A stretch of DNA of 53,358 nucleotides from a virus. The DNA lies in the IMG/VR virus record IMGVR_UViG_3300011013_000016, positions 1 through 53,358 of that record; one strand, 5' to 3'. Under the pieces are notes generated by a model. It saw only the letters and a list, made by a program, of their open reading frames with translations. It did not search any database and had not been told where the DNA came from. The position numbers were made by a program, and so were the translations under genes. Below, piece after piece: positions 1-53,358 of this stretch (positions are counted from its first letter, which is position 1; the number at the start of each line of letters is the position of its first letter).

Positions 1-66
1 GAACGGGGCCAGGGTGGCGGCGAGCTTCCGGGCCTCACCGATGGTCAGATTGTCGATGTCGATCAT
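1..66 (-). CDS. Small phage protein, N-terminal part (split by window ends)
   Basis: Starts at ATG 66 behind a good ribosome site (AAGGAG) and encodes 22 residues beginning MIDIDNLTIGEARKLAA before leaving the window. The LTIGEARKLAA-type start is a common N-terminal helix in short phage proteins of unknown role. The 22 codons end exactly at base 1, and the first codon of the minus-strand fragment entering at 53358 continues the same frame. This is therefore probably the start of a 97-residue protein whose remainder is the fragment at 53131-53358. Function not recognised. Confidence 0.8.
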   Translation of the reverse strand, partial: MIDIDNLTIGEARKLAATLAPF

Positions 67-123
67 GTTCTTCTCCTTCGCTCGTTGATTCGTTGTCATG
101 TCCGTCTGTCTCCAGGGGTGGGG

Positions 124-594
124 TCAGGAGGGCTTGTGCTGGACACGGCGAGCCTCAGCGGTGATCTCCGACTCCAGGTCGTACAGCCGCATCCGTGCGT
201 CGGTCACAGGCCAGGGGCTGATCCCGTGGTCCCGCAGGACCCCCTCGAACTCTTCGAGTCGACCGCAGTAGCCGTGCAGGCGTTCCAGGATGCGCTCTTC
301 TTGGGAGGGGGTGAGCTTCGGAGGGGTCGGGATGAGTCCAGGCCCCGGCTGTCGCTTGCCTGCGGTCATGGCCCGCATCTCGGCCGCGAACAAGGACTGA
401 ACCTGCCGGATGAGTTCCGCGTGGGCGCAGATGGAGAGGCTGTGGCTGTCAGCCTCGACCAGCAGCTTCGCGGACCGGATGACCCGCGCCTTGGCCTTGG
501 TGAGTTCCTCAAGGGCGCGGTGCCGTTCACGGGCGAGCTTCTTCTTGATCTCCGCGGTCTCGTCGGAGAGGGCGGCGATCTGTTCATCGGTCAT
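124..594 (-). CDS. Hypothetical protein, charged and helical, 156 aa
   Basis: A 156-residue soluble protein without a recognised domain. The first 60 residues are rich in Glu, Lys and Arg and look like one long helix (DETAEIKKKLARERHRALEEL). The last third is again helical (SQEERILERLHGYCGRLEEF). The ATG follows AAGGA at normal spacing. It is a leftward gene of the accessory array. The 124 bases upstream (595-718) hold no gene and no convincing promoter; only a short CCCC-AAA-GGGG hairpin was seen there. Confidence 0.8.
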   Translation of the reverse strand: MTDEQIAALSDETAEIKKKLARERHRALEELTKAKARVIRSAKLLVEADSHSLSICAHAELIRQVQSLFAAEMRAMTAGKRQPGPGLIPTPPKLTPSQEERILERLHGYCGRLEEFEGVLRDHGISPWPVTDARMRLYDLESEITAEARRVQHKPS

Positions 595-718
595 GGGGCG
601 GTCCTTGGGTGGCGGTTCGGGGTCGTCCAGGGGCTTTCAGGGCACCGGGGACCACCCCTTTGGGGGCTAAGTAGTTGAGATTACAGGGCGTGTGCTTACT
701 GCCGATACAGGCAAGTAG

Positions 719-997
719 TCAGGAATCCGTGGGGGTTGACGGGTCGGGGGTGGTCGGCTGGGTGCTGGTCTCGTCCTCGTCCAGGACGCCGAGCGTCCAC
801 TGAGTGGCTCCCTTGCGCCTGACCCACGTTCGTCCCGTCTGGACGTCTACGATCGCCCGCTCATCTCCCCAGGTTCTGAACTTGGAATCCTGAGCCTCGG
901 GGAGGCTGTGGAAGGCCCCCGCGAAGTCCAACAGGACCCCACCCGGGTAGTAGTCGTCCGAGACGAAGAGCCAGTACGGTCGGTCATTCACGCTCAC
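719..997 (-). CDS. Hypothetical protein, 92 aa
   Basis: GTG start that overlaps the stop of the upstream gene by four bases (GTGA), which implies translational coupling. The body (residues 5-75) is aromatic and beta-like (RPYWLFVSDDYYPGGVLLDF) and ends in a Thr/Pro/Ser tail. No family recognised. Confidence 0.8.
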   Translation of the reverse strand: MSVNDRPYWLFVSDDYYPGGVLLDFAGAFHSLPEAQDSKFRTWGDERAIVDVQTGRTWVRRKGATQWTLGVLDEDETSTQPTTPDPSTPTDS

Positions 998-1461
998 CCC
1001 TCACCCCCAGCACCCGGGGCCGCTTCCAGGGCGGCGACGAGGGCTTCGGCTTCGGTGGGTCCACGCCATCGGGGGGCGTCGTCCGAGCGGTCGCCTTCAT
1101 CCACCACGGACCACTGTTCCTTCCCGGGGCCGGTCCAGTAGTGGGTCGCGTGCAGGCACGGCATCCCATGGCCCCCCCGCACCAGGCTCAGCAGCACGCC
1201 GAGGGTGGGTCCGTCCCTGTAGTCGGGGGCGTACTGCCCCAGGATGGGCCGGGGCTTGATCTCGATCATGTGGCCCGAGTCGTCCCCGCCGGACTCGTCG
1301 AGCATCCATCCGAAGCCTTCCTGGTCCGAATCCAGGCCAACCACACGCAGTGTGATGGACGGCTGTTCCAGGTGCCGCAGCAGGATCCCTTCCTGCAGGC
1401 GCCACCCCTCACAAGCCACAGCCCGCAGCCCGAGGTCTCGGGCCTGGTCGTCAGTCAGCAT
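994..1461 (-). CDS. Hypothetical protein, 155 aa
   Basis: ATG 1461 is chosen because a strong ribosome site (AGGAGGAGG) lies just upstream; the longer reading frame to 1653 has no such site. It starts MLTDDQARDLGLRAVACEGW and contains a stretch with HMIEIKPRPILGQYAPDYRDGP resembling small cytoplasmic phage proteins of unknown role. The C-terminus (EAEALVAALEAAPG) resembles the last helix of other short phage proteins. It overlaps the neighbours on both sides. Confidence 0.8.
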   Translation of the reverse strand: MLTDDQARDLGLRAVACEGWRLQEGILLRHLEQPSITLRVVGLDSDQEGFGWMLDESGGDDSGHMIEIKPRPILGQYAPDYRDGPTLGVLLSLVRGGHGMPCLHATHYWTGPGKEQWSVVDEGDRSDDAPRWRGPTEAEALVAALEAAPGAGGEG

Positions 1462-2125
1462 CGGGGCCTCCTCCTCTTGAAGGAATGACGAGTCGGCTAC
1501 CGTTGTGATCTGGTGGGGTCTCGGCTCGGATGGCTTCCTGGAGCAAGTAGGCGGTCCAGGGCGCTGGGATCTGTTGAAGATAGATTCGCTTGGTGTGGGG
1601 GTCCACGACACAAGGCCCGGTGTCCACGTGCACGGTGGTGAACCAGGGTGCACCCAGGTACCACCACGCCTTGTAGTGCCGGCGCAGCATCGAGATGGGG
1701 ATCCGTCTCGGGTGGGTCCTCTTGAACTTGCGCCACCAGGCCCGGAGCACGCCCAGGTTTTTCCAGGTCCGGGGCCAGCTGTGGGACGGTTCCGGCCGCT
1801 GGGGTTGGGCCCCCAGCGCGGCCAGGGTTCCGATCACCTGACGGGCCTCGTGGGCCGTAAAGTCAACCCGGTACAGGGTCGCGTAGGTCTGGAACGGTAC
1901 GGAACGGGTCTTGGTTTCGAACTTCGACAGGTCGTCATCGTTGAGGGTTGCCAGGGCCTGCTTGGGGATGACCAGACCGTCGATAGACGGAAGGTTCAGG
2001 TGTGTAGAGCCCTCGGGGGCCCGGTGCACCTGCCACTCGCTGTGCTCCAGCCACTTGCTCGCGGCGCCCCAGTCGAGCTTGTGCACGTCCACCCACTTCT
2101 GGACGGCGGGGGTCAGGACGGTCAC
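1451..2125 (-). CDS. Hypothetical protein, 224 aa, Trp/Arg-rich
   Basis: GTG 2125 follows GGAGG at good spacing and overlaps the stop of the HTH gene upstream (GTGA). The middle is basic and aromatic (LRAWWRKFKRTHPRRIPISMLRRHYKAWWYLG, split here only for description) and could bind nucleic acid, but no known domain was seen. The last residues overlap the start of the next gene by 11 bases in another frame. Confidence 0.8.
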   Translation of the reverse strand: MTVLTPAVQKWVDVHKLDWGAASKWLEHSEWQVHRAPEGSTHLNLPSIDGLVIPKQALATLNDDDLSKFETKTRSVPFQTYATLYRVDFTAHEARQVIGTLAALGAQPQRPEPSHSWPRTWKNLGVLRAWWRKFKRTHPRRIPISMLRRHYKAWWYLGAPWFTTVHVDTGPCVVDPHTKRIYLQQIPAPWTAYLLQEAIRAETPPDHNGSRLVIPSRGGGPDAD

Positions 2126-2547
2126 AGCACTTCCTCCACGGGCTCGTCCATGAGTCGCTGGAACTGCTCCAGGGAGATGGTCTGGACGGAGAGGTCCATG
2201 CCGCAGTCCGCGCACATCACCAGGTTGATGTCCTTTCCGTCCTTGTCCAGGACCTGGCGCCAGGCTTCCCAGCGGGAGCAGGGGTCGCAGCGACCGACCT
2301 GGTACTCGCCCAGTGGTCCCTCACCCCGGGGCAGGCCCAGGGTGTGCAACACGCTCAGCACGCTCTTGGAGCGGACGGGTCGGTTCGGGTACATGCCCTC
2401 GATGCGCTGGATGGTCGAGATCGAGACCCCGGACTGGACGGCCAGCTCGCCCATGGACATGGCCTGGGCGTTGCGGGCGCCACGGACCATCGCGGCCAGG
2501 GTCTCTCGGTTGCCCTCGAACAGGGCGCCTCCTCGGGTTCCGCTCAC
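2122..2547 (-). CDS. HTH (XRE-like) regulator with C-terminal Cys4 zinc ribbon
   Basis: 141 residues from GTG 2547, preceded by GGAAGGAGAA and overlapping the previous stop by four bases. Residues about 15-70 form a Cro/CI-type helix-turn-helix (SMGELAVQSGVSISTIQRIE, recognition helix near 42-50). Residues 87-115 carry two CxxC pairs (C87/C90 and C112/C115), the pattern of a zinc ribbon. A DNA-binding regulator is well supported by the HTH; the role of the zinc part is inferred. It sits inside the leftward accessory operon, so it may control that operon or host genes. Confidence 0.85.
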   Translation of the reverse strand: MSGTRGGALFEGNRETLAAMVRGARNAQAMSMGELAVQSGVSISTIQRIEGMYPNRPVRSKSVLSVLHTLGLPRGEGPLGEYQVGRCDPCSRWEAWRQVLDKDGKDINLVMCADCGMDLSVQTISLEQFQRLMDEPVEEVL

Positions 2548-2849
2548 GACTTCTCCTTCCAGTGCTCGCAGGCGGCCCACTTCAGGCGGACATCGGTGCC
2601 CAGACCCCCTGTGCGCACCACCTTGCGGCAGTTGTGGTAGACCCGGCTGAGGACCACCCGGTATCGGTGCGCACAGCTCCTGCAAGTGCCCCCCTCCGGG
2701 CGCAGCTTGAACCCTAGCGGGTGCAGACCCTTCCGAACGGCCTTCTGGTGCGCCTTGCTGTACTTGGACGGAGTGAACCACTTGGGCCACACCGGGTCGG
2801 TCGTGGGCCCGCACCAGCAGCACCCGTCCTTGCACAACAGGCAGGCCAT
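2544..2849 (-). CDS. Cys-rich zinc-type small protein, 101 aa
   Basis: Opens with a dense cysteine cluster (CLLCKDGCCWC, residues 3-13) and has a second pair CRSC near residues 56-59, then a basic, Trp-containing C-terminus. The Cys spacing suggests zinc binding, possibly for contact with RNA or DNA. Its stop overlaps the start of the HTH/zinc-ribbon regulator, so the two are probably co-translated. No named family recognised. Confidence 0.8.
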   Translation of the reverse strand: MACLLCKDGCCWCGPTTDPVWPKWFTPSKYSKAHQKAVRKGLHPLGFKLRPEGGTCRSCAHRYRVVLSRVYHNCRKVVRTGGLGTDVRLKWAACEHWKEKS

Positions 2850-2856
2850 GTCAGGC

Positions 2857-3075
2857 TCAGCCCTTGTTCGTGGCGAAGGACACCAGGTCCTTGGTGGCAG
2901 ACTCGTTGGCGAACTTGAGCACCTGCATCTGGGTGCGGACCGTGCGCAGGATCTCCCTGCCCTGAGCCGCCACAGCGTCAGCCGTGCCCGGGGTCATGGC
3001 GCCGGACTTCACCTTGTGCAGGGTGTCCCACAGCTCGTTGCGCAGGTTCTCAGCGTTGAGAGCGTTCTTGGCCAT
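2857..3075 (-). CDS. Conserved-type helical phage protein, 72 aa
   Basis: ATG 3075 is preferred to the in-frame ATG 15 codons earlier because GGAGAAGAGAAG sits directly upstream. It is a single helical domain with ELWDTLHKVKSGAMTPGTADAV followed by AAQGREILRTVRTQMQVLKF. This pattern resembles short phage proteins often found in early or regulatory regions, including Mu-like phages. Function unknown. Confidence 0.75.
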   Translation of the reverse strand: MAKNALNAENLRNELWDTLHKVKSGAMTPGTADAVAAQGREILRTVRTQMQVLKFANESATKDLVSFATNKG

Positions 3076-3625
3076 CTTCTCTTCTCCTGGTTTGACACTT
3101 GTTGTAGGTGTCGTTTTCACGGCGACGGTCGTGTCCCGTCGTGGACTCGTTGAGGGTGTCGGTGAGGGCCATCAGCATCAGGTGCGCCTCAGCCCACTCC
3201 TCGCCGTACCTGTTCTTGGCCCGCCAGACCCTGTCGTAGGCGGCCTTGTACTCTTTCCAGCCTGGGCGCTCCTGGTACTCCTTGATGTAGGCTTTGTGCT
3301 TGGTCCGGACTTCAGGGTCCTGCCTGCGCTTCCGCTGGCGGGCGAGGTGGGTCTTGTGATTGCGGTAGTAGGACGCCCGCTTCTTGGCGTTGATTTCATC
3401 GCGCTTCTCGGCCCGGCGCTTCCGGTCGTACTCAGCCTTGCGCCGCTTCTGCTCCGCGATGGATGGCCAGTCAGTCCTGCGACGAGCCAGACCCGAGCAC
3501 TTCCGGGAACACCGGACCTCGTACCCCAGCTTGGCCGCACGGTTGATGGCGCTCCTGTGGCCCAGGAAGTCACACCCGCAGACGGGGCAGACGCAGGGCA
3601 CGTTGGCTCGGGCGGTGGCCGGCAT
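3050..3625 (-). CDS. Zinc-finger, Lys/Arg-rich phage protein, 191 aa
   Basis: Begins at ATG 3625, which shares one base with the upstream stop (TGATG). Residues 10-45 hold a Cys4 finger (CVCPVCGC ... CSRKC). Residues 55-135 are a long, very basic helix with many Arg/Lys (RRKAEYDRKRRAEKRDEINA), then a compact C-terminal part (WKEYKAAYDRVWRAKNRY). Such zinc-plus-basic-helix proteins are often annotated as HNH-like in phages. No HNH catalytic His-Asn-His set is visible, so nuclease activity is not claimed. Probably a nucleic-acid-binding protein. Confidence 0.8.
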   Translation of the reverse strand: MPATARANVPCVCPVCGCDFLGHRSAINRAAKLGYEVRCSRKCSGLARRRTDWPSIAEQKRRKAEYDRKRRAEKRDEINAKKRASYYRNHKTHLARQRKRRQDPEVRTKHKAYIKEYQERPGWKEYKAAYDRVWRAKNRYGEEWAEAHLMLMALTDTLNESTTGHDRRRENDTYNKCQTRRREDGQERSQR

Positions 3626-4098
3626 CAGGACAGGGCGTCCACGAGCCTGCACACCACTTGATCGATGCCCACCTTGCGCACGATGCCGAGGGCCCCGCTG
3701 CTGCGCCAGACCACGTAGGTTCCGGCTGGTTGGTCAAGGGCAGGCTTGCTGAGCTGGTGGACGATGGAGTATGCGGGCAGCCCGGTCAGCTTGCACCAGG
3801 GGGCCTTGCCGTCGAGCGGGTAGTAGCTCGCGATCGGCAGCGTCTTCAGGTCCGCGTACTCGAACGGCACGGCGAGCCGGCCGCACCACTCGACGACCGC
3901 CATCCAGCCCTTGGGGCTCTGGACACCACGCACCGTCTTGAGGTCTACGCGCCACCCGTGCAGCGCTTCCAGCTCCCGCTGCATCTGATCGAGGCCCGAA
4001 CCTGTCTCGTCATCGTCGGGTGGGAGCCGCATGATCAGCGGGACACCACTGAACAGCACCTCGGCACCGGTGTCGGGAAGGGTGATCCAGCCGTTCAT
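3625..4098 (-). CDS. Hypothetical protein, 157 aa
   Basis: ATG 4098 is chosen over the in-frame ATG at 4125: GAGAGGACC lies just upstream of it, and the 4125 ATG falls inside the -10 box of the candidate promoter at 4124-4151. The protein looks folded, with motifs GWMAVVEWCGRLAVPFEYAD and PAGTYVVWRSSGALGIV suggesting a beta-rich domain. No family recognised. It is the first gene behind an internal promoter of the leftward array. Confidence 0.75.
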   Translation of the reverse strand: MNGWITLPDTGAEVLFSGVPLIMRLPPDDDETGSGLDQMQRELEALHGWRVDLKTVRGVQSPKGWMAVVEWCGRLAVPFEYADLKTLPIASYYPLDGKAPWCKLTGLPAYSIVHQLSKPALDQPAGTYVVWRSSGALGIVRKVGIDQVVCRLVDALS

Positions 4099-4123
4099 GA
4101 GGTCCTCTCGGGTCAGCAACCCC

Positions 4124-4151
4124 ATGGTATCACCGATAGGTCATCGGTCAA
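4124..4151 (-). promoter_or_regulatory. Candidate promoter with embedded operator
   Basis: On the minus strand: -35 TTGACC (4151-4146), 16-bp spacer, extended -10 TGA-TACCAT (4129-4124). The spacer and -35 contain a perfect inverted repeat ACCGAT-AGGTC-ATCGGT (4132-4148). A repressor bound there would cover the promoter core. Predicted transcription starts a few bases before the ATG at 4098. Confidence 0.5.
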
Positions 4152-4159
4152 CCACTTTC

Positions 4160-4540
4160 TCAGGGGAGCTGCTGGACCTCGCCCCCATCCTGCTCGTGGA
4201 TCGTGAACGGAACACCGCTCGCGGTGCACAACTGGATGGTGCTCAGCGTGCCCGGGCTGTCCCCGTCCCAGAACGAGACCATCTCGTCCGCCAGACGCAC
4301 GAGCCACCGGTTGCGCATGAAGCCGGCCTTCTTCCCGTAGCGCTGCCACAGGGGCACGATCTCGGCCACGTGGATGCCGAGCTGGTGTGCCTCGACGAAG
4401 GCGAGCCGGTCCGCCCCTCTGGCCCCGCCCGTCAGGACCAGCAGGTCGTCCTGTCCGTACTGCTCCAAGAACCGCTGCAGTACGGTGCGGATGGCGAGGT
4501 GGTCAGACCAGCCCCGGGAACCACAGACGAGGAGCGTCAT
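4160..4540 (-). CDS. YspA-like SLOG-family protein (DUF2493 type)
   Basis: 126 residues with the hallmark SLOG/DUF2493 motifs: CGSRGW at residues 6-11, LTGGARGADRLA at 36-47, and AGFMRNRWLV at 72-81. The family has a Rossmann-like fold related to DprA and cpYpsA that binds nucleotide derivatives or other small ligands, and it is frequent in phages; its phage role is unknown. The ATG overlaps the stop of the upstream miniprotein gene (ATGA), so the start is well set. Confidence 0.85.
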   Translation of the reverse strand: MTLLVCGSRGWSDHLAIRTVLQRFLEQYGQDDLLVLTGGARGADRLAFVEAHQLGIHVAEIVPLWQRYGKKAGFMRNRWLVRLADEMVSFWDGDSPGTLSTIQLCTASGVPFTIHEQDGGEVQQLP

Positions 4541-4671
4541 GGCCCCACGTACTCCTGGCGCCCGCATCTGGAGCAGCGCACCGTGTAGATGGCTTCGGAC
4601 TTGTCCCATCGGTGCAGCCCCAGCCAGCAGGCCAGGCGGCTCAAGCGCCACAGAAAGAGGATGCGGATCAT
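4537..4671 (-). CDS. CxxC miniprotein, 44 aa
   Basis: Overlaps both neighbours by ATGA, which supports translation despite the small size. It begins MIRILFLWRLSRLACWLGLH and ends with a CSRCGRQEY half zinc-finger. This hydrophobic-start plus CxxC layout resembles the short phage proteins grouped as DUF1660-like, but one CxxC is left without an obvious partner other than Cys15. Function unknown. Confidence 0.65.
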   Translation of the reverse strand: MIRILFLWRLSRLACWLGLHRWDKSEAIYTVRCSRCGRQEYVGP

Positions 4672-5003
4672 GGACAGTGGCCCCCGGCGAAGCAGGCCGC
4701 AAGGAGGCCGGACATGGCGGTGGCGAACGCTGGGTACTGCTCCTCAGTGCAGTCGATGACGTGCAGGACCTGATCTTCGGCGGAGTGGCTCAGCTCCACA
4801 TAGAGGGCCACGTCGTTCGGGATCCACTCGACGAACCAGGACCAGGCTGCGGACACGCCGCCAAGCTCTTCGTGGCTCTCCTCACCGGCCAACCCCACTG
4901 TGAAGCGGACGGGCCAAGACGTATAGAGACCCTCGGCCTCAGTCATGCACTCCGCTGGGGTACCGGCGAGCGCGGTGGACATCAGAAGAAGAGCGGTGCT
5001 CAT
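4668..5003 (-). CDS. Secreted/periplasmic protein with signal peptide, 111 aa
   Basis: Residues 1-14 (MSTALLLMSTALAG) form a short Sec signal with a likely ALA-G cleavage site. The mature part has four cysteines (C19, C85, C103, C110), compatible with disulfides, and an aromatic core. No enzyme motif recognised. An exported small protein in an accessory array could act on the envelope, for example in superinfection exclusion, but that is only inference. Confidence 0.75.
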   Translation of the reverse strand: MSTALLLMSTALAGTPAECMTEAEGLYTSWPVRFTVGLAGEESHEELGGVSAAWSWFVEWIPNDVALYVELSHSAEDQVLHVIDCTEEQYPAFATAMSGLLAACFAGGHCP

Positions 5004-5030
5004 GGTCTGCCTCGTGTTGGGGGGATCAGG

Positions 5031-5237
5031 TCATCTGGCTCTTCGCTTGCAGCTCAGCCAGATCTCAGCCGGGCTGGCCGAAACGGACATCTCGACCTTG
5101 TTGCGGTCGATGGCTATCGGGGTTCCGTCAGGGGTCTTGCCGTACTCCCATCTGGGCGGGCCGAGACGCAAGACCCGCACCTCGCGCCCCGGCCCGCCGA
5201 CCGATCCCACCACCACGCCTTTTCCGAGGTCTGCCAT
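5031..5237 (-). CDS. Hypothetical protein, 68 aa
   Basis: Start shares a base with the previous stop (TGATG) and is preceded by AAGGAG. Gly/Val-rich beginning, then RLGPPRWEYGKTPDGTPIAI, probably a small beta protein, ending in a basic CKRRAR tail. No family recognised. Confidence 0.7.
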   Translation of the reverse strand: MADLGKGVVVGSVGGPGREVRVLRLGPPRWEYGKTPDGTPIAIDRNKVEMSVSASPAEIWLSCKRRAR

Positions 5238-5713
5238 CAGCTGTGCTCCTTGCCCGCAGCTCTGGTCATCTCCTCTTGGAGAGTGCCGCTGGACATGGCC
5301 TTCTCGCCCCGCTCAGCTCGCCTATCCGCCTCGCGTGCCCAGGCCAGGACCCAGGCGATGTTCCGGCCAAAAGACCGCACCTCGTCTCGGTTCACCAAGA
5401 GCTGGGCGCCAGTACGCTTGTCCTTATAGAGGGTGGCCCCAGCGCCCCGCGTGTCGGCCACGTCGGTGACCTCCTCCAAGGAGAGGACGTGGGCCGCCAG
5501 ATAGGACTCGACCGTCTTCAGGACCGGGAACACCAGCTTGTTGAAGCCTGCAGTCACTTCGGCGTGGGCTTGGTCAACCGCAGCCCATCGGCCCCGGAAG
5601 AACAAGTCCCGGAACCCTGCAGGCCGGTTCGTCTTGAACCAGACCTGGGCGGCCTGAGCCAGGGCTCGGAAGTCCGAGACCTCGATCGCTGTGGGAAGGC
5701 GCTCTTCAGACAA
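5237..5713 (-). CDS. Hypothetical protein, 158 aa
   Basis: Soluble, mostly helical protein. It contains PAGFRDLFFRGRWAAVDQAH and a basic stretch RDEVRSFGRNIAWVLAWARE. No recognised domain. The start overlaps the end of the 72-aa gene by eight bases. Confidence 0.75.
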   Translation of the reverse strand: MSEERLPTAIEVSDFRALAQAAQVWFKTNRPAGFRDLFFRGRWAAVDQAHAEVTAGFNKLVFPVLKTVESYLAAHVLSLEEVTDVADTRGAGATLYKDKRTGAQLLVNRDEVRSFGRNIAWVLAWAREADRRAERGEKAMSSGTLQEEMTRAAGKEHS

Positions 5714-5924
5714 CGGGCGCCACCATCATCTCGTGCGTGGTCTTCACGACCTCGGACTGCAACATCCGGACCAGCTCCGGGGCACAGTCGGCCCTCTCCT
5801 TCCTGGACATCGAGACCAGCACATTGCGCCACTTCAGCATCACAAGGTGAGCGGCCAGGCCACCAATACAGAGAGCACATCCCTGCTCGGTCTTTTGGCT
5901 CTCGGGGTGGTCACAGGGGGACAT
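5706..5924 (-). CDS. Hypothetical protein, 72 aa
   Basis: Short protein with an early CALC pair and His3/Cys4 (MSPCDHPESQKTEQGCALC), which could bind a metal. It is followed by a helical region (LVRMLQSEVVKTTHEMM). It is the first gene after the palindrome-bearing promoter at 5956-5984 and has GAGGAG upstream of the ATG. Confidence 0.75.
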   Translation of the reverse strand: MSPCDHPESQKTEQGCALCIGGLAAHLVMLKWRNVLVSMSRKERADCAPELVRMLQSEVVKTTHEMMVAPVV

Positions 5925-5955
5925 CTCTCAGCTCCTCGGGCGGGTCGTCTCAACA

Positions 5956-5984
5956 GTTGTAGCTCTGGAGCTACCAGAGGTCAA
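5956..5984 (-). promoter_or_regulatory. Candidate promoter overlapping a 16-bp palindrome
   Basis: Minus strand: -35 TTGACC (5984-5979), 17-bp spacer, -10 TACAAC (5961-5956). The spacer and -10 carry GTAGCTC-TG-GAGCTAC (5959-5974), a perfect 7-bp inverted repeat, and an overlapping inverted repeat CTCTGG-AGCTA-CCAGAG (5963-5979). Likely operator for a dimeric repressor. The half-site GTAGC recurs twice as a direct repeat upstream of the adjacent RHH gene. Confidence 0.55.
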
Positions 5985-6304
5985 GCCACCCCCTGCTCTG
6001 GGAGGTACCCGCGCAGCTCGACATCGACGCCCGCATAGACCGTCTCGTTCCTCGGATCGAACAGGTTGAGCCTGCCGTCCGCCAGCCGCCCCACCACCAC
6101 CACGGCCCGGCCGTTCCCATCGGAGAGGACTCCGGACTCGATGATGACTTTGGGGACGGGGCGTCCGGCCGCCCGCTCTAGCCCCTCGTTTACCAACCGG
6201 CGGCAGAAAGAGGCGCGGGACACCGGGCCGCTGGCGCTGTCGATGCGATCCAGGAGGTCTTCGTGGACCCTCAAAGCGATCAGGGTGGTCTTGCGCTCAG
6301 ACAT
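5981..6304 (-). CDS. Ribbon-helix-helix-like regulator, 107 aa
   Basis: N-terminal 50 residues fit a ribbon-helix-helix DNA-binding fold: strand TTLIALRVHEDLLDRI, then helices around SRASFCRRLVNEGLERAA. The C-terminal 55 residues look like a small beta domain (AVVVVGRLADGRLNLFDP), perhaps for ligand binding or oligomerisation. It is the first gene of the leftward array opposite the late operon and may bind the nearby GTAGC half-sites, which is inference. Confidence 0.75.
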   Translation of the reverse strand: MSERKTTLIALRVHEDLLDRIDSASGPVSRASFCRRLVNEGLERAAGRPVPKVIIESGVLSDGNGRAVVVVGRLADGRLNLFDPRNETVYAGVDVELRGYLPEQGVA

Positions 6305-6392
6305 GGGAGAAGCCTTCCTTGTGTAGCCTCAAAGTAGCACGCATTCGGGTTGACGCCACCTGCGGAGGCGACACCGACACCCAGGAGGCCAC
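6305..6392. promoter_or_regulatory. Divergent intergenic region with candidate promoter(s)
   Basis: Separates the leftward RHH gene from the rightward late region. Minus strand: extended -10 TGC-TACTTT (6339-6331), without a good -35. Two direct GTAGC half-sites lie at 6323-6327 and 6334-6338. Plus strand: TTGACG (6350-6355) could be a -35, but no clear -10 follows at the right spacing. CAGGAGG provides the ribosome site for the gene at 6393. Confidence 0.35.
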
Positions 6393-6785
6393 ATGGGTCG
6401 GAACGTTCGCTACGGGGCCACGGTCATCAACGCTGCTGTGGATGCAGCTGCAGACCAGCCTGCTCCCACCAATCCTGCTCCAGATCCGGTCGTCCAGGGC
6501 ACGGCGTACCCGCGGCGTCACGACGTCATGGAGTGCTTGTTGCTCATCACGGGCAACGGCAGCCTGACTGCTGGGGACACGATCACGGTTCGTCCGTGGT
6601 GGTACGACCCGACGTCTGGGGCTACCGGCCGCTGGCTGCGGGGCGCCACCACGACGGTCACCGATGATGGTGCAGTCCTCGCTTACTGCATCGGTGAGCG
6701 CATTTACTGGGAGGTCACCGCTGTAGTCCGCGCTGTGGCTGGAGAGTGGCTCCTGTCCCAGCAGTTCATCAACAAGAGCGCGTAG
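6393..6785 (+). CDS. Putative virion-associated beta protein, 130 aa
   Basis: Thr/Ala/Val-rich sequence with repeated beta-strand patterns (GDTITVRPWWYDPTSGATG). It starts after CAGGAGG. Its position directly before a fibre-like gene suggests a small tail or head accessory protein. No recognised domain, so the role is inferred from context only. Confidence 0.65.
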   Translation: MGRNVRYGATVINAAVDAAADQPAPTNPAPDPVVQGTAYPRRHDVMECLLLITGNGSLTAGDTITVRPWWYDPTSGATGRWLRGATTTVTDDGAVLAYCIGERIYWEVTAVVRAVAGEWLLSQQFINKSA

Positions 6786-6795
6786 GGGGGTCGGG

Positions 6796-7767
6796 ATGGC
6801 TTCGCTCGATCTGCTCGCGGGTCACGACGGACTACACGCGACGTCTGGCTTCGCACAGCTCCAGGCCGCGCTTGGGGCTCGGGCCCAGCAGAACACCGCC
6901 GCGACAGTGGCCACGGCCGCTCCGACTGTCTCCGGTGGGGACGGCACCTACACCTACCAGTGGGCGCTGATCGACCCGGACGGTGACGACCGGGTTGCGC
7001 TGTTCACTGGCAGCGACACGGATGCAGATCCGGGCGGCTGGGACACAGACGCACCCGGAAACTGGATCGAGACCGTGACTGTCACGGATGGTGAGGGCAC
7101 CGTCAACGTGGCGACCCGCATCGTCCAGATCGGCGATGACGATGGCTTCATCCACATCGACCTCAGCGCCGGCACCGAGACGAACGCGGGCATGAAGGGG
7201 CCCGGCACTGTCCTTGGTGTTGCGGGCACCTATGAGGTCGCCGCCACGCACGGCCTCCCCGACAGCACGATGGACGCCTACTTCAACGGTACCCAGCTCC
7301 TGGCGCGCAAGGCCGGACAGAACCGGACCATCGGTCGCCTCTACAGCCCCACCGCGGCGCCGGAAGATCCGGGAAGCAGCTACGCCTGCATCGGCCTTGG
7401 CTTTGGGCCCGACGCTACTCCTGCGACCAACGAGGGCTACCACGCTGCGCTGACCCAGACGGGTGTACCGGCACAGCGGGCCGGGGCCTGCAAGCGGTGG
7501 GGTGTGGAACCCACAGCTACCGCGCCGGACCTGGGTGCCGGCCCCTACTACGTCGAGCTGGACGTGAGCTTTGATGGCACCCAGGCGATCGGCGCCAAGG
7601 CCACATACATCGGGGCCAGCGACAGCCTGGTGCTGGACGAGGATGTGCAGGCCACGGGGACCTTCACGAACACGTGGCTGATCGCCTACATGGGCCAGAA
7701 GGGCGTCGCCCCGGCGAGCACGGTCGAGTGGCCGTCGGGCACCATCTTCAGCTACAAGCACGCCTGA
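6796..7767 (+). CDS. Tail fibre / receptor-binding-like protein with PKD-like domain
   Basis: 323 residues. Residues about 36-115 look like a PKD/Ig-type beta-sandwich (TYTYQWALIDPDGDD ... IETVTVTDGEGT). Residues 120-323 are a second beta-rich domain with lectin-like composition (YYVELDVSFDGTQAIGAKAT). Such domains decorate phage virions and bind carbohydrates on the host. Position next to the lysis cassette is common for receptor-binding proteins. No catalytic motif seen. Confidence 0.6.
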   Translation: MASLDLLAGHDGLHATSGFAQLQAALGARAQQNTAATVATAAPTVSGGDGTYTYQWALIDPDGDDRVALFTGSDTDADPGGWDTDAPGNWIETVTVTDGEGTVNVATRIVQIGDDDGFIHIDLSAGTETNAGMKGPGTVLGVAGTYEVAATHGLPDSTMDAYFNGTQLLARKAGQNRTIGRLYSPTAAPEDPGSSYACIGLGFGPDATPATNEGYHAALTQTGVPAQRAGACKRWGVEPTATAPDLGAGPYYVELDVSFDGTQAIGAKATYIGASDSLVLDEDVQATGTFTNTWLIAYMGQKGVAPASTVEWPSGTIFSYKHA

Positions 7768-7821
7768 CGGGAGAACCCCGACTACCCCTCTGCCGAGGCA
7801 GGCAGTACAACTGGAGCAAGG

Positions 7822-8241
7822 ATGCCCGACGACACCACTCACACCTCCGACCAGGAGGCGTCCGGCATTGAGGACGTCGTGGCCGCAGCAGTCGAGAAGG
7901 CCTTGGAGGAAAAGGACAAGATCCCCATCGGGGTCCGTCGCTTCCAGCGCTGGCTTGGGGATGCCTATGCCTGGACAAAGTGGCGGGTCACAAAGAATCC
8001 GCTGCTCACAGCCATGAGCGGCGGGCTCTTGGTTCTCGTCTTCTCGACTGCCGGCTACATCGTCGAAGAGGTGCTCCCTCGCTGGGGTGTGCCGCCTGAG
8101 GCTCAGCCCTACTACACCCAGGGCCAGGGCCAGGCGCTCTCCCTGAAGGTGGACGATGTGCTCGCCATGAGCTGTGAGCTGACCCGGAAGACTGGAGGGA
8201 CACCCCCAGCTTCATGCCCCCCACCCCCAGAACCCGAGTGA
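7822..8241 (+). CDS. Holin-like single-TM protein, 139 aa
   Basis: Charged N-terminus with a predicted helix (IEDVVAAAVEKALEEKDK), one hydrophobic segment at about residues 61-80 (LLTAMSGGLLVLVFSTAGYI), and a soluble Pro-rich C-terminus with two Cys. Its location two genes upstream of the amidase supports a lysis role (holin or spanin-type partner). The single internal TM is not diagnostic, so holin is inferred. Confidence 0.5.
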   Translation: MPDDTTHTSDQEASGIEDVVAAAVEKALEEKDKIPIGVRRFQRWLGDAYAWTKWRVTKNPLLTAMSGGLLVLVFSTAGYIVEEVLPRWGVPPEAQPYYTQGQGQALSLKVDDVLAMSCELTRKTGGTPPASCPPPPEPE

Positions 8242-8244
8242 CCC

Positions 8245-8499
8245 ATGTTGAGCGCCTGCCTGCTCGTCTTGTCCCTCGCCTACGCGGAGCCCCCGGCACC
8301 CGCTGTGGCCACCCCTGAACCCCCAGTGCCTGAGGTGGCAAAGACCCTGGATGCCGCCCAGGAGGCTCTCGCGGCCATCGATGTGGACGCCCTCAACGCG
8401 CTGATTGCCGCGGAGGAAGCCAAAGCGGCCCCCGTTGTGGCGGACCAGCCGGAGGACTCCGCGGTGGACGAGAGCCCACTCATGGTGCCCGTGAAGTGA
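8245..8499 (+). CDS. Small secreted protein, 84 aa, in lysis cassette
   Basis: Sec signal MLSACLLVLSLAYA with cleavage after AYA, then an Ala/Pro/Glu-rich chain with a helix DAAQEALAAIDVDALNALIA. Lying between the holin-like gene and the amidase, it could be an outer spanin or other envelope component. No lipobox of normal position is present (the Cys at residue 5 is too close to the start). It overlaps the amidase start by four bases. Confidence 0.6.
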   Translation: MLSACLLVLSLAYAEPPAPAVATPEPPVPEVAKTLDAAQEALAAIDVDALNALIAAEEAKAAPVVADQPEDSAVDESPLMVPVK

Positions 8500-9065
8500 G
8501 CCACTACGTCATCCTCGATTGGCAGCACCATGGGAAGCCCGGCAAGGACGACCACGGCGCTTCCAGTGGAGATCTGCGCGAGACCGACCTCAGTTCCGCG
8601 TACATCAACGCTGCGAAAGAGGCCTTAGAACGCCACGGAATCCAAGTCCTCGTGCTGGCGTACGGCTGGTACGGCAAGCGCCACGACTACGCGCGGGAAG
8701 CCGCGAAGGCGGTGGCTGGGAAGTGCGTCTACGTGGCTTGTCACGTGAACGCGGGCGGTGGATCTTATGGCCTGGTGTGCCACGACGCACGGAGCGGTGG
8801 CGGGAAGAGGCTGTCCGATGCGGTGGCTCGGGAACTTGAGCCGTTGACTGGTACTGCACGGTCCGAGGCTGCATCGCCCGACAAGTGGACCAACGCCCAC
8901 AACACCATCGCCGGCATCTTCAAGGGCCCAGCCAATCTGTCTGGGATCTGCTTCGAGCCTGGCTTCATCGACTCAGACGCCCACAAGCACCTCTGGTATG
9001 CTGACGGCCTTGTCCGGGTGGGAACCGCGTTGGCCGCCGGGATCATCAGCTACCTGGAGGACTGA
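8496..9065 (+). CDS. Endolysin: N-acetylmuramoyl-L-alanine amidase (Amidase_3)
   Basis: 189 residues, one domain. The zinc site expected for Amidase_3 is visible: His12 (WQHHGKPG), Glu29 (DLRETDLS), His83 (ACHVNAGGG) and the catalytic Glu154 (ICFEPGFI). It cleaves the amide bond between N-acetylmuramic acid and the stem peptide. No cell-wall-binding domain is present, typical of compact endolysins. The GTG start overlaps the upstream stop (GTGA). Confidence 0.88.
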   Translation: MSHYVILDWQHHGKPGKDDHGASSGDLRETDLSSAYINAAKEALERHGIQVLVLAYGWYGKRHDYAREAAKAVAGKCVYVACHVNAGGGSYGLVCHDARSGGGKRLSDAVARELEPLTGTARSEAASPDKWTNAHNTIAGIFKGPANLSGICFEPGFIDSDAHKHLWYADGLVRVGTALAAGIISYLED

Positions 9066-9066
9066 C

Positions 9067-9399
9067 ATGGCCACGATCCTGGAGACTCTCAAGACCTGGC
9101 GCCGGAGCTTTCGCAAGAAGCGGAAGAACATCGTCACCCTCCGGCTCCCCAGCGACAAGGCGCTGACCGAGATGGCGACGGGCGCCGCGGAGCTTGCCAT
9201 GGAGAAGGGCCTGTCGGGCGACAAGGCCCGCGAGTTCGCGATGAAGGAGCTGGTGCGGAACATCGAGTCCGTCATCAAGGGAAACCCGGACACTCAACTC
9301 GGCCGGCTCATCGAGATCTTGGACGACGTGCTCGGGATCTTTGTCGAGATGGGGTACCAGATCGCGCTGGCCAGACTGGAGGCACAGAAGGCGGCCTGA
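9067..9399 (+). CDS. Hypothetical helical protein, 110 aa
   Basis: ATG 9067, two bases after the amidase stop, with GGAGG upstream (CTGGAGGAC); the longer frame beginning inside the amidase is rejected. Basic N-terminus (TWRRSFRKKRKNIVTLRL) followed by amphipathic helices (AREFAMKELVRNIESVI; LGRLIEILDDVLGIFVEM). The last helix is hydrophobic enough to touch a membrane. Function unknown; the context is lysis genes. Confidence 0.7.
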   Translation: MATILETLKTWRRSFRKKRKNIVTLRLPSDKALTEMATGAAELAMEKGLSGDKAREFAMKELVRNIESVIKGNPDTQLGRLIEILDDVLGIFVEMGYQIALARLEAQKAA

Positions 9400-9417
9400 C
9401 GGGCTATCCTGCCCACG

Positions 9418-9861
9418 ATGTCCGACTCGTTCCGAGAGCTGTACGCCAAGCTGACGCGCTCGATCACGCGTTTCGCGGACGTGTTCGTTCAGTCCGAGCT
9501 GGACTGTGAGGCCACAGTTGAGATCGAGCACGAAGGCCGGTCCTACGTTGTGACATGGGACGGCATTCGTCGCCCGCAGGACTTCCGGATCTTGGAGCGA
9601 AACGGCTCTTCTGAGGCAAGCCCCAAGGACTGGAGGAGCCCGGCCCGGCCCGACTACGTTGCGGCGGTGGCTGTGGCTCTACACCCACTGCACAAGGAGG
9701 CTCGCCGCGTTGTGCACGAGAATGCTCGGGTGCTGGAGTCCGCCCGGGCCAAGCTACAGGCGGCGCTGACAGCGCCTACCCCGCCGGAGTCCGCTCCCGA
9801 GCCTCCCGACGCCGACGCTCCTTCCGGTTCCCCCGGGTCTCCGGAACCGGACCAGCGATGA
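9418..9861 (+). CDS. Hypothetical protein, 147 aa
   Basis: Begins MSDSFRELYAKLTRSITRFA. It has a small beta segment (TVEIEHEGRSYVVTWDGI), a helical region and a disordered Pro/Ala/Ser tail. The 3' end overlaps a convergent minus-strand gene by 86 bases. No family recognised. Confidence 0.65.
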   Translation: MSDSFRELYAKLTRSITRFADVFVQSELDCEATVEIEHEGRSYVVTWDGIRRPQDFRILERNGSSEASPKDWRSPARPDYVAAVAVALHPLHKEARRVVHENARVLESARAKLQAALTAPTPPESAPEPPDADAPSGSPGSPEPDQR

Positions 9862-10156
9862 TCGACGCCTGCAAGGCGCCGATGAAGATGTGGTTCTGGA
9901 TCTGGACCGAGGTGCCGTTCTGGATGCGGTTCGCGATGTCGCGCCACGCCTTTCGCATCTCACCAGGAGAGTCGAACTCGATGACCTGCTCGTACCCGTA
10001 CTGGCGCACGAGGATGGCGTACTCGGGCCCACTCTTCGGGGGTGCCTTCGCCTTGGGCGGGGCACCCTTGGCCTTCGCCTTGGTCTGGGTGGTGCGGGCC
10101 TTCCTGGTGGTGACCTTGGGCTCGGGGATCTTGAGCCCCTCGTTCTTGCTGGGCAT
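9776..10156 (-). CDS. Antiparallel small gene inside late operon, 126 aa
   Basis: A minus-strand gene among plus-strand late genes. The ATG follows AGGAGAGG. Residues 1-45 are a Lys/Ala/Pro-rich basic tail, and residues 45-105 form a compact domain (YAILVRQYGYEQVIEFDS; IQNGTSVQIQNHIFIG) resembling short ligand- or RNA-binding beta domains. The C-terminus is Arg-rich. The plus-strand reading of this stretch is compositionally poor, which favours the minus-strand gene. Possibly a separately controlled regulator or accessory gene; function unknown. Confidence 0.65.
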   Translation of the reverse strand: MPSKNEGLKIPEPKVTTRKARTTQTKAKAKGAPPKAKAPPKSGPEYAILVRQYGYEQVIEFDSPGEMRKAWRDIANRIQNGTSVQIQNHIFIGALQASIIAGPVPETRGNRKERRRREARERTPAG

Positions 10157-10190
10157 CTGGCCTCTCCTGTTGCTTGAGGGATACTAACCG

Positions 10191-10739
10191 ATGGCGGGAC
10201 TGACGGTGTCTATCAAGGTGATGCTGTCCCCACGGATGCGCAAGGCCATCGAGAAGGAGGCCCTGGCTCAGGGGGTGTCCATCGGCGAGATGATGCGCAG
10301 GTGCATCGCCCGGTTCATCCACGCTCCGGACGTGTCCCTGTACAGGGAGGTCCACCTTGGACGAAACGGGTTCCAACCCGAGCGGGCTCTGGAGTACTTG
10401 GCTGCGAGGAAACCGCTTGTCGCAGACCTGACTGCCGGAGACCACCTGGAGACGTCCTTGCGCCAGGTCCTGCGCAGACATCTCCCCACGACCCAGGCCC
10501 GCAGGCTGGAGATGCGCCTACAAGGCAGGACGTTCGAGGAGATCGGTGCTGACGAGGGCTGCTCCAAGCAGGCGGCCGAGCAGGCGGTCTCGCGCGCTCT
10601 CGTGACCTTGCGGGACAACCACGACTTCCTCGGGGCCTTGGCCAGGCTCTTCCCAGACTCCGGGCTCGACGGAGCTACACTCTTGATGGCGACCTCCTAC
10701 GATGAAAACCTCCAAGTCCAAGTCCAAGCCTCCCCCTGA
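10191..10739 (+). CDS. DNA-binding regulator: RHH-like N-terminus plus sigma-region-4-like HTH
   Basis: 182 residues. Residues 5-43 (SIKVMLSPRMRKAIEKEALA ... GEMMRRCIARFI) look like a ribbon-helix-helix. Residues about 99-140 (TTQARRLEMRLQGRTFEEIG then CSKQAAEQAVSRALVTLRD) match the helix-turn-helix pattern of sigma-70 region 4. Immediately before terminase, it may be a late transcription regulator or a small-terminase-like DNA-recognition protein; the former fits the sigma-like HTH better. It ends 38 bases inside the next gene. Confidence 0.65.
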   Translation: MAGLTVSIKVMLSPRMRKAIEKEALAQGVSIGEMMRRCIARFIHAPDVSLYREVHLGRNGFQPERALEYLAARKPLVADLTAGDHLETSLRQVLRRHLPTTQARRLEMRLQGRTFEEIGADEGCSKQAAEQAVSRALVTLRDNHDFLGALARLFPDSGLDGATLLMATSYDENLQVQVQASP

Positions 10740-11028
10740 GCAGGATCCGGCCCTGCTGGAAATGGTTGAGGACGCGAAGACCCACATGGTCAACCTGGAC
10801 AGCTACGATGGGTTGCTCAACGCCACCCGCGCGATCATGACAGGTGTTGCTGGCGGGGTCTTCGGACACCAGCAGGGCGGCGTCTTGCTGCGAGGGGTCA
10901 AGATGTCCCTGGAGATCTTGGAGGCAAAGAAGAGGAGAGAGAACGGCCACAACCCGCTCAACGTCGGACCTGAGCACACCACTCCGGATGGCCCCTTCGC
11001 CTTCCGACGCAAAGCACCCGGCGGGTGA
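10702..11028 (+). CDS. Putative terminase small subunit, 108 aa
   Basis: Small soluble protein whose stop overlaps the start of the large terminase (GTGA). Lys/Pro-rich start, then helical region (PALLEMVEDAKTHMVNL; LLRGVKMSLEILEAKKRREN). No HTH was recognised, so the assignment rests on gene order: the small subunit normally precedes TerL. The RHH/sigma-like protein just upstream is an alternative candidate for the DNA-recognition subunit. Confidence 0.45.
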   Translation: MKTSKSKSKPPPEQDPALLEMVEDAKTHMVNLDSYDGLLNATRAIMTGVAGGVFGHQQGGVLLRGVKMSLEILEAKKRRENGHNPLNVGPEHTTPDGPFAFRRKAPGG

Positions 11029-12656
11029 GCGCCAACTACGACGTCAAGTTCCGGCCGGACCAGGAGGAGTTCTGGGACCCGGCGTGGTTCTGTGCCCAGC
11101 ACAAGGTCAAGGCCCTCAACAACCGGATGGTACCCTTCCACCTCAACAGCGCCCAGATGGTGCTATCCGCCGCTGTGCGCAGGGCATACGCGGAGGGAAA
11201 GTGGGTGGCGCATGTGAAGCCTCGACGGGAGGGGTCCTCGACCTTCTTTGCGGCCCTGGTCTACCAGCACTGTGGGTTCCGCAGCGGCAGCGGCACCGGC
11301 ATCATCGCGAACAAGGAGAAGACGACCAAGGAGCTTGCCCGCATCGCGATCCGGACTCACCGCACGACACCCAAGTGGATGAGGCCCCGCAAGCTGCCCG
11401 GATTGAAGCGGTCCTTGGAGTTCCCGGACATCGACTCCTGGATGACCATCGAGGGCGTTGGCTCGGACGAGCCGTTCCGCGGGGAGGGTTTGTCCGCCGG
11501 CCTGGCGTCGGAGATCTGCAAGTGGAACGAGCGCTCCGAGGAGCTGGCTGACAAGGCATGGGTCTCGATGCGCAACGCGGTGTCCGAGGAGGCGGGCATC
11601 CTGTTCGCGGAGAGCACCCCATCGCACTTCGGCGACCCGATGCACCAAGTCTTCCAGGAAGCGGAGCGCCCCAACTCCCCCTGGATCAAGGTCTTCATCC
11701 CCTGGACGCTCATCGATCGCTACAAGCGCACGCCGCCCCCAGGGTGGAAGCCGGTGCCGGAGGTGCGCGACTACGTGGACCAGTGGGGCCTGTCAGCGGA
11801 GCGGGCATTCTGGATGCAGGCAGTGGGCCTGCCAAAGTGCAAGAACGACCTGCTCAAGTTCCGGGCCGAGTACCCGATCAGCGAGGCAGATTGTTGGGTG
11901 CTTGCCGGGGAGTCGGTCTTCGACAAGGCCCGGTTGATGATGATGCTCCAGGAGCTGGATGGGCACACCGGACTGGCCCAGGAGACCGCGGAGTGGTGCA
12001 ACTACGAGGAGCCGGCGCCCAACCATCGCTACGTCATCGGGGTGGACCCGGCATCGTCGTGGTCTGAGCGGGACAACTTCGCCGCCGTTGTGATCGACGT
12101 GAACACCTGCCGGGTGGTCGCAACCTACCTGGGCCACAAGGACGCCTTTCGCATCGCCAGGCTTCTGGTGGAGCAGGCCGAGCGGTTCAACCGGGCCACC
12201 CTGTACGTGGAGGCCAACGGTGTCGGTGATGCTGTGCTCAGCCACCTCATCTCCATCGGCTATCCGCGCGTCTTCCACAGGAAGAACGCCACCTCGCCTC
12301 ACGTCCCAAGGGGAACCCCGATCCCGGGCTGGTGGTCCAGCCAGCAGGCCAAGTCCACCGCGGTGTCGATTGCTCAAGAGCTGATCGTGGACGGGTCAGT
12401 GCAGATCTTCTCTCGGCGCCTGATCTCCCAGCTGTTGCAGTACCGGGGCCAGTGGGATGGGATGCGACGCGACGTGAAGGGCGGTCACTATGACCTTGCC
12501 GCCGCGTTTTGTATCGCCGTCTGGGGCTGGAAGAACGAGCTTGGCTCCAAGGGTGGGGCCAAGGTAGACAAGCGTGCACAGGTGGAGGAGTTCATGCGCA
12601 AGATCTCCGGTCGGGGGAGCGCGCACCGGAACAGCCCCTGGGGAGTGCACAGGTAG
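11025..12656 (+). CDS. terL: Terminase large subunit (ATPase and nuclease)
   Basis: 543 residues, the usual TerL size. ATPase part: deviant Walker A PRREGSST at 66-73, acidic Walker B-like segment around Glu163 (ASEICKW), coupling motif ESTPS at 196-200. RNase H-like nuclease part: Asp341 (VIGVDPASS), Glu396 (LYVEANG) and Asp490 (HYDLAAAF). It packages DNA into the prohead through the portal encoded next door. The GTG start couples to the preceding stop. The motifs make the assignment firm; the packaging strategy (pac or cos) is not visible. Confidence 0.92.
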   Translation: MSANYDVKFRPDQEEFWDPAWFCAQHKVKALNNRMVPFHLNSAQMVLSAAVRRAYAEGKWVAHVKPRREGSSTFFAALVYQHCGFRSGSGTGIIANKEKTTKELARIAIRTHRTTPKWMRPRKLPGLKRSLEFPDIDSWMTIEGVGSDEPFRGEGLSAGLASEICKWNERSEELADKAWVSMRNAVSEEAGILFAESTPSHFGDPMHQVFQEAERPNSPWIKVFIPWTLIDRYKRTPPPGWKPVPEVRDYVDQWGLSAERAFWMQAVGLPKCKNDLLKFRAEYPISEADCWVLAGESVFDKARLMMMLQELDGHTGLAQETAEWCNYEEPAPNHRYVIGVDPASSWSERDNFAAVVIDVNTCRVVATYLGHKDAFRIARLLVEQAERFNRATLYVEANGVGDAVLSHLISIGYPRVFHRKNATSPHVPRGTPIPGWWSSQQAKSTAVSIAQELIVDGSVQIFSRRLISQLLQYRGQWDGMRRDVKGGHYDLAAAFCIAVWGWKNELGSKGGAKVDKRAQVEEFMRKISGRGSAHRNSPWGVHR

Positions 12657-14462
12657 ATGTCTGACGCTGGTGACAAGGTCCTGCGCAAGATCCTGGCCCT
12701 CAAGGAAGCCTCCGAGCGGTACTACCGCCAGAACGACGCGGACGAGGACACCCGGAACCTCAGCTACTACCGAGGCAACTTCTGGGAGGGGGATGGCCTC
12801 AGTGCATCCATCCCCAAGGGCCGGGACTATCGAGCGACCCGCAACGAGGTCTTCCCGATCATCGACACCATCACGTCGGCCCTGGCCATGGACCTACCGC
12901 AGGTCGAGGCCATGGACCGGCGCGCACATGCAGACCCGGTTCACATCAGAGCGGAGGACCCGACCTTCGCAGGGCGCCGCATCGCCTCTGTGCTCAACTG
13001 GACCGCCGCCGAGGACGAGTGGGATGATCTCGTGCGGGAGTGGGTCCTGCACGCGATGTTGTTCCGTAAGGGGGGCATCGCCAAGACGTCCTGGTCGATG
13101 GCGCTGGCCAGGCCCATCACTCGGCTGCGGATGCCGTGGGAAGTCTTCATCGACCCTGTGGCCCGCAACATCAGGGACGCGGGCTGGATCATGGAGAAGT
13201 TCACCCTGCACTGGGACGACTTCGAGCGCCGCCTGAAGGGCGACATCTACGAGGACAAGCGGGGCACCATCAAGCCCAACGTGTACCCGCGGTCCCTGGT
13301 CTCCGCGAACCTGGACGACACCCGCGAGCGCGAGTATCGCCGCTCTGGGATCCGGGAGTACGTGGCGTTGCTGGAGTTCTGGGACTTCCGCCGCTCCACG
13401 CTCTACCACATCGACCCCGGCACCAAGCAGATCGTCATGGCGGCCCGGGTCCCCTACGGGTGCCCGTACACCCAGCTCGTGTTCAACCCCGCGGTCGGTC
13501 GGATCGAGGGGGTGTCGGACACTTCGCTCATCGCCCCCGTGCAGCGCGATATCAACGAGCTGGTCTCCGCCCGCCGTGAGGTCGTGGCTCGGTTGCCCCA
13601 CCGCATCCTCATGGACGAGGGGCTGTTCCGGTCGGACACCGAGTTCAACCGCTTCAAGGACGCCAAGACCTGGGAGCCGACGCGTGTGCGCTGGCCGGCG
13701 TCCGGGTCCATCGACGACCGGGTCTGGATCTCCCCCGAGGTGCCCACGACCTTCGACTTCAGGATGCACCTGGAAGACAATGTGGACTCCGCTCGGTACA
13801 TCCCTGGGGTGAGCGACTTCCAGCGCGGCACCGTGAAGAACATCCGGACGGCCGAGGAGGCCAACATGATCCGCGGCGCCGTCGAGGGCCGCATGGGCGT
13901 GAAGGCCCGCCGGCTCACTCGCGCCGTGAAGCAGCTGTTTGACCGCTCTCTGGAGGTCATGCGGTGGGCTCTGCGCCACCCCGTGGACTCCACCGTGGAC
14001 CTTGGGACAATCGCCAACGCGACCGTCACCGGCATCAGCCCGGGTCAACTTGGACAGGAGCTGCTCCACGAGTCTGTGAAGTTCAAGCTGCTGCCGTTCT
14101 CCCCAACGATGGAGGACAAGTCAGCGCGGCGCCAGAACCTGGCCAACCTGCTCCCGAACATTCCGGACTCGTGGCTGGATCAGGTGGATCCGCGTGAGGG
14201 AATGCGGGAGATCATGGAGCTGTGGGAGATGCGCCCGAGCTTGCTCCTCACTGAGGAGGAGGTGGCCGAGAAGACCGCTCCGCCAGACCCGGCCGGAGCT
14301 GGCGCAGGGCCCCCGATGCCCGGCGGTCTCCCCCCGATGCCCGGCGCCGGCATGATGCCGCCCGCGGGAATGCCGGATCTGCCACTTGACGGTGCCGGAC
14401 CTCCACCCGAGTTGCTAGCTGCTGTGCAGGCCCTTTCGGGTGGCCAGACCCCCCTTGCTTGA
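12657..14462 (+). CDS. Portal protein
   Basis: 601 residues directly after TerL, ATG next to the TerL TAG. It has the portal-type order of an alpha/beta wing (RNEVFPIIDTITSALAMDL; RLRMPWEVFIDPVARN), stem helices (PVQRDINELVSARREVV) and crown region. The C-terminal 70 residues are Pro/Gly/Met-rich and disordered. It forms the dodecameric ring at one capsid vertex. Family inferred from size, order and pattern rather than from a short signature motif. Confidence 0.85.
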   Translation: MSDAGDKVLRKILALKEASERYYRQNDADEDTRNLSYYRGNFWEGDGLSASIPKGRDYRATRNEVFPIIDTITSALAMDLPQVEAMDRRAHADPVHIRAEDPTFAGRRIASVLNWTAAEDEWDDLVREWVLHAMLFRKGGIAKTSWSMALARPITRLRMPWEVFIDPVARNIRDAGWIMEKFTLHWDDFERRLKGDIYEDKRGTIKPNVYPRSLVSANLDDTREREYRRSGIREYVALLEFWDFRRSTLYHIDPGTKQIVMAARVPYGCPYTQLVFNPAVGRIEGVSDTSLIAPVQRDINELVSARREVVARLPHRILMDEGLFRSDTEFNRFKDAKTWEPTRVRWPASGSIDDRVWISPEVPTTFDFRMHLEDNVDSARYIPGVSDFQRGTVKNIRTAEEANMIRGAVEGRMGVKARRLTRAVKQLFDRSLEVMRWALRHPVDSTVDLGTIANATVTGISPGQLGQELLHESVKFKLLPFSPTMEDKSARRQNLANLLPNIPDSWLDQVDPREGMREIMELWEMRPSLLLTEEEVAEKTAPPDPAGAGAGPPMPGGLPPMPGAGMMPPAGMPDLPLDGAGPPPELLAAVQALSGGQTPLA

Positions 14463-14474
14463 CGGAGTGAGCAT

Positions 14475-14807
14475 ATGAGCTACGGCTCGACGAAGGAAAT
14501 CGCGAAAAAGGCGAACAAGGGCGACGAGGAGGCACTCCAGCTCCTGGTGATTGCGCTTCCGTCCGGCACAGACACCGATCCCGACACGCTCAAGGCCAAG
14601 GCCAAGGAGATGTCCGGAGAAGAGGAGCCCGACACCGAGGAGGAGCCCGAGGTGAAGGACCCGGACCTGAAGGACTCGATCCTCGCTTCCCTGTCCGACA
14701 TCGACCTCGACGAGGACCAGCTCAAGGCTGTCTGCAAAGCGATCTACAAGGGCCTGGAGAGCGGCGAGATCGACCACGGCAAGCACACGGACGACGAGGA
14801 CGAGTAG
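14475..14807 (+). CDS. Acidic hypothetical protein in head operon, 110 aa
   Basis: Strongly acidic centre (SGEEEPDTEEEPEVKDPD) flanked by helices (EIAKKANKGDEEALQLLVIA; EDQLKAVCKAIYKGLESGEI). Position between portal and scaffold suggests a head-assembly helper, such as a scaffold partner. No family recognised. Confidence 0.7.
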   Translation: MSYGSTKEIAKKANKGDEEALQLLVIALPSGTDTDPDTLKAKAKEMSGEEEPDTEEEPEVKDPDLKDSILASLSDIDLDEDQLKAVCKAIYKGLESGEIDHGKHTDDEDE

Positions 14808-15353
14808 GTGCCGGTCTACACCTACACCTGTCCTGCCTGCCCGACTCGATTCGAAGACTTCTGCAGCCACTGGTCCCAGCGCGCGGAGATGCTCTACTGC
14901 CCTCGCTGCGTCACGATCTCCCCGAGGGACACAGTCTACGACTTCTCCCACCAGGGCGGCGACGACCTCAAGCTGGAGATGCAAGAGCAGGCGATCCTCA
15001 GCACGGCACAGCGACAGGCCGGGATGCGCTTCCGATCGCAGAAGGACGTGGATGCGTACGAGGAGTCTCAGGGCATGGTGCGCCAAGACGTGAACAGCAC
15101 CAGTTACCGTGCCATGATGCAAGACGACAAGGACGAGGCGGCCACGCGCGATCGTGTCCTGCGTGAGGATGGCGTGGACGGACTCGTCAGGTACAGTACC
15201 AAGCAGGACATTCAGCATGAGCTGGGCTGGTCGTCAGCAAGGTTCTGTGACTGGGAGGAACGTCAGGATGCCGCAGCTGCCCCAGACCCCGATGTCATCG
15301 CCAGCAGCATCGCCGAGTCCGGCGCCACCGCCCCAGGACATGGCGATCCCTGA
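14808..15353 (+). CDS. Zinc-ribbon (FmdB-like) protein in head operon, 181 aa
   Basis: GTG start abuts the previous stop. The first 35 residues form a zinc ribbon of FmdB type (VYTYTCPACPTRFEDFC ... YCPRCV). The rest is helical and charged, with an Ala/Pro/Asp tail. Such ribbon proteins recur in phage head operons with unknown role. The 3' end overlaps the next gene by 86 bases in another frame. Confidence 0.75.
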   Translation: MPVYTYTCPACPTRFEDFCSHWSQRAEMLYCPRCVTISPRDTVYDFSHQGGDDLKLEMQEQAILSTAQRQAGMRFRSQKDVDAYEESQGMVRQDVNSTSYRAMMQDDKDEAATRDRVLREDGVDGLVRYSTKQDIQHELGWSSARFCDWEERQDAAAAPDPDVIASSIAESGATAPGHGDP

Positions 15354-15831
15354 GCTGGAGGCCGAGCTGGCCGCCACGCTCACAGATATCGACCGCATCG
15401 CGCGCTCATCGCCAGATGCGGAAGAGGCGCCCGCGCCGCCCCCGCAGACCCTCGCGGGAGATGCCGCACCGTCTGGCGAAGAGGCGCTGAGCGCGCTTCC
15501 GCCTGCATCCATCGAGTCCGTCTCGCAAGATCTGGTCGGCATGGGTTACCTTGGGGCTCCCACCGACCGGGTGACCCCAGACTTCAAGACGGCCCTGCAG
15601 AAGCTCGTGGACGAGCGGATGCCTGGCATGTTCGACCTGGCTGACCCGGTCCAGCTCGTGGAGGCCGTACGTGCAACCGAAAGAGGAGACCTCGCAGCAG
15701 CCCCTGGATCTGACCCCGGAGTCGGCGCAGGACCCGAACCGGCACCTGCTGGACCAGGACCAGGAACCAGCCTCCGAGGACCCGCCCCAGGACCCCGAGT
15801 CCCCCCCAATCTCGGACTCCTCCGAAGCTGA
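15268..15831 (+). CDS. Putative head protein overlapping the scaffold gene, 187 aa
   Basis: ATG 15268 follows GGAGG at 8-9 bases. The core has IPELEAELAATLTDIDRIAR and a compact helical domain (SIESVSQDLVGMGYLGAP; TALQKLVDERMPGMFDLADP), which resembles peptidoglycan-binding-like or head accessory helices. The last ~50 codons lie on top of the scaffold start in another frame and read as low-complexity Pro/Gly, so the true functional end may be near residue 135, or a frameshift may join the two genes. Confidence 0.55.
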   Translation: MPQLPQTPMSSPAASPSPAPPPQDMAIPELEAELAATLTDIDRIARSSPDAEEAPAPPPQTLAGDAAPSGEEALSALPPASIESVSQDLVGMGYLGAPTDRVTPDFKTALQKLVDERMPGMFDLADPVQLVEAVRATERGDLAAAPGSDPGVGAGPEPAPAGPGPGTSLRGPAPGPRVPPNLGLLRS

Positions 15832-16561
15832 GTCTGAGTCCGAGGAGGCTGAGCCAGAGGCTCCAGAGCCAGACGCTGCGGAGGCCGAGGAAGAGCCGGC
15901 CGCCGAGCCGGACGAGCCTGCGGACGCCGCCGAAGAAGAGCCCGAAGAGCCCGAGCCCGAGCCCGAACCGGCCCCCATCGTCTACAGCGATGTGCGGGAC
16001 ATCGACTTGGAGACCATGCCGTCCGAGGCCAGGCGCTACATGGAGCCTGCGCTGAACCTGTTGGCCCAGCGGGACCACGACCTGCAGAAGGCCACGCTGC
16101 GCTTCGAGGCCAGCCGCAAGGAGCTGGAGGACGTCAGCAGGCAGATGCAGGATCTGGACGGCAACGACCGCAAGCCCCTGCTCGACGTCATCAGCGCGAA
16201 GGATGAGACGATCAACCATGTCTCAGATGACTTGCTCAGCGTTGCGTGGCAGGCGTTCGAGGCCCTGAAGCCGGAAGCCAAGACGCTTCCCCAGGCTGTG
16301 CAGCAGGCTGTGGCCGACGAGTTCAGCGGCCTGGGCACAAGGTACGTCACCGGAAACACGCTCCAGCAGATGCTGGACGCCTACGAGTACGCCCTGTTCA
16401 AGTCCGGGCACTCACGCAAGATGCCTCAGACCCCGAGCGCCGAGGTGCGGAAGCAGACCGCCGTGGCAGAGGGGAACGCCGCGTCGTCACCGAGCAGGGT
16501 CGGGGTTGACGAGCTGGGATGGGACGAGATCATGGACAAGCATCTGGAGCTTCTGGAGTAG
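15671..16561 (+). CDS. Capsid scaffolding-like protein
   Basis: 296 residues immediately before the major capsid gene. Residues 1-115 are very acidic and disordered (runs of Glu, Pro, Ala, Asp). Residues 120-230 are long helices (ARRYMEPALNLLAQRDHDLQ; ASRKELEDVSRQMQDLDGND), and the C-terminus is compact (LGWDEIMDKHLELLE). Acidic-helical proteins in this position are scaffolds that direct prohead assembly. GTG 15671 has GGAGG six bases upstream although it lies inside the preceding gene. Confidence 0.7.
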   Translation: MQPKEETSQQPLDLTPESAQDPNRHLLDQDQEPASEDPPQDPESPPISDSSEAESESEEAEPEAPEPDAAEAEEEPAAEPDEPADAAEEEPEEPEPEPEPAPIVYSDVRDIDLETMPSEARRYMEPALNLLAQRDHDLQKATLRFEASRKELEDVSRQMQDLDGNDRKPLLDVISAKDETINHVSDDLLSVAWQAFEALKPEAKTLPQAVQQAVADEFSGLGTRYVTGNTLQQMLDAYEYALFKSGHSRKMPQTPSAEVRKQTAVAEGNAASSPSRVGVDELGWDEIMDKHLELLE

Positions 16562-16594
16562 TCCTCTCTCCCACTTCTCGTCACAGGACTCGTG

Positions 16595-17695
16595 ATGGCT
16601 CTGCTGGAGTACGCAACTCTCACCGTCCCGGACGTCGTCAAGAAGTCCGTCGTCGCCTTCTACAGTGCCGACCCGCTCATGCGAAAGGTCTTCAAGAAGG
16701 GCAAGGTCAAGCGCTCCGGTGGCACCCAGGTGCGCATCAAGCGGCTGAAGGGCGGGCACTCGGACGTCACCGAGATCAACCAGTCCAACCTGTCTGTGCC
16801 CCTCGTGCGCTACCCGTCGTACGGGCAGATGACGGGCGACTGGGCCAAGTACATCAAGCCGATCATCCTGCCACACCTGACGCGGGATCGACTTCCCACC
16901 CCGGGCGAGAAGTCCCAATGGGTCAAGGAGGAGAGCATGGCCGCCATGCTGAGCCTCCAGAACGAGGTGTGCCGCCAGGTGTACATCGGTCTCGGCGGCC
17001 CGGCCTCCGGCACCACCACCGGACCCCTGCTCGGGCTCGGCACCCTGAACGGCTACCGCACCACCGGGACCAGTTCGGGCTTCGAGAACGGCGCTATCCG
17101 GTTCGAGACTCCTGCCGCGCAGGAGACCGCTGCGGTCCAGTACCTGAACGAGACCCGCATCGAGGATGCGGTCAACGACCTCGACAACTGGTACAACCAC
17201 TTCCTCGACCACGGCGGCATCGGCACCGGCTTCCTCCCCGCGCTGGAGGAGCTGAAGATGACCGCGGACACGTACGCCCAGGAGGGCGGCGTGGACATCG
17301 CGCTCATGTCCATCGCCGATCACGTCGATGTGGCCGAAGAGGTCCGGTCCTACCCCGGCGGTGCCAACCAGGGCCCGGCCGTCGTCTACACGCCCGACGA
17401 TCTGGACAGCGGCAAGGCACACCAGAGCTTCCACCTCGTGAACGGCGTGCAGATCTACGCCAACCGGTGGATGACGGACACCGGCATCGATGCTGGTGCC
17501 ACGACCACCGAGCACGTCTACGCGCTCAACAGCTCCTACGTGGAGTGGTGGGTCAACGCCGGCAATGACTTCAAGGTCACCAAGTTCTTCGACGGGCTGG
17601 AGACCGGCAACCAGGATGCCGACATCGGGTACATCATCCTGGAGTGCCAGTTCGCCCTCCCCTCCCTGCTCGTCCACGGCGGACTCGCCAACTGA
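16595..17695 (+). CDS. Major capsid protein (HK97-fold expected)
   Basis: 366 residues. ATG 16595 is used because AGGA is spaced correctly for it; the GTG one codon earlier is too close. Position after scaffold, size, and a head-like sequence with an extended N-terminal arm (KKSVVAFYSADPLMRKVFKK), a helix ESMAAMLSLQNEVCRQVYIG and late hydrophobic strands (GYIILECQFALPSLLVHGG) support the call. The length is close to T7 gp10A (345 aa). No short diagnostic motif exists for this family. Confidence 0.82.
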   Translation: MALLEYATLTVPDVVKKSVVAFYSADPLMRKVFKKGKVKRSGGTQVRIKRLKGGHSDVTEINQSNLSVPLVRYPSYGQMTGDWAKYIKPIILPHLTRDRLPTPGEKSQWVKEESMAAMLSLQNEVCRQVYIGLGGPASGTTTGPLLGLGTLNGYRTTGTSSGFENGAIRFETPAAQETAAVQYLNETRIEDAVNDLDNWYNHFLDHGGIGTGFLPALEELKMTADTYAQEGGVDIALMSIADHVDVAEEVRSYPGGANQGPAVVYTPDDLDSGKAHQSFHLVNGVQIYANRWMTDTGIDAGATTTEHVYALNSSYVEWWVNAGNDFKVTKFFDGLETGNQDADIGYIILECQFALPSLLVHGGLAN

Positions 17696-17713
17696 GCCAC
17701 CTGAGAGGTCCTG

Positions 17714-18163
17714 ATGGTCCCCCCTGTCGTCTACCTCAGCCGTCCGACGGACACTGACACCGACCAGCCGGCGTCGTTCCAGGCGCTGGTCTACAGCATC
17801 GACTCCACGTACGGCTTTCGGTACTTCCGTCCGGCGACCACCGCCGGTCTGCTCGCCACCGAGCAGCTCAAGGAGTGGGACGCGGCGGGCGCCTTCGCCC
17901 ATCGCCGGGTGATCCAGGGCACGGCGACCACTACCCGTGCCTCGGCTGCCGGCGTGACTGTGGCTGCGCTCCCGGCTTCCGACTGGGGCTGGCTCGGTTG
18001 CTATGGCTGGTTCCCGGTCGATGGGACCTACACCATCGGGACGGACGTGGTGCCCACCGCTGCGGGCGCTCTCGCAGACGCGGTCTCAGCTGCAGACGTC
18101 GGCCGGTTCGTCGTCGGCATGTGTGTCGTGGCCAACACCGACGCCCTCATCTCGGTGATCTGA
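17714..18163 (+). CDS. Putative head decoration or completion protein, 149 aa
   Basis: Small, neutral, Ala/Thr/Val-rich protein directly after the capsid gene. Composition and strand patterns (YGFRYFRPATTAGLLATEQL; DWGWLGCYGWFPVDGTYTIG) suggest a beta protein exposed on the capsid. Decoration proteins are often found here. Role inferred from position. Confidence 0.6.
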   Translation: MVPPVVYLSRPTDTDTDQPASFQALVYSIDSTYGFRYFRPATTAGLLATEQLKEWDAAGAFAHRRVIQGTATTTRASAAGVTVAALPASDWGWLGCYGWFPVDGTYTIGTDVVPTAAGALADAVSAADVGRFVVGMCVVANTDALISVI

Positions 18164-18219
18164 CAGTAGACTGCTCCGGGGCCAGCTCCTACTTGGGCAC
18201 GCTGCCCGTGTGAGGATCC

Positions 18220-19698
18220 ATGCCCGCTCGCGCTGATCTCGTCTCTGCCGTTCGCCTCAAGACCGGGTATCCGGAACGCGGCGCAAACGGCACGGCCCGC
18301 ATCGTGGACGCGCTCAAGCACGGGCTCCGTGAGATGTGGGGCGAGATGCCCGAGGGGCTGCTCCAAGAGGAGTGGCGCTTCCGTCTGGAGCCGAAGTACA
18401 GCTCCGGGACACTGAGCGTGGACACGGTCGACCCGCTCACGTTCCAGATCGTGGCCCCGACGGTCAACCCCGCAGTAGACGGGACGCTCCGGGCTCGTTG
18501 GCTGGAGATCAACCGGGGCGACAGCGTCTGGCACCGTCGCCGCATCCGGGATGTGTTTCTCAACCAGGGCCTCTACTACATCGTGGTGGACGACCCGTGG
18601 GACAACCTCACGGACACGGGGATGTCCTACAACATCTACACGTACGAGTACCCGTACCCGGGTGACGTGCAGAAGGTCCGCCAGATCCTCCGGGACCCGG
18701 ACAACCAGGCCATCCCGCTCTTGTACACGTTGCTGCCGGACACAGCAGACGAACTACGGCTGCGACGCGGCTGGCGATCTGAGGGAGACCCGCGGGCTTG
18801 CCAGCGAGGCGACTTCTACCAACTGCCGGCACCGCACTACACCCCGACCACACGAGTCGAGGCGGCGCCGACGACCGCCCAGCGATGGGGCCACGACTCC
18901 GGCACCACGGAGCAGGTCTCCTACGGTCCGGCCGGCACCTTCGAGTACCGGGTGTGTCATGTGTGGGGCCGGCGGACCCGGCCACAGGTGACCCAAGAGA
19001 ACATCCTGGAGCCGTTCTACATCTCGTCTCCGTCGCCAGCGTCAACAGCCCAGACCACCACCTGGAATGGGTCGTACATCGAGGTGGAGACCCCGGACCT
19101 GGACTACGTGTACGGCTACGGCATCGACACCGCGCTGCGCAGCTACCACCACCACGGAACGGAGAAGTGGATCTTCCGGCGCCGGACGGCAACCGAAGAT
19201 CCCCTGGCAGGAACGAACAACGCCACACACAAGTACGTGGAGGCGGACTCGATCTACTACCTGTGGCGGATCACCGTGGGGCACATCACCAACACCTATG
19301 ACCGTGGGGAAGACGACCCAGTGGACAAGCGGGTCCAGCTCTACACGAACAACGGGCACTTCCACCTGCGGTTCGACTCCCGGCCGACGGTGGCCGACGA
19401 CGTGTTGCTGCGCATGGTGCGCAGGCCCCCGAATCTGGATCACGATGCCGACGCGCCCCGAATCCCCCCGGAGGCCACGGACGCCCTGATCTTCCTGGCG
19501 TGCAGCTACCTTGTGGGTGAGCGGGACGGGAACCCCTCTCGGACCGCGTTCTACCGTGATCTGTACAACGAGGAGATGGACAAGCTCAGGTCCCTGGCCA
19601 ATGCGGGCGGGTTCGTCTCCGAGGGCTTTGGGGACGGCCTCTCCCATGGTGACCTGCGCAGCTTCGGACTGATCCCCGGCGCCATCCGGGAGGGCTGA
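18220..19698 (+). CDS. Head-tail adaptor / tail tubular A-like structural protein
   Basis: 492 residues. The N-terminal helices (DLVSAVRLKTGYPERG; RIVDALKHGLREMWGEM) and the C-terminal helical part (ALIFLACSYLVGERDGNPSR; YRDLYNEEMDKLRSLANA) resemble adaptor proteins of the T7 gp11 / P22 gp4 type. The long beta-rich middle (residues about 60-400) is an insertion relative to those. Expected to join portal to nozzle. Family not certain; gene order portal-scaffold-MCP-this-706 aa matches short-tailed phages. Confidence 0.6.
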   Translation: MPARADLVSAVRLKTGYPERGANGTARIVDALKHGLREMWGEMPEGLLQEEWRFRLEPKYSSGTLSVDTVDPLTFQIVAPTVNPAVDGTLRARWLEINRGDSVWHRRRIRDVFLNQGLYYIVVDDPWDNLTDTGMSYNIYTYEYPYPGDVQKVRQILRDPDNQAIPLLYTLLPDTADELRLRRGWRSEGDPRACQRGDFYQLPAPHYTPTTRVEAAPTTAQRWGHDSGTTEQVSYGPAGTFEYRVCHVWGRRTRPQVTQENILEPFYISSPSPASTAQTTTWNGSYIEVETPDLDYVYGYGIDTALRSYHHHGTEKWIFRRRTATEDPLAGTNNATHKYVEADSIYYLWRITVGHITNTYDRGEDDPVDKRVQLYTNNGHFHLRFDSRPTVADDVLLRMVRRPPNLDHDADAPRIPPEATDALIFLACSYLVGERDGNPSRTAFYRDLYNEEMDKLRSLANAGGFVSEGFGDGLSHGDLRSFGLIPGAIREG

Positions 19699-19701
19699 CC
19701 T

Positions 19702-21822
19702 GTGGGCGCATCTGCACACAAGCCGATCGGCTACGCCAAGGTCATGGTGGACGCGCCTGTGTCCCCGGGTGACACGGCTTCGGAGATCTTGAACTGGGAC
19801 ATGGATGTCCGGGGCATGTTCCTGGAGTCCAAGGTCCGCATCATGCCGTTGGTGCCCACCGAGTGGGCAGCGGCTCAGCCCACGGAGTTTGCAGACGTCC
19901 GGGGGCTGGTCTACACGAACCAGGGCCAGGGCCACAAGCACGAGATCCTCATCCTGACTGACGACGGTGTGTTCCGGTATGCACCGTGGCTTCGGGCCAC
20001 GACCGGCATCGAGGAGCAGTTCGGCTACAATCGAAACGGATCGACCTACTCCGTCCGGCCGCAGGGCAAGCCGCTGTTCCCGGCCAGCATCGAGACTGTG
20101 GGCCGATACGTCTACTTCACCTTCGGGGACGGGGGCCCGGCCTGGGTCTGGGATGGGATCCGGGTGCGGCGCTTGGGCTACACCTCCACTCCGCCCCCGC
20201 CATTCGTGCAGGGTCCGCAGCGGCGTGAAGACGGGGAGCCAAACGCCGGTGGCTTCTCCGTGTCGGGCCGGATCGGTTCCGTTGAGGACGACTGGACCAA
20301 GGCCCTTGTGCTGCCCGCGGAGGGTATCGACAAGGGCCAGTGGAACTACTGGCAGGTCTGGGAGAGCGAAGGGGGGGCGTACTCGCCCATGTCTCCGGTC
20401 GGAACCGGGGCCACGATGGAGCTGGAGCAGCTGGGCATCTTCGACTGGAAGGCGTACGGCGAGGACCTGCGGCGTGCCTTCCTCCTGCAGAACATTGTGG
20501 AGGGGCCGGACGGTACGGTTGCTCGGATCTTGCTCCGCACCCTCAACCTGCACCGGCTTCCGACAGACGACTTTGGGCAGCCCCACTTCCTGCACCGCAT
20601 CCCGCACAACGTTGGGAACGTGGACTACGTGGACAGCATCCCAGACGGCGAGCTTGGCTCCATCTGGAAGAACCGATCCCTGGTTCCGCTTGGGGTCTAC
20701 TTCCTCAAGAGCTTCAGCGGCTCGATGGTCTACATGCGCTCGCGGACGCACCCGAGCCGGATCTGGTGGTCCGAACAGGAGAGCGGGATCGGGCCTGTGC
20801 CAGAGAGCCTTCTTGAGGGCGCATGGCAGGACGTGTTTCCGGAGACGGGCCCGATCACTGGAGGCCTGAGCACTCGGCTCAGTGTGGGCAACGAGACCGC
20901 CGTGTTGCTCATTGGCAAGGAGCGCGCTCTCCACTTCATGCACGGCAGCTACCCCGACTGGAAGTTCGGCACCCTGCGCATCGGGGCTGGTCTCGAAGGC
21001 CCGGGTCTGATCCAGGCGCTGCCTGACGGTACCGTGCTCATGTACGGCGCCAACAGCTTCTGGATGCTCGACACCGAGGGGGTCGTACACGACGTGGGCG
21101 GGCCTGTCCGCCGGCTCTTGCGTCGAGTGAACACGGTCAGCGCCCGACTCGGGGTCTCGTGGGTCGAGGAGTCCAAGAGCCAGGTCCACTTCCACTTGCC
21201 GCTGGCGGACAGCACGCGACCAGACCGTTGGTTCACTTGGGACTACCGCTTCAAGGGCTGGCGCCGTCGGGACGACTCGACCGTGGACGCGGCCCTCTCC
21301 ATCAACGGCGGCGAGTTCGTGCTGTTGGCCGGGACCCACAACGCTGTGCGCACGGTGTATTTGTGGGGGCGCGGCTACACTGGCTGGACCTACGCAGCGG
21401 CGACAGCGACGTACCAGACCGGCTGGTGCACCCTGGACGACAGCAGGGGCCCACCGCACCTTGGAGCCACCTGGCGCGTCACCGACCTGCTTGTGAGTGG
21501 CGAGGAGAGGTCCAACGGAACCGTGGCGGTCAAGGTCTTCGACGAGTGGACCCTCGTGCAGGCCCTTGCGGACGACACGCTCACCGCAGCCCACCCCGAG
21601 CACGACAACATCCCGTACTACGGCACGGCCGAGTACGGTGCCACCAACACCAACTACCGCATCCTTCGCTCCTTCCACCAGCGGGCACCGGCCGACGAGC
21701 ACACCACGGGGGTGTTTCGGGTCGAGTTGGAGACCACAGCGGAGTTCGCGCTTCTTGGCATCGACGCATACGGTGAGCCCGTGGCTGGTCCGTCGGGCCG
21801 GGCGCCGGAGGGAACCGCCTGA
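19702..21822 (+). CDS. Tail nozzle / tail tubular B-like structural protein
   Basis: 706 residues, GTG start two codons after the previous stop. It is made of repeated beta blades typical of a propeller (GLVYTNQGQGHKHEILILTD; YVYFTFGDGGPAWVWDGIRV; WFTWDYRFKGWRRRDDST; VLLAGTHNAVRTVYLWGRGY). T7 gp12-like nozzle proteins are of similar length and have a beta-propeller platform. Position following the adaptor supports the nozzle role. Its stop overlaps the next start. Confidence 0.6.
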   Translation: MGASAHKPIGYAKVMVDAPVSPGDTASEILNWDMDVRGMFLESKVRIMPLVPTEWAAAQPTEFADVRGLVYTNQGQGHKHEILILTDDGVFRYAPWLRATTGIEEQFGYNRNGSTYSVRPQGKPLFPASIETVGRYVYFTFGDGGPAWVWDGIRVRRLGYTSTPPPPFVQGPQRREDGEPNAGGFSVSGRIGSVEDDWTKALVLPAEGIDKGQWNYWQVWESEGGAYSPMSPVGTGATMELEQLGIFDWKAYGEDLRRAFLLQNIVEGPDGTVARILLRTLNLHRLPTDDFGQPHFLHRIPHNVGNVDYVDSIPDGELGSIWKNRSLVPLGVYFLKSFSGSMVYMRSRTHPSRIWWSEQESGIGPVPESLLEGAWQDVFPETGPITGGLSTRLSVGNETAVLLIGKERALHFMHGSYPDWKFGTLRIGAGLEGPGLIQALPDGTVLMYGANSFWMLDTEGVVHDVGGPVRRLLRRVNTVSARLGVSWVEESKSQVHFHLPLADSTRPDRWFTWDYRFKGWRRRDDSTVDAALSINGGEFVLLAGTHNAVRTVYLWGRGYTGWTYAAATATYQTGWCTLDDSRGPPHLGATWRVTDLLVSGEERSNGTVAVKVFDEWTLVQALADDTLTAAHPEHDNIPYYGTAEYGATNTNYRILRSFHQRAPADEHTTGVFRVELETTAEFALLGIDAYGEPVAGPSGRAPEGTA

Positions 21823-22583
21823 TGATCTTCAAGCCGCGAGGGGTGGCCACGGGTGGCGTGATCGATCCGGACCTCCTGACGGACGAGTTCGAGGCGGCAG
21901 CCAAGCTCGCAGCGGAGACTGGCCAGTACCAGTGGCTGCTCAACGCATTCACGAGCGTGGACCGTCTCAAGCGCGGGTCTGCCGGACACATTTCCGTGGA
22001 CACCTCGCACATCCACGCGGACCTTGGGGCGACCTTCACCACCAATCCGATCTTGCGAGCTGCGGCCGGTGCTGTGGATCCGGAGATCTTCCAGATCCCA
22101 TACAACCGAGGCCTGTCTGAGATCGGAACGGCCGGAGGCACCCCGGGCAGTGTCGGGATCGATTGGACCAGCCGCTACCCGGAGTACATCGTTGCCATCT
22201 ACTGCTGTCAGTACATCCGCGAGGCCAGGGGTCGCTTCCCAGACGACGACCTCGACGTGCGCGCCCAGCTCCGTGTTGCCGTGGACAACGCCCCGATCCC
22301 CGGCACTGGTCCTTTCGCGGTGCCACTGGATGGTCAGGCGCGCGGGACAGGCTTCGGGGGCCGGGCGTTCCGGTCCTGTGCTGTCGCCATGCTCCCGATC
22401 GCTGCCGGCCGGCACTACGTGACTGGTTTCGCGGGCCAGGCCTCGGCGATCCCTCACGTCGGCCGCAAGCTGTTCGAGCGCACCAAGTACCTGGACGATC
22501 CGCCGTTCGAAGGGGTCTGCATTGGCAGCCGGCGCTTGATCTTGCTCCGGTTCAACAAGGGCCTGCCCGGGATGGAGGGCTGA
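21822..22583 (+). CDS. Tail-associated structural protein 1, 253 aa
   Basis: First of three similar-sized genes in a row. N-terminal helix (DEFEAAAKLAAETGQYQWLL) followed by a beta-rich body (YPEYIVAIYCCQYIREARGR; VRAQLRVAVDNAPIPGTG). Probably a virion surface or tail-tip component. No family recognised. Confidence 0.65.
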   Translation: MIFKPRGVATGGVIDPDLLTDEFEAAAKLAAETGQYQWLLNAFTSVDRLKRGSAGHISVDTSHIHADLGATFTTNPILRAAAGAVDPEIFQIPYNRGLSEIGTAGGTPGSVGIDWTSRYPEYIVAIYCCQYIREARGRFPDDDLDVRAQLRVAVDNAPIPGTGPFAVPLDGQARGTGFGGRAFRSCAVAMLPIAAGRHYVTGFAGQASAIPHVGRKLFERTKYLDDPPFEGVCIGSRRLILLRFNKGLPGMEG

Positions 22584-23276
22584 ATGCCAGTCACACGACC
22601 CGTAGACGGTGCGGGGATCACCACAGCGACCGTCGAGCAGATGTACACGGACGCCCGCGGTCTGGCCAACGCGGTGCCGTTCAGGGGGCTGGGGGTCGAT
22701 GCACTTGGACACCAGCACCTGCCGTCCCTCCTCGTCGGGGGCGCGGACCAGTCGGACTACCTGGAGAATGTTGCGCCGGAGACAGTCACAGGCGCCAACC
22801 CCTTCACAGCGGAGACCCTCGCGGACATCCGGGGGGCCTGGAAGACGACCGGCTACTCCCTCAACAACGGAGGGCCGGGGTACTCCCTGCCGGCCTGCAA
22901 GGTCCTCGCGTTCTGCTCCCTGCAGATCTCCATTGTGGCCGGGCTCAACGCCCTCGGGGAGATCGACAAAGCCCTGTACTTGGTCTTGGGGCGAGAGGAC
23001 TCGGACGACACGGGGGTGTTCCATGCAGATCTGGCCGATATCGGCACCGTGTTCGTGCCGCAGAACAAGACCGCAAAGGTGCTCGCGGAGCGGTACCCGG
23101 ATGTGCAGCACACAGTCACGCTCGCGACCGTCATCGACAAGACCGTGGGCGGGGCCTGGACCCTGGAGAACCTCTACGTGAAGGCGGCGTCCGCTCTGCA
23201 CGGAGATCCGGTGGCCGCCACCTACACGATCCTGCACGGTTCCATCGGCTTCTTCTGTCTGTACAGGGACTCTTGA
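22584..23276 (+). CDS. Tail-associated structural protein 2, 230 aa
   Basis: ATG directly follows the previous stop. Contains GLGVDALGHQHLPSLLVGG, a pattern of the type seen in phage tail or fibre attachment proteins, then a beta-sandwich-like body ending HGSIGFFCLYRD. It may form a complex with the neighbours on both sides. Role inferred. Confidence 0.65.
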   Translation: MPVTRPVDGAGITTATVEQMYTDARGLANAVPFRGLGVDALGHQHLPSLLVGGADQSDYLENVAPETVTGANPFTAETLADIRGAWKTTGYSLNNGGPGYSLPACKVLAFCSLQISIVAGLNALGEIDKALYLVLGREDSDDTGVFHADLADIGTVFVPQNKTAKVLAERYPDVQHTVTLATVIDKTVGGAWTLENLYVKAASALHGDPVAATYTILHGSIGFFCLYRDS

Positions 23277-24026
23277 ATGCCGACCATTCCTGCATTCAGC
23301 CTCGTTAGCACGACCGTAGATCCGGCGGAGATCTACGACAACATGCTGTACAACGCTGCGGCGGCTCCGGTCACGCTGGAGAACCTGAACGGCGGGCTGG
23401 ACGACACGAACTACGCCGCCGGCAACGACTCCATCCGGGCGTACTCCGTGCAGAGCGGGACGTTCTGTGCCGGGGTGTGGCACGGGACCGACCGCTGGTC
23501 CTACACCTACGAGGGCCAGGTCGGTGGCGAGGACAACGCAGACGGGCGGGTTCCCCACGACTTCCTGGCGGCGCGCATCTGGCTGCCATGGACTGCTGGT
23601 GTCGTGTGGTTCGGGTACCAGGGCTGGTTCATGCACAACGCCTACCGGCACGACGTGGACGGGAGCAGTGGTGGTCCATTCGAGGAGTTCTGGTCGGTGC
23701 AGCTCCACGCACAGGGCACAAACCACCAGGCCCTGCACACCCGTCTGCCCACCACAATGGCGACCCAGCGTCCACCCACGGCGTGCGACGAGGTCCCGGA
23801 GGACACAGCTCCTGGCACCGTGAAGGTCTCCGACGAGGACCGGATGAAGTACGTCTGCAAGATGGGCATGGCTGAGAGCGTGAGCAAGGGGTACTACGAC
23901 ATCTCGATCCACCTGTGGGCCAGCCTCTTCGAGCGGACCGGTCGGGCGACGAAGGACCCAGATCCGAACTGGGAGACCAGCGTGGAGATGCGCAGCGGCG
24001 CGGTCTGGCTGCTTGCAATCCGTTGA
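23277..24026 (+). CDS. Tail-associated structural protein 3, 249 aa
   Basis: Follows without gap. Beta-rich with many aromatic residues (AARIWLPWTAGVVWFGYQGW; YYDISIHLWASLFERTGR). It carries an early LENLNGGLD motif similar in style to that of its neighbour, hinting that the three genes may descend from one module. No catalytic motif seen. Confidence 0.65.
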   Translation: MPTIPAFSLVSTTVDPAEIYDNMLYNAAAAPVTLENLNGGLDDTNYAAGNDSIRAYSVQSGTFCAGVWHGTDRWSYTYEGQVGGEDNADGRVPHDFLAARIWLPWTAGVVWFGYQGWFMHNAYRHDVDGSSGGPFEEFWSVQLHAQGTNHQALHTRLPTTMATQRPPTACDEVPEDTAPGTVKVSDEDRMKYVCKMGMAESVSKGYYDISIHLWASLFERTGRATKDPDPNWETSVEMRSGAVWLLAIR

Positions 24027-24053
24027 CTGGGGCCTGAGAAGCAAGGAGATCAC

Positions 24054-24620
24054 ATGGCTGGAGCGATGATGGGCCCCTGGGGAGCCGTGGGGCAAATGCT
24101 TCCCGGAGCCATTGCGTCCGGAAAAGCACACCGCCCCTCCACCACTGAGCTGATCTACCAGGCGTTCCTGCTCGGCCAACTCGCAAAGCTCACCCGCGGT
24201 CGGGGCGGCATGACCCCCAACCAGCGGCAGCAGGCTACGTCCGAGGGCGAGGGCATGATCAACGCCCGGATGGCCGAGGCCGGCGCGGGCTTGGCCCGTG
24301 GGAGTGCCGGGACACCCGGCGCGTCCGGGGCCGCCCAGAAGAGCCAGACAGACCTGTACAAGGCAGGCCTGGCTGCTTCCCAGCAGAGCCGCTCTGAGAT
24401 CCGAGGTGCTGACCTCCGCCTGGCTGCACAGAAGCGCAACGAGGTGATGAACCAGTGGATGGCGATGACCGGACTCCGTCAACAGGCCAAGGAGGCCGGT
24501 GCCGCCCACACAGCAGGGATGAGCCAGTCCCAGAAGGTCCCGGCCTCTTCGATCCCACCGAAGGCTGCCGACGACGCCGCAGGTGACACCGCTGCGGTCG
24601 GCTCGGTCGCGGGAGGCTGA
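24054..24620 (+). CDS. Internal virion protein, gp14-like by position, 188 aa
   Basis: Gly/Ala/Met-rich, helical, no long charged domain. The N-terminus MAGAMMGPWGAVGQMLPGAI is membrane-compatible. Small Ala/Gln-rich proteins just before two large internal proteins correspond to T7 gp14, which forms the outer-membrane ejection channel. Sequence similarity to gp14 cannot be judged by eye; the assignment is from order and composition. Confidence 0.5.
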   Translation: MAGAMMGPWGAVGQMLPGAIASGKAHRPSTTELIYQAFLLGQLAKLTRGRGGMTPNQRQQATSEGEGMINARMAEAGAGLARGSAGTPGASGAAQKSQTDLYKAGLAASQQSRSEIRGADLRLAAQKRNEVMNQWMAMTGLRQQAKEAGAAHTAGMSQSQKVPASSIPPKAADDAAGDTAAVGSVAGG

Positions 24621-24621
24621 C

Positions 24622-26328
24622 ATGGCTGATCAGATCCCCTCTGGAAGCGGCGGATACGGCGGCGGCGCCGGAGCCATTTACAGGCAGGCGTACCGCCAGG
24701 CCGTGGCGGGCGGACTCACGTACGAAGAGGAGCAGCGCAAGCAGTTCCTTCTTGTAGAGCTGGGCAAGGCTCAGAACGAACGCCAGCGGCTCCAGATCGA
24801 AAAGGCCAAGGGCCGGGCCACAGTGATCAGTGCTCTGGCTTCCGCATGGGCCAACTTGGCGCAGGCCGAGGCCGAGGGGCACAAGGCCAACTCCGCCGCA
24901 CAGCAGAGCTACGTGACTGCCTACGTCTCTCGTGTGGAGGCCCGCAAAGACCTGCTCGCTCACGTGTTGCACGCGGACAAGACCGGCCAGTTCCGGCCCG
25001 TCGGAGACATGCAGGAGACCACCCTTCCTCAGCTCCAGCGCCTGGACGATGTCGGACGCCTGGGCAAGGACGCCAACGTCAAGGAGCTGGTGGCGCCGGA
25101 GGACGTCTCCATCGACCCCGCGACGGTGGCCGGGGAACTGGGCACCATCATCCGGGAAACCTACTTCTCTCCCGAAGCCACAAACTTGTTGGCCGACCAG
25201 CTCAACAAGAACGTCGGCGACAGCCAAGCCGAGCGCTATCGGCAGACCGCTTGGCTGGCCATGGAGGCGGGCAAGAAGGTCCGGGACGGCTTGATCGCCA
25301 TCGAGGTCGAGAATGGGCTGGAGCGCGGATCGCTGTCAAACGACCGTGCTGTCCAGGAGATCGTGCTCGGCACCGACGGCACCGCGGGCCTGTTGCCACC
25401 CGAGGCTCGGGCAGTCCTGGCTGCGGGGTCCGAGTACCAGGCCGCGCACGCGGGCGAAGTCTCCTCTGCGCAGGTGGAATGGGACGGCTTCGTCGAGGAG
25501 GGCGAGAACCTGGCCCGGGCGTACAACATGCCTGTCCTGGCTGAGGGCGTGGCCAAGATGCGGGCCTTCAGCGACGGGGACATGGAAGCCCTGAAGCGCA
25601 TGGGATTCGGCGACCTGACCGACGCCGAGTCTGAGCCCGGCTTTGCTGAGCAGGTCATGATCGATGACCTGAAGGCCCTGCAGGACAAGGCCGGGGCTCC
25701 CGGTGAGCTGGAGCGGCACATGAACACTCTGCGCGCCAAGCCCGGGTGGGACGCCTTCGTGCGGATGTACGGCTTCACCAACGAAGTAGACGCTGCCCTG
25801 TGGGCCGCCCGGGACAGCAAGGCCAAGGCTGCATTCAACGTGGTGATGGGTGCGCACGCGGCGGGTCGGTACGACGAGGTGGAGTTGCAGGGCACCCTGC
25901 GCATGGCGGGCCTGCCCACGTCTGCGAAGGACGTCGGGCACCCCCGTCGGGTCGAACGACGGGCCTCAATGGATCAGCTGAAGGATGACATGGCCACCCG
26001 GAAGAGGGAGCGCCAGCAGGAGCGCCAGCAGAAGCGGGTTGGCGAGCGCGTTGGGCCTGCGATCGAGGAGTTCGAGCGGACAGATCCGGGTGACGCAGAG
26101 CCGCCCGGTCCCGAGGCTCGTCTCCGCAAGGAGCGGAAGGGGATCCGCAAGGCCCAGACCGCCATCGCCCAGCGTCTTGGGGACCGCTTCACCGACGAGA
26201 TGAAGAAGCGCGTGGATGCCGACACCTCCACCCTCCCAGCCACAGGCACGGCCCTGGCCGCCAAGGACCGGAAGAAGGAGGACGAGAACGCGGAGCCCGA
26301 GGCGGGGTACGCTGGCTATCAGGTGTAG
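24622..26328 (+). CDS. Internal virion (ejection) protein, gp15-like by position, 568 aa
   Basis: ATG 24622 follows the previous stop by one base; the earlier in-frame ATG lies within the upstream gene and is rejected. Almost entirely helical (EEEQRKQFLLVELGKAQNER; QQSYVTAYVSRVEARKDLLA). The C-terminal 150 residues are highly charged (MATRKRERQQERQQKRVGER). T7 gp15 is a comparably helical ejection protein. Role inferred. Confidence 0.55.
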   Translation: MADQIPSGSGGYGGGAGAIYRQAYRQAVAGGLTYEEEQRKQFLLVELGKAQNERQRLQIEKAKGRATVISALASAWANLAQAEAEGHKANSAAQQSYVTAYVSRVEARKDLLAHVLHADKTGQFRPVGDMQETTLPQLQRLDDVGRLGKDANVKELVAPEDVSIDPATVAGELGTIIRETYFSPEATNLLADQLNKNVGDSQAERYRQTAWLAMEAGKKVRDGLIAIEVENGLERGSLSNDRAVQEIVLGTDGTAGLLPPEARAVLAAGSEYQAAHAGEVSSAQVEWDGFVEEGENLARAYNMPVLAEGVAKMRAFSDGDMEALKRMGFGDLTDAESEPGFAEQVMIDDLKALQDKAGAPGELERHMNTLRAKPGWDAFVRMYGFTNEVDAALWAARDSKAKAAFNVVMGAHAAGRYDEVELQGTLRMAGLPTSAKDVGHPRRVERRASMDQLKDDMATRKRERQQERQQKRVGERVGPAIEEFERTDPGDAEPPGPEARLRKERKGIRKAQTAIAQRLGDRFTDEMKKRVDADTSTLPATGTALAAKDRKKEDENAEPEAGYAGYQV

Positions 26329-26334
26329 AGGTCC

Positions 26335-29300
26335 ATGGGCAATCCATTCAGCTACCTCACGACGTCTTCTGGCAAGGCGCCGTGGGAGGAAGAAGAGGAG
26401 GAGCAGGCGGCTGCGCCTGCTGCGGACAGCTACGCGCCCACGATCATCTCGTACCCACACGAGACCCAGACCCTCCCCAGCGGCATCGAGGCCCCAGCAC
26501 GGCACGGATTGTATCGAGCACGCGACCAGATCAAGGCGTCGGAGACCAGCTACCTGGAGCCCAGCCTGACCCACCAAGCGGTTCAGGGCTGGTCCCAGGA
26601 CCCGGGGACATTCTCTCCGGAACAGCAGACCGAGGGTTCCGAGCCCCGCTGGTACGAGTCGCTGTTCCGAGTGCTGGAGCCGTTTGAGATTCCCACGTCT
26701 GCGATGCACAGAGGCCGGACGGCCCTGGTCGGCGGAACAGAGAAGGACGGTCTCTCGTACAAGGCCCAGCGCGAGATGCACGCCAACGTCTTCGGGCGCG
26801 CCTTGGGGCCCGGCTACGTCCTGGAGAAGCGACCCGAGGCCCGGCACCCCGCAGACCCCGAGGCTTCTACTGCGGGTGGGCCCGTCCCCGGACAGACCCG
26901 CGCTGAAGCCGCCAAGTCCCAGTTCGAGTACGAGCAGGACCGTCAGGTCGATGTCGACGAGCGCCGCGCGTACGAGGAGCGTCTTGCGCCAGACCTGGCT
27001 CAGCTCCAGGACGAGATCATGGAGGCCAACCGGGCTGCCTATGACCGGTTCTGGGAGGCGGCCAGTAGCGGGGAGTTGTCTGCGCTGGCCAAGTCCCGAG
27101 CCAAGGACCGGGTGGGCCCCGACTACGGCATCCTGCGGCAGGGCGACATCAACGATGTCTACATGCCCCTGGAGGAGGCCCAGCGCCTCCAGCAGAAGGC
27201 CAACGCCTTGGGGCTGGACGCCGGACCGTTCCTGAACACGATGGCGGACCCGACCCAGCGGGTTTGGGTCGGGATCTTGGGTGACGTGGTCAGCGACCCT
27301 TTCAACGCTGCCGGTCCCGGCGCCGGCACTAAGGTCGTGCGCGTGGGGGACGACGTGTTCCGGGCTGGAGTGAAGGCCCAGGCGGCGGCCGGGGCTGTCT
27401 CCAGGGCCACGGGCGGTGCTGTGGGTGCCGACGATGTCCTGCGGACCATCGTAGCTGCAGAACGCGGCGACGAGGCTGCCAGGGCTGCTGCTGTGCGTTG
27501 GGCGGGCGAGCTGGATGATGCTGCGCAGGCGTCGCGGGCCCGTGCCGCGGCGCCTGCACGCTCCGGCGAGCAGATCATGGACGACGCCGTCCGCCACAAG
27601 GCCGACATGGTGGATGCTGCCGAGCAGGCACGGATCGCCTTCCAGCAGGGCAACGCCACCCGCCGCATGGTGAACACGACTCGGGCCAATCTGGACAACG
27701 CCGAGCGGGCCCTCGTCAGGTTGAAGACTCCCCGGTATGCGGCACAGGTCGCCGTGCGGGAGACCCGGCTCGCAGCCAAGAGTGCTGCTGAGCAGTCCGC
27801 TGCCGCCCGGAGCCTGGCGTTTGTTGGGGACGGCGGTCGTGGCCTGGCGGGCAAGGCAGGAGGCCTCCCCTTCCATCTTCCCTTCACCCCGCACACGGTT
27901 TCGCTCTCCCCTGTGCCTGTGCTCCCGCTGCCCAAGAAGGCGGTCACGTACGCGGCCGGAAAGGTCGGGGCTGGCGTCGGAAAGGTGGCCGAGCCTTGGA
28001 CCCTACGCACTCTGGAGGCCACGCCCTGGGACGAGATGACCGGCAGCCAGATGCTGGCCCACCTGTTCCAGGCTAGCGGGGTCGAGGCGGCCCGTGGTGT
28101 ACAGGACGTCGGGTTGTTTGCCTGGGACACCCTTGCCCGGTGGTTCGGGGACCGGACGATCATGCGGTCCTTGCGCTTCTACGGCCTGGGCAACGCCGGC
28201 AAGCAGCGCATGGCGGCCGAGCTGGGATCCGAGTTGGCCCGAGACGCAGCGGCGGCTGACCGGGTGAGCAAGTCCTTGGCCCGGTTCGGAATCAACGCCT
28301 CTCGCCTGGCCCGGGTGTCCGGGGAGGTCTGGGACAACTACCAGACCGCACTCATCGGCTTCATGCGCCGCATGTCGTCGATGGAGTCCGAGACCCTGCG
28401 CAGCGTGAACCGCATCACAGAGCACGCGCGCGCTGCCTGGAAGCACCGCAAGGACGTCGCCGCGCGTTCCCTCCCGGGCCTGCGCACGCAGATCGCAGAC
28501 CTGGAGGGTCGAGGTGCGGCCCAGACCGAGGCTGTGCGCGTGCTGAAGGCCGAGGCGACCATGCTCACGATGTGGGCATCACCCAAGTACGGTGTCCAGG
28601 ACGTGCTCATTGAGGCGGGGGGGGCCATCGAGCGGGGCCACGGAACCCTTCAGGAGAGCCTCCTCCGAGACTTCCCCGAGTACAGGGGCGAGCTGGGTGT
28701 GCGCCCCGAGCTGATTCCCTTGGCCAATGAGGTTGAGGGGCTGATCAAGCGCTGGGTCGCGGCGACCGGACAAGAGGAAGAGACCTTGCGTCAGGCGCTC
28801 GTCGCCATGGAGCGCTCGCTGAAGGGCGACCCCCGTGTTCGGGGCGGCCTGGAAAAGCTCAAGGCAAGCCTGCAGGGCCAGCTCGACACCCTTGACCAGG
28901 CGACCCCCCAAATCAGGAAGCAGCTCTCAGAGCTGGAAGACAAGGTCGCCACGACCACCAAGCGGTCTGAGCAACAGGTGGTTGAGCCCGTGAAGCAGGC
29001 CGAGTTCCTGGAGACCAAGGCCGGCCAGAAGTCCACACCGGCCATGTCCAAGAGACTTCGGGAAGCCTACGAGCGTGGAGACGACGCCGACGATGCTGCG
29101 GCCCCCATGGCATCACCCACGGCGGCGGCATCAAAGAATGCGATGGCCAGTGCTGTGGCTGGAGACACCAGCGCTGCGTACAACGAGGTGCGTCAGGTCC
29201 TGAACAAGTACGCTGCCGGCGATGTGGCAGACAAGGCGATCAAGAAGTCCCTCGACACCCTGGCCGAGCGGGTCGTGGCTCACTTCGACGAGGGCGGCCC

Positions 29301-32300
29301 CATGTCCGGGCTCGGAGAGGCGTACACCGCCGCAGCTGCACAGCTCCGAGTGACAGCCGGCCGGCGGGCCCGCATGGGCGAGCTGAACCTGAAGAGGGCG
29401 GTGACCAAGCTGGACGAAGGCCGCACAGCTGGCAAGCTACTCCTCGACGAGGCCGACGCAACCCGAGCAACAGTTGAGCCCCAGCTCATGGGCGTCATGG
29501 AGAAGCTGGAGGAGACTACCCCGGTCATCTATCTCAAGACGGAGGCCGGAAAGCTGGAGCCCCGGGCCCTGCACGACTTCGAAGAGGGCCTGTGGACTGA
29601 GTACCACCAGTTGACAGAGCGAATCGCTCCTGAAGACCGGCTGTTGCTGGCATACAGCGTGCTCCGTGACACTGTGGATATCCCTGTGGAGATCCCCACC
29701 TGGCAGATCTTGACGGACGACGGGTACAGGGTCCTCGGCCGCCGCATGGGGGACCTGCCAAAGGAGCTGGTGCCCGTCGTCGTCGAGCTGCGGCGCCTGA
29801 TCAAGAACTACGAGGTCCTGTACCAGAAGCACGGCTTCGACTTCATGGCCGACCCGCTCCAGATGGCGCGGTCCTGGGGGGTCACCGAGTACGTCCCACA
29901 CATCAGGTCCGGGCAGTCCCAGCTCTCCGGCCAGGGTGGTGTGGATCCCGGGCTCAGCCGGCACTCCACGGGCGTGTCCCTGGACGAGCGCCTGTCGCTC
30001 AGCATGGATGCCGCCAGGCGACGAGAGATGGAGGGCACGATCGACGAGCTGAACGCCGGCCTGGTTGGCGTGCGGCGCAACTTCGATGTCGAGCGCGGCC
30101 TCAAGGGCAAGGTCAAGGACGCGGCTCGACGCCTGAAGGAGGGGCCAGATCCAGAGGCGGTGTTCACCCTGGACCCCATGAAGCTGGCGTCCCGCTACAT
30201 GCAGGCCAACCGAGCCATCTCCACCCGTGATCTGCTCACGGGCATGATGCGCAGCGACGTGATCCGTGTGGTGGGTCCCGAGCGCCTGGCCGATGGCACG
30301 TACCTGACTGTGCACCGGATTGCCCAGCGCGACGACTTGGCGCCGCTGATGGTGAACCGGAACCAAGACATCGACAACGTTCTCCTCATGGAGGGGACTC
30401 GGGAAGAGTGGCTCGCCCAAGGCGGTGGGTTCGGGGCCAAGGTCGAAGAGCTGCGGCATGGAGGGGTCGCAGCGGACGACGACCCTGGCCGCATCACCAA
30501 GCTGTGGACCGGGCAGGCGTCCACTCAGTCCATGGCCAACCTGCGCAAGGAGGTCCGGGAGCTGCAGGACAGCGACAACTTGCTGGAAGCACTGACCCGC
30601 ATCCGGGGGCGGGACTTCTCGGACGGGAGCGCCGACTGGCGGGGTGGGTCCGCCGGGGACACCGCCCTGTACGACCCCCGCGCACAGGTGGCCTCGGCGC
30701 TGCAGGACGCGGAGGCTGCGCGTCGTCGTGGCCTGGATGCGCTCGCCAACCAGTTCGGATCCTACGACGAGATCCCGACAGGGCAGATCAAGGCCCTCGA
30801 CAAGGCGGTGGACGCCGACCTGGCCAAGGGCCTCGACCACCTGGCCAACGAGATCAACCGGCTCCAGGTCATGTCCCATGACGTGCAGGCTGGGTCAGCA
30901 GCAGCAGCCGGGATCCAGGCCAAGGTCACGGGTCGAACCCTGGCCAACTTCTACACTCCAGGGCAGGAGCTGTACCGGCTCTACGTGCCACGTGTGGTTC
31001 AGCAGTCCATGGAGGACATGCTCCTGCTCGACCGGGCGTCCGGCTTCCTTGGCAAGTTTGGTCATGCCGTGCACGCGGTCCAGAACTTCTACAAGGCCCG
31101 GATGACCATCCTGGCCCCGATGTTCCACGGGCGTAACGCCATCTCCAACGTCGCCCAGAACATGCTCGACCTGGGCGTGCACGGGGCCCTGAACCCGCAC
31201 ACCAATGTCATGGCCACGCGCCTCACGCACGGGCTCACCTACTACGAGATGTTCGGGTCGATGGAGAACGCCCGCAAGGCTCTTGCGGCCCCGAGGCGGG
31301 TGACCGAGAAGCAGGTCAAGGGCGCCGGGGTCCTGCGGGCAGCGGAGACCGAGGCCAAGTACCGGATCCGCCAGGCCAGGGCCGCGGACTTCGAGCTGTC
31401 CTTCGGCCAGTGGCTGGACGAGGGCGTGGACATCACCGGCAAGGGCGACGTCTGGACCTTGGACGAGCTGTACGCCCAGCTCAAACTGAAGGGCGCCGTC
31501 TCCGAGTCATTCACCCAGTTCGTGGACTTGGAGCACTACGAGGGCCAGCTCCTGCGGGAGATCGCCCGCTCGGCCCGGCCCACCCCTCAGGCCCTGCCCG
31601 GCCGCATCGGGCGCTCGCTGTGGGACAACCTGTCCACCGTCGAGGACGTGGCCATCGTCTACACGGGCCTGGCCCTGAGCGGCGGCACGCTCATGTTCCT
31701 GCCCAAGAAGCTGGGTGCGCACGTCGGCCGGGCCTTCGAGAACCAGGCCCGGCTAACCAACGTGCTCGGAAACCTGAAGCGGTCCGGGAACCTGGACGAC
31801 GCCATCGGTCACGCCAATCGCTTCCTGTTCGACTACAACGACCTCAACGCTACTCAGCGCGTGATCCTCCGGGCCATGTTCCCGTTCCTCACGTGGAACA
31901 TGAAGAACGTGGACCTGCAGCTGCGCATGATGGCGCAGGACCCCAACTTCTACAGCCAGTTCCACCGGATGATGAACGTCGGGTTGCCCAAGGTCTCGCA
32001 GGCCATGGAGCACGAGGCGTCCGGTGCAGAGGGCCCGTTCAACCCCAAGGACTACGGCTCGCGCTACTACCAGTCCCGCCAGCGCCCGTACACCCTGTCC
32101 AGAGCCCGCATCCCTATCCCGGGGTCCTCGTTCTTTGGGCGCCCCCTGCCCAACACCTTCGTGTCCGGGTTCGGCCTGCCCCAAGAGGCTCTGGTCGAGT
32201 GGATGGCGCCGATGCTCATCTCGACGGGCGCCAACCTTCAGACCCTGTCGAACGTCCCGCTACCGATCCCGGGCCGGGGCTTGATGAAGAGGGCGGCCGG

Positions 32301-32958
32301 GGCCCTCGGTGTGGACGAGACCTACATGCAGGCGCAGGCCAATGCAGGGCGGAACCCGAACCTGCGCGCGGCGTCGCACACCAACTTCCTGGCCCGCATC
32401 GGGTTCGAGGCACTGAGTGGACACCACTCCTTCTACGACATGCCGATCGAGGACATGAACAACGGCATGATCTTCGCTGCCTACCTGGCTGCGCTGGAGA
32501 ACCTGGACCCCGTCGCTGGGTTCGATCCGGCCGGCAGCATGGCCGACTGGATGAAGCGCACTGCCAGCGTCAAGCCCTTTACAGCGGTGGACCCCATCAC
32601 CGGTCATCTGGTAGAGCGGGCTGTTGTGGACGGCCGCTACAACTGGGGCATGGGCATCCTGCCCTGGAACCGCATCATCCGAGAAGCGGCGTCCATGTCC
32701 GCCATCCATGCACTCACGCTGGGGGACACCAACGTGGGCGAGGGCAGCCCCACCCCGACCGAGGTGCCCAAGCCCCTGCGCTTCCTGCACGCCTACACGG
32801 GGATCAAGCTCTTCCAGGAGCAGCCCTGGCTCGGGTACCAGTACGGGTCCGGTGCGTACGGCACGCGCGGACAGGAGCAGGCGCTTGAGGAGTTTCGGTC
32901 CAGCTTCCGGGAGAGCACCCGAACCTACGGCTCCGAGTACCTGCCGAAGCCCCGGTAG
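26335..32958 (+). CDS. Giant internal virion / DNA-ejection protein, 2207 aa
   Basis: Longest gene of the window, last of the late operon, placed like T7 gp16 but much longer. The first 600 residues are mixed, with a helical region rich in Ala/Arg (residues 350-550). The middle is coiled-coil-like (LRTQIADLEGRGAAQTEAVR; LDQATPQIRKQLSELEDKVA). The C-terminal 700 residues include VQNFYKARMTILAPMFHGRN and MFPFLTWNMKNVDLQLRM, motifs of the kind found in very large phage structural or polyvalent proteins. No lytic transglycosylase site and no polymerase motifs were recognised. Confidence 0.65.
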   Translation: MGNPFSYLTTSSGKAPWEEEEEEQAAAPAADSYAPTIISYPHETQTLPSGIEAPARHGLYRARDQIKASETSYLEPSLTHQAVQGWSQDPGTFSPEQQTEGSEPRWYESLFRVLEPFEIPTSAMHRGRTALVGGTEKDGLSYKAQREMHANVFGRALGPGYVLEKRPEARHPADPEASTAGGPVPGQTRAEAAKSQFEYEQDRQVDVDERRAYEERLAPDLAQLQDEIMEANRAAYDRFWEAASSGELSALAKSRAKDRVGPDYGILRQGDINDVYMPLEEAQRLQQKANALGLDAGPFLNTMADPTQRVWVGILGDVVSDPFNAAGPGAGTKVVRVGDDVFRAGVKAQAAAGAVSRATGGAVGADDVLRTIVAAERGDEAARAAAVRWAGELDDAAQASRARAAAPARSGEQIMDDAVRHKADMVDAAEQARIAFQQGNATRRMVNTTRANLDNAERALVRLKTPRYAAQVAVRETRLAAKSAAEQSAAARSLAFVGDGGRGLAGKAGGLPFHLPFTPHTVSLSPVPVLPLPKKAVTYAAGKVGAGVGKVAEPWTLRTLEATPWDEMTGSQMLAHLFQASGVEAARGVQDVGLFAWDTLARWFGDRTIMRSLRFYGLGNAGKQRMAAELGSELARDAAAADRVSKSLARFGINASRLARVSGEVWDNYQTALIGFMRRMSSMESETLRSVNRITEHARAAWKHRKDVAARSLPGLRTQIADLEGRGAAQTEAVRVLKAEATMLTMWASPKYGVQDVLIEAGGAIERGHGTLQESLLRDFPEYRGELGVRPELIPLANEVEGLIKRWVAATGQEEETLRQALVAMERSLKGDPRVRGGLEKLKASLQGQLDTLDQATPQIRKQLSELEDKVATTTKRSEQQVVEPVKQAEFLETKAGQKSTPAMSKRLREAYERGDDADDAAAPMASPTAAASKNAMASAVAGDTSAAYNEVRQVLNKYAAGDVADKAIKKSLDTLAERVVAHFDEGGPMSGLGEAYTAAAAQLRVTAGRRARMGELNLKRAVTKLDEGRTAGKLLLDEADATRATVEPQLMGVMEKLEETTPVIYLKTEAGKLEPRALHDFEEGLWTEYHQLTERIAPEDRLLLAYSVLRDTVDIPVEIPTWQILTDDGYRVLGRRMGDLPKELVPVVVELRRLIKNYEVLYQKHGFDFMADPLQMARSWGVTEYVPHIRSGQSQLSGQGGVDPGLSRHSTGVSLDERLSLSMDAARRREMEGTIDELNAGLVGVRRNFDVERGLKGKVKDAARRLKEGPDPEAVFTLDPMKLASRYMQANRAISTRDLLTGMMRSDVIRVVGPERLADGTYLTVHRIAQRDDLAPLMVNRNQDIDNVLLMEGTREEWLAQGGGFGAKVEELRHGGVAADDDPGRITKLWTGQASTQSMANLRKEVRELQDSDNLLEALTRIRGRDFSDGSADWRGGSAGDTALYDPRAQVASALQDAEAARRRGLDALANQFGSYDEIPTGQIKALDKAVDADLAKGLDHLANEINRLQVMSHDVQAGSAAAAGIQAKVTGRTLANFYTPGQELYRLYVPRVVQQSMEDMLLLDRASGFLGKFGHAVHAVQNFYKARMTILAPMFHGRNAISNVAQNMLDLGVHGALNPHTNVMATRLTHGLTYYEMFGSMENARKALAAPRRVTEKQVKGAGVLRAAETEAKYRIRQARAADFELSFGQWLDEGVDITGKGDVWTLDELYAQLKLKGAVSESFTQFVDLEHYEGQLLREIARSARPTPQALPGRIGRSLWDNLSTVEDVAIVYTGLALSGGTLMFLPKKLGAHVGRAFENQARLTNVLGNLKRSGNLDDAIGHANRFLFDYNDLNATQRVILRAMFPFLTWNMKNVDLQLRMMAQDPNFYSQFHRMMNVGLPKVSQAMEHEASGAEGPFNPKDYGSRYYQSRQRPYTLSRARIPIPGSSFFGRPLPNTFVSGFGLPQEALVEWMAPMLISTGANLQTLSNVPLPIPGRGLMKRAAGALGVDETYMQAQANAGRNPNLRAASHTNFLARIGFEALSGHHSFYDMPIEDMNNGMIFAAYLAALENLDPVAGFDPAGSMADWMKRTASVKPFTAVDPITGHLVERAVVDGRYNWGMGILPWNRIIREAASMSAIHALTLGDTNVGEGSPTPTEVPKPLRFLHAYTGIKLFQEQPWLGYQYGSGAYGTRGQEQALEEFRSSFRESTRTYGSEYLPKPR

Positions 32959-32959
32959 C

Positions 32960-33151
32960 TCAGCCTCGGGCGCGCTCTCGCTCTCGGATCCACCCGTCCA
33001 GGAGCATGTGCGCGATGCGCTCTCGCTCCAGGCCCCAGCTGTCGGGATCCTCGGGATCCTGCCATTCTCCCGTCGAGGCTCGCTCTTCCAGGATCGTGCA
33101 GGCTCTCGCCCACAGGAAGTCCTGCACGTGTGCGGGGACTGGGTCAGGCAT
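32960..33151 (-). CDS. Hypothetical protein, 63 aa
   Basis: Last gene of the leftward replication operon, ending one base from the convergent end of the giant virion gene with no terminator between them. Starts MPDPVPAHVQDFLWARACTI and has a helical, acidic/basic C-terminus (RERIAHMLLDGWIRERERAR). The upstream in-frame TTG is not used because no ribosome site is seen there. Function unknown. Confidence 0.7.
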   Translation of the reverse strand: MPDPVPAHVQDFLWARACTILEERASTGEWQDPEDPDSWGLERERIAHMLLDGWIRERERARG

Positions 33152-33356
33152 GGTCGGGCCCCTGGGTCCAGATGAAGGCGGCAACGGGCCTGTCGTTCCT
33201 GGCTCGTTCACGTGCCGCAAGCCTCCAGACAGGCCGGAGCAGCTTCATGTCTTGGTAGTACATCATTCTCCAGATGACCTTGGCGGCAGCCCGCCTCTGC
33301 TTGAGCGTGTACCTGTCCGGGCTCTTGTACACCTTCTTTGCGATCCGTCGGTTCAT
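33144..33356 (-). CDS. Basic hypothetical protein, 70 aa
   Basis: ATG 33356 overlaps the stop of the 23-codon gene (ATGA). Begins MNRRIAKKVYKSPDRYTLKQ and continues basic and helical (KVIWRMMYYQDMKLLRPVWR), typical of small phage nucleic-acid-binding proteins. No family recognised. Confidence 0.7.
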   Translation of the reverse strand: MNRRIAKKVYKSPDRYTLKQRRAAAKVIWRMMYYQDMKLLRPVWRLAARERARNDRPVAAFIWTQGPDHA

Positions 33357-33424
33357 CGCCACACCACAGGCGGACCCAGTTCGGTCGGGCCCTCGTGGCT
33401 GCATGTGTAGTGGTAGAGCTTCAT
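33353..33424 (-). CDS. 23-residue coupled ORF resembling an ADP-ribosyltransferase-like N-terminus
   Basis: Fully enclosed by ATGA overlaps with both neighbours, which argues for translation. It begins MKLYHYTCSHEGP and ends VVWR. The start is like that of phage proteins beginning MKLYHYTC/SH that have an ADP-ribosyltransferase-like or RNA-phosphotransferase-like fold, but here only 23 residues exist. It may be a deleted remnant kept for coupling, or a peptide. Confidence 0.45.
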   Translation of the reverse strand: MKLYHYTCSHEGPTELGPPVVWR

Positions 33425-33987
33425 GCCAAGAGCCTGTCGCACAAGGCTCGTTGCCGGTCGAACAGCCGGTGCTGGTGGTTGCGCTCGGGCCCGTACTCGA
33501 TGGCGTTCACGGCGTACCGGTGCCAGTCCCTCACTTCGTCCCAACCTAGGATCCAGGCTCGTGGGTCTCCGCCGGAACATCCGCATGGCAGCACACCCTC
33601 GACCACTCTCGGGATAGTTGTCGCGTGGTGCGCCGGCTTGCGCGCTGGGGATGCCATGGCCACGTACAGCAAGCCGCGCCCGTTCCCGAAGTGCTCGCAT
33701 AGAGAGCACTTGGAGCTGGGGCTGCTGGTCCCACCGCGCTTGTGGGCATTGGCCCCCTCGTGGGCCTTGATCAGCTCGTTGGGGTGGCAGAAGAACTTGC
33801 CCCGTGCCGAGTCAGCACAGTGCTCGTAGAACGCGTTGAACAACGTGTCCCGGGTCCAGCCGTCTGGCAGCACCTTCAGGTAGTGGTCCTCCAGCTTGCC
33901 CAGCTCCTGGTTCGAGGGGATCCCAACCAAGTTGGCCACGCGCATCTTGGCGTACAGGGCGCGGATGTCGTCGCGGTCGAGGGTCAC
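33421..33987 (-). CDS. Hypothetical protein with Cys cluster, 188 aa
   Basis: GTG 33987 follows GGGAGGAAG and overlaps the previous stop (GTGA). The N-terminal half is helical (RDDIRALYAKMRVANLVGIP). The middle carries KCSLCEHFGNGRG, with LPCGCSGGD later, a possible Cys4 zinc site. The first part (LGKLEDHYLKVLPDGWTRDT) resembles the C-terminal domain of phage replication accessory or helicase-loader proteins; loader function is a guess from its place beside the initiator. Confidence 0.65.
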   Translation of the reverse strand: MTLDRDDIRALYAKMRVANLVGIPSNQELGKLEDHYLKVLPDGWTRDTLFNAFYEHCADSARGKFFCHPNELIKAHEGANAHKRGGTSSPSSKCSLCEHFGNGRGLLYVAMASPARKPAHHATTIPRVVEGVLPCGCSGGDPRAWILGWDEVRDWHRYAVNAIEYGPERNHQHRLFDRQRALCDRLLA

Positions 33988-34163
33988 GGCTTCCTCCCGT
34001 GCACCCGATCCATGAAGTCCAAGAGCGGTGAGTGTTGGAACAACACATCTACCAACGCCGTGTCCTGGTGGCTGTTGCTCCGCTTGGGCCGAGCTGCGGC
34101 CCCGGTGCCCAGGGCCAGCAGGGCGGCGCCGGCCTGGCGGAGGAAGGTGCGTCTGGTGCTCAT
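33984..34163 (-). CDS. Miniprotein with twin-arginine (Tat) signal, 59 aa
   Basis: Begins MSTRRTFLRQAGAALLALGT: Arg4-Arg5 within T-R-R-x-F-L matches the Tat consensus, followed by an Ala/Leu hydrophobic segment and an AAA-A cleavage-like site near residue 24. The mature part would be only about 35 residues (ending FMDRVHGRKP). Four-base overlaps at both ends (ATGA upstream, GTGA downstream) and GGAG at normal spacing support translation. Export of so small a phage protein by Tat is unusual; the partner is unknown. Confidence 0.6.
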   Translation of the reverse strand: MSTRRTFLRQAGAALLALGTGAAARPKRSNSHQDTALVDVLFQHSPLLDFMDRVHGRKP

Positions 34164-35065
34164 CGGTCTGCTCCAAGGTTTAGATTTATCACGTGCCCCT
34201 TGCGTTCCGGCGGGCTGTCCAGCGGAGGTAGGGCATGGGCTCGGTGCTCGTCGTACCAGGGGTCGCCCGGACCGAGGGGATTCCCGTCGATGGTCATGCC
34301 GGAGTGCGCCATCATCAGCCGGAACCCGGCGTCCTCCTGCTCCTTGGTCCTGTCCCGGGGTGTCTGGGTGGGCGAGGCGGTGTCGGGGCAGCCAGCGGCC
34401 TCCCACGCCTGGGCCCGCTCGACCCTGTCGCCCCACCGGGTGGCCTTGAACAGGGTGCCGATGCCGGTGTAGACCTGGCCTCGGTCGTTGTCGCCCCGGT
34501 AGAATGCAGCGTCCGGGCCCTCGTGAACCCAGCGGGTGACCAGCTTGCACGACTCCAGGTCGGAGTCCCGGAGTCGGGCGTTGATCATGGTGCGGCGGTC
34601 GCTGGTCATCTTCTTGGCGGCGCGGGTGTGGTAGGTCCGCCAGTGGTCGTAGACCTCCTGTGCCTTGCTGGGGACTACGGGGTCAGGCTTGCCTGACGAA
34701 GGTGTCTTCTCCCTCTCCTTCTCTTTCTCTCCAGAAGGAGCGCGCGTACGTGAGCTGTCCCACATCCGTCCCACATCCGTCCCAGCCTCGTCCGTAAGTT
34801 CATGAGATTCCAGCTTGGTGTTGTCCCAGCACTTGACGAGTAGCTGCTCAGTTTTCCGCAGCCACCTGTCCGTGCTCGACCTGGCCCAGCCCCACCTGCA
34901 GGCCAGGTCACGGACGGACCAATCCGCCCGCTGCTCGTTGGCTGTGATCGCCTGCAGCTCAAGCTCGGCGACGTACTTGGGGCACGGGTGCTCCTTGGTC
35001 CAGCGGTGGCGCATCATGCCGGCGACCGTCGGGGCCGTGCGGCCCTTGAACCAGGGAAGACTCAC
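34160..35065 (-). CDS. Replication initiator-like protein, 301 aa
   Basis: GTG 35065 is coupled to the GIY-YIG gene stop. Residues about 45-80 hold a helix-turn-helix (WSVRDLACRWGWARSSTDRW). Residues 110-135 are a charged linker. Residues 140-225 (KKMTSDRRTMINARLRDSDL ... QVYTGIGTLFKATRWGDRVE) match the style of the conserved C-terminal domain of phage O-like/DnaD-like initiators that end with TLF and an aromatic-Asp-Arg segment. It would open the origin and recruit host helicase. No origin repeats were found within the gene. Confidence 0.65.
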   Translation of the reverse strand: MSLPWFKGRTAPTVAGMMRHRWTKEHPCPKYVAELELQAITANEQRADWSVRDLACRWGWARSSTDRWLRKTEQLLVKCWDNTKLESHELTDEAGTDVGRMWDSSRTRAPSGEKEKEREKTPSSGKPDPVVPSKAQEVYDHWRTYHTRAAKKMTSDRRTMINARLRDSDLESCKLVTRWVHEGPDAAFYRGDNDRGQVYTGIGTLFKATRWGDRVERAQAWEAAGCPDTASPTQTPRDRTKEQEDAGFRLMMAHSGMTIDGNPLGPGDPWYDEHRAHALPPLDSPPERKGHVINLNLGADR

Positions 35066-35355
35066 GACACGAACCCGTAGTGCCGGAAGAAGTGGCTGAG
35101 GAACCGACAGGGGTACTTGCCGAGGCTGAACCACTCGCCCCGGATGTGGGCGTGGTCGAGCAGCTCGTGCATTCGGTGCTCGTCAGCCTGGGTTCCTGGG
35201 ATGTAGCCGAGCAGGTCGAGGGTGTTGGGGCTTCCGGACTGGAGCGAGTGAAGCCGCTTGATCGGCCGCCCTGTGGTGAACCCGATCTTCACAGCGCTGG
35301 TTGTGCTGGTCACGGATCCGAGGTCCTCGACGAAGTAGATCTGGCCGCGACTCAT
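35062..35355 (-). CDS. GIY-YIG nuclease, T5orf172/MUG113 type
   Basis: 97 residues from ATG 35355 (a GTG at 35394 is an alternative start). GIY-YIG core: QIYFVED near 5-10 and VKIGFTT at 22-28. Downstream family motifs RLHSLQSGSPNTL, Glu59 in ADEHRMHELL and IRGEWFSL are well matched. It is a small DNA endonuclease domain without an added DNA-binding domain. In this operon it may process DNA during replication or restrict competitors. Confidence 0.8.
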   Translation of the reverse strand: MSRGQIYFVEDLGSVTSTTSAVKIGFTTGRPIKRLHSLQSGSPNTLDLLGYIPGTQADEHRMHELLDHAHIRGEWFSLGKYPCRFLSHFFRHYGFVS

Positions 35356-35380
35356 CCTGCCTCGGGGGTTGAAGGCCAGG

Positions 35381-35497
35381 TCAATGCCGACCACGCCACG
35401 GCATCATCCCATTGCAGCCCTTGGCGCCGCACGTGGGCCAGGGCTGGTTCCACTTGCGGGGCGGGGGCGAGCGCACGGGTGGCGCTGGCTCGCTCAT
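35381..35497 (-). CDS. Trp/Cys miniprotein, 38 aa
   Basis: ATG 35497 has GGAGG five bases upstream. Starts MSEPAPPVRSPPPRKWNQPW and includes a CGAKGC half-finger. In competition, a 91-codon frame (35352-35627) is coupled to both neighbours but reads as poor composition. The choice is uncertain, as no domain supports either. Confidence 0.4.
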   Translation of the reverse strand: MSEPAPPVRSPPPRKWNQPWPTCGAKGCNGMMPWRGRH

Positions 35498-35623
35498 GAG
35501 TCCTCCGACAGGGTGCTGCTGCCTGCCGGCGCCCCCCCGTCCACATGCCTGCGGAGCGAGGGGTGGTCCCCTTGTGGGACCGTGCACCTGTCAGGAGCAC
35601 GGACGGTGTACCTCGGGGGCTAC

Positions 35624-35974
35624 TCACCTGTCAAGCTGACGAGACAGTACTTGCTCGGCAGTTGCCAATGTCAGCGCCTCGCTGTGCTCAGAACTCAGCT
35701 CCCAGGCGCCCTCGGTGCGACCCCGGTTCTTGTACCAGGACAGGATGATGAACGATCCCTCGTTGGGGAGGATAGCCGTGTACTGGTCCTCGGAGCAGAC
35801 TTGATCGAAGCGCCCGCCGGTCAGGTTCCGGAGCGCATTCATCGTCGCGCAGTTCCAGTTTTCCGTGTCGAAGACAGGAACCTCTCCTCCATACTTCTGG
35901 AAGGCGCAGCGTGGCGGGTCTCCCGGCCAAGTCTGGCCCCGTGCACGGCACCTCGGGCATGGCTCGTGGCTCAT
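35624..35974 (-). CDS. Hypothetical protein with N-terminal CxxC, 116 aa
   Basis: ATG 35974 overlaps the stop of the RuvC-like gene (ATGA), which sets the start. It begins MSHEPCPRCRARGQTWPGD, a half zinc-ribbon, followed by a folded region (ILPNEGSFIILSWYKNRGRT). No recognised family. It is translationally coupled to recombination genes. Confidence 0.75.
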   Translation of the reverse strand: MSHEPCPRCRARGQTWPGDPPRCAFQKYGGEVPVFDTENWNCATMNALRNLTGGRFDQVCSEDQYTAILPNEGSFIILSWYKNRGRTEGAWELSSEHSEALTLATAEQVLSRQLDR

Positions 35975-36462
35975 GATGGCACCCGCAAAGTGTCCTCGAC
36001 AGCCAGGGCCACAGCCAGGGCAGACCAGGCGTGGCTCGACACCCCGTAGCACGGGCCCGGGCTGGCCTTCAGCCCACACGCAGACCGCCTGGTGCCGCCG
36101 AACATCTCGATCAGCCTGGCCCGCACGAGCACGTCCCGGTTCCCGTGCTGTCCGAGCACGTCCAGGAAGCGCAGGACTTGGCGCCGGTACATGAGGGTGT
36201 ACGGGATCTCGGAGCACTCAGCCTGCTGCCACAGCCTGCCGGTCAGCTCGATGGTGCGGAACAAGTCTCCGCCGGCCTGGCCTTGTGCCTGCACCCGCTC
36301 GATGGCGATGTGCCCGTGCCCCGCCTGCGCCTGGTTGTGGATGAGCTGGAGCACCCCATCAGCACCCAACGCCTTGTGCGCCAGGGTCACGCGCTTATCC
36401 GCAGTGTCGTACCGAACGACCCCGCTGCTGTTGGTGCCGGGATCGATGCCGATGATGATCAC
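35971..36462 (-). CDS. ruvC-like: RuvC-like Holliday-junction resolvase
   Basis: 163 residues. RNase H-fold signature IIIGIDPGTNSSGVV with Asp7, second acidic residue Glu55 in HIAIERV, and a C-terminal helix SSHAWSALAVALAVED where a third acid usually lies. Here the ALxxA-type helix shows Ser147, leaving Glu156/Asp157 as alternatives. It would resolve four-way junctions before packaging. It sits with Rad52-like, SSB and nuclease genes. Activity is likely but not certain because of the third site. Confidence 0.8.
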   Translation of the reverse strand: MIIIGIDPGTNSSGVVRYDTADKRVTLAHKALGADGVLQLIHNQAQAGHGHIAIERVQAQGQAGGDLFRTIELTGRLWQQAECSEIPYTLMYRRQVLRFLDVLGQHGNRDVLVRARLIEMFGGTRRSACGLKASPGPCYGVSSHAWSALAVALAVEDTLRVPS

Positions 36463-36809
36463 GGGTCCTCCTCTGCCCAGTCCGGGCGTGGTGCTTGCCA
36501 GGGGTCAGTGCCCTCTGGGGCCTGGGGTGGCCAGTCCTCGGGCTCGGGTTCAGGCTCGTCCTCCCACCAGCCCTCGACGTGGACGCCGAGCCAGACGGAG
36601 ACGAGGATGATGGGGGGGGTGGGATTCAAGTTGGACGCCGCCAGAGATGGACGCTTCTTCCCGCTCGCCCAGTCCCCCATCACGGTGTCGTAGGTGCGGT
36701 ACCCTGTTGCTCGCCACAGGCTGTCGCAGGCGTTCCGGAAGTTGCCGCACTCCTCCACCTTGCGCAGGAGTGCGGCACGTCCTTTGGTTATGGGCGGAAC
36801 AGGTCCCAT
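36459..36809 (-). CDS. Putative HTH-like DNA-binding protein with acidic tail, 116 aa
   Basis: Start at ATG 36809 behind GGAGGAACC; the in-frame GTG four codons earlier lacks a site. N-terminal 50 residues (ALLRKVEECGNFRNACDSLW ... YDTVMGDWASGKKRPSLA) look like a small helical DNA-binding domain. Residues 85-116 are very acidic (DEPEPEPEDWPPQ). Possibly a regulator or SSB partner; no family recognised. Confidence 0.65.
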   Translation of the reverse strand: MGPVPPITKGRAALLRKVEECGNFRNACDSLWRATGYRTYDTVMGDWASGKKRPSLAASNLNPTPPIILVSVWLGVHVEGWWEDEPEPEPEDWPPQAPEGTDPWQAPRPDWAEEDP

Positions 36810-36832
36810 CGGTTCCTCCACTTGGCGTGTGT

Positions 36833-37408
36833 CTACACGATGGTAGTCAACAGGTCCAAGAACTGGCTGGTCGTAGCGGCGAACGCAGATGCGCCGGCAG
36901 AGAGCAACACCGCAAAGGGGATCTGGTCGTCAGAGGGGTACCCCCCACCCCCCTGACCACTCTGCTGGACGTTGGCGTGCGGGTCATGTCCGCCACGAGC
37001 GTCGCCATACCCGCCTTGCTGCTGCTGTGGCTGCTGCTGCTGCTGCTGGGGAGGCATGGCCTGCGTGTGACCCCCGCCGCCGCCCTGGTAGCCGCCTTGC
37101 TGCTGCTGTGGCTGCTGCTGTGGCTGTGTGTAGGGGGTGACCTCGAACACGCGCACCTCGGTGACCCACTTCTTCTCACCACCACCCTGTGGCTCGTAGC
37201 TGCGGCGCTGGAGCTTGCCCCGCACAGACACGAGCTTGCCTTGCTGGAGCAGGTGCCCGTACTTGTTGGGCACATCCACGAACAGGGTCTGGTCGAACCG
37301 GCGCCCGTCCTGTGCGAAGTCCCAGGTCTTGAGGCGGACGGGTGTGGTGTACTGGCGTGGTTGCTGCACAGCCTCGACGGTTCCGGCGAGCATGATGACG
37401 TTGAGCAT
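36833..37408 (-). CDS. ssb: Single-stranded DNA-binding protein with internal acidic tip
   Basis: 191 residues. OB-fold at about 1-95 (MLNVIMLAGTVEAV; DQTLFVDVPNKYGHLLQQ; KLVSVRGKLQRRSYE). Flexible Gln/Gly linker at 96-158 with two copies of a PQQQQGGY unit. Then DDQIPF at 160-165, the usual C-terminal protein-binding tip of bacterial SSBs. Unusually it is followed by 26 more, mostly hydrophobic residues (AVLLSAGASAFAATTSQFLD...). Binds and protects ssDNA and recruits partner proteins. Confidence 0.87.
   Translation of the reverse strand: MLNVIMLAGTVEAVQQPRQYTTPVRLKTWDFAQDGRRFDQTLFVDVPNKYGHLLQQGKLVSVRGKLQRRSYEPQGGGEKKWVTEVRVFEVTPYTQPQQQPQQQQGGYQGGGGGHTQAMPPQQQQQQPQQQQGGYGDARGGHDPHANVQQSGQGGGGYPSDDQIPFAVLLSAGASAFAATTSQFLDLLTTIV
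36998..37132. repeat. Short Gln-codon repeat (CAG/CTG) in SSB linker
   Basis: Two blocks of CTG-rich triplets on the plus strand (about 37016-37052 and 37097-37132) encode Gln runs in the SSB linker on the other strand. The unit encoding PQQQQGGY occurs twice. Such microsatellites expand and contract easily, so linker length may vary among relatives. Confidence 0.7.
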
Positions 37409-37417
37409 GGTGGTGGA

Positions 37418-38452
37418 CTACTCCTGTTCGTTGGCGTGGATGACGACCTTGTTGGTCCTCATGTAGAAGCCTCCCTCCGTGGCCCGGACGGTCGCGTTGG
37501 GGAAGCAGTTGAAGGCGTGGCTGCACCAGCCACAGGGGAACCCGAGCTGGCCCTTGGTCTTCTTGCCCGTCTTGGGGGCGTAGGGCCGCGCTATGTCGTC
37601 CGGCTCGACCTCGATGGCGTGCGCGAACTTGGAGACCACGTACTGGAGGGCGGCCGGGTCGTAGCGGATCCACTGCCCATGGATGGGGGGCCGCTTGTTC
37701 CAGGTCCCGTCGTCGTGAGTCTCGGTGTCCCGGGCGGTGGTGGTCTTGCCGTACCCGATGATGTATGCCCACTCCACGGGACGCCGCCCCTCGTTCTCGG
37801 CAACCAGATTTTCGGCACCCATGTACGCCTGGGTTTGCCAGTAGTAGCTGTCCTCCTCGGTCAACCCCACAGAGCGGAACAGGCGGTAGCCGTAGTCGGC
37901 CATGCTCTTGACCTCCCAGACGCAGCGCACGTCCCGGTCGTGCCCGACCCCATCACGCATGAGGGGCACGGCCAGGAAGCCGTCCGGGTGTCCGTCGATT
38001 GTCACGTCTCCGACGGTGATCGAGACCTCGACCTGCCCCTGCCCCGTGTCCTCCAGCTCCAGTAGGCTCGACTCGGCGATGACCTCCTGCAGCACGGCGT
38101 TCAGCACGGACTCCGTCACATCCCCGATTGTGAAGGTGAGCTTGGAACCGGCGTCGATGTGGGACGGGTCCCAGTTGTGCCGCTTCACGGGCTCGACCCC
38201 GTGGGCGATGTAGCTCAGGTGCTTGACGCATCCGCCGGAACGGGACATGCGCAGCTTGGGCTTGGCGTCCCGCTTCTCCTCCACCTGGCGCAGGGCCTGC
38301 TTGGCGATGCTGGTCAGGTCGTGGTCGAACCGCAGTGGCTTGCCGTGTTCCAGCCGCTGCATGATCAGGTCGGCCAAGTCGGGCAACATGACGCCGGGTT
38401 CGACCTCGACGTAGCTGAGCTGGAAGGTGTGTAGTCCGAGCTGTGTGCCCAT
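37418..38452 (-). CDS. Cas4/RecB-like PD-(D/E)XK nuclease with four-Cys cluster
   Basis: 344 residues from ATG 38452. Nuclease motifs: Asp157 (IDGHPDGFL), Glu180-x-Lys182 (CVWEVKS), Gln206-x3-Tyr210 (QTQAYMG). Cysteines C75 (RSGGCVKHLSY) and C307, C310, C316 (FPCGWCSHAFNCF) match the iron-sulfur arrangement of Cas4/AddB-type exonucleases. Likely a 5'-end-resecting exonuclease working with the Rad52-like annealing protein. Ribosome site and start are clear. Confidence 0.85.
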   Translation of the reverse strand: MGTQLGLHTFQLSYVEVEPGVMLPDLADLIMQRLEHGKPLRFDHDLTSIAKQALRQVEEKRDAKPKLRMSRSGGCVKHLSYIAHGVEPVKRHNWDPSHIDAGSKLTFTIGDVTESVLNAVLQEVIAESSLLELEDTGQGQVEVSITVGDVTIDGHPDGFLAVPLMRDGVGHDRDVRCVWEVKSMADYGYRLFRSVGLTEEDSYYWQTQAYMGAENLVAENEGRRPVEWAYIIGYGKTTTARDTETHDDGTWNKRPPIHGQWIRYDPAALQYVVSKFAHAIEVEPDDIARPYAPKTGKKTKGQLGFPCGWCSHAFNCFPNATVRATEGGFYMRTNKVVIHANEQE

Positions 38453-38454
38453 GG

Positions 38455-38739
38455 CTACTCCAGGGTGTGAATGGTGTGAGCGATGACGAATGCCTCCCCG
38501 CACCGGTCCGTGGCGAGGCGCCCCTGGACCAGGACTCGGTCGGGCAGGGGGCAGCAGTCGTCGGCCAGGCGCCCGTACATGGTGACCTTGGCCAGCACGT
38601 CGTACCGGTCGCCCTTGCCCTTGGTTGGGTTCACGAGGGTGAACACCACCTTGCGCCCGCTGTCGTTGGATCCGCAGTCGGTCACGTCCTCGGGCATCCC
38701 GCCCAACACGATGGTGTTGGGGAAGTCGTTGCGGGTCAT
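38455..38739 (-). CDS. Second OB-fold, SSB-like protein, 94 aa
   Basis: Begins MTRNDFPNTIVLGGMPEDVT and has strand pattern GRKVVFTLVNP, YDVLAKVTMYGRLAD, RVLVQGRLATDR consistent with one OB fold and with SSB-type N-ILxG start. It lacks an acidic C-terminal tip. It overlaps the Rad52-like start by ATGA and lies two bases before the nuclease start. It may be a recombination-specific ssDNA-binding accessory protein. Confidence 0.65.
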   Translation of the reverse strand: MTRNDFPNTIVLGGMPEDVTDCGSNDSGRKVVFTLVNPTKGKGDRYDVLAKVTMYGRLADDCCPLPDRVLVQGRLATDRCGEAFVIAHTIHTLE

Positions 38740-39620
38740 GCTGCACCTCCGGTGTCTACGTTGGGCTCTGGCGACTCGTGCCACTTGGTGCGCATCTCGT
38801 GAAGCCAGCGCAGCAGCCCGTTCCACCCGTCATCGGACTCCACGCCGGTCACGATCTTGTGGCTGGCGACTTTGAGCGCGTCGTTGCTCAGGCGGGCCGG
38901 GTCGTCCGGGCCCAGGATGAAGGCGTCCTTGCCCTCGAAAGACGAGGCGGCCATGATCAGGTCGGGCACCATGCTCAGGTGCATCCCTGCGCCGACGGCG
39001 TCTTTGCACGCCTCTCTCATGCGCTGGACGCGGCGGTCCCGGCTGTCCTCGATGTGGTGGACCCGGGCGTTGATGGTCAGCGTAGCCCGCTGCAGGTCTC
39101 GGATGGACGGGGCCATGGACCAGCCCTTGATGTTCTTCTTGCTGTCGTAGACGTTTACCAGCCGGCACTCGGGCACGCCCTTGGGCTTGTACTGGTGCAC
39201 GTCCACCATCGTCTTGGGCAAGGAGTACAGGTTCCGGCCGATGCCCCACTTCACACAGGCGCGCTTGAAGGCGTCCGACTCCCCGCCCTTGATGGCGATC
39301 CCTTTGTCACCACGCTGCTCCCGGGCATTCACACCGATGCCGGAGCGGGTGTACCACTTGTCCTTGATGCGGCAGGTGATCGTGCACTTGACCCCGTGCG
39401 GGCCCCACATTTCGCAGTCGTCCTGCCACCCGTCCCACCCGAAGGCCTCGTCGAGCCGGGCCATGCCTGCGCGCGCATCGATGTAGGCGAGGAGCCTGGC
39501 ACGGGGTGGCCCGCCATTCCTGCCCTGGTAGGTCTGGTCCACCCGCCACAGCGCCTCCTCGTCGAGGATGGGTCGGCTCAGGATGGCTCTGATTTCAGCC
39601 GGTGTCGGTGTCTTGGCCAC
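38736..39620 (-). CDS. Rad52/Rad22-family single-strand annealing protein
   Basis: 294 residues, GTG 39620 behind GGAGG. The family core is clear between about 40 and 145: LLAYIDARAGMARLDEAFG, WDGWQDDCEMWG, CTITCRIKDKWYTRSGIGVN, and KGGESDAFKRACVKWGIGRN. It forms rings that anneal complementary ssDNA, pairing with the exonuclease encoded nearby in a Red-like recombination module. The C-terminus is charged and helical. Confidence 0.9.
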   Translation of the reverse strand: MAKTPTPAEIRAILSRPILDEEALWRVDQTYQGRNGGPPRARLLAYIDARAGMARLDEAFGWDGWQDDCEMWGPHGVKCTITCRIKDKWYTRSGIGVNAREQRGDKGIAIKGGESDAFKRACVKWGIGRNLYSLPKTMVDVHQYKPKGVPECRLVNVYDSKKNIKGWSMAPSIRDLQRATLTINARVHHIEDSRDRRVQRMREACKDAVGAGMHLSMVPDLIMAASSFEGKDAFILGPDDPARLSNDALKVASHKIVTGVESDDGWNGLLRWLHEMRTKWHESPEPNVDTGGAA

Positions 39621-39897
39621 GCGGGGCCTCCATCTGCTCCTGCTGTCTGTGTCGGAGCTTGAGGGTGCTGAGGAAGTCAGCCAGGGGCTGGTCAAACTCA
39701 TTGAGGGTCAGGCCCATGGCTGCGGCGTACTTGGTCCGCACGGGCCCGGAGATGGTGTTGCGCTTCCATTCCCGATCCATGCAGTTTCGAACCCCGGTCG
39801 GGTTGTACCCGGCCAACCTGTAGAGATCCCGCGGAGTCCGAAGGTCAGCGAGGGCAATGTAGGACCAGACCCGTGCCATGACCTCAGTGGTCTTCAC
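39595..39897 (-). CDS. HTH protein heading the leftward replication operon, 100 aa
   Basis: GTG 39897 has GGAG eight bases upstream; an ATG six codons on is less well placed. Contains LADLRTPRDLYRLAGYNPTG, RTKYAAAMGLTLNEFDQPLA, typical of XRE/Cro-type or small DNA-binding proteins. Being the first leftward gene, opposite the 39979 gene, it is a candidate for binding the inverted repeat at 39940-39961. It overlaps the Rad52-like gene by 26 bases. Confidence 0.7.
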   Translation of the reverse strand: MKTTEVMARVWSYIALADLRTPRDLYRLAGYNPTGVRNCMDREWKRNTISGPVRTKYAAAMGLTLNEFDQPLADFLSTLKLRHRQQEQMEAPRGQDTDTG

Positions 39898-39939
39898 AGC
39901 TCAGGCTCCATCGGAAGGTGGGCCAAGTCCGAACTCCCT

Positions 39940-39970
39940 GACCCCGGGAAATCATGGGGTCTGCTATAAG
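39940..39970 (+). promoter_or_regulatory. Divergent control region: inverted repeat and extended -10
   Basis: GACCCC-10 bases-GGGGTC (39940-39961) is a perfect 6-bp inverted repeat. It ends directly before an extended -10 TGC-TATAAG (39962-39970) on the plus strand. The start GTG at 39979 would be at or near transcription start +1, so the mRNA may be leaderless. A repressor on the repeat would cover the -35 area. Confidence 0.5.
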
Positions 39971-39978
39971 GGTAGCCA

Positions 39979-40674
39979 GTGGTTACATCCCCGTCAAGAC
40001 CAGAACCTGTCCGGCCCTGTGTCGAGCTGGTTGCTGAGCTGGAGCACCTTCACGTCACCCGGCAGCTTCCCTACAAGTACAGGCGGGGCACCGGCTACAC
40101 CTGGAACCAGACGGTCATGTTCAACCTGCCCGAGTGGGCCTGGCCCTACTTCAGGCACGCCCGATCAAGGTGGGATCGCTACCTCTCCTGGCACCCAGAC
40201 ACCAGGGTGCTGTGGTTCTGTTGGCGGTACCGGACCACGGTAGAGGGCGCCGCTCACCGAAGGGACTACTGCAGGATTCGATATCTCATGGAGCACCAGC
40301 TCCCCGAGCTGAAGGCCGCCCATCCTGAGACGTGGATCGAAGTGCTCGACCAGATGGTTGACGCCTACCTGGAGCCATTCCCCCACGAGCCCAAGGCTCC
40401 GATGCCGAGGATGCCTGTGTTGGTGGGGTCATGGGAGGGGTTGTTGCTGTCCGTGAAGCACCAGCCAGGTCCCGGAGATGTCATCGACCGGCACCCGCAC
40501 CGACGCGTGTGTGTGTGTGCACACGAGGTACCAGTGGTGGCTGACCCGTGGTGGGTGCACAAGCTAGACCGCACCTCGTCCAGCCCCGCAAGGCGCGTGG
40601 TGGTCGACCACGCACCGCCCTGGCGTACGGAGGAAGAGTGGGCAAGAAGAGTGCAAGCCCGATCGATGTCGTGA
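39979..40674 (+). CDS. First rightward early gene, possibly leaderless, 231 aa
   Basis: GTG start eight bases after a TATAAG box, with no ribosome site, suggesting leaderless translation. Residues 15-140 look folded (YTWNQTVMFNLPEWAWPYFR; RVLWFCWRYRTTVEGAAHRR), Trp/Arg-rich. The last 60 residues are lower complexity and overlap the next gene by 37 bases. Unrecognised protein. Confidence 0.65.
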   Translation: MVTSPSRPEPVRPCVELVAELEHLHVTRQLPYKYRRGTGYTWNQTVMFNLPEWAWPYFRHARSRWDRYLSWHPDTRVLWFCWRYRTTVEGAAHRRDYCRIRYLMEHQLPELKAAHPETWIEVLDQMVDAYLEPFPHEPKAPMPRMPVLVGSWEGLLLSVKHQPGPGDVIDRHPHRRVCVCAHEVPVVADPWWVHKLDRTSSSPARRVVVDHAPPWRTEEEWARRVQARSMS

Positions 40675-41792
40675 AGGAGACGGAGACGTTTCGTCTCGGG
40701 CGTGTGGAGATGAACGACTACGGCGCTGCCATGGCCACGTGGCGCCTGTCCAGGCTGAAACATGTGGGTGAGACGGACACCTTCACCGTGCGCCTGGTTG
40801 GGCCAATCCAGGTTGGGGTGCGCACCTATATGGTGGGTGTGATCCCCGGCCGAAAAGACATCTTCCTGGGGATGAACGGCAGGGTGTGGCGATTCCCTCG
40901 TCGAGTGCTGCTGACCGAAGCGCCAGCCCCACCCGCCAAGCCTCGACGCCACTGGTGGAAGTACCTGAGCCAGTGGGCGTGCGCCTTGCGGGAGTCCTGT
41001 GTGGACAGGATGGAGGTCGCCCCCGAGCAACGCCTGGGCAGTGCCGGACGGGAGGCGTACCAGAGCCTGGTGCGGAACCTTGTCTTTCGCTGCATCCTGG
41101 ATTGCGCATCGTTCGGCCTGGCCCGTACACCCCACACGCTGGCAAAGTGTGTGTCTCCGCACTGGACGGAGTGGGACTTGCTCTCGCCCGTGGTGCCCAC
41201 GGTGCGCCATGCACTCATGCTCTCGCTCCTGCTCGCTCTGCGGGACACGGAGGCCGGCGACCTGTTGGAGCTGGCTGGATTCTGCGAGTACAGGTGCACG
41301 CTGATCACCCGGCAGACGGGCATGGTCATGTACCGGGAGGCCGCACAGCAGCTCGCACGGCTGTGTCCGGAGTGGTGGACGGCGGGCTACGCCACAGACT
41401 GGGCACTGTACGGCAGCATCGAGCAGCGCATGAGGCGGCAGTTCACACGCATCGTGCATGAGGCCGAGCGGGTAGACAGCGCCGCGTACGCAGTGGCAGG
41501 CGTGCATGTGCAGGCAGCTGTCAAGCGCGCCTACGAGGAGCAGGCCCACGTGCGGCGGGAGACGTCCGAGGCCACGAAGGAGCGCATTGCCAAGCTACGG
41601 GCGTGGCACGCGATGTCGCGCGAGGAGCAGGATGTGCTGCGTGCACAGCGTGCACAGCGTGCACAGCGTGAAGAGCGCCAGGCGGAGACACACACGAGAG
41701 AGGAGCCGCCGCCGCTCCTTGGTCTCGGGATGCTCAGCCTCCACGGATCTGGTCGGGAAGCGGATCGAGAGGGTTCACTTGACGGCGGGTAA
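40638..41792 (+). CDS. Hypothetical protein, 384 aa
   Basis: GTG 40638 follows GGAGGAAGA; earlier in-frame starts lie in the previous gene and have no site. N-terminal ~90 residues are beta-rich (DTFTVRLVGPIQVGVRTYMV). The middle and C-terminus are helical (SLVRNLVFRCILDCASFGLA; AVKRAYEEQAHVRRETSEAT), ending with an Arg/Gln repeat and a Glu/Thr tail. No family recognised. Confidence 0.7.
   Translation: MGKKSASPIDVVKETETFRLGRVEMNDYGAAMATWRLSRLKHVGETDTFTVRLVGPIQVGVRTYMVGVIPGRKDIFLGMNGRVWRFPRRVLLTEAPAPPAKPRRHWWKYLSQWACALRESCVDRMEVAPEQRLGSAGREAYQSLVRNLVFRCILDCASFGLARTPHTLAKCVSPHWTEWDLLSPVVPTVRHALMLSLLLALRDTEAGDLLELAGFCEYRCTLITRQTGMVMYREAAQQLARLCPEWWTAGYATDWALYGSIEQRMRRQFTRIVHEAERVDSAAYAVAGVHVQAAVKRAYEEQAHVRRETSEATKERIAKLRAWHAMSREEQDVLRAQRAQRAQREERQAETHTREEPPPLLGLGMLSLHGSGREADREGSLDGG
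41641..41667 (+). repeat. Three tandem 9-bp repeats
   Basis: GTGCACAGC is repeated three times head to tail inside the preceding gene and encodes an Ala-Gln-Arg triplet run. Each unit contains a GTGCAC palindrome, the same hexamer found beside the ribosome sites at 43565 and 47109. Likely slippage-prone coding repeat. Confidence 0.8.
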
Positions 41793-41807
41793 CTCTGGGG
41801 ATACCTT
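41779..41807 (+). promoter_or_regulatory. Candidate sigma70-like promoter
   Basis: TTGACG (41779-41784), 17-bp spacer, TACCTT (41802-41807), 64 bases before the DUF932-like gene, whose ATG has AGAAGGAG upstream. The GGGGATACCTT context resembles GGGAATACTCTT at 43483-43494. Confidence 0.45.
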
Positions 41808-41870
41808 GTCAGGGCCAGGGGGTGTTCCCTTGGCACCGACGGACTGGGCCGGACCCCAGAAGGAGCACAC

Positions 41871-43409
41871 ATGGCGTACGACCTGTACGACCTGAACGAG
41901 AGCGACCGAAGCGAGGGGCCGTGGCCCACAGTGCAGCCGGCGATGGCCCGGTACCACGAGCTGGGCTACCCCACACACATCACGATCCGTGAGTGCAAGG
42001 ACGAGCCCGCACCGGACCCCGAGGACTTCGACCCCGAGGACGAGTTCGACCCCGAGGACGACACGGCCGCGCAGGGCTGGGGCGTGGACCCGAGCAGTGT
42101 GCCGGCCAGGGTGGTGCGCACCGTGGGCAAGGTGTGCTTCACGGTGGGTGACGAGGATGGCGTGAGCGAGGTGGCTCGGCTGCGTATCGAGCGGCACCAA
42201 CAGGTGCTGAACCGGATGGGCCTGGCGACCCCGCCGCCCGTGTTCGCTGCAGGCACTCGGGTCCGCAGCGACGGAGCGCAGCGCTTCACGGAGTTTCGCC
42301 AGGCGTGGGAGGAGATGCCCACGGTGGCCGAGGCGGTGCATGGCTTTGCCGCCTGCATTGCTCGTGAAGACCGGGAGCAGCACACCTTCAACCTGGGCGA
42401 TCTGCGCATGAACGATGACGGGACCGTGCAGGTGCCCGGCAACGGCACAGTGCCGTTCGAGCCCCGTGCCCTGCGCAAGGTGCTGAGCGTGACCCGCAAG
42501 GGAGACCACGCCCCGGCATCGGACTACAGCGGGGTGTTCCACAAGGCGGGCCCATTCCTGTCGGACCTGGAGCCGGACGAACGGGCCTGGATCGTGAACA
42601 AGCGCATGGCGCTGGCTGACCGTGACCAGCGGGTCATGTTGCACACCCGCCACAACGCCGATGCTGTCGGGGGGCGGAGCGCCTACGCAGTGACCGGTGC
42701 TGGCTACGCACTGCTCCCTGCAGACCAGCTCTTGCAGGGAGCGATCCAGGGCGTGGACATGCGTGGTGCCAAGGCGCGCATCACGTACAACCCTGACACC
42801 ACCTACGTGAAGATGGACGCCACGTGGGTGCCGGACAACTTCACGGACCTGGCTGCCGGGGACGCGTTCAAGGCGGGGATGCGCTTGTACACGAAGGACG
42901 ACGGCGGAGGGAGCATCCGAGGGGGCGGCATCGTGGAGGTGAACCGCTGCCGGAACCTGATCATCCTGGCCAAGGCGTATGCGGAGAGCTTCCGGTTCGC
43001 ACACAAGGGGGACCTGAGCGACATGGCCGCCCGGGTGGCGGACGGGTTCGGCGAGATCGTGCGGGGCTTCGCCCCGATGCTGGAGGACTGGGAGTTCGTG
43101 GAGTCCAAGCCCATCGCAGACGTGGAGCTGTGGGGCGAGCGCTTCCTGTCCGTGCCCGATGCGCTGACGTGGGCCGTGGAGAACGGCAAGCTCGCACAGG
43201 ACCTGAGCGACAAGGTGGCCCTCGAAGCCCTGCTCGGGGGCTACGCTGCGGAGCAGGCCGCCGGGTTCACCCGGGGCACGCTCACGGACATCGTGGACGC
43301 CGTGACCCGGGCCGCCTGGAACACGGCCCTGGACGAGATGCAGCAGCACCTCCTGGAGCGGGAAGCCGGGCTGCTTGTCCCCGTGCTCGTCGGAGCGGCG
43401 CAGGCGTAG
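41871..43409 (+). CDS. DUF932-like phage/plasmid protein, 512 aa
   Basis: The region from residue about 185 to 370 follows the DUF932 pattern: KGDHAPASDYSGVFHKAG, then VMLHTRHNADAVGG, AYAVTGAGYALLPADQLLQ and a middle with repeated strand-turn segments. DUF932 proteins are frequent in phages and plasmids; their role is not established. Residues 44-64 carry an acidic repeat (EDFDPEDEFDPEDD). Assignment by pattern, moderate certainty. Confidence 0.55.
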   Translation: MAYDLYDLNESDRSEGPWPTVQPAMARYHELGYPTHITIRECKDEPAPDPEDFDPEDEFDPEDDTAAQGWGVDPSSVPARVVRTVGKVCFTVGDEDGVSEVARLRIERHQQVLNRMGLATPPPVFAAGTRVRSDGAQRFTEFRQAWEEMPTVAEAVHGFAACIAREDREQHTFNLGDLRMNDDGTVQVPGNGTVPFEPRALRKVLSVTRKGDHAPASDYSGVFHKAGPFLSDLEPDERAWIVNKRMALADRDQRVMLHTRHNADAVGGRSAYAVTGAGYALLPADQLLQGAIQGVDMRGAKARITYNPDTTYVKMDATWVPDNFTDLAAGDAFKAGMRLYTKDDGGGSIRGGGIVEVNRCRNLIILAKAYAESFRFAHKGDLSDMAARVADGFGEIVRGFAPMLEDWEFVESKPIADVELWGERFLSVPDALTWAVENGKLAQDLSDKVALEALLGGYAAEQAAGFTRGTLTDIVDAVTRAAWNTALDEMQQHLLEREAGLLVPVLVGAAQA

Positions 43410-43424
43410 CCATACCGCTTTGCG

Positions 43425-43584
43425 ACCCCGTGAGCACAGGCCACGGGGTGTGGCTGTAGGGAACCTGGCTACCTGCCTCGCCGGGAATACTCTTCCACAC
43501 CCCGTGGCCCTTGCCCACCCCCCGTGCAGCACCGCACCCACGCTGCACGGGGGACACAACCCGGGTGCACGGAGAGAAGACATG
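43425..43584 (+). promoter_or_regulatory. Structured leader with competing hairpins
   Basis: Three stems: ACCCCGTG/CACGGGGT (43425-43432 with 43442-43449), GGCCACGGGGTGTGG with its exact complement (43439-43453 with 43495-43509), and CCCCCGTGCAGC/GCTGCACGGGGG (43519-43530 with 43542-43553). The first two share bases and exclude each other. A TACTCT (43488-43493) could be a -10. The leader ends in GTGCACGGAGAGAAGACATG (43565-43584), which is identical at 47108-47127. Looks like an attenuator, or a terminator followed by a new promoter. Confidence 0.55.
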
Positions 43585-44175
43585 GCCCTCATCATCAACA
43601 CGGACGCTGTGACAGGCGTGACCTGTCTGCAGGCGGACGGCAAGCTGACCGAGCTGGCGAAGGGGATGGGCATCGCCCTCGTCGGCGCCGGCATCTCGGA
43701 GATCACGGAGGAGAACGCGGCGGAGGTGTACATGCGCATCCACGCGATCGAGACCCTCGGCGGCAAGCTGTTCGGCGGCAAGGATCCCGAGCTGGTCACA
43801 CTGGCGGAGGTGCGGCAGCACACCGGCTTGCGCATCAACGCCCACGAAGAGCCGTTGGCCGAGTGGTGGTACCGGATCCGCAGCAGCTACAAGAGCGGGC
43901 CCCGTGTCTCGTTCGACGAGCACAGCTTCGGGTTGTGCAGGCACCTGCTCACCTGCATGACCGCACACCTGGAGACCCTGCAGGACAAGCTCGGCTACTT
44001 CAGCAGCGAGCACGAGCGCCTGGATGACCGGCGCTACACGCTGACCGAGCGCATAAAGCTCCAGGTCGTGAACCTGGCCACCCTCGTGGGCGAGATCGAG
44101 CAGGCATACTCGTGGGGCGAGCCCGAGCGCGAGTGCCACCACCTGGACCACCACGACGCCCGCAGGGAGGACTGA
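43582..44175 (+). CDS. Hypothetical protein, 197 aa
   Basis: ATG 43582 preceded by GGAGAGAAG. Compact protein with TGVTCLQADGKLTELAKGMG, helices (HLLTCMTAHLETLQDKLGYF) and a charged C-terminus with HHLDHHD. Expressed from the hairpin leader. No family recognised. Confidence 0.7.
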   Translation: MALIINTDAVTGVTCLQADGKLTELAKGMGIALVGAGISEITEENAAEVYMRIHAIETLGGKLFGGKDPELVTLAEVRQHTGLRINAHEEPLAEWWYRIRSSYKSGPRVSFDEHSFGLCRHLLTCMTAHLETLQDKLGYFSSEHERLDDRRYTLTERIKLQVVNLATLVGEIEQAYSWGEPERECHHLDHHDARRED

Positions 44176-44178
44176 GCG

Positions 44179-44238
44179 ATGACTGCAACCTGGTTCGACA
44201 TCCTGCCCGACATCCCGCTCGCTCGGGGGGTGCGCTGA
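44179..44238 (+). CDS. 19-residue coupled mini-ORF
   Basis: ATG with GGGAGG nine bases upstream and a stop that shares a base with the next ATG (TGATG). Sequence MTATWFDILPDIPLARGVR. It may be a genuine peptide or a coupling leader for the next gene. Confidence 0.4.
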   Translation: MTATWFDILPDIPLARGVR

Positions 44239-44552
44239 TGTGCTATTCCACCGCCGAGGTCAACTCCCTCGCTCGTGACTATGGCTGCCGGTTCATCTAC
44301 CGGCAGTACCCGGACGGCATCCCACTGTTCAACTCTAAGGGCTCTGTCTTCACCGATGATGGAACCGAGTCCGTCCGCCTCAGGTTCACTGACGGTGGGT
44401 GGGCGGTCGACGGCGATCACGAGGATGAACAACTCGGAGATCGCTCCCACCTGTTCTGTCGGTCGCTGATCCGGCGGAGGCTCCTGTCCGCCGACTACGG
44501 CTTTTGTCTTGATGATCTCGTTGACGACGAAGACAAGGAGCCCCGGCCATGA
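44238..44552 (+). CDS. Hypothetical protein, 104 aa
   Basis: Begins MCYSTAEVNSLARDYGCRFI, with Cys2, Cys17 and later Cys74/Cys90, and has an acidic C-terminus (DDLVDDEDKEP). The start is fixed by overlap with the mini-ORF and its stop overlaps the next gene (ATGA). Unrecognised. Confidence 0.7.
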   Translation: MCYSTAEVNSLARDYGCRFIYRQYPDGIPLFNSKGSVFTDDGTESVRLRFTDGGWAVDGDHEDEQLGDRSHLFCRSLIRRRLLSADYGFCLDDLVDDEDKEPRP

Positions 44553-44866
44553 TCTTCCCATGCGACAAGTGCCTTGCTCGTGAGGCGTATAGCGACGGCT
44601 CCTGCGACTGTTCCGTGAACGCTAGGCGCTTCCTGATCATCGAGGAGGGGGGCGTGTACGGGGGCCACAGCCCGGGCACGCACCCGACCACGGCGTGGTC
44701 CATGCGTCGTGTCGTCCGCATCCAGCACACGACCAGGCGGTGCCGCCCGGTCACACTCGTGACGTGGGAGCCGGTCGGGCCGGTCCCCGCGAAGTCCCAC
44801 TACACGAGCCGGGTGATCTCCATGCACTCGTTCCAGCGGTGGGCGAAGGAGGTGACCCGTGCGTAG
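44549..44866 (+). CDS. Cys-rich hypothetical protein, 105 aa
   Basis: N-terminus MIFPCDKCLAREAYSDGSCDC has four cysteines in a zinc-like pattern (C5, C8, C19, C21). The remainder is basic with a helix (SMHSFQRWAKEVTR). Starts in the ATGA overlap with the previous gene. Unrecognised. Confidence 0.7.
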   Translation: MIFPCDKCLAREAYSDGSCDCSVNARRFLIIEEGGVYGGHSPGTHPTTAWSMRRVVRIQHTTRRCRPVTLVTWEPVGPVPAKSHYTSRVISMHSFQRWAKEVTRA

Positions 44867-45563
44867 GGACGGCAGCTTCAGCCTGAAGGTGAGCGACACC
44901 CGCTACGTGTGGTCGCCCGTGGATGTGAGCGTGGACCTGGCGAGCGGCCTGTCTGACCGGGCTGGTTGGCGATGCGATGCGCTGCCCGGCCTGCTCGTGT
45001 ACTACACGCACCGGGCGCCGAACGACCGGTTTGACGGGAACCTGCCGAGTACCGTGAGTGCGTGCCACCACGAGCACGGCACCCGGTGCTGTAGCCCCGG
45101 CAGTCGGCCAACCGTTGTGCGGAGGGTCGTGTACCTGCACCTGCACACGAGCGTGGACTGGTCTGCGCCGCAGGAGATCGTGGTCAAAGCTGCGCAGCTG
45201 GACGGGGACCGCACGACGATCTCCGACATCCTTCGGGACGACTTCCGACCGCCCATGCCCGTGCCCGTCCTGCTTGAGCAGCACGGCGACGTGTGGAGCT
45301 ACAGCAAGGAGCTGACCCAGCACTTGCGCAAGGTCGCAAAGGCCGAGGTCCTGCGCATTGCTGGGCAGGAGTACCGGCTCGACAACAAGGCGTCTCTCCG
45401 TGCCTGCGCAAAGTACCTGGACACCCTTCGGGGCGCGCCATGTACCGTGGTGGCCGGCATGGTGGACGAAGAGGAGTGTGCCGTGCACGTGCATGTGGTT
45501 CACCCGACAGGCAGCGCCTCCTTCAACCTGCATCTTGTGTGCGTGGGGGTGTCCGATGCGTAG
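44859..45563 (+). CDS. Hypothetical protein, 234 aa
   Basis: GTG start behind GGAGG. Beta-rich N-terminal half with a CHHEHGTRCCS segment (possible metal site). Helical middle (YSKELTQHLRKVAKAEVLRI) and C-terminal strands (AVHVHVVHPTGSASFNLHLV). Overlaps the YkgJ-like gene by eight bases. Unrecognised. Confidence 0.7.
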   Translation: MRRDGSFSLKVSDTRYVWSPVDVSVDLASGLSDRAGWRCDALPGLLVYYTHRAPNDRFDGNLPSTVSACHHEHGTRCCSPGSRPTVVRRVVYLHLHTSVDWSAPQEIVVKAAQLDGDRTTISDILRDDFRPPMPVPVLLEQHGDVWSYSKELTQHLRKVAKAEVLRIAGQEYRLDNKASLRACAKYLDTLRGAPCTVVAGMVDEEECAVHVHVVHPTGSASFNLHLVCVGVSDA

Positions 45564-46092
45564 CTGTGGAGCCTGCAACGCCTGCTGTGTGACGCACAAG
45601 GTGAACGGTGTGTCCGGGCTAGCCTACCCGCACGACGTGAAGCCCTGCGGCCAGGCGTGTAGCCACCTGCACCCCGGCAAGCGCACCCGACGGTGCCGTG
45701 TGTACGAGACCAGACCAGCTGGTTGTCGCACCTTCCAGTGCCTGTGGCTGGCCGGCATCCTGCCCGAGCACATGCGCCCGGACCGAAAGGGTGTGGGCGT
45801 AGTGCTCGACGTGGACGGTGTGTACGAGGACGTGGACGGTGCGCCTACTCTGCGCGAGCACATCGTGAAGGTGTGGGAGCTGTACCAGGGCGCCGCTTCC
45901 AATCCCCTCGTGCGGGAGACCGTGCGTGTGCTCGTCGAGGGCCAGGGTGTCCCGGTCTTCGTCATGCACAAGGGCTGCATCATGGAGGTGCACGCACCCG
46001 AGGGCAGCCACACCGAGCGCATGATTCGGGAGCGTGGAGGGGACCTGCGCGAAGTAGGCTTCCTGGACACGCACCCGGGAGGTGGCCTGTGA
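45556..46092 (+). CDS. YkgJ-like cysteine-cluster protein
   Basis: Starts MRSCGACNACCVTHKV: the CxxCxxCC cluster (C4, C7, C10, C11) with further C31, C35, C47, C57, C62 in the CRVYETRPAGCRTFQC region matches the YkgJ-type zinc/iron-chelating family (CxxCCxxH with a following C-RP-C). Family members are little characterised and may bind Fe-S or zinc. The C-terminal 100 residues are helical. A metal-binding role is well supported; biological role unknown. Confidence 0.72.
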   Translation: MRSCGACNACCVTHKVNGVSGLAYPHDVKPCGQACSHLHPGKRTRRCRVYETRPAGCRTFQCLWLAGILPEHMRPDRKGVGVVLDVDGVYEDVDGAPTLREHIVKVWELYQGAASNPLVRETVRVLVEGQGVPVFVMHKGCIMEVHAPEGSHTERMIRERGGDLREVGFLDTHPGGGL

Positions 46093-46226
46093 TCTGGCCC
46101 ACACTCATGCTGGCCTGTGCCTGCGGGGGCGTCACGTCTATGCAGGCGAGTGCGCACGAGATCGTGATCACAGTCCTGATCACAGGCGCACTCATGCTAT
46201 GGAGTGCGTGCAACGACGGGCTGTAG
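46089..46226 (+). CDS. Small membrane protein, 45 aa
   Basis: GTG overlaps the previous stop (GTGA). Two hydrophobic segments: residues 4-18 (PTLMLACACGGVTSM, which contains a LxxC pattern) and 26-40 (IVITVLITGALMLWS). May be a two-TM peptide or a small lipoprotein. Unrecognised. Confidence 0.55.
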   Translation: MIWPTLMLACACGGVTSMQASAHEIVITVLITGALMLWSACNDGL

Positions 46227-46320
46227 GTACATATATGCTACACATGCACACGGCGGGGCCGGTCACATCTATTCGATGTCCGGCGCCGCAAATGCCTGTA
46301 ATCCATGAGTTCACCGCTCG

Positions 46321-46329
46321 TGGTATGAT
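46321..46329 (+). promoter_or_regulatory. Candidate extended -10 promoter
   Basis: TGG-TATGAT with no good -35, 65 bases before the gene at 46394. The 168-base intergenic stretch (46227-46393) also has CCCCTG...CAGGGG (inverted repeat around 46335-46360). No ORF seen there. Confidence 0.4.
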
Positions 46330-46393
46330 GATGCTCCCCTGTTCGGACCGGCCGACAGCAGGGGTCAACCACTGGCCGGATGGAGAGAGACAC

Positions 46394-47023
46394 ATGGAAC
46401 ACACAAACACGACACCCGCCCACTCCCCTGCACAGGCAGCGCTTGTGCTCGTCCGAAGGCTGGCCGGCACCACGGAGCGGCTCTTTGGTGGGCAGTGGAC
46501 GGGTATTGACTGGAGCCCCGGCGCCCTGCAGCGCTTGGGTGAGTGCATGGGGCTGATCATGGGTGTGAGCCTGTACGACGAGCCCCGCGCGGAGAGCCTG
46601 GCGCTGGATCTGGTGTCCTGCCTGGACCGGCTCAACACGTACGGTGGTGTGGACGACGAGGGCCGGCGCCTGTACCGGGTCCGCCTGTGCAGTGACGGCT
46701 CGTTGTGCGGCTTCAGCGTGTACTGGAACCGCCTGTGCACTCACACCAAGTGCGTAGACAGCGACGCCCTCAGGAAGGAGTGGGCGGAGCGCAAGGACAA
46801 CCCAGACCTGCGTGGACTGTGGATTCGCAGGGACTGGTACACGAAGAAGTGGCGGCCCCTGCACAACAGCGAGCGAGTCGTGGGTGTGGACAATGACGTG
46901 TGGGCAGACGGCTACGCCATGTACGTGATGGCCTTCAACGGTGGGCTGCTCTTCCACGGGTTCGGACACGACCCGCTTGCTGTGCAGGTGGGCACTGCCC
47001 GAGCGTGGAGCCTGCACACGTAG
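46394..47023 (+). CDS. Hypothetical protein, 209 aa
   Basis: ATG behind GGAGAGAG. Starts MEHTNTTPAHSPAQAALVLV. Contains Trp/Tyr-rich strands (YRVRLCSDGSLCGFSVYWNR; GLLFHGFGHDPLAVQVGTAR). Followed by a hairpin terminator at 47032-47056. No family recognised. Confidence 0.7.
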   Translation: MEHTNTTPAHSPAQAALVLVRRLAGTTERLFGGQWTGIDWSPGALQRLGECMGLIMGVSLYDEPRAESLALDLVSCLDRLNTYGGVDDEGRRLYRVRLCSDGSLCGFSVYWNRLCTHTKCVDSDALRKEWAERKDNPDLRGLWIRRDWYTKKWRPLHNSERVVGVDNDVWADGYAMYVMAFNGGLLFHGFGHDPLAVQVGTARAWSLHT

Positions 47024-47031
47024 GAGCACAA

Positions 47032-47056
47032 GGGCCGGGCACAAGCGGCCCGGCCC
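47032..47056 (+). terminator. GC hairpin after the 209-aa gene
   Basis: GGGCCGGGC (47032-47040), 7-base loop, GCCCGGCCC (47048-47056): 9-bp perfect stem without a T run, as is common in high-GC bacteria. Confidence 0.6.
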
Positions 47057-47067
47057 CGCTGCTCCGT

Positions 47068-47127
47068 CCACGGGGGTTTGCACTCAACCCCGTGGGCACA
47101 ACACCGAGTGCACGGAGAGAAGACATG
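47068..47127 (+). promoter_or_regulatory. Second hairpin leader like that at 43.5 kb
   Basis: CCACGGGG/CCCCGTGG stem (47068-47075 with 47088-47095), then a GGCACAAC segment and GTGCACGGAGAGAAGACATG (47108-47127), identical to the 20 bases at 43565-43584. The CACGGGG stem word is shared as well. Confidence 0.55.
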
Positions 47128-47211
47128 ACCCTGGAAACCCTGAAGCTCTACACCCTGGCGCTGTGCTGCGCCGCACTGTATGTGGCGCCTTTTGCCCTCG
47201 GGAGCCTGTGA
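47125..47211 (+). CDS. 28-residue hydrophobic peptide
   Basis: Begins with the conserved leader ATG. MTLETLKLYTLALCCAALYV is followed by APFALGSL: a single TM segment. The stop is coupled to an 8-codon frame (47211-47237) and then to the next gene. Likely a membrane peptide. Confidence 0.5.
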   Translation: MTLETLKLYTLALCCAALYVAPFALGSL

Positions 47212-47236
47212 TGACCTTCTGGCCGGAGGGCGTGTG

Positions 47237-47530
47237 ATGTACACCCTGATCTCCCTCGCAGACGTCCTGCGCGCCTTTGCCCTGGTGTTCCCTGTGGAGA
47301 CCGAGTACGTGCTCGCCCTGTACCTGCAGAGCCTGCGCACCGTCGGCGCTGTGTACGAGTGCGTGGGCGAGCACCTCGAAGACCCGGACCACGCCCTGGC
47401 GATGCACAGCTACGGCGCCCCGGTCAACGTGTGCGTGCCGATGTGGGACACGTCCGGAGCCCTGGACACGATCCTGCGCATCCAGCAGGTGTGCGCAGAG
47501 AACCCGCTGCCCGCCGAGCTGTCCTCGTGA
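47237..47530 (+). CDS. Hypothetical protein, 97 aa
   Basis: ATG shares a base with the stop of an 8-codon frame (TGATG). Helical N-terminus (YTLISLADVLRAFALVFPVE), with an Asp/Val-rich middle and a C-terminal helix (LDTILRIQQVCAENPLPAEL). No family recognised. It lies in an operon with two micro-ORFs. Confidence 0.65.
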   Translation: MYTLISLADVLRAFALVFPVETEYVLALYLQSLRTVGAVYECVGEHLEDPDHALAMHSYGAPVNVCVPMWDTSGALDTILRIQQVCAENPLPAELSS

Positions 47531-47625
47531 GCGCGCGAGAAGCAGCTGAGTGCGTGTGCGTGTGGGCGATGGTCCTGTGCGTAGGCGCTGAGCTGATGCG
47601 TGTGTCCGGGTGTGTGCACTGGTAG
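47527..47625 (+). CDS. 32-residue Cys-rich peptide
   Basis: GTG overlaps the upstream stop (GTGA). MSAREAAECVCVWAMVLCVG is followed by AELMRVSGCVHW: hydrophobic with four Cys. Followed by a strong terminator. May be a membrane or disulfide-rich peptide. Confidence 0.45.
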   Translation: MSAREAAECVCVWAMVLCVGAELMRVSGCVHW

Positions 47626-47648
47626 GCGCACCCCGCACGCTGCACACC

Positions 47649-47685
47649 GAGACCCCGCTCCGGCACCACGCCGGAGCGGGGTCTC
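47649..47685 (+). terminator. Strong 16-bp hairpin terminator
   Basis: A 16-bp perfect stem (47649-47664 with 47670-47685, ACCAC loop) beginning GAGACCCC and ending GGGGTCTC, followed by TTGCC. The best terminator of the window. Confidence 0.8.
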
Positions 47686-47778
47686 TTGCCTTCGGGGCCA
47701 CAGCACACCCCGGATCGGCCTTCACAGCGCAACTACAACTTTCTCACTCGGACCCAGCACACCCGGCTACCCAGCGGT

Positions 47779-47784
47779 TACACT
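47779..47784 (+). promoter_or_regulatory. Weak candidate -10 (TACACT) and leader hairpin
   Basis: The region between the terminator and the gene at 47843 has TACACT (47779-47784), a possible -10 without clear -35, then the GTGCCCC...GGGGCAC hairpin near 47788-47806 and GGGAGGGAGAGAAG as ribosome site. Confidence 0.3.
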
Positions 47785-47842
47785 CACTGTGCCCCACAGC
47801 GGGGCACTGACCCGGCAGACCCCGGGAGGGAGAGAAGCAACC

Positions 47843-48388
47843 ATGACCCGCAACCCCAATTCGATCGTGTGCATGATGACCGGCGCCACGCTGGCCACAT
47901 CCCTCGGCAACCTGCGCAGCCGGCTGGCGGAAAAGTCCGCTCGCCTCGGCAAGAATGCCGGAAGTATCTACGTGACACAGCGCAGCAAGGCAGAGGAGGT
48001 CTCCCGGTCCACCTACGCTGACACCAAGGCGCACAACGTCAAGGTGCTGGCCCTGTGGGGCGTGGAAGCCGTGGGCGGTAAGGACGTGGATGCCCGTGTC
48101 TTGCGCCCCCTGGGAAGCAAGGCCCCGGCCCCGTCCAAGGCCCGCACCCAGAGCAAGCCTGCGACGAAGACCGGCACCCTGCCGAGCCTGCAGCGCGCCT
48201 CGGCACTCACTTCGGCACTGATCGCAGGCGACGACGAAACCGCCTGGCAGGTCCTGCGTGCCATCGCAGCCGAAGCCGCACTGCAGCCCGAACCTAGCAA
48301 GACCCCGGCACCTGCACCGGCCGCTACCGTGCGCAGCGCTGTGGACCTGCTCAAGGCCGAGGGCTTCGGCGTGACACTCACAGCGTAG
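47843..48388 (+). CDS. Hypothetical protein, 181 aa, monocistronic
   Basis: Flanked by strong terminators on both sides, so probably a single-gene unit. Basic N-terminal half (LRSRLAEKSARLGKNAGSIY; VTQRSKAEEVSRSTYADTKA), Ala/Pro/Lys linker and C-terminal helix (TVRSAVDLLKAEGFGVTLTA). May bind nucleic acid. No family recognised. Confidence 0.7.
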   Translation: MTRNPNSIVCMMTGATLATSLGNLRSRLAEKSARLGKNAGSIYVTQRSKAEEVSRSTYADTKAHNVKVLALWGVEAVGGKDVDARVLRPLGSKAPAPSKARTQSKPATKTGTLPSLQRASALTSALIAGDDETAWQVLRAIAAEAALQPEPSKTPAPAPAATVRSAVDLLKAEGFGVTLTA

Positions 48389-48404
48389 CCAGACCCCGCA
48401 CCCC

Positions 48405-48440
48405 GTCGGCTCCGCTCCGGACACCCGGAGCGGAGCCGAC
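48405..48440 (+). terminator. 16-bp hairpin terminator
   Basis: GTCGGCTCCGCTCCGG (48405-48420), ACAC loop, complement at 48425-48440. No T run. Ends the rightward cassette. Confidence 0.75.
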
Positions 48441-48473
48441 TTGCGTCAGGGCGCACGCCCAGAGCTGCCCGGA

Positions 48474-48497
48474 CCCCGGGCCCCACAGCCCCGGCCC
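48474..48497. repeat. GC-rich direct repeat, left copy
   Basis: 24 bases beginning CCCCGGGCCCCACAGCCCCG and ending GCCC. It recurs at 48739-48762 with one C added. It flanks the crotonase fragment on its 3' side. Confidence 0.7.
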
Positions 48498-48720
48498 AAG
48501 GGCAGGTCGAAGGCCCTGAGGGCGCTGGCTCGGTCGGCGAGCATACACGCCTGGGGGAGCAGCGCCAGCTCGTGGGCCAGGGCCTGGGCGGCCTGGCGTG
48601 ACGGGCCCGTCGGCACCACGCGGTTGACCAGTCCCAGGGCCAGGGCTTCGTCGGCCGCAACCGGGCGCCCGGTCAGGATCAGGTCGAGGGCCCGTCGGCA
48701 CCGATGAGCCTGGGGAGCCC
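48487..48720 (-). pseudogene. Crotonase (enoyl-CoA hydratase/isomerase) fragment, frameshifted
   Basis: On the minus strand, GLPRLIGAD (48720-48694) is followed after a one-base shift by RALDLILTGRPVAADEALAL, then GLVNRVVPTG and LPQACMLADRASALRAFDLP. This is the well-known C-terminal half of bacterial enoyl-CoA hydratases (LTGRP, LGLVNRVVP, ADR-SAL). No start, no N-terminal part, a frameshift, and GC repeats on both sides: a host-gene remnant rather than a functional phage gene. Confidence 0.8.
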
Positions 48721-48738
48721 CGGCCCCCGCAGCCCCGG

Positions 48739-48762
48739 CCCGGGCCCCCACAGCCCCGGCCC
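48739..48762. repeat. GC-rich direct repeat, right copy
   Basis: Same sequence as 48474-48497 apart from one additional C. A partial third copy (ending GCAGCCCCGGCCC) lies at about 48729-48741. Confidence 0.7.
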
Positions 48763-49628
48763 GGGGCCCCGCCGGGCGTAGTGCCAGTTCGGCACCCCGC
48801 GGCCCCTTAGACCCACCGAGACCCTGCTCCGGACCCCAGCACAGCTGCAGCTATGGGGAGGCCCGGGGCGGAGTGTGGGGGGCTACGGGCGGGTGCAGTG
48901 TCCGGGATCGGCCTGGACAGCGGGTCCGCGGCCCCCCGCCGACCCGAGCCGGCCCCCCAGGTCCGGCCCCCGCCCCCCGCTCTGACTGTGCCGATCCCCC
49001 CGGGCCGTGCACAGGGCCGGGCTGTGCAGTGGGTCCGCTGTGCGGGGTGCGCAGCGGTGCACAGGGCAGGCCCCCCGCCGGGGCAGGCCCCCCGCCCCCC
49101 CCCGTGGGGCCCTCACTACTTAGTATTGGCCCCCCCGAGAAAATCCTCGGTTCTGGACCTTTGCCCCGTTCCTGGCTCGTCCGGGTCCGGTCGTCCCGAT
49201 GGCTCCGGGTTTTTCTTTCGTCCGGGGTCCCGAGTTGTGATCTGGGGTCCTGCTCCGCGGGGCGCGGTGCTGTTCGGTGGGGTTCTGGTAGCTGGCTGAG
49301 AGGAGACACAGTTGTGGCTGCTCCCCGCCTGTGGCTGGGTGTTTCCCCTGGTTGGGCCTTGTCCCTGTGGTGGAGCTGGGAGTTGGTTTGTGCCCTGTGT
49401 GGGCGCCACCCGGGCAGTCCTTCAGGTCTCAGCGGGGGGAGGGGCAACCCTGCTCCCGGGAGACACCGCCTGTTGGCCTGCGCTCGTTTTGCGGTGGGGT
49501 GAGCTTCGCAGTCCGCTTCTCCGAGGACCCGGACCCGTCTTCGGGTCCTGTCGGGGTGCCCTTCCGCTCGGGCTTCGGCCCGGTCGGTGTTCCCCCTCGG
49601 GGTGTGGTCTGCTCTATCCGGTGGTTTG
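48763..49628. other. Non-coding tract, C/G homopolymers then A-poor, T-skewed hairpin region
   Basis: No convincing gene on either strand. 48763-49130 has many C and G runs (nine Cs near 49095-49103) and CCCCGG repeats. 49140-49628 is strongly A-poor (about 6% A by count in two 120-base samples) and T/G/C-rich. It contains small tight hairpins such as GGACCCG-TCTT-CGGGTCC (49531-49548) and CGGGC-TTCG-GCCCG (49569-49582). Candidates are an ncRNA, origin or packaging site; none is proven. Confidence 0.5.
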
Positions 49629-49700
49629 TGTTATCCTGTGCACCTCCTCGTGTCCCCTGTGAGGGTACCGGCCCCCGTCTTGATGTGCAAGGCGGGGGCC
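49629..49700 (+). promoter_or_regulatory. Extended -10 and hairpin upstream of isolated gene
   Basis: TGT-TATCCT (49629-49637) is an extended -10 without clear -35. It is followed by GGCCCCCG/CGGGGGCC (49670-49677 with 49693-49700), a stem ending in GTGTTT. This is a terminator-like hairpin between the promoter and the gene at 49756, which suggests attenuation. Confidence 0.45.
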
Positions 49701-49755
49701 GTGTTTCCTTCGGGGGTGTGTTGACGGGTAGGGTGTGCACAGGAGGAGTCCTTCT

Positions 49756-50268
49756 TTGGCTGCTGCCCCGCACCGTCGCATCTCCGGCCAGCTCCTCAAC
49801 GGGGTGTCGGCTTCGATGAAGGTCGACGGGTCGGTCACGCCGGTCGACTTCACCTTCTCGGGGAAGAAGGCTGCGGTCCGGTACATCACCGAGGTCGTGC
49901 TCACGATCCACAGCACGGGCATGGATTTGTCGGCGGCCGCGGAGCTGCGCACGCTTGGGGCTGCGGGGCTGTTGGGGACTGGGATCCGGCTGTTCGTCAC
50001 CCAGGCCGGGCTGCCTGTTGCGGAGCTGGACCTGTTCCAGTCACCCGTCACCAAGATGGTCGACTTCTACCGGTACGGGGTCCAGGTCGGACACGTCGAC
50101 TCGATCGCGGCCGGTACGGACGAGGTTGTCGTCACGATCTCGTGGCCGGTCGAGGCCCCGCTCACGCTGCGGTCCGGGTTCGAGGACGCGCTCACCCTCA
50201 AGGTGTCGGACGATCTCACGGGCCTTGCGCTCTTCGAGGGGGATGTCAGGGGGTGGGCGACGAGCTGA
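49756..50268 (+). CDS. Isolated rightward gene, virion-like beta protein, 170 aa
   Basis: TTG 49756 is chosen because AGGAGGAG ends eight to ten bases upstream; a GTG at 49735 in frame lies before that site. The sequence is beta-rich (VSASMKVDGSVTPVDFTFSG; VHSTG-type strands; ISWPVEAPLTLRSGFEDALT) like small virion or decoration proteins. It converges with the leftward array and overlaps its last gene by 23 bases. No family recognised. Confidence 0.65.
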   Translation: MAAAPHRRISGQLLNGVSASMKVDGSVTPVDFTFSGKKAAVRYITEVVLTIHSTGMDLSAAAELRTLGAAGLLGTGIRLFVTQAGLPVAELDLFQSPVTKMVDFYRYGVQVGHVDSIAAGTDEVVVTISWPVEAPLTLRSGFEDALTLKVSDDLTGLALFEGDVRGWATS

Positions 50269-50521
50269 TCCGATCGGATTGCTTGTTCCACCAGCGCATC
50301 CACGAGTCCGCGAACCACTGTAGATCGTCCGGCAGCTCCCGACGTCTCCACAGCCCATAGCTGACCCACTCGGTGTTTGGAAACGTGCGGACCCAGACCG
50401 GGATCCCGTGCGTCTCAACCTCGTCACGCGTCAGGGTGGGCAGGGTCCAGACGTTCCTGGTTGGTTGGTTGCCTTTTTTGATAGGGAACCGAGCACCGAG
50501 GTCGAACTTCGAGATGGTCAC
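50246..50521 (-). CDS. Hypothetical protein, 91 aa
   Basis: GTG 50521 coupled to the next stop (GTGA). Begins VTISKFDLGARFPIKKGNQP and ends with a Trp-rich segment (LQWFADSWMRWWNKQSDRIS). Unrecognised. It is the last gene of the leftward array before the cassette boundary. Confidence 0.7.
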   Translation of the reverse strand: MTISKFDLGARFPIKKGNQPTRNVWTLPTLTRDEVETHGIPVWVRTFPNTEWVSYGLWRRRELPDDLQWFADSWMRWWNKQSDRISSSPTP

Positions 50522-50739
50522 GGCTCCTCCTCTTCGAGAGGCACGCGGCAGTCGATCGTGGGGAGCATGACTGCCACCCTCACGGGCCCGGCCTCTGTCA
50601 GCTTGAACACGTCCCGTCGCCCGCCGCCGTGCTCGAAGTCGAGACACACCCCGCCCCGCAGGCCCTTTGTGCGCTCGCACTTGTAGCTCACGCACGGTGC
50701 GCCGTCTGCGGGGTGTCCACCGGGACAGGTCTCAGGCAT
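50518..50739 (-). CDS. Cys-containing hypothetical protein, 73 aa
   Basis: MPETCPGGHPADGAPCVSYK then CERTKGLRGGVCLDFEHGG: C5, C16, C21 and C32 with His9 give a possible zinc site. Acidic EEEEP end. Unrecognised. Confidence 0.7.
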   Translation of the reverse strand: MPETCPGGHPADGAPCVSYKCERTKGLRGGVCLDFEHGGGRRDVFKLTEAGPVRVAVMLPTIDCRVPLEEEEP

Positions 50740-50911
50740 CGCTCCGTCCCTTCATGCGCCGGATGGACTGGGCCAGGCTCAGGGCCAGCTGCTGCAGCCG
50801 GTTGCTGGTCTGCAGGTCCGGGTGGTTGTGGATGCAAAGCGCCGCCTCCTCGAATGCGGCATCACGTGCGGCCTGTTCCTTCTTGCTCGGCCTCGGCTTC
50901 TTGTCGGACAC
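50732..50911 (-). CDS. Basic hypothetical protein, 59 aa
   Basis: GTG 50911 follows GAGGAG. Begins MSDKKPRPSKKEQAARDAAF and has a helical region (LQQLALSLAQSIRRMKGRSD). Overlaps the next gene by eight bases. Likely a small nucleic-acid-binding protein; no family recognised. Confidence 0.65.
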   Translation of the reverse strand: MSDKKPRPSKKEQAARDAAFEEAALCIHNHPDLQTSNRLQQLALSLAQSIRRMKGRSDA

Positions 50912-50913
50912 GG

Positions 50914-51093
50914 CTACTCCTCGGGTTCGCTGTGCAGGGGCTCGACACCAACCACTCCAGTCATGCCCCGGGCTACGCGCGCGTAGGGGTGCCGGTCACA
51001 GCGGGGGCCCACTGGGGTCATGGTCTTCGCCTGCCGGTGGCAGTCGTAGGGCTCACCCCCCTCCCAGATGATGCGGGTGCACAGCTCAGGCAC
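50914..51093 (-). CDS. Hypothetical protein, 59 aa
   Basis: GTG 51093 follows GGGAGG. Contains CTRIIWEGGEPYDCHRQAKT and a CDRHPYARVA segment: C5, C18, H19, C32 and H35, a possible zinc pattern. The longer frame upstream is not supported. Unrecognised. Confidence 0.65.
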   Translation of the reverse strand: MPELCTRIIWEGGEPYDCHRQAKTMTPVGPRCDRHPYARVARGMTGVVGVEPLHSEPEE

Positions 51094-51382
51094 CAGCCAC
51101 CTCCCGCAGCTCGCCCAGTATGACCATGACAGCGTCCATGATGGCGATGGCGTCCGCATCGGTCCCGACCAGCATCCAGAAGCTGTACGCCTTGTGCCCC
51201 TCGGGTCCACCGCACACGAAGCGCTGCAGATCGTAGTCCACGGTCTCGATCGAGCCCTGGGGAGCCCCACCGAAGGGCTGGTTGGGCAGGGGCTTGATCA
51301 GCCGGATCTGTGGGATGGCGCCTGGGGGGCGGTGCCACTGTCCAGCGTGGGGGCCATTCAGGACAAGGTAGCGGTCAGGCAC
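51086..51382 (-). CDS. Hypothetical protein, 98 aa
   Basis: Begins MPDRYLVLNGPHAGQWHRPP, a pattern of small phage proteins in which a short beta barrel starts with RYLVLNGP. C-terminal hydrophobic helix (AIAIMDAVMVILGELREVAG). Unrecognised. Confidence 0.7.
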   Translation of the reverse strand: MPDRYLVLNGPHAGQWHRPPGAIPQIRLIKPLPNQPFGGAPQGSIETVDYDLQRFVCGGPEGHKAYSFWMLVGTDADAIAIMDAVMVILGELREVAGA

Positions 51383-51584
51383 GGACAGCCTCCGTCAGGA
51401 TCATGGGGGAGAGGACTCGGAAGGGGACGTCTGGCCGGGCGTCCCGGATTCGGGAGACGACCCGGGCGATCTCGGACGTGTCCTTCTGCGCGAAGTCGAC
51501 GGGCATCACCATGTGCTTGCCCTCGTGCTCGGGCTTCAGCCAGCACTGCCGACCGTTCGCGGTCTTGCGGTCACAGCGCTCCAC
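51375..51584 (-). CDS. Zinc-type miniprotein, 69 aa
   Basis: GTG 51584 behind GGAGG. N-terminus VERCDRKTANGRQCWLKPEH then EGKHMV gives a C-x9-C-x5-H-x3-H pattern, common in short phage zinc proteins. C-terminal 40 residues are helical. Overlaps the neighbours on both sides. Confidence 0.7.
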   Translation of the reverse strand: MERCDRKTANGRQCWLKPEHEGKHMVMPVDFAQKDTSEIARVVSRIRDARPDVPFRVLSPMILTEAVRA

Positions 51585-52017
51585 GAGCGGCCTCCATCTT
51601 CCTGCGGCGGCAGGTCCGGGTGTCGTGCCCCACCTCGGAGCACTCGGCACAGCGGCGGCGGCGGCGCTTCACCTTGGGCACGGGGATGCCGATGCGGCGG
51701 CAGTAGCTGTCCAGGGCGGACCAGCAGGCGCGGGACCCCTGCCCGGCCGGGTCGTCCAGGCCCAGGTGCTCAGCCATCTCCCGGTAGGTCATGCGCTCGT
51801 CCACGCGCAGACAATACGCGGTGTAGCCCTTCACCTCGGCTGCGTGCTGCAGCTCTTGGGTGTAGAGCTGCTCGGCGCTGACACCGAGGTGCTCCCGCCA
51901 GTGCCGGCGCAGCATGTTGCCGGTGACGCCCATCTCGGCCGCCAACAAGTCGGTGTCCTCGCCGGCCTTCCGGCGGACCCAGGCCCGGCGGAGTTCTTGT
52001 CGGCTCCGGTACTTCAC
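51571..52017 (-). CDS. Double HTH protein with CCHC zinc knuckle, 148 aa
   Basis: GTG 52017 follows GGTGGAG. Residues about 20-43 (GEDTDLLAAEMGVTGNMLRR) and 75-108 (MTYREMAEHLGLDD...) look like helix-turn-helix units. After a basic stretch the C-terminus carries C123-x2-C126-x4-H131-x4-C136 (CAECSEVGHDTRTC), an exact CCHC zinc-knuckle spacing. Such knuckles bind single-stranded nucleic acids and are rare in phage proteins. Likely a nucleic-acid-binding regulator; role unknown. Confidence 0.72.
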   Translation of the reverse strand: MKYRSRQELRRAWVRRKAGEDTDLLAAEMGVTGNMLRRHWREHLGVSAEQLYTQELQHAAEVKGYTAYCLRVDERMTYREMAEHLGLDDPAGQGSRACWSALDSYCRRIGIPVPKVKRRRRRCAECSEVGHDTRTCRRRKMEAARGAL

Positions 52018-52103
52018 GGCTCCACCGTTGTCCCGTCTGGACGCATAAGCGACCCCCAGCAGGCGATGGTTCCATCTGCGGTTTCGCGCGGGTTCGAGTT
52101 CAC
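52014..52103 (-). CDS. 29-residue coupled peptide
   Basis: GTG start and TGA stop each overlap the neighbouring genes by four bases (GTGA). VNSNPRETADGTIACWGSLM is followed by RPDGTTVEP. The perfect coupling on both sides argues for translation. Confidence 0.45.
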   Translation of the reverse strand: MNSNPRETADGTIACWGSLMRPDGTTVEP

Positions 52104-52417
52104 CCAGCGACCGCCGCATCGAGGGTGGGCAGCGGGAAGTGCCAAGTGGTGTGCCGGTCGGTAGCGCTGATCTTGTCGCCGGGATCGAGAAGAACGGCAG
52201 CCCCACACATCTCACAAGTCACCAGACCGACTCGGGCGCCCTCCGCAGTCCACTCCCGTGCTGGCGTGTAGCCAGGACTGCTGACCTGCTGTAGCTCGTC
52301 AGCCTTATACCACTGATCGCCCATGCGGAAGAGGCGGACAGTCCCGCCCCCAACATCCGTGATCCGTCCGATGCGGTCGTGGTGGTGTACGTGCCTCACC
52401 AGTGTTCCCTTATTCAT
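52100..52417 (-). CDS. Hypothetical protein with possible zinc ribbon, 105 aa
   Basis: His-rich beginning (MNKGTLVRHVHHHDRIGRIT) and a later CEMCG pair. Beta-rich body (GTVRLFRMGDQWYKADELQQ). The ATG overlaps the stop of the 149-aa gene (ATGA). Unrecognised. Confidence 0.7.
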   Translation of the reverse strand: MNKGTLVRHVHHHDRIGRITDVGGGTVRLFRMGDQWYKADELQQVSSPGYTPAREWTAEGARVGLVTCEMCGAAVLLDPGDKISATDRHTTWHFPLPTLDAAVAG

Positions 52418-52863
52418 GTCTGGTCCTCCTTGGGGTCGGGGGTGTAGGGGTCCATGTCGACGTCTAAGTCAAGCATCAGCTGCTCGGCCTGCTCGTGCGT
52501 CAGCAGGAACCGGGCATGGCCCGGGGGGCACTCGTGGTACCGCTCCAACCGCTCCATCGCAGCCCGGTAGCGGGCCCGCTCGGCCAGCATCTCGTGTCGG
52601 TCTGCAAAGGCCCTGGCCACCATTGAGTCAGCGTCTGCAACAGCCTTCTCGGTCCCGTGCTCGGCCTGGTATTGGCCTCCGTCCCCGTGGATACGGGCCA
52701 GGAGGTTGCCGAGGTCTCGCTCAGCCCGACCAGCCCGCGCTGTGGCGGCATCGCGCTCGGCCTCCAACAGTTCGATCCGGCTCGCGGCCCATCCCGGCTC
52801 TCGTCGGCAGAGCGTGTCGAGGGTGACGGGGTTGCCGTCGCTGTCGTAGCGCTGTCTACTCAT
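52414..52863 (-). CDS. Coiled-coil hypothetical protein, 149 aa
   Basis: ATG 52863. Residues 25-110 are helical and charged (ASRIELLEAERDAATARAGR; ADRHEMLAERARYRAAMERL), coiled-coil-like. Ends with DMDPYTPDPKEDQT. Similar in style to many accessory phage proteins. Function unknown. Confidence 0.7.
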   Translation of the reverse strand: MSRQRYDSDGNPVTLDTLCRREPGWAASRIELLEAERDAATARAGRAERDLGNLLARIHGDGGQYQAEHGTEKAVADADSMVARAFADRHEMLAERARYRAAMERLERYHECPPGHARFLLTHEQAEQLMLDLDVDMDPYTPDPKEDQT

Positions 52864-53134
52864 GGTCAGCTCCGTACCGCCGATCAGCCTCGCCACCCGG
52901 GCAGAAGTGGACCTCGTCGAACTCCTGGCCCATAGGCGCAGCGCAGCCCTTCCAGGGGCACGGGGTCGGGTAGGCGTCCTCGTCGCCCCAGATGATCCCG
53001 GCCTTCCGGTTGCTGTGGAGGCCACGATGTCCTGGGATCTTGGTGCAGACCAGCGGGTCGGGCTCGTTCATCCTGCCGTACCGCGCCGAACAGGGCGGGT
53101 GATAGTCGCTGGCGTACTTGTAGGGGTCGCTCAT
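52856..53134 (-). CDS. Zinc-type hypothetical protein, 92 aa
   Basis: MSDPYKYASDYHPPCSARYG then CTKIPGHRGLHSNR and CPWKGCAAPM, CPGG: Cys15, Cys30, His36, His40 and a later Cys cluster suggest one or two metal sites. The C-x5-H-x3-H pattern recurs in the 69-aa gene of this array. The start couples to the end of the gene entering at 53358. Confidence 0.7.
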   Translation of the reverse strand: MSDPYKYASDYHPPCSARYGRMNEPDPLVCTKIPGHRGLHSNRKAGIIWGDEDAYPTPCPWKGCAAPMGQEFDEVHFCPGGEADRRYGADHE

Positions 53135-53358
53135 GTCTGGCCCTCCTCGGGCTCGGGGGTGAGGAGGGCTCTGGCCCGACCGACTTCTCGGCGTAGATAG
53201 ACCGAGTCCCCGCTCTCGTTGTGGGCGACAGCGGCGGCACCCGCAAGCGACTTCAGCGCAGCCCGGTACCGGTCCCGCTCAGCAGTCAGCGCCCGGACCG
53301 CCACCGCCAGCTCGTCGGCACTCTCGCACAGGGCCCCGAGGGGTATGGTCCCGGTGTC
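53131..53358 (-). CDS. C-terminal part of the gene split by the window ends
   Basis: Reading starts in frame at base 53358: DTGTIPLGALCESADELAVA, then helices (RALTAERDRYRAALKSLAGA; YLRREVGRARALLTPEPEEG). It continues the frame of the fragment at 1-66, giving one protein of about 97 residues. Stop overlaps the next start (ATGA). Unrecognised. Confidence 0.75.
   Translation of the reverse strand, partial: DTGTIPLGALCESADELAVAVRALTAERDRYRAALKSLAGAAAVAHNESGDSVYLRREVGRARALLTPEPEEGQT

What the first reader, a model, noticed from the sequence alone, without database searches (positions are those of the whole stretch)
43425..43584. Leader with mutually exclusive hairpins before the 197-aa gene
Five CCCCGTG/CACGGGG words alternate within 130 bases. 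Stem 1 (43425-43449) and a 15-bp perfect stem 2 (43439-43509) share bases and cannot coexist, and a 12-bp stem 3 precedes the ribosome site. The SD-adjacent TGCACGG can also pair with CCGTGCA of stem 3. This architecture is typical of attenuators or RNA switches, and no known riboswitch class was recognised.
Basis: partly seen in the sequence, partly recalled or inferred. Interest (0 to 1): 0.7.

Follow-up and report, generated by a model that had tools for sequence, protein, structure and literature searches.

The report
Repeated pseudoknot beside phage ribosome sites
In one orphan phage, three genes share the same start-of-message RNA fold, a hairpin whose loop pairs with the bases just before the ribosome-binding site, which suggests a shared, untested way of controlling when those genes are translated.

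Summary
The key feature was missed. The loop of stem 3 (GCACCC) pairs perfectly with GGGTGC, which ends 2 nt before the Shine-Dalgarno (SD) sequence: an H-type pseudoknot. The same layout occurs twice more in this phage, before two unrelated genes (46336-46396, 47066-47127), with compensated pairs CCGGCC/GGCCGG and GCACTC/GAGTGC. The A/C-rich linker, the 2-nt spacer and the SD GGAGAGA are shared. A strict scan finds exactly these three in the window, against 0.17 per shuffle and 4 chance hits in 1.04 Mb of other viral DNA. Stem 1/stem 2 exclusion and the CCGTGCA/SD-flank pairing are not shared by the other copies. No Rfam family matches; no relative of the leader was found in the phage, IMG/VR or genome searches made. 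Best reading: a repeated, start-associated pseudoknot controlling translation initiation. The structure is well supported by three paralogous copies; function and any trans-acting factor are inferred. It works like the T4 gene 32 or rpsO pseudoknots but is not a member of those families.

The parts
43430..43518 (+).
   Evidence: a flush hairpin also precedes copy 2, but with unrelated sequence
43519..43553 (+).
   Evidence: (-25.8 kcal/mol)
43534..43539 (+). Copy 1, P2 5' strand GCACCC in the loop
   Evidence: pairs with 43563-43568 (duplex -10.2 kcal/mol)
43563..43568 (+). Copy 1, P2 3' strand GGGTGC, 2 nt before the SD
43571..43576 (+). Copy 1, SD GGAGAG; ATG at 43582
43582..44175 (+). 197-aa gene of unknown function downstream of copy 1
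   Evidence: no Pfam or PHROG match; weak homologues in Brevundimonas phages and three IMG/VR contigs
46336..46364 (+). Copy 3, P1 hairpin: 46336-46343/46357-46364 (8 bp with wobbles), loop 46344-46356; P2 5' strand CCGGCC 46348-46353
46374..46387 (+). Copy 3, P2 3' strand GGCCGG 46374-46379, spacer AT, SD GGAGAG 46382-46387; ATG 46394
   Evidence: (-11.6 kcal/mol)
46394..47023 (+). 209-aa gene of unknown function downstream of copy 3
   Evidence: no phage match
47023..47065 (+). H1 of copy 2: hairpin that ends exactly where P1 begins; its 3' arm holds CUCC, able to pair with the SD
47066..47097 (+). Copy 2, P1 hairpin: 47066-47075/47088-47097 (10 bp), loop 47076-47087; P2 5' strand GCACTC 47080-47085
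47106..47119 (+). Copy 2, P2 3' strand GAGTGC 47106-47111, spacer AC, SD GGAGAG 47114-47119; ATG 47125
   Evidence: (-8.1 kcal/mol)
47125..47211 (+). 28-aa hydrophobic ORF downstream of copy 2
   Evidence: translation
47810..47845 (+). Uncertain related leader (copy 4): SD GGAGAGA at 47829; pre-SD hexamer CCCGGG lies in a local hairpin, not in a pseudoknot
41795..41873 (+). Uncertain divergent leader before the 512-aa gene: a 7-base complement (TCTGGGG / CCCCAGA) with the second strand directly before AGGAG
   Evidence: could be chance

Best explanation
The leader is one of three copies of a cis-acting, start-associated RNA element of this phage. A GC-rich hairpin (P1, 8-12 bp) carries a loop in which six bases pair with the hexamer that ends two bases before the Shine-Dalgarno sequence (P2). 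This gives an H-type pseudoknot with an A/C-rich connecting strand and the SD directly at its 3' edge. Shown: the sequence anatomy, three copies with compensated pairings, and rarity elsewhere. Inferred: the fold meets the 30S subunit at docking and sets translation initiation, most likely as a switchable element recognised by one shared factor (a phage or host protein, or a small RNA), so that three genes of the right-hand cluster are controlled together. The direction of control (a clamped pseudoknot that represses, or one that aids docking or keeps the SD open) is not decided by the data.
For: Three copies in one genome with copy-matched P2 strands: all 18 P2 pairs are Watson-Crick, and four of the six P2 positions differ on both sides between copies. 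Strict scan: exactly these three in the window, mean 0.17 per shuffle, 4 in 1.04 Mb of other viral DNA and none of those at a gene start. 3 of 3 window copies but 0 of 118 other IMG/VR stretches with the same 3' pattern pass the pseudoknot test. GGAGAGA with a start codon in reach occurs only four times in the window, three of them with the pseudoknot. The downstream proteins are unrelated at the N-terminus, so the leader and not the coding sequence is what is shared. Loop-only and 3'-side-only shuffles give joint chances of about 3e-6 and 3e-8.
Against: Only three paralogous copies in one orphan phage; no orthologous leader was found. Copies 1 and 2 share a 29-nt segment, so they are not fully independent. 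The tests are post hoc, and a more lenient shuffle gives 0.157, 0.031 and 0.027 per copy. In copy 3 a nested hairpin competes with P2. SD accessibility estimates do not point to one direction of control. No probing, expression or host data.
Confidence: 0.6

Rival explanations
1. Attenuator or riboswitch as first proposed: stem 1 versus stem 2 is the switch, and stem 3 versus the CCGTGCA/SD-flank pairing controls the ribosome site of the 197-aa gene.
For: The stems exist and exclude each other; the region folds with z -4.27.
Against: Stem 1 and the CCGTGCA pairing are absent from the other two copies; no terminator near the leader; no Rfam riboswitch; stem 2 is far more stable than stem 1 (-53.8 for the whole hairpin against -17.0 kcal/mol).
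Confidence: 0.08
2. Constitutive element: the flush hairpins and pseudoknot insulate the ribosome site from upstream RNA, protect the mRNA 5' end, or act as a docking site for the 30S subunit or protein S1, without any regulation.
For: The SD stays outside both helices. S1 binds pseudoknots and a pseudoknot is needed for standby-mediated translation of tisB (PMC7708055). In copy 3 a TATGAT lies just upstream (46324-46329), so the transcript could begin at P1.
Against: Does not by itself explain why only these genes of the cluster carry it; the promoter scan found no promoter-like site in the region.
Confidence: 0.22
3. Chance or simple duplication: a GC-rich genome with a duplicated ribosome-binding segment, the loop complementarity being accidental.
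For: 66% GC. The 50 nt upstream of copy 1 would contain the complement in 16% of shuffles. Copies 1 and 2 share a 29-nt segment.
Against: The difference between copies 1 and 2 inside P2 is matched on both strands; copy 3 has a wholly different P2 and is still paired; joint shuffle chances are about 3e-6 or less.
Confidence: 0.05
4. DNA-level repeats: the hairpins are operators or terminators acting on DNA or transcription, and their nearness to the SD is incidental.
For: GTGCAC in copies 1 and 2 is a palindrome; strong hairpins follow upstream genes.
Against: Copy 3 lacks GTGCAC; the P1 sequences are not conserved; the spacing to the SD is fixed; no U-tract at these hairpins.
Confidence: 0.05

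Closest known systems
T4/T2/RB69 gene 32 mRNA pseudoknot (autogenous operator of the ssDNA-binding protein)
   Same: H-type pseudoknot in the leader of a tailed-phage gene; controls translation. [quoted passage not shown]
   Different: Lies about 67 nt upstream of the start codon with an A+U-rich tract in between and serves one gene; here P2 ends 2 nt before the SD, there is a short A/C-rich linker, and there are three copies before unrelated genes.
Start-associated sequences (SAS/ESAS) of Cluster K mycobacteriophages and Cluster EF Microbacterium phages
   Same: Repeated element at the ribosome site of a subset of non-structural genes, often with an inverted repeat upstream; function unknown (PMC3203893, PMC7302621).
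   Different: Fixed 13-bp sequence. The authors found little support for mRNA hairpins in Cluster K. My strict scan found no such pseudoknot in the stretches of TM4 and AnnaSerena examined. Here the sequence varies while the pairing is kept.
IncI/IncB-type plasmid repZ/repA pseudoknot (from general knowledge)
   Same: A hairpin loop pairs with bases immediately upstream of the SD of the rep gene; the pseudoknot activates translation and an antisense RNA competes for the loop.
   Different: Long-range, one gene, plasmid replication. No antisense RNA was sought or found here, and the open-SD role is only suggested by copy 2.
rpsO (S15) and tisB mRNA pseudoknots
   Same: Pseudoknots in bacterial mRNA leaders that act on 30S docking; S1 binds such pseudoknots (PMC7708055).
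   Different: Single bacterial genes with known partners; no sequence relation was tested or seen.

Membership tests
H-type pseudoknot (structural class) | Hairpin loop pairs with a single strand outside the hairpin | tested here: met
   6 of 6 Watson-Crick pairs in each of three copies; by sequence, not by probing
H-type pseudoknot (structural class) | Compensatory changes in P2 | tested here: met
   Between paralogous copies only: CCGGCC/GGCCGG and GCACTC/GAGTGC against GCACCC/GGGTGC; no orthologues to test
T4 gene 32-type operator | Pseudoknot far upstream with an A+U-rich tract to the SD | tested here: not met
   P2 ends 2 nt before the SD; linker of 8-9 nt, A/C-rich
T4 gene 32-type operator | Leader belongs to the SSB gene and is bound by SSB | tested here: not met
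   The three downstream genes are of unknown function; the weak SSB match is on the other strand at 36833-37408. Binding is not testable here
SAS/ESAS start-associated sequences | Conserved 13-bp motif such as GGGATAGGAGCCC at the ribosome site | tested here: not met
   Leaders have GGAGAGA flanked by variable P2; TM4 and AnnaSerena sites show no pseudoknot in the strict scan
Known riboswitch or other Rfam family | Match to a covariance model at gathering score | tested here: not met
   0 matches in the whole window; only sub-threshold noise for the leaders
Transcription attenuator | Terminator hairpin with U-tract in the leader | tested here: not met
   Only terminator-like site in 41700-49800 is at 49669
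Regulated translational operator | A factor that binds the copies and changes translation | not testable with these tools
   Needs binding and reporter experiments

The most novel reading that the evidence does not exclude
A phage translational regulon built on a pseudoknot cassette: one trans-acting factor (protein or small RNA) recognises start-adjacent pseudoknots whose P2 sequence is free to vary, and so controls several unrelated genes at the ribosome-binding step.
Probability: 0.3. Interest if true: 0.72.

Novelty: new variant of a known kind. Interest (0 to 1): 0.52.

Why it matters
Regulatory pseudoknots in phage mRNA leaders are rarely documented; a 2010 review names T4 gene 32 as perhaps the only viral case of translational autoregulation by one (PMC3014915). 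Three compensated copies in one genome, each two bases from the SD and before unrelated genes, would be a natural experiment on how a fold at the edge of the ribosome site sets translation. They could also suggest what to look for in the unexplained start-associated repeats of other phages. Nested-structure prediction and Rfam do not show it, so similar elements may be overlooked elsewhere.

Tried and rejected
Relatives by protein: terminase (IMG/VR and genome contigs), a 366-aa putative head protein, a 706-aa virion protein, and the 197-, 512- and 209-aa proteins gave no close relative. A small alignment with Brevundimonas phage proteins reached three IMG/VR homologues of the 197-aa protein, none with the pseudoknot leader. 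DNA patterns for the leader: 0 hits for the first; matches without the pseudoknot for the others. blastn of two leaders against the phage collection gave only chance-level hits. MAFFT of the three copies misaligned the loops, so pairs were counted from explicit coordinates. AlphaFold2 of the 197-aa protein from a single sequence was unusable (mean pLDDT 49), so no fold search was made. Considered and rejected as membership: attenuator, known riboswitch, SAS/ESAS, gene 32-type operator. The GGAGAGA leader before 47843 and the leader before 41871 are listed as uncertain and not counted as copies.

Full report
Observation. The stems described are present at the stated coordinates: stem 1 of 8 bp, stem 2 of 15 bp perfect, stem 3 of 12 bp perfect with an 11-nt loop. 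The region 43380-43620 folds better than all 200 dinucleotide shuffles (z -4.27). Five CCCCGTG/CACGGGG words lie in 127 nt; the word itself is not enriched in the window (29 against 24.4 expected).

What was missed. A self-search with the leader found a second place in the same record, 47094-47132, matching the SD end at 90%. Reading both showed that the loop of the hairpin before each SD is complementary to the six bases that end 2 nt before the SD: GCACCC/GGGTGC in copy 1 and GCACTC/GAGTGC in copy 2. A loose pseudoknot scan and reading of the cluster gave a third: CCGGCC/GGCCGG before the 209-aa gene at 46394. In the order copy 1, copy 3, copy 2, all have P1 (12, 8 and 10 bp), a loop of 11-13 nt, an A/C-rich linker (ACACAACCC, TCAACCACT, ACAACACC), P2 (6 bp), a 2-nt spacer (AC, AT, AC), SD GGAGAG, and an ATG 5 or 6 nt after the SD.

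Is it more than chance? The pattern CAACN{8,10}AYGGAGAGAN{2,4}CATG, drawn from the three copies, occurs 3 times in the window with 0 expected. Of 118 other IMG/VR stretches with that pattern, none passes the pseudoknot test (hexamer pairing plus a stem of at least 8) that all three window copies pass. A strict scan that ignores the linker and GGAGAGA gives exactly these three in the window, a mean of 0.17 in 150 shuffles, and 4 hits in 1.04 Mb of other viral DNA, none of which looks like a gene start. Shuffling only the loops gives a joint chance of about 3e-6, only the 3' sides about 3e-8. Shuffling the whole 50 nt upstream is more lenient: 0.157, 0.031 and 0.027 per copy. The loose first scan on its own was not above its shuffles. 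These tests are post hoc, and copies 1 and 2 share a 29-nt segment, so the figures are indicative. The cross-pairing matrix shows strands matched copy by copy: copy 3 pairs with neither of the others, and copies 1 and 2 differ at one pair, C-G against U-A. GGAGAGA with a start codon in reach occurs only four times in 53 kb, all in this gene cluster. The fourth, before the gene at 47843, has its pre-SD hexamer in a local hairpin instead.

What is not shared. Stem 1, and hence the stem 1/stem 2 exclusion, has no counterpart in copies 2 and 3. A long hairpin (H1) does abut P1 without a gap in copies 1 and 2, so stem 2 may belong to the architecture, but its sequence is not conserved. No terminator-like site lies near the leaders and no Rfam family matches.

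Context. The contig is an orphan tailed phage: large terminase and a weak portal match, a 2207-aa tail protein, Cas4-like exonuclease and replication initiator, a Rad52-like protein and a weak SSB match. No close relatives were found for the proteins tried. The three leaders lie in the + strand cluster at about 41.8-48.4 kb, whose genes are of unknown function. Homologues of the 197-aa protein at 31-39% identity exist in Brevundimonas phages and three IMG/VR contigs, but their leaders lack the element. The element therefore seems to go with this phage's regulation, not with the gene family; that step is inference.

Mechanism. The SD lies outside both helices, directly at the 3' edge of P2. From the general position of the SD helix on the 30S platform (general knowledge), a fold there would meet the ribosome at docking. 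Three readings remain: an operator clamped by a shared factor; a docking aid or S1 site (S1 binds pseudoknots; PMC7708055); or an IncI-type switch in which P2 prevents an upstream CUCC from closing the SD. The last is best seen in copy 2, where CUCCGU can pair with ACGGAG in a nested fold that excludes P2. Nested accessibility estimates do not point one way, so the direction stays open.

Comparison. The T4 gene 32 pseudoknot is the phage precedent, but sits about 67 nt upstream of the start with an A+U-rich tract, before one gene (PMC3014915). SAS/ESAS elements are the precedent for start-associated repeats (PMC3203893, PMC7302621), yet the stretches of TM4 and AnnaSerena examined show no such pseudoknot in the strict scan, and SAS is a fixed sequence. 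The finding is thus a new variant of a known kind (a leader pseudoknot), repeated as a cassette.

Limits. One phage, three paralogous copies, no probing, no expression data, host unknown. In my judgement the pseudoknot is about 0.85 likely to be real, control of translation about 0.6, and a shared trans-acting regulator about 0.3.

Noticed in passing
48446-48751 (minus strand): Fragment of an enoyl-CoA hydratase (crotonase) reading frame (Pfam ECH_1, E 3e-4; 74% identical DNA in a Streptomyces replicon), inside a C-rich stretch with no predicted phage gene. It could be a host-derived fragment or a mis-assembly, and hints at an actinobacterial host.
   Followed up: partly
48440-49300: Very C/G-rich stretch with CAGCCCCGGCCC repeats and a gap of about 1.4 kb without a predicted gene.
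   Followed up: no
47649-47685 and 48405-48440: Two perfect 16-bp hairpins with 4-5 nt loops that share the CGCTCCGG core, each just after a gene end; terminator-like but without a U-tract.
   Followed up: no
47810-47845: Fourth GGAGAGA leader: the pre-SD CCCGGG lies in a local hairpin next to the SD rather than in a pseudoknot.
   Followed up: partly
41784-41873: Leader of the 512-aa gene: TCTGGGG and CCCCAGA can pair over 7 bp, the second directly before AGGAG. Possibly a divergent copy, possibly chance.
   Followed up: partly
L146, about 200-300 (IMGVR_UViG_3300030412_000586): Homologue of the 197-aa gene also has GGAGAGAAG before its ATG and follows a hairpin with two alternative folds that looks like an ordinary terminator.
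   Followed up: partly
46324-46329: TATGAT, a -10-like hexamer 6 nt before P1 of copy 3, would put the transcript start at the base of the pseudoknot; no -35 match was found.
   Followed up: no
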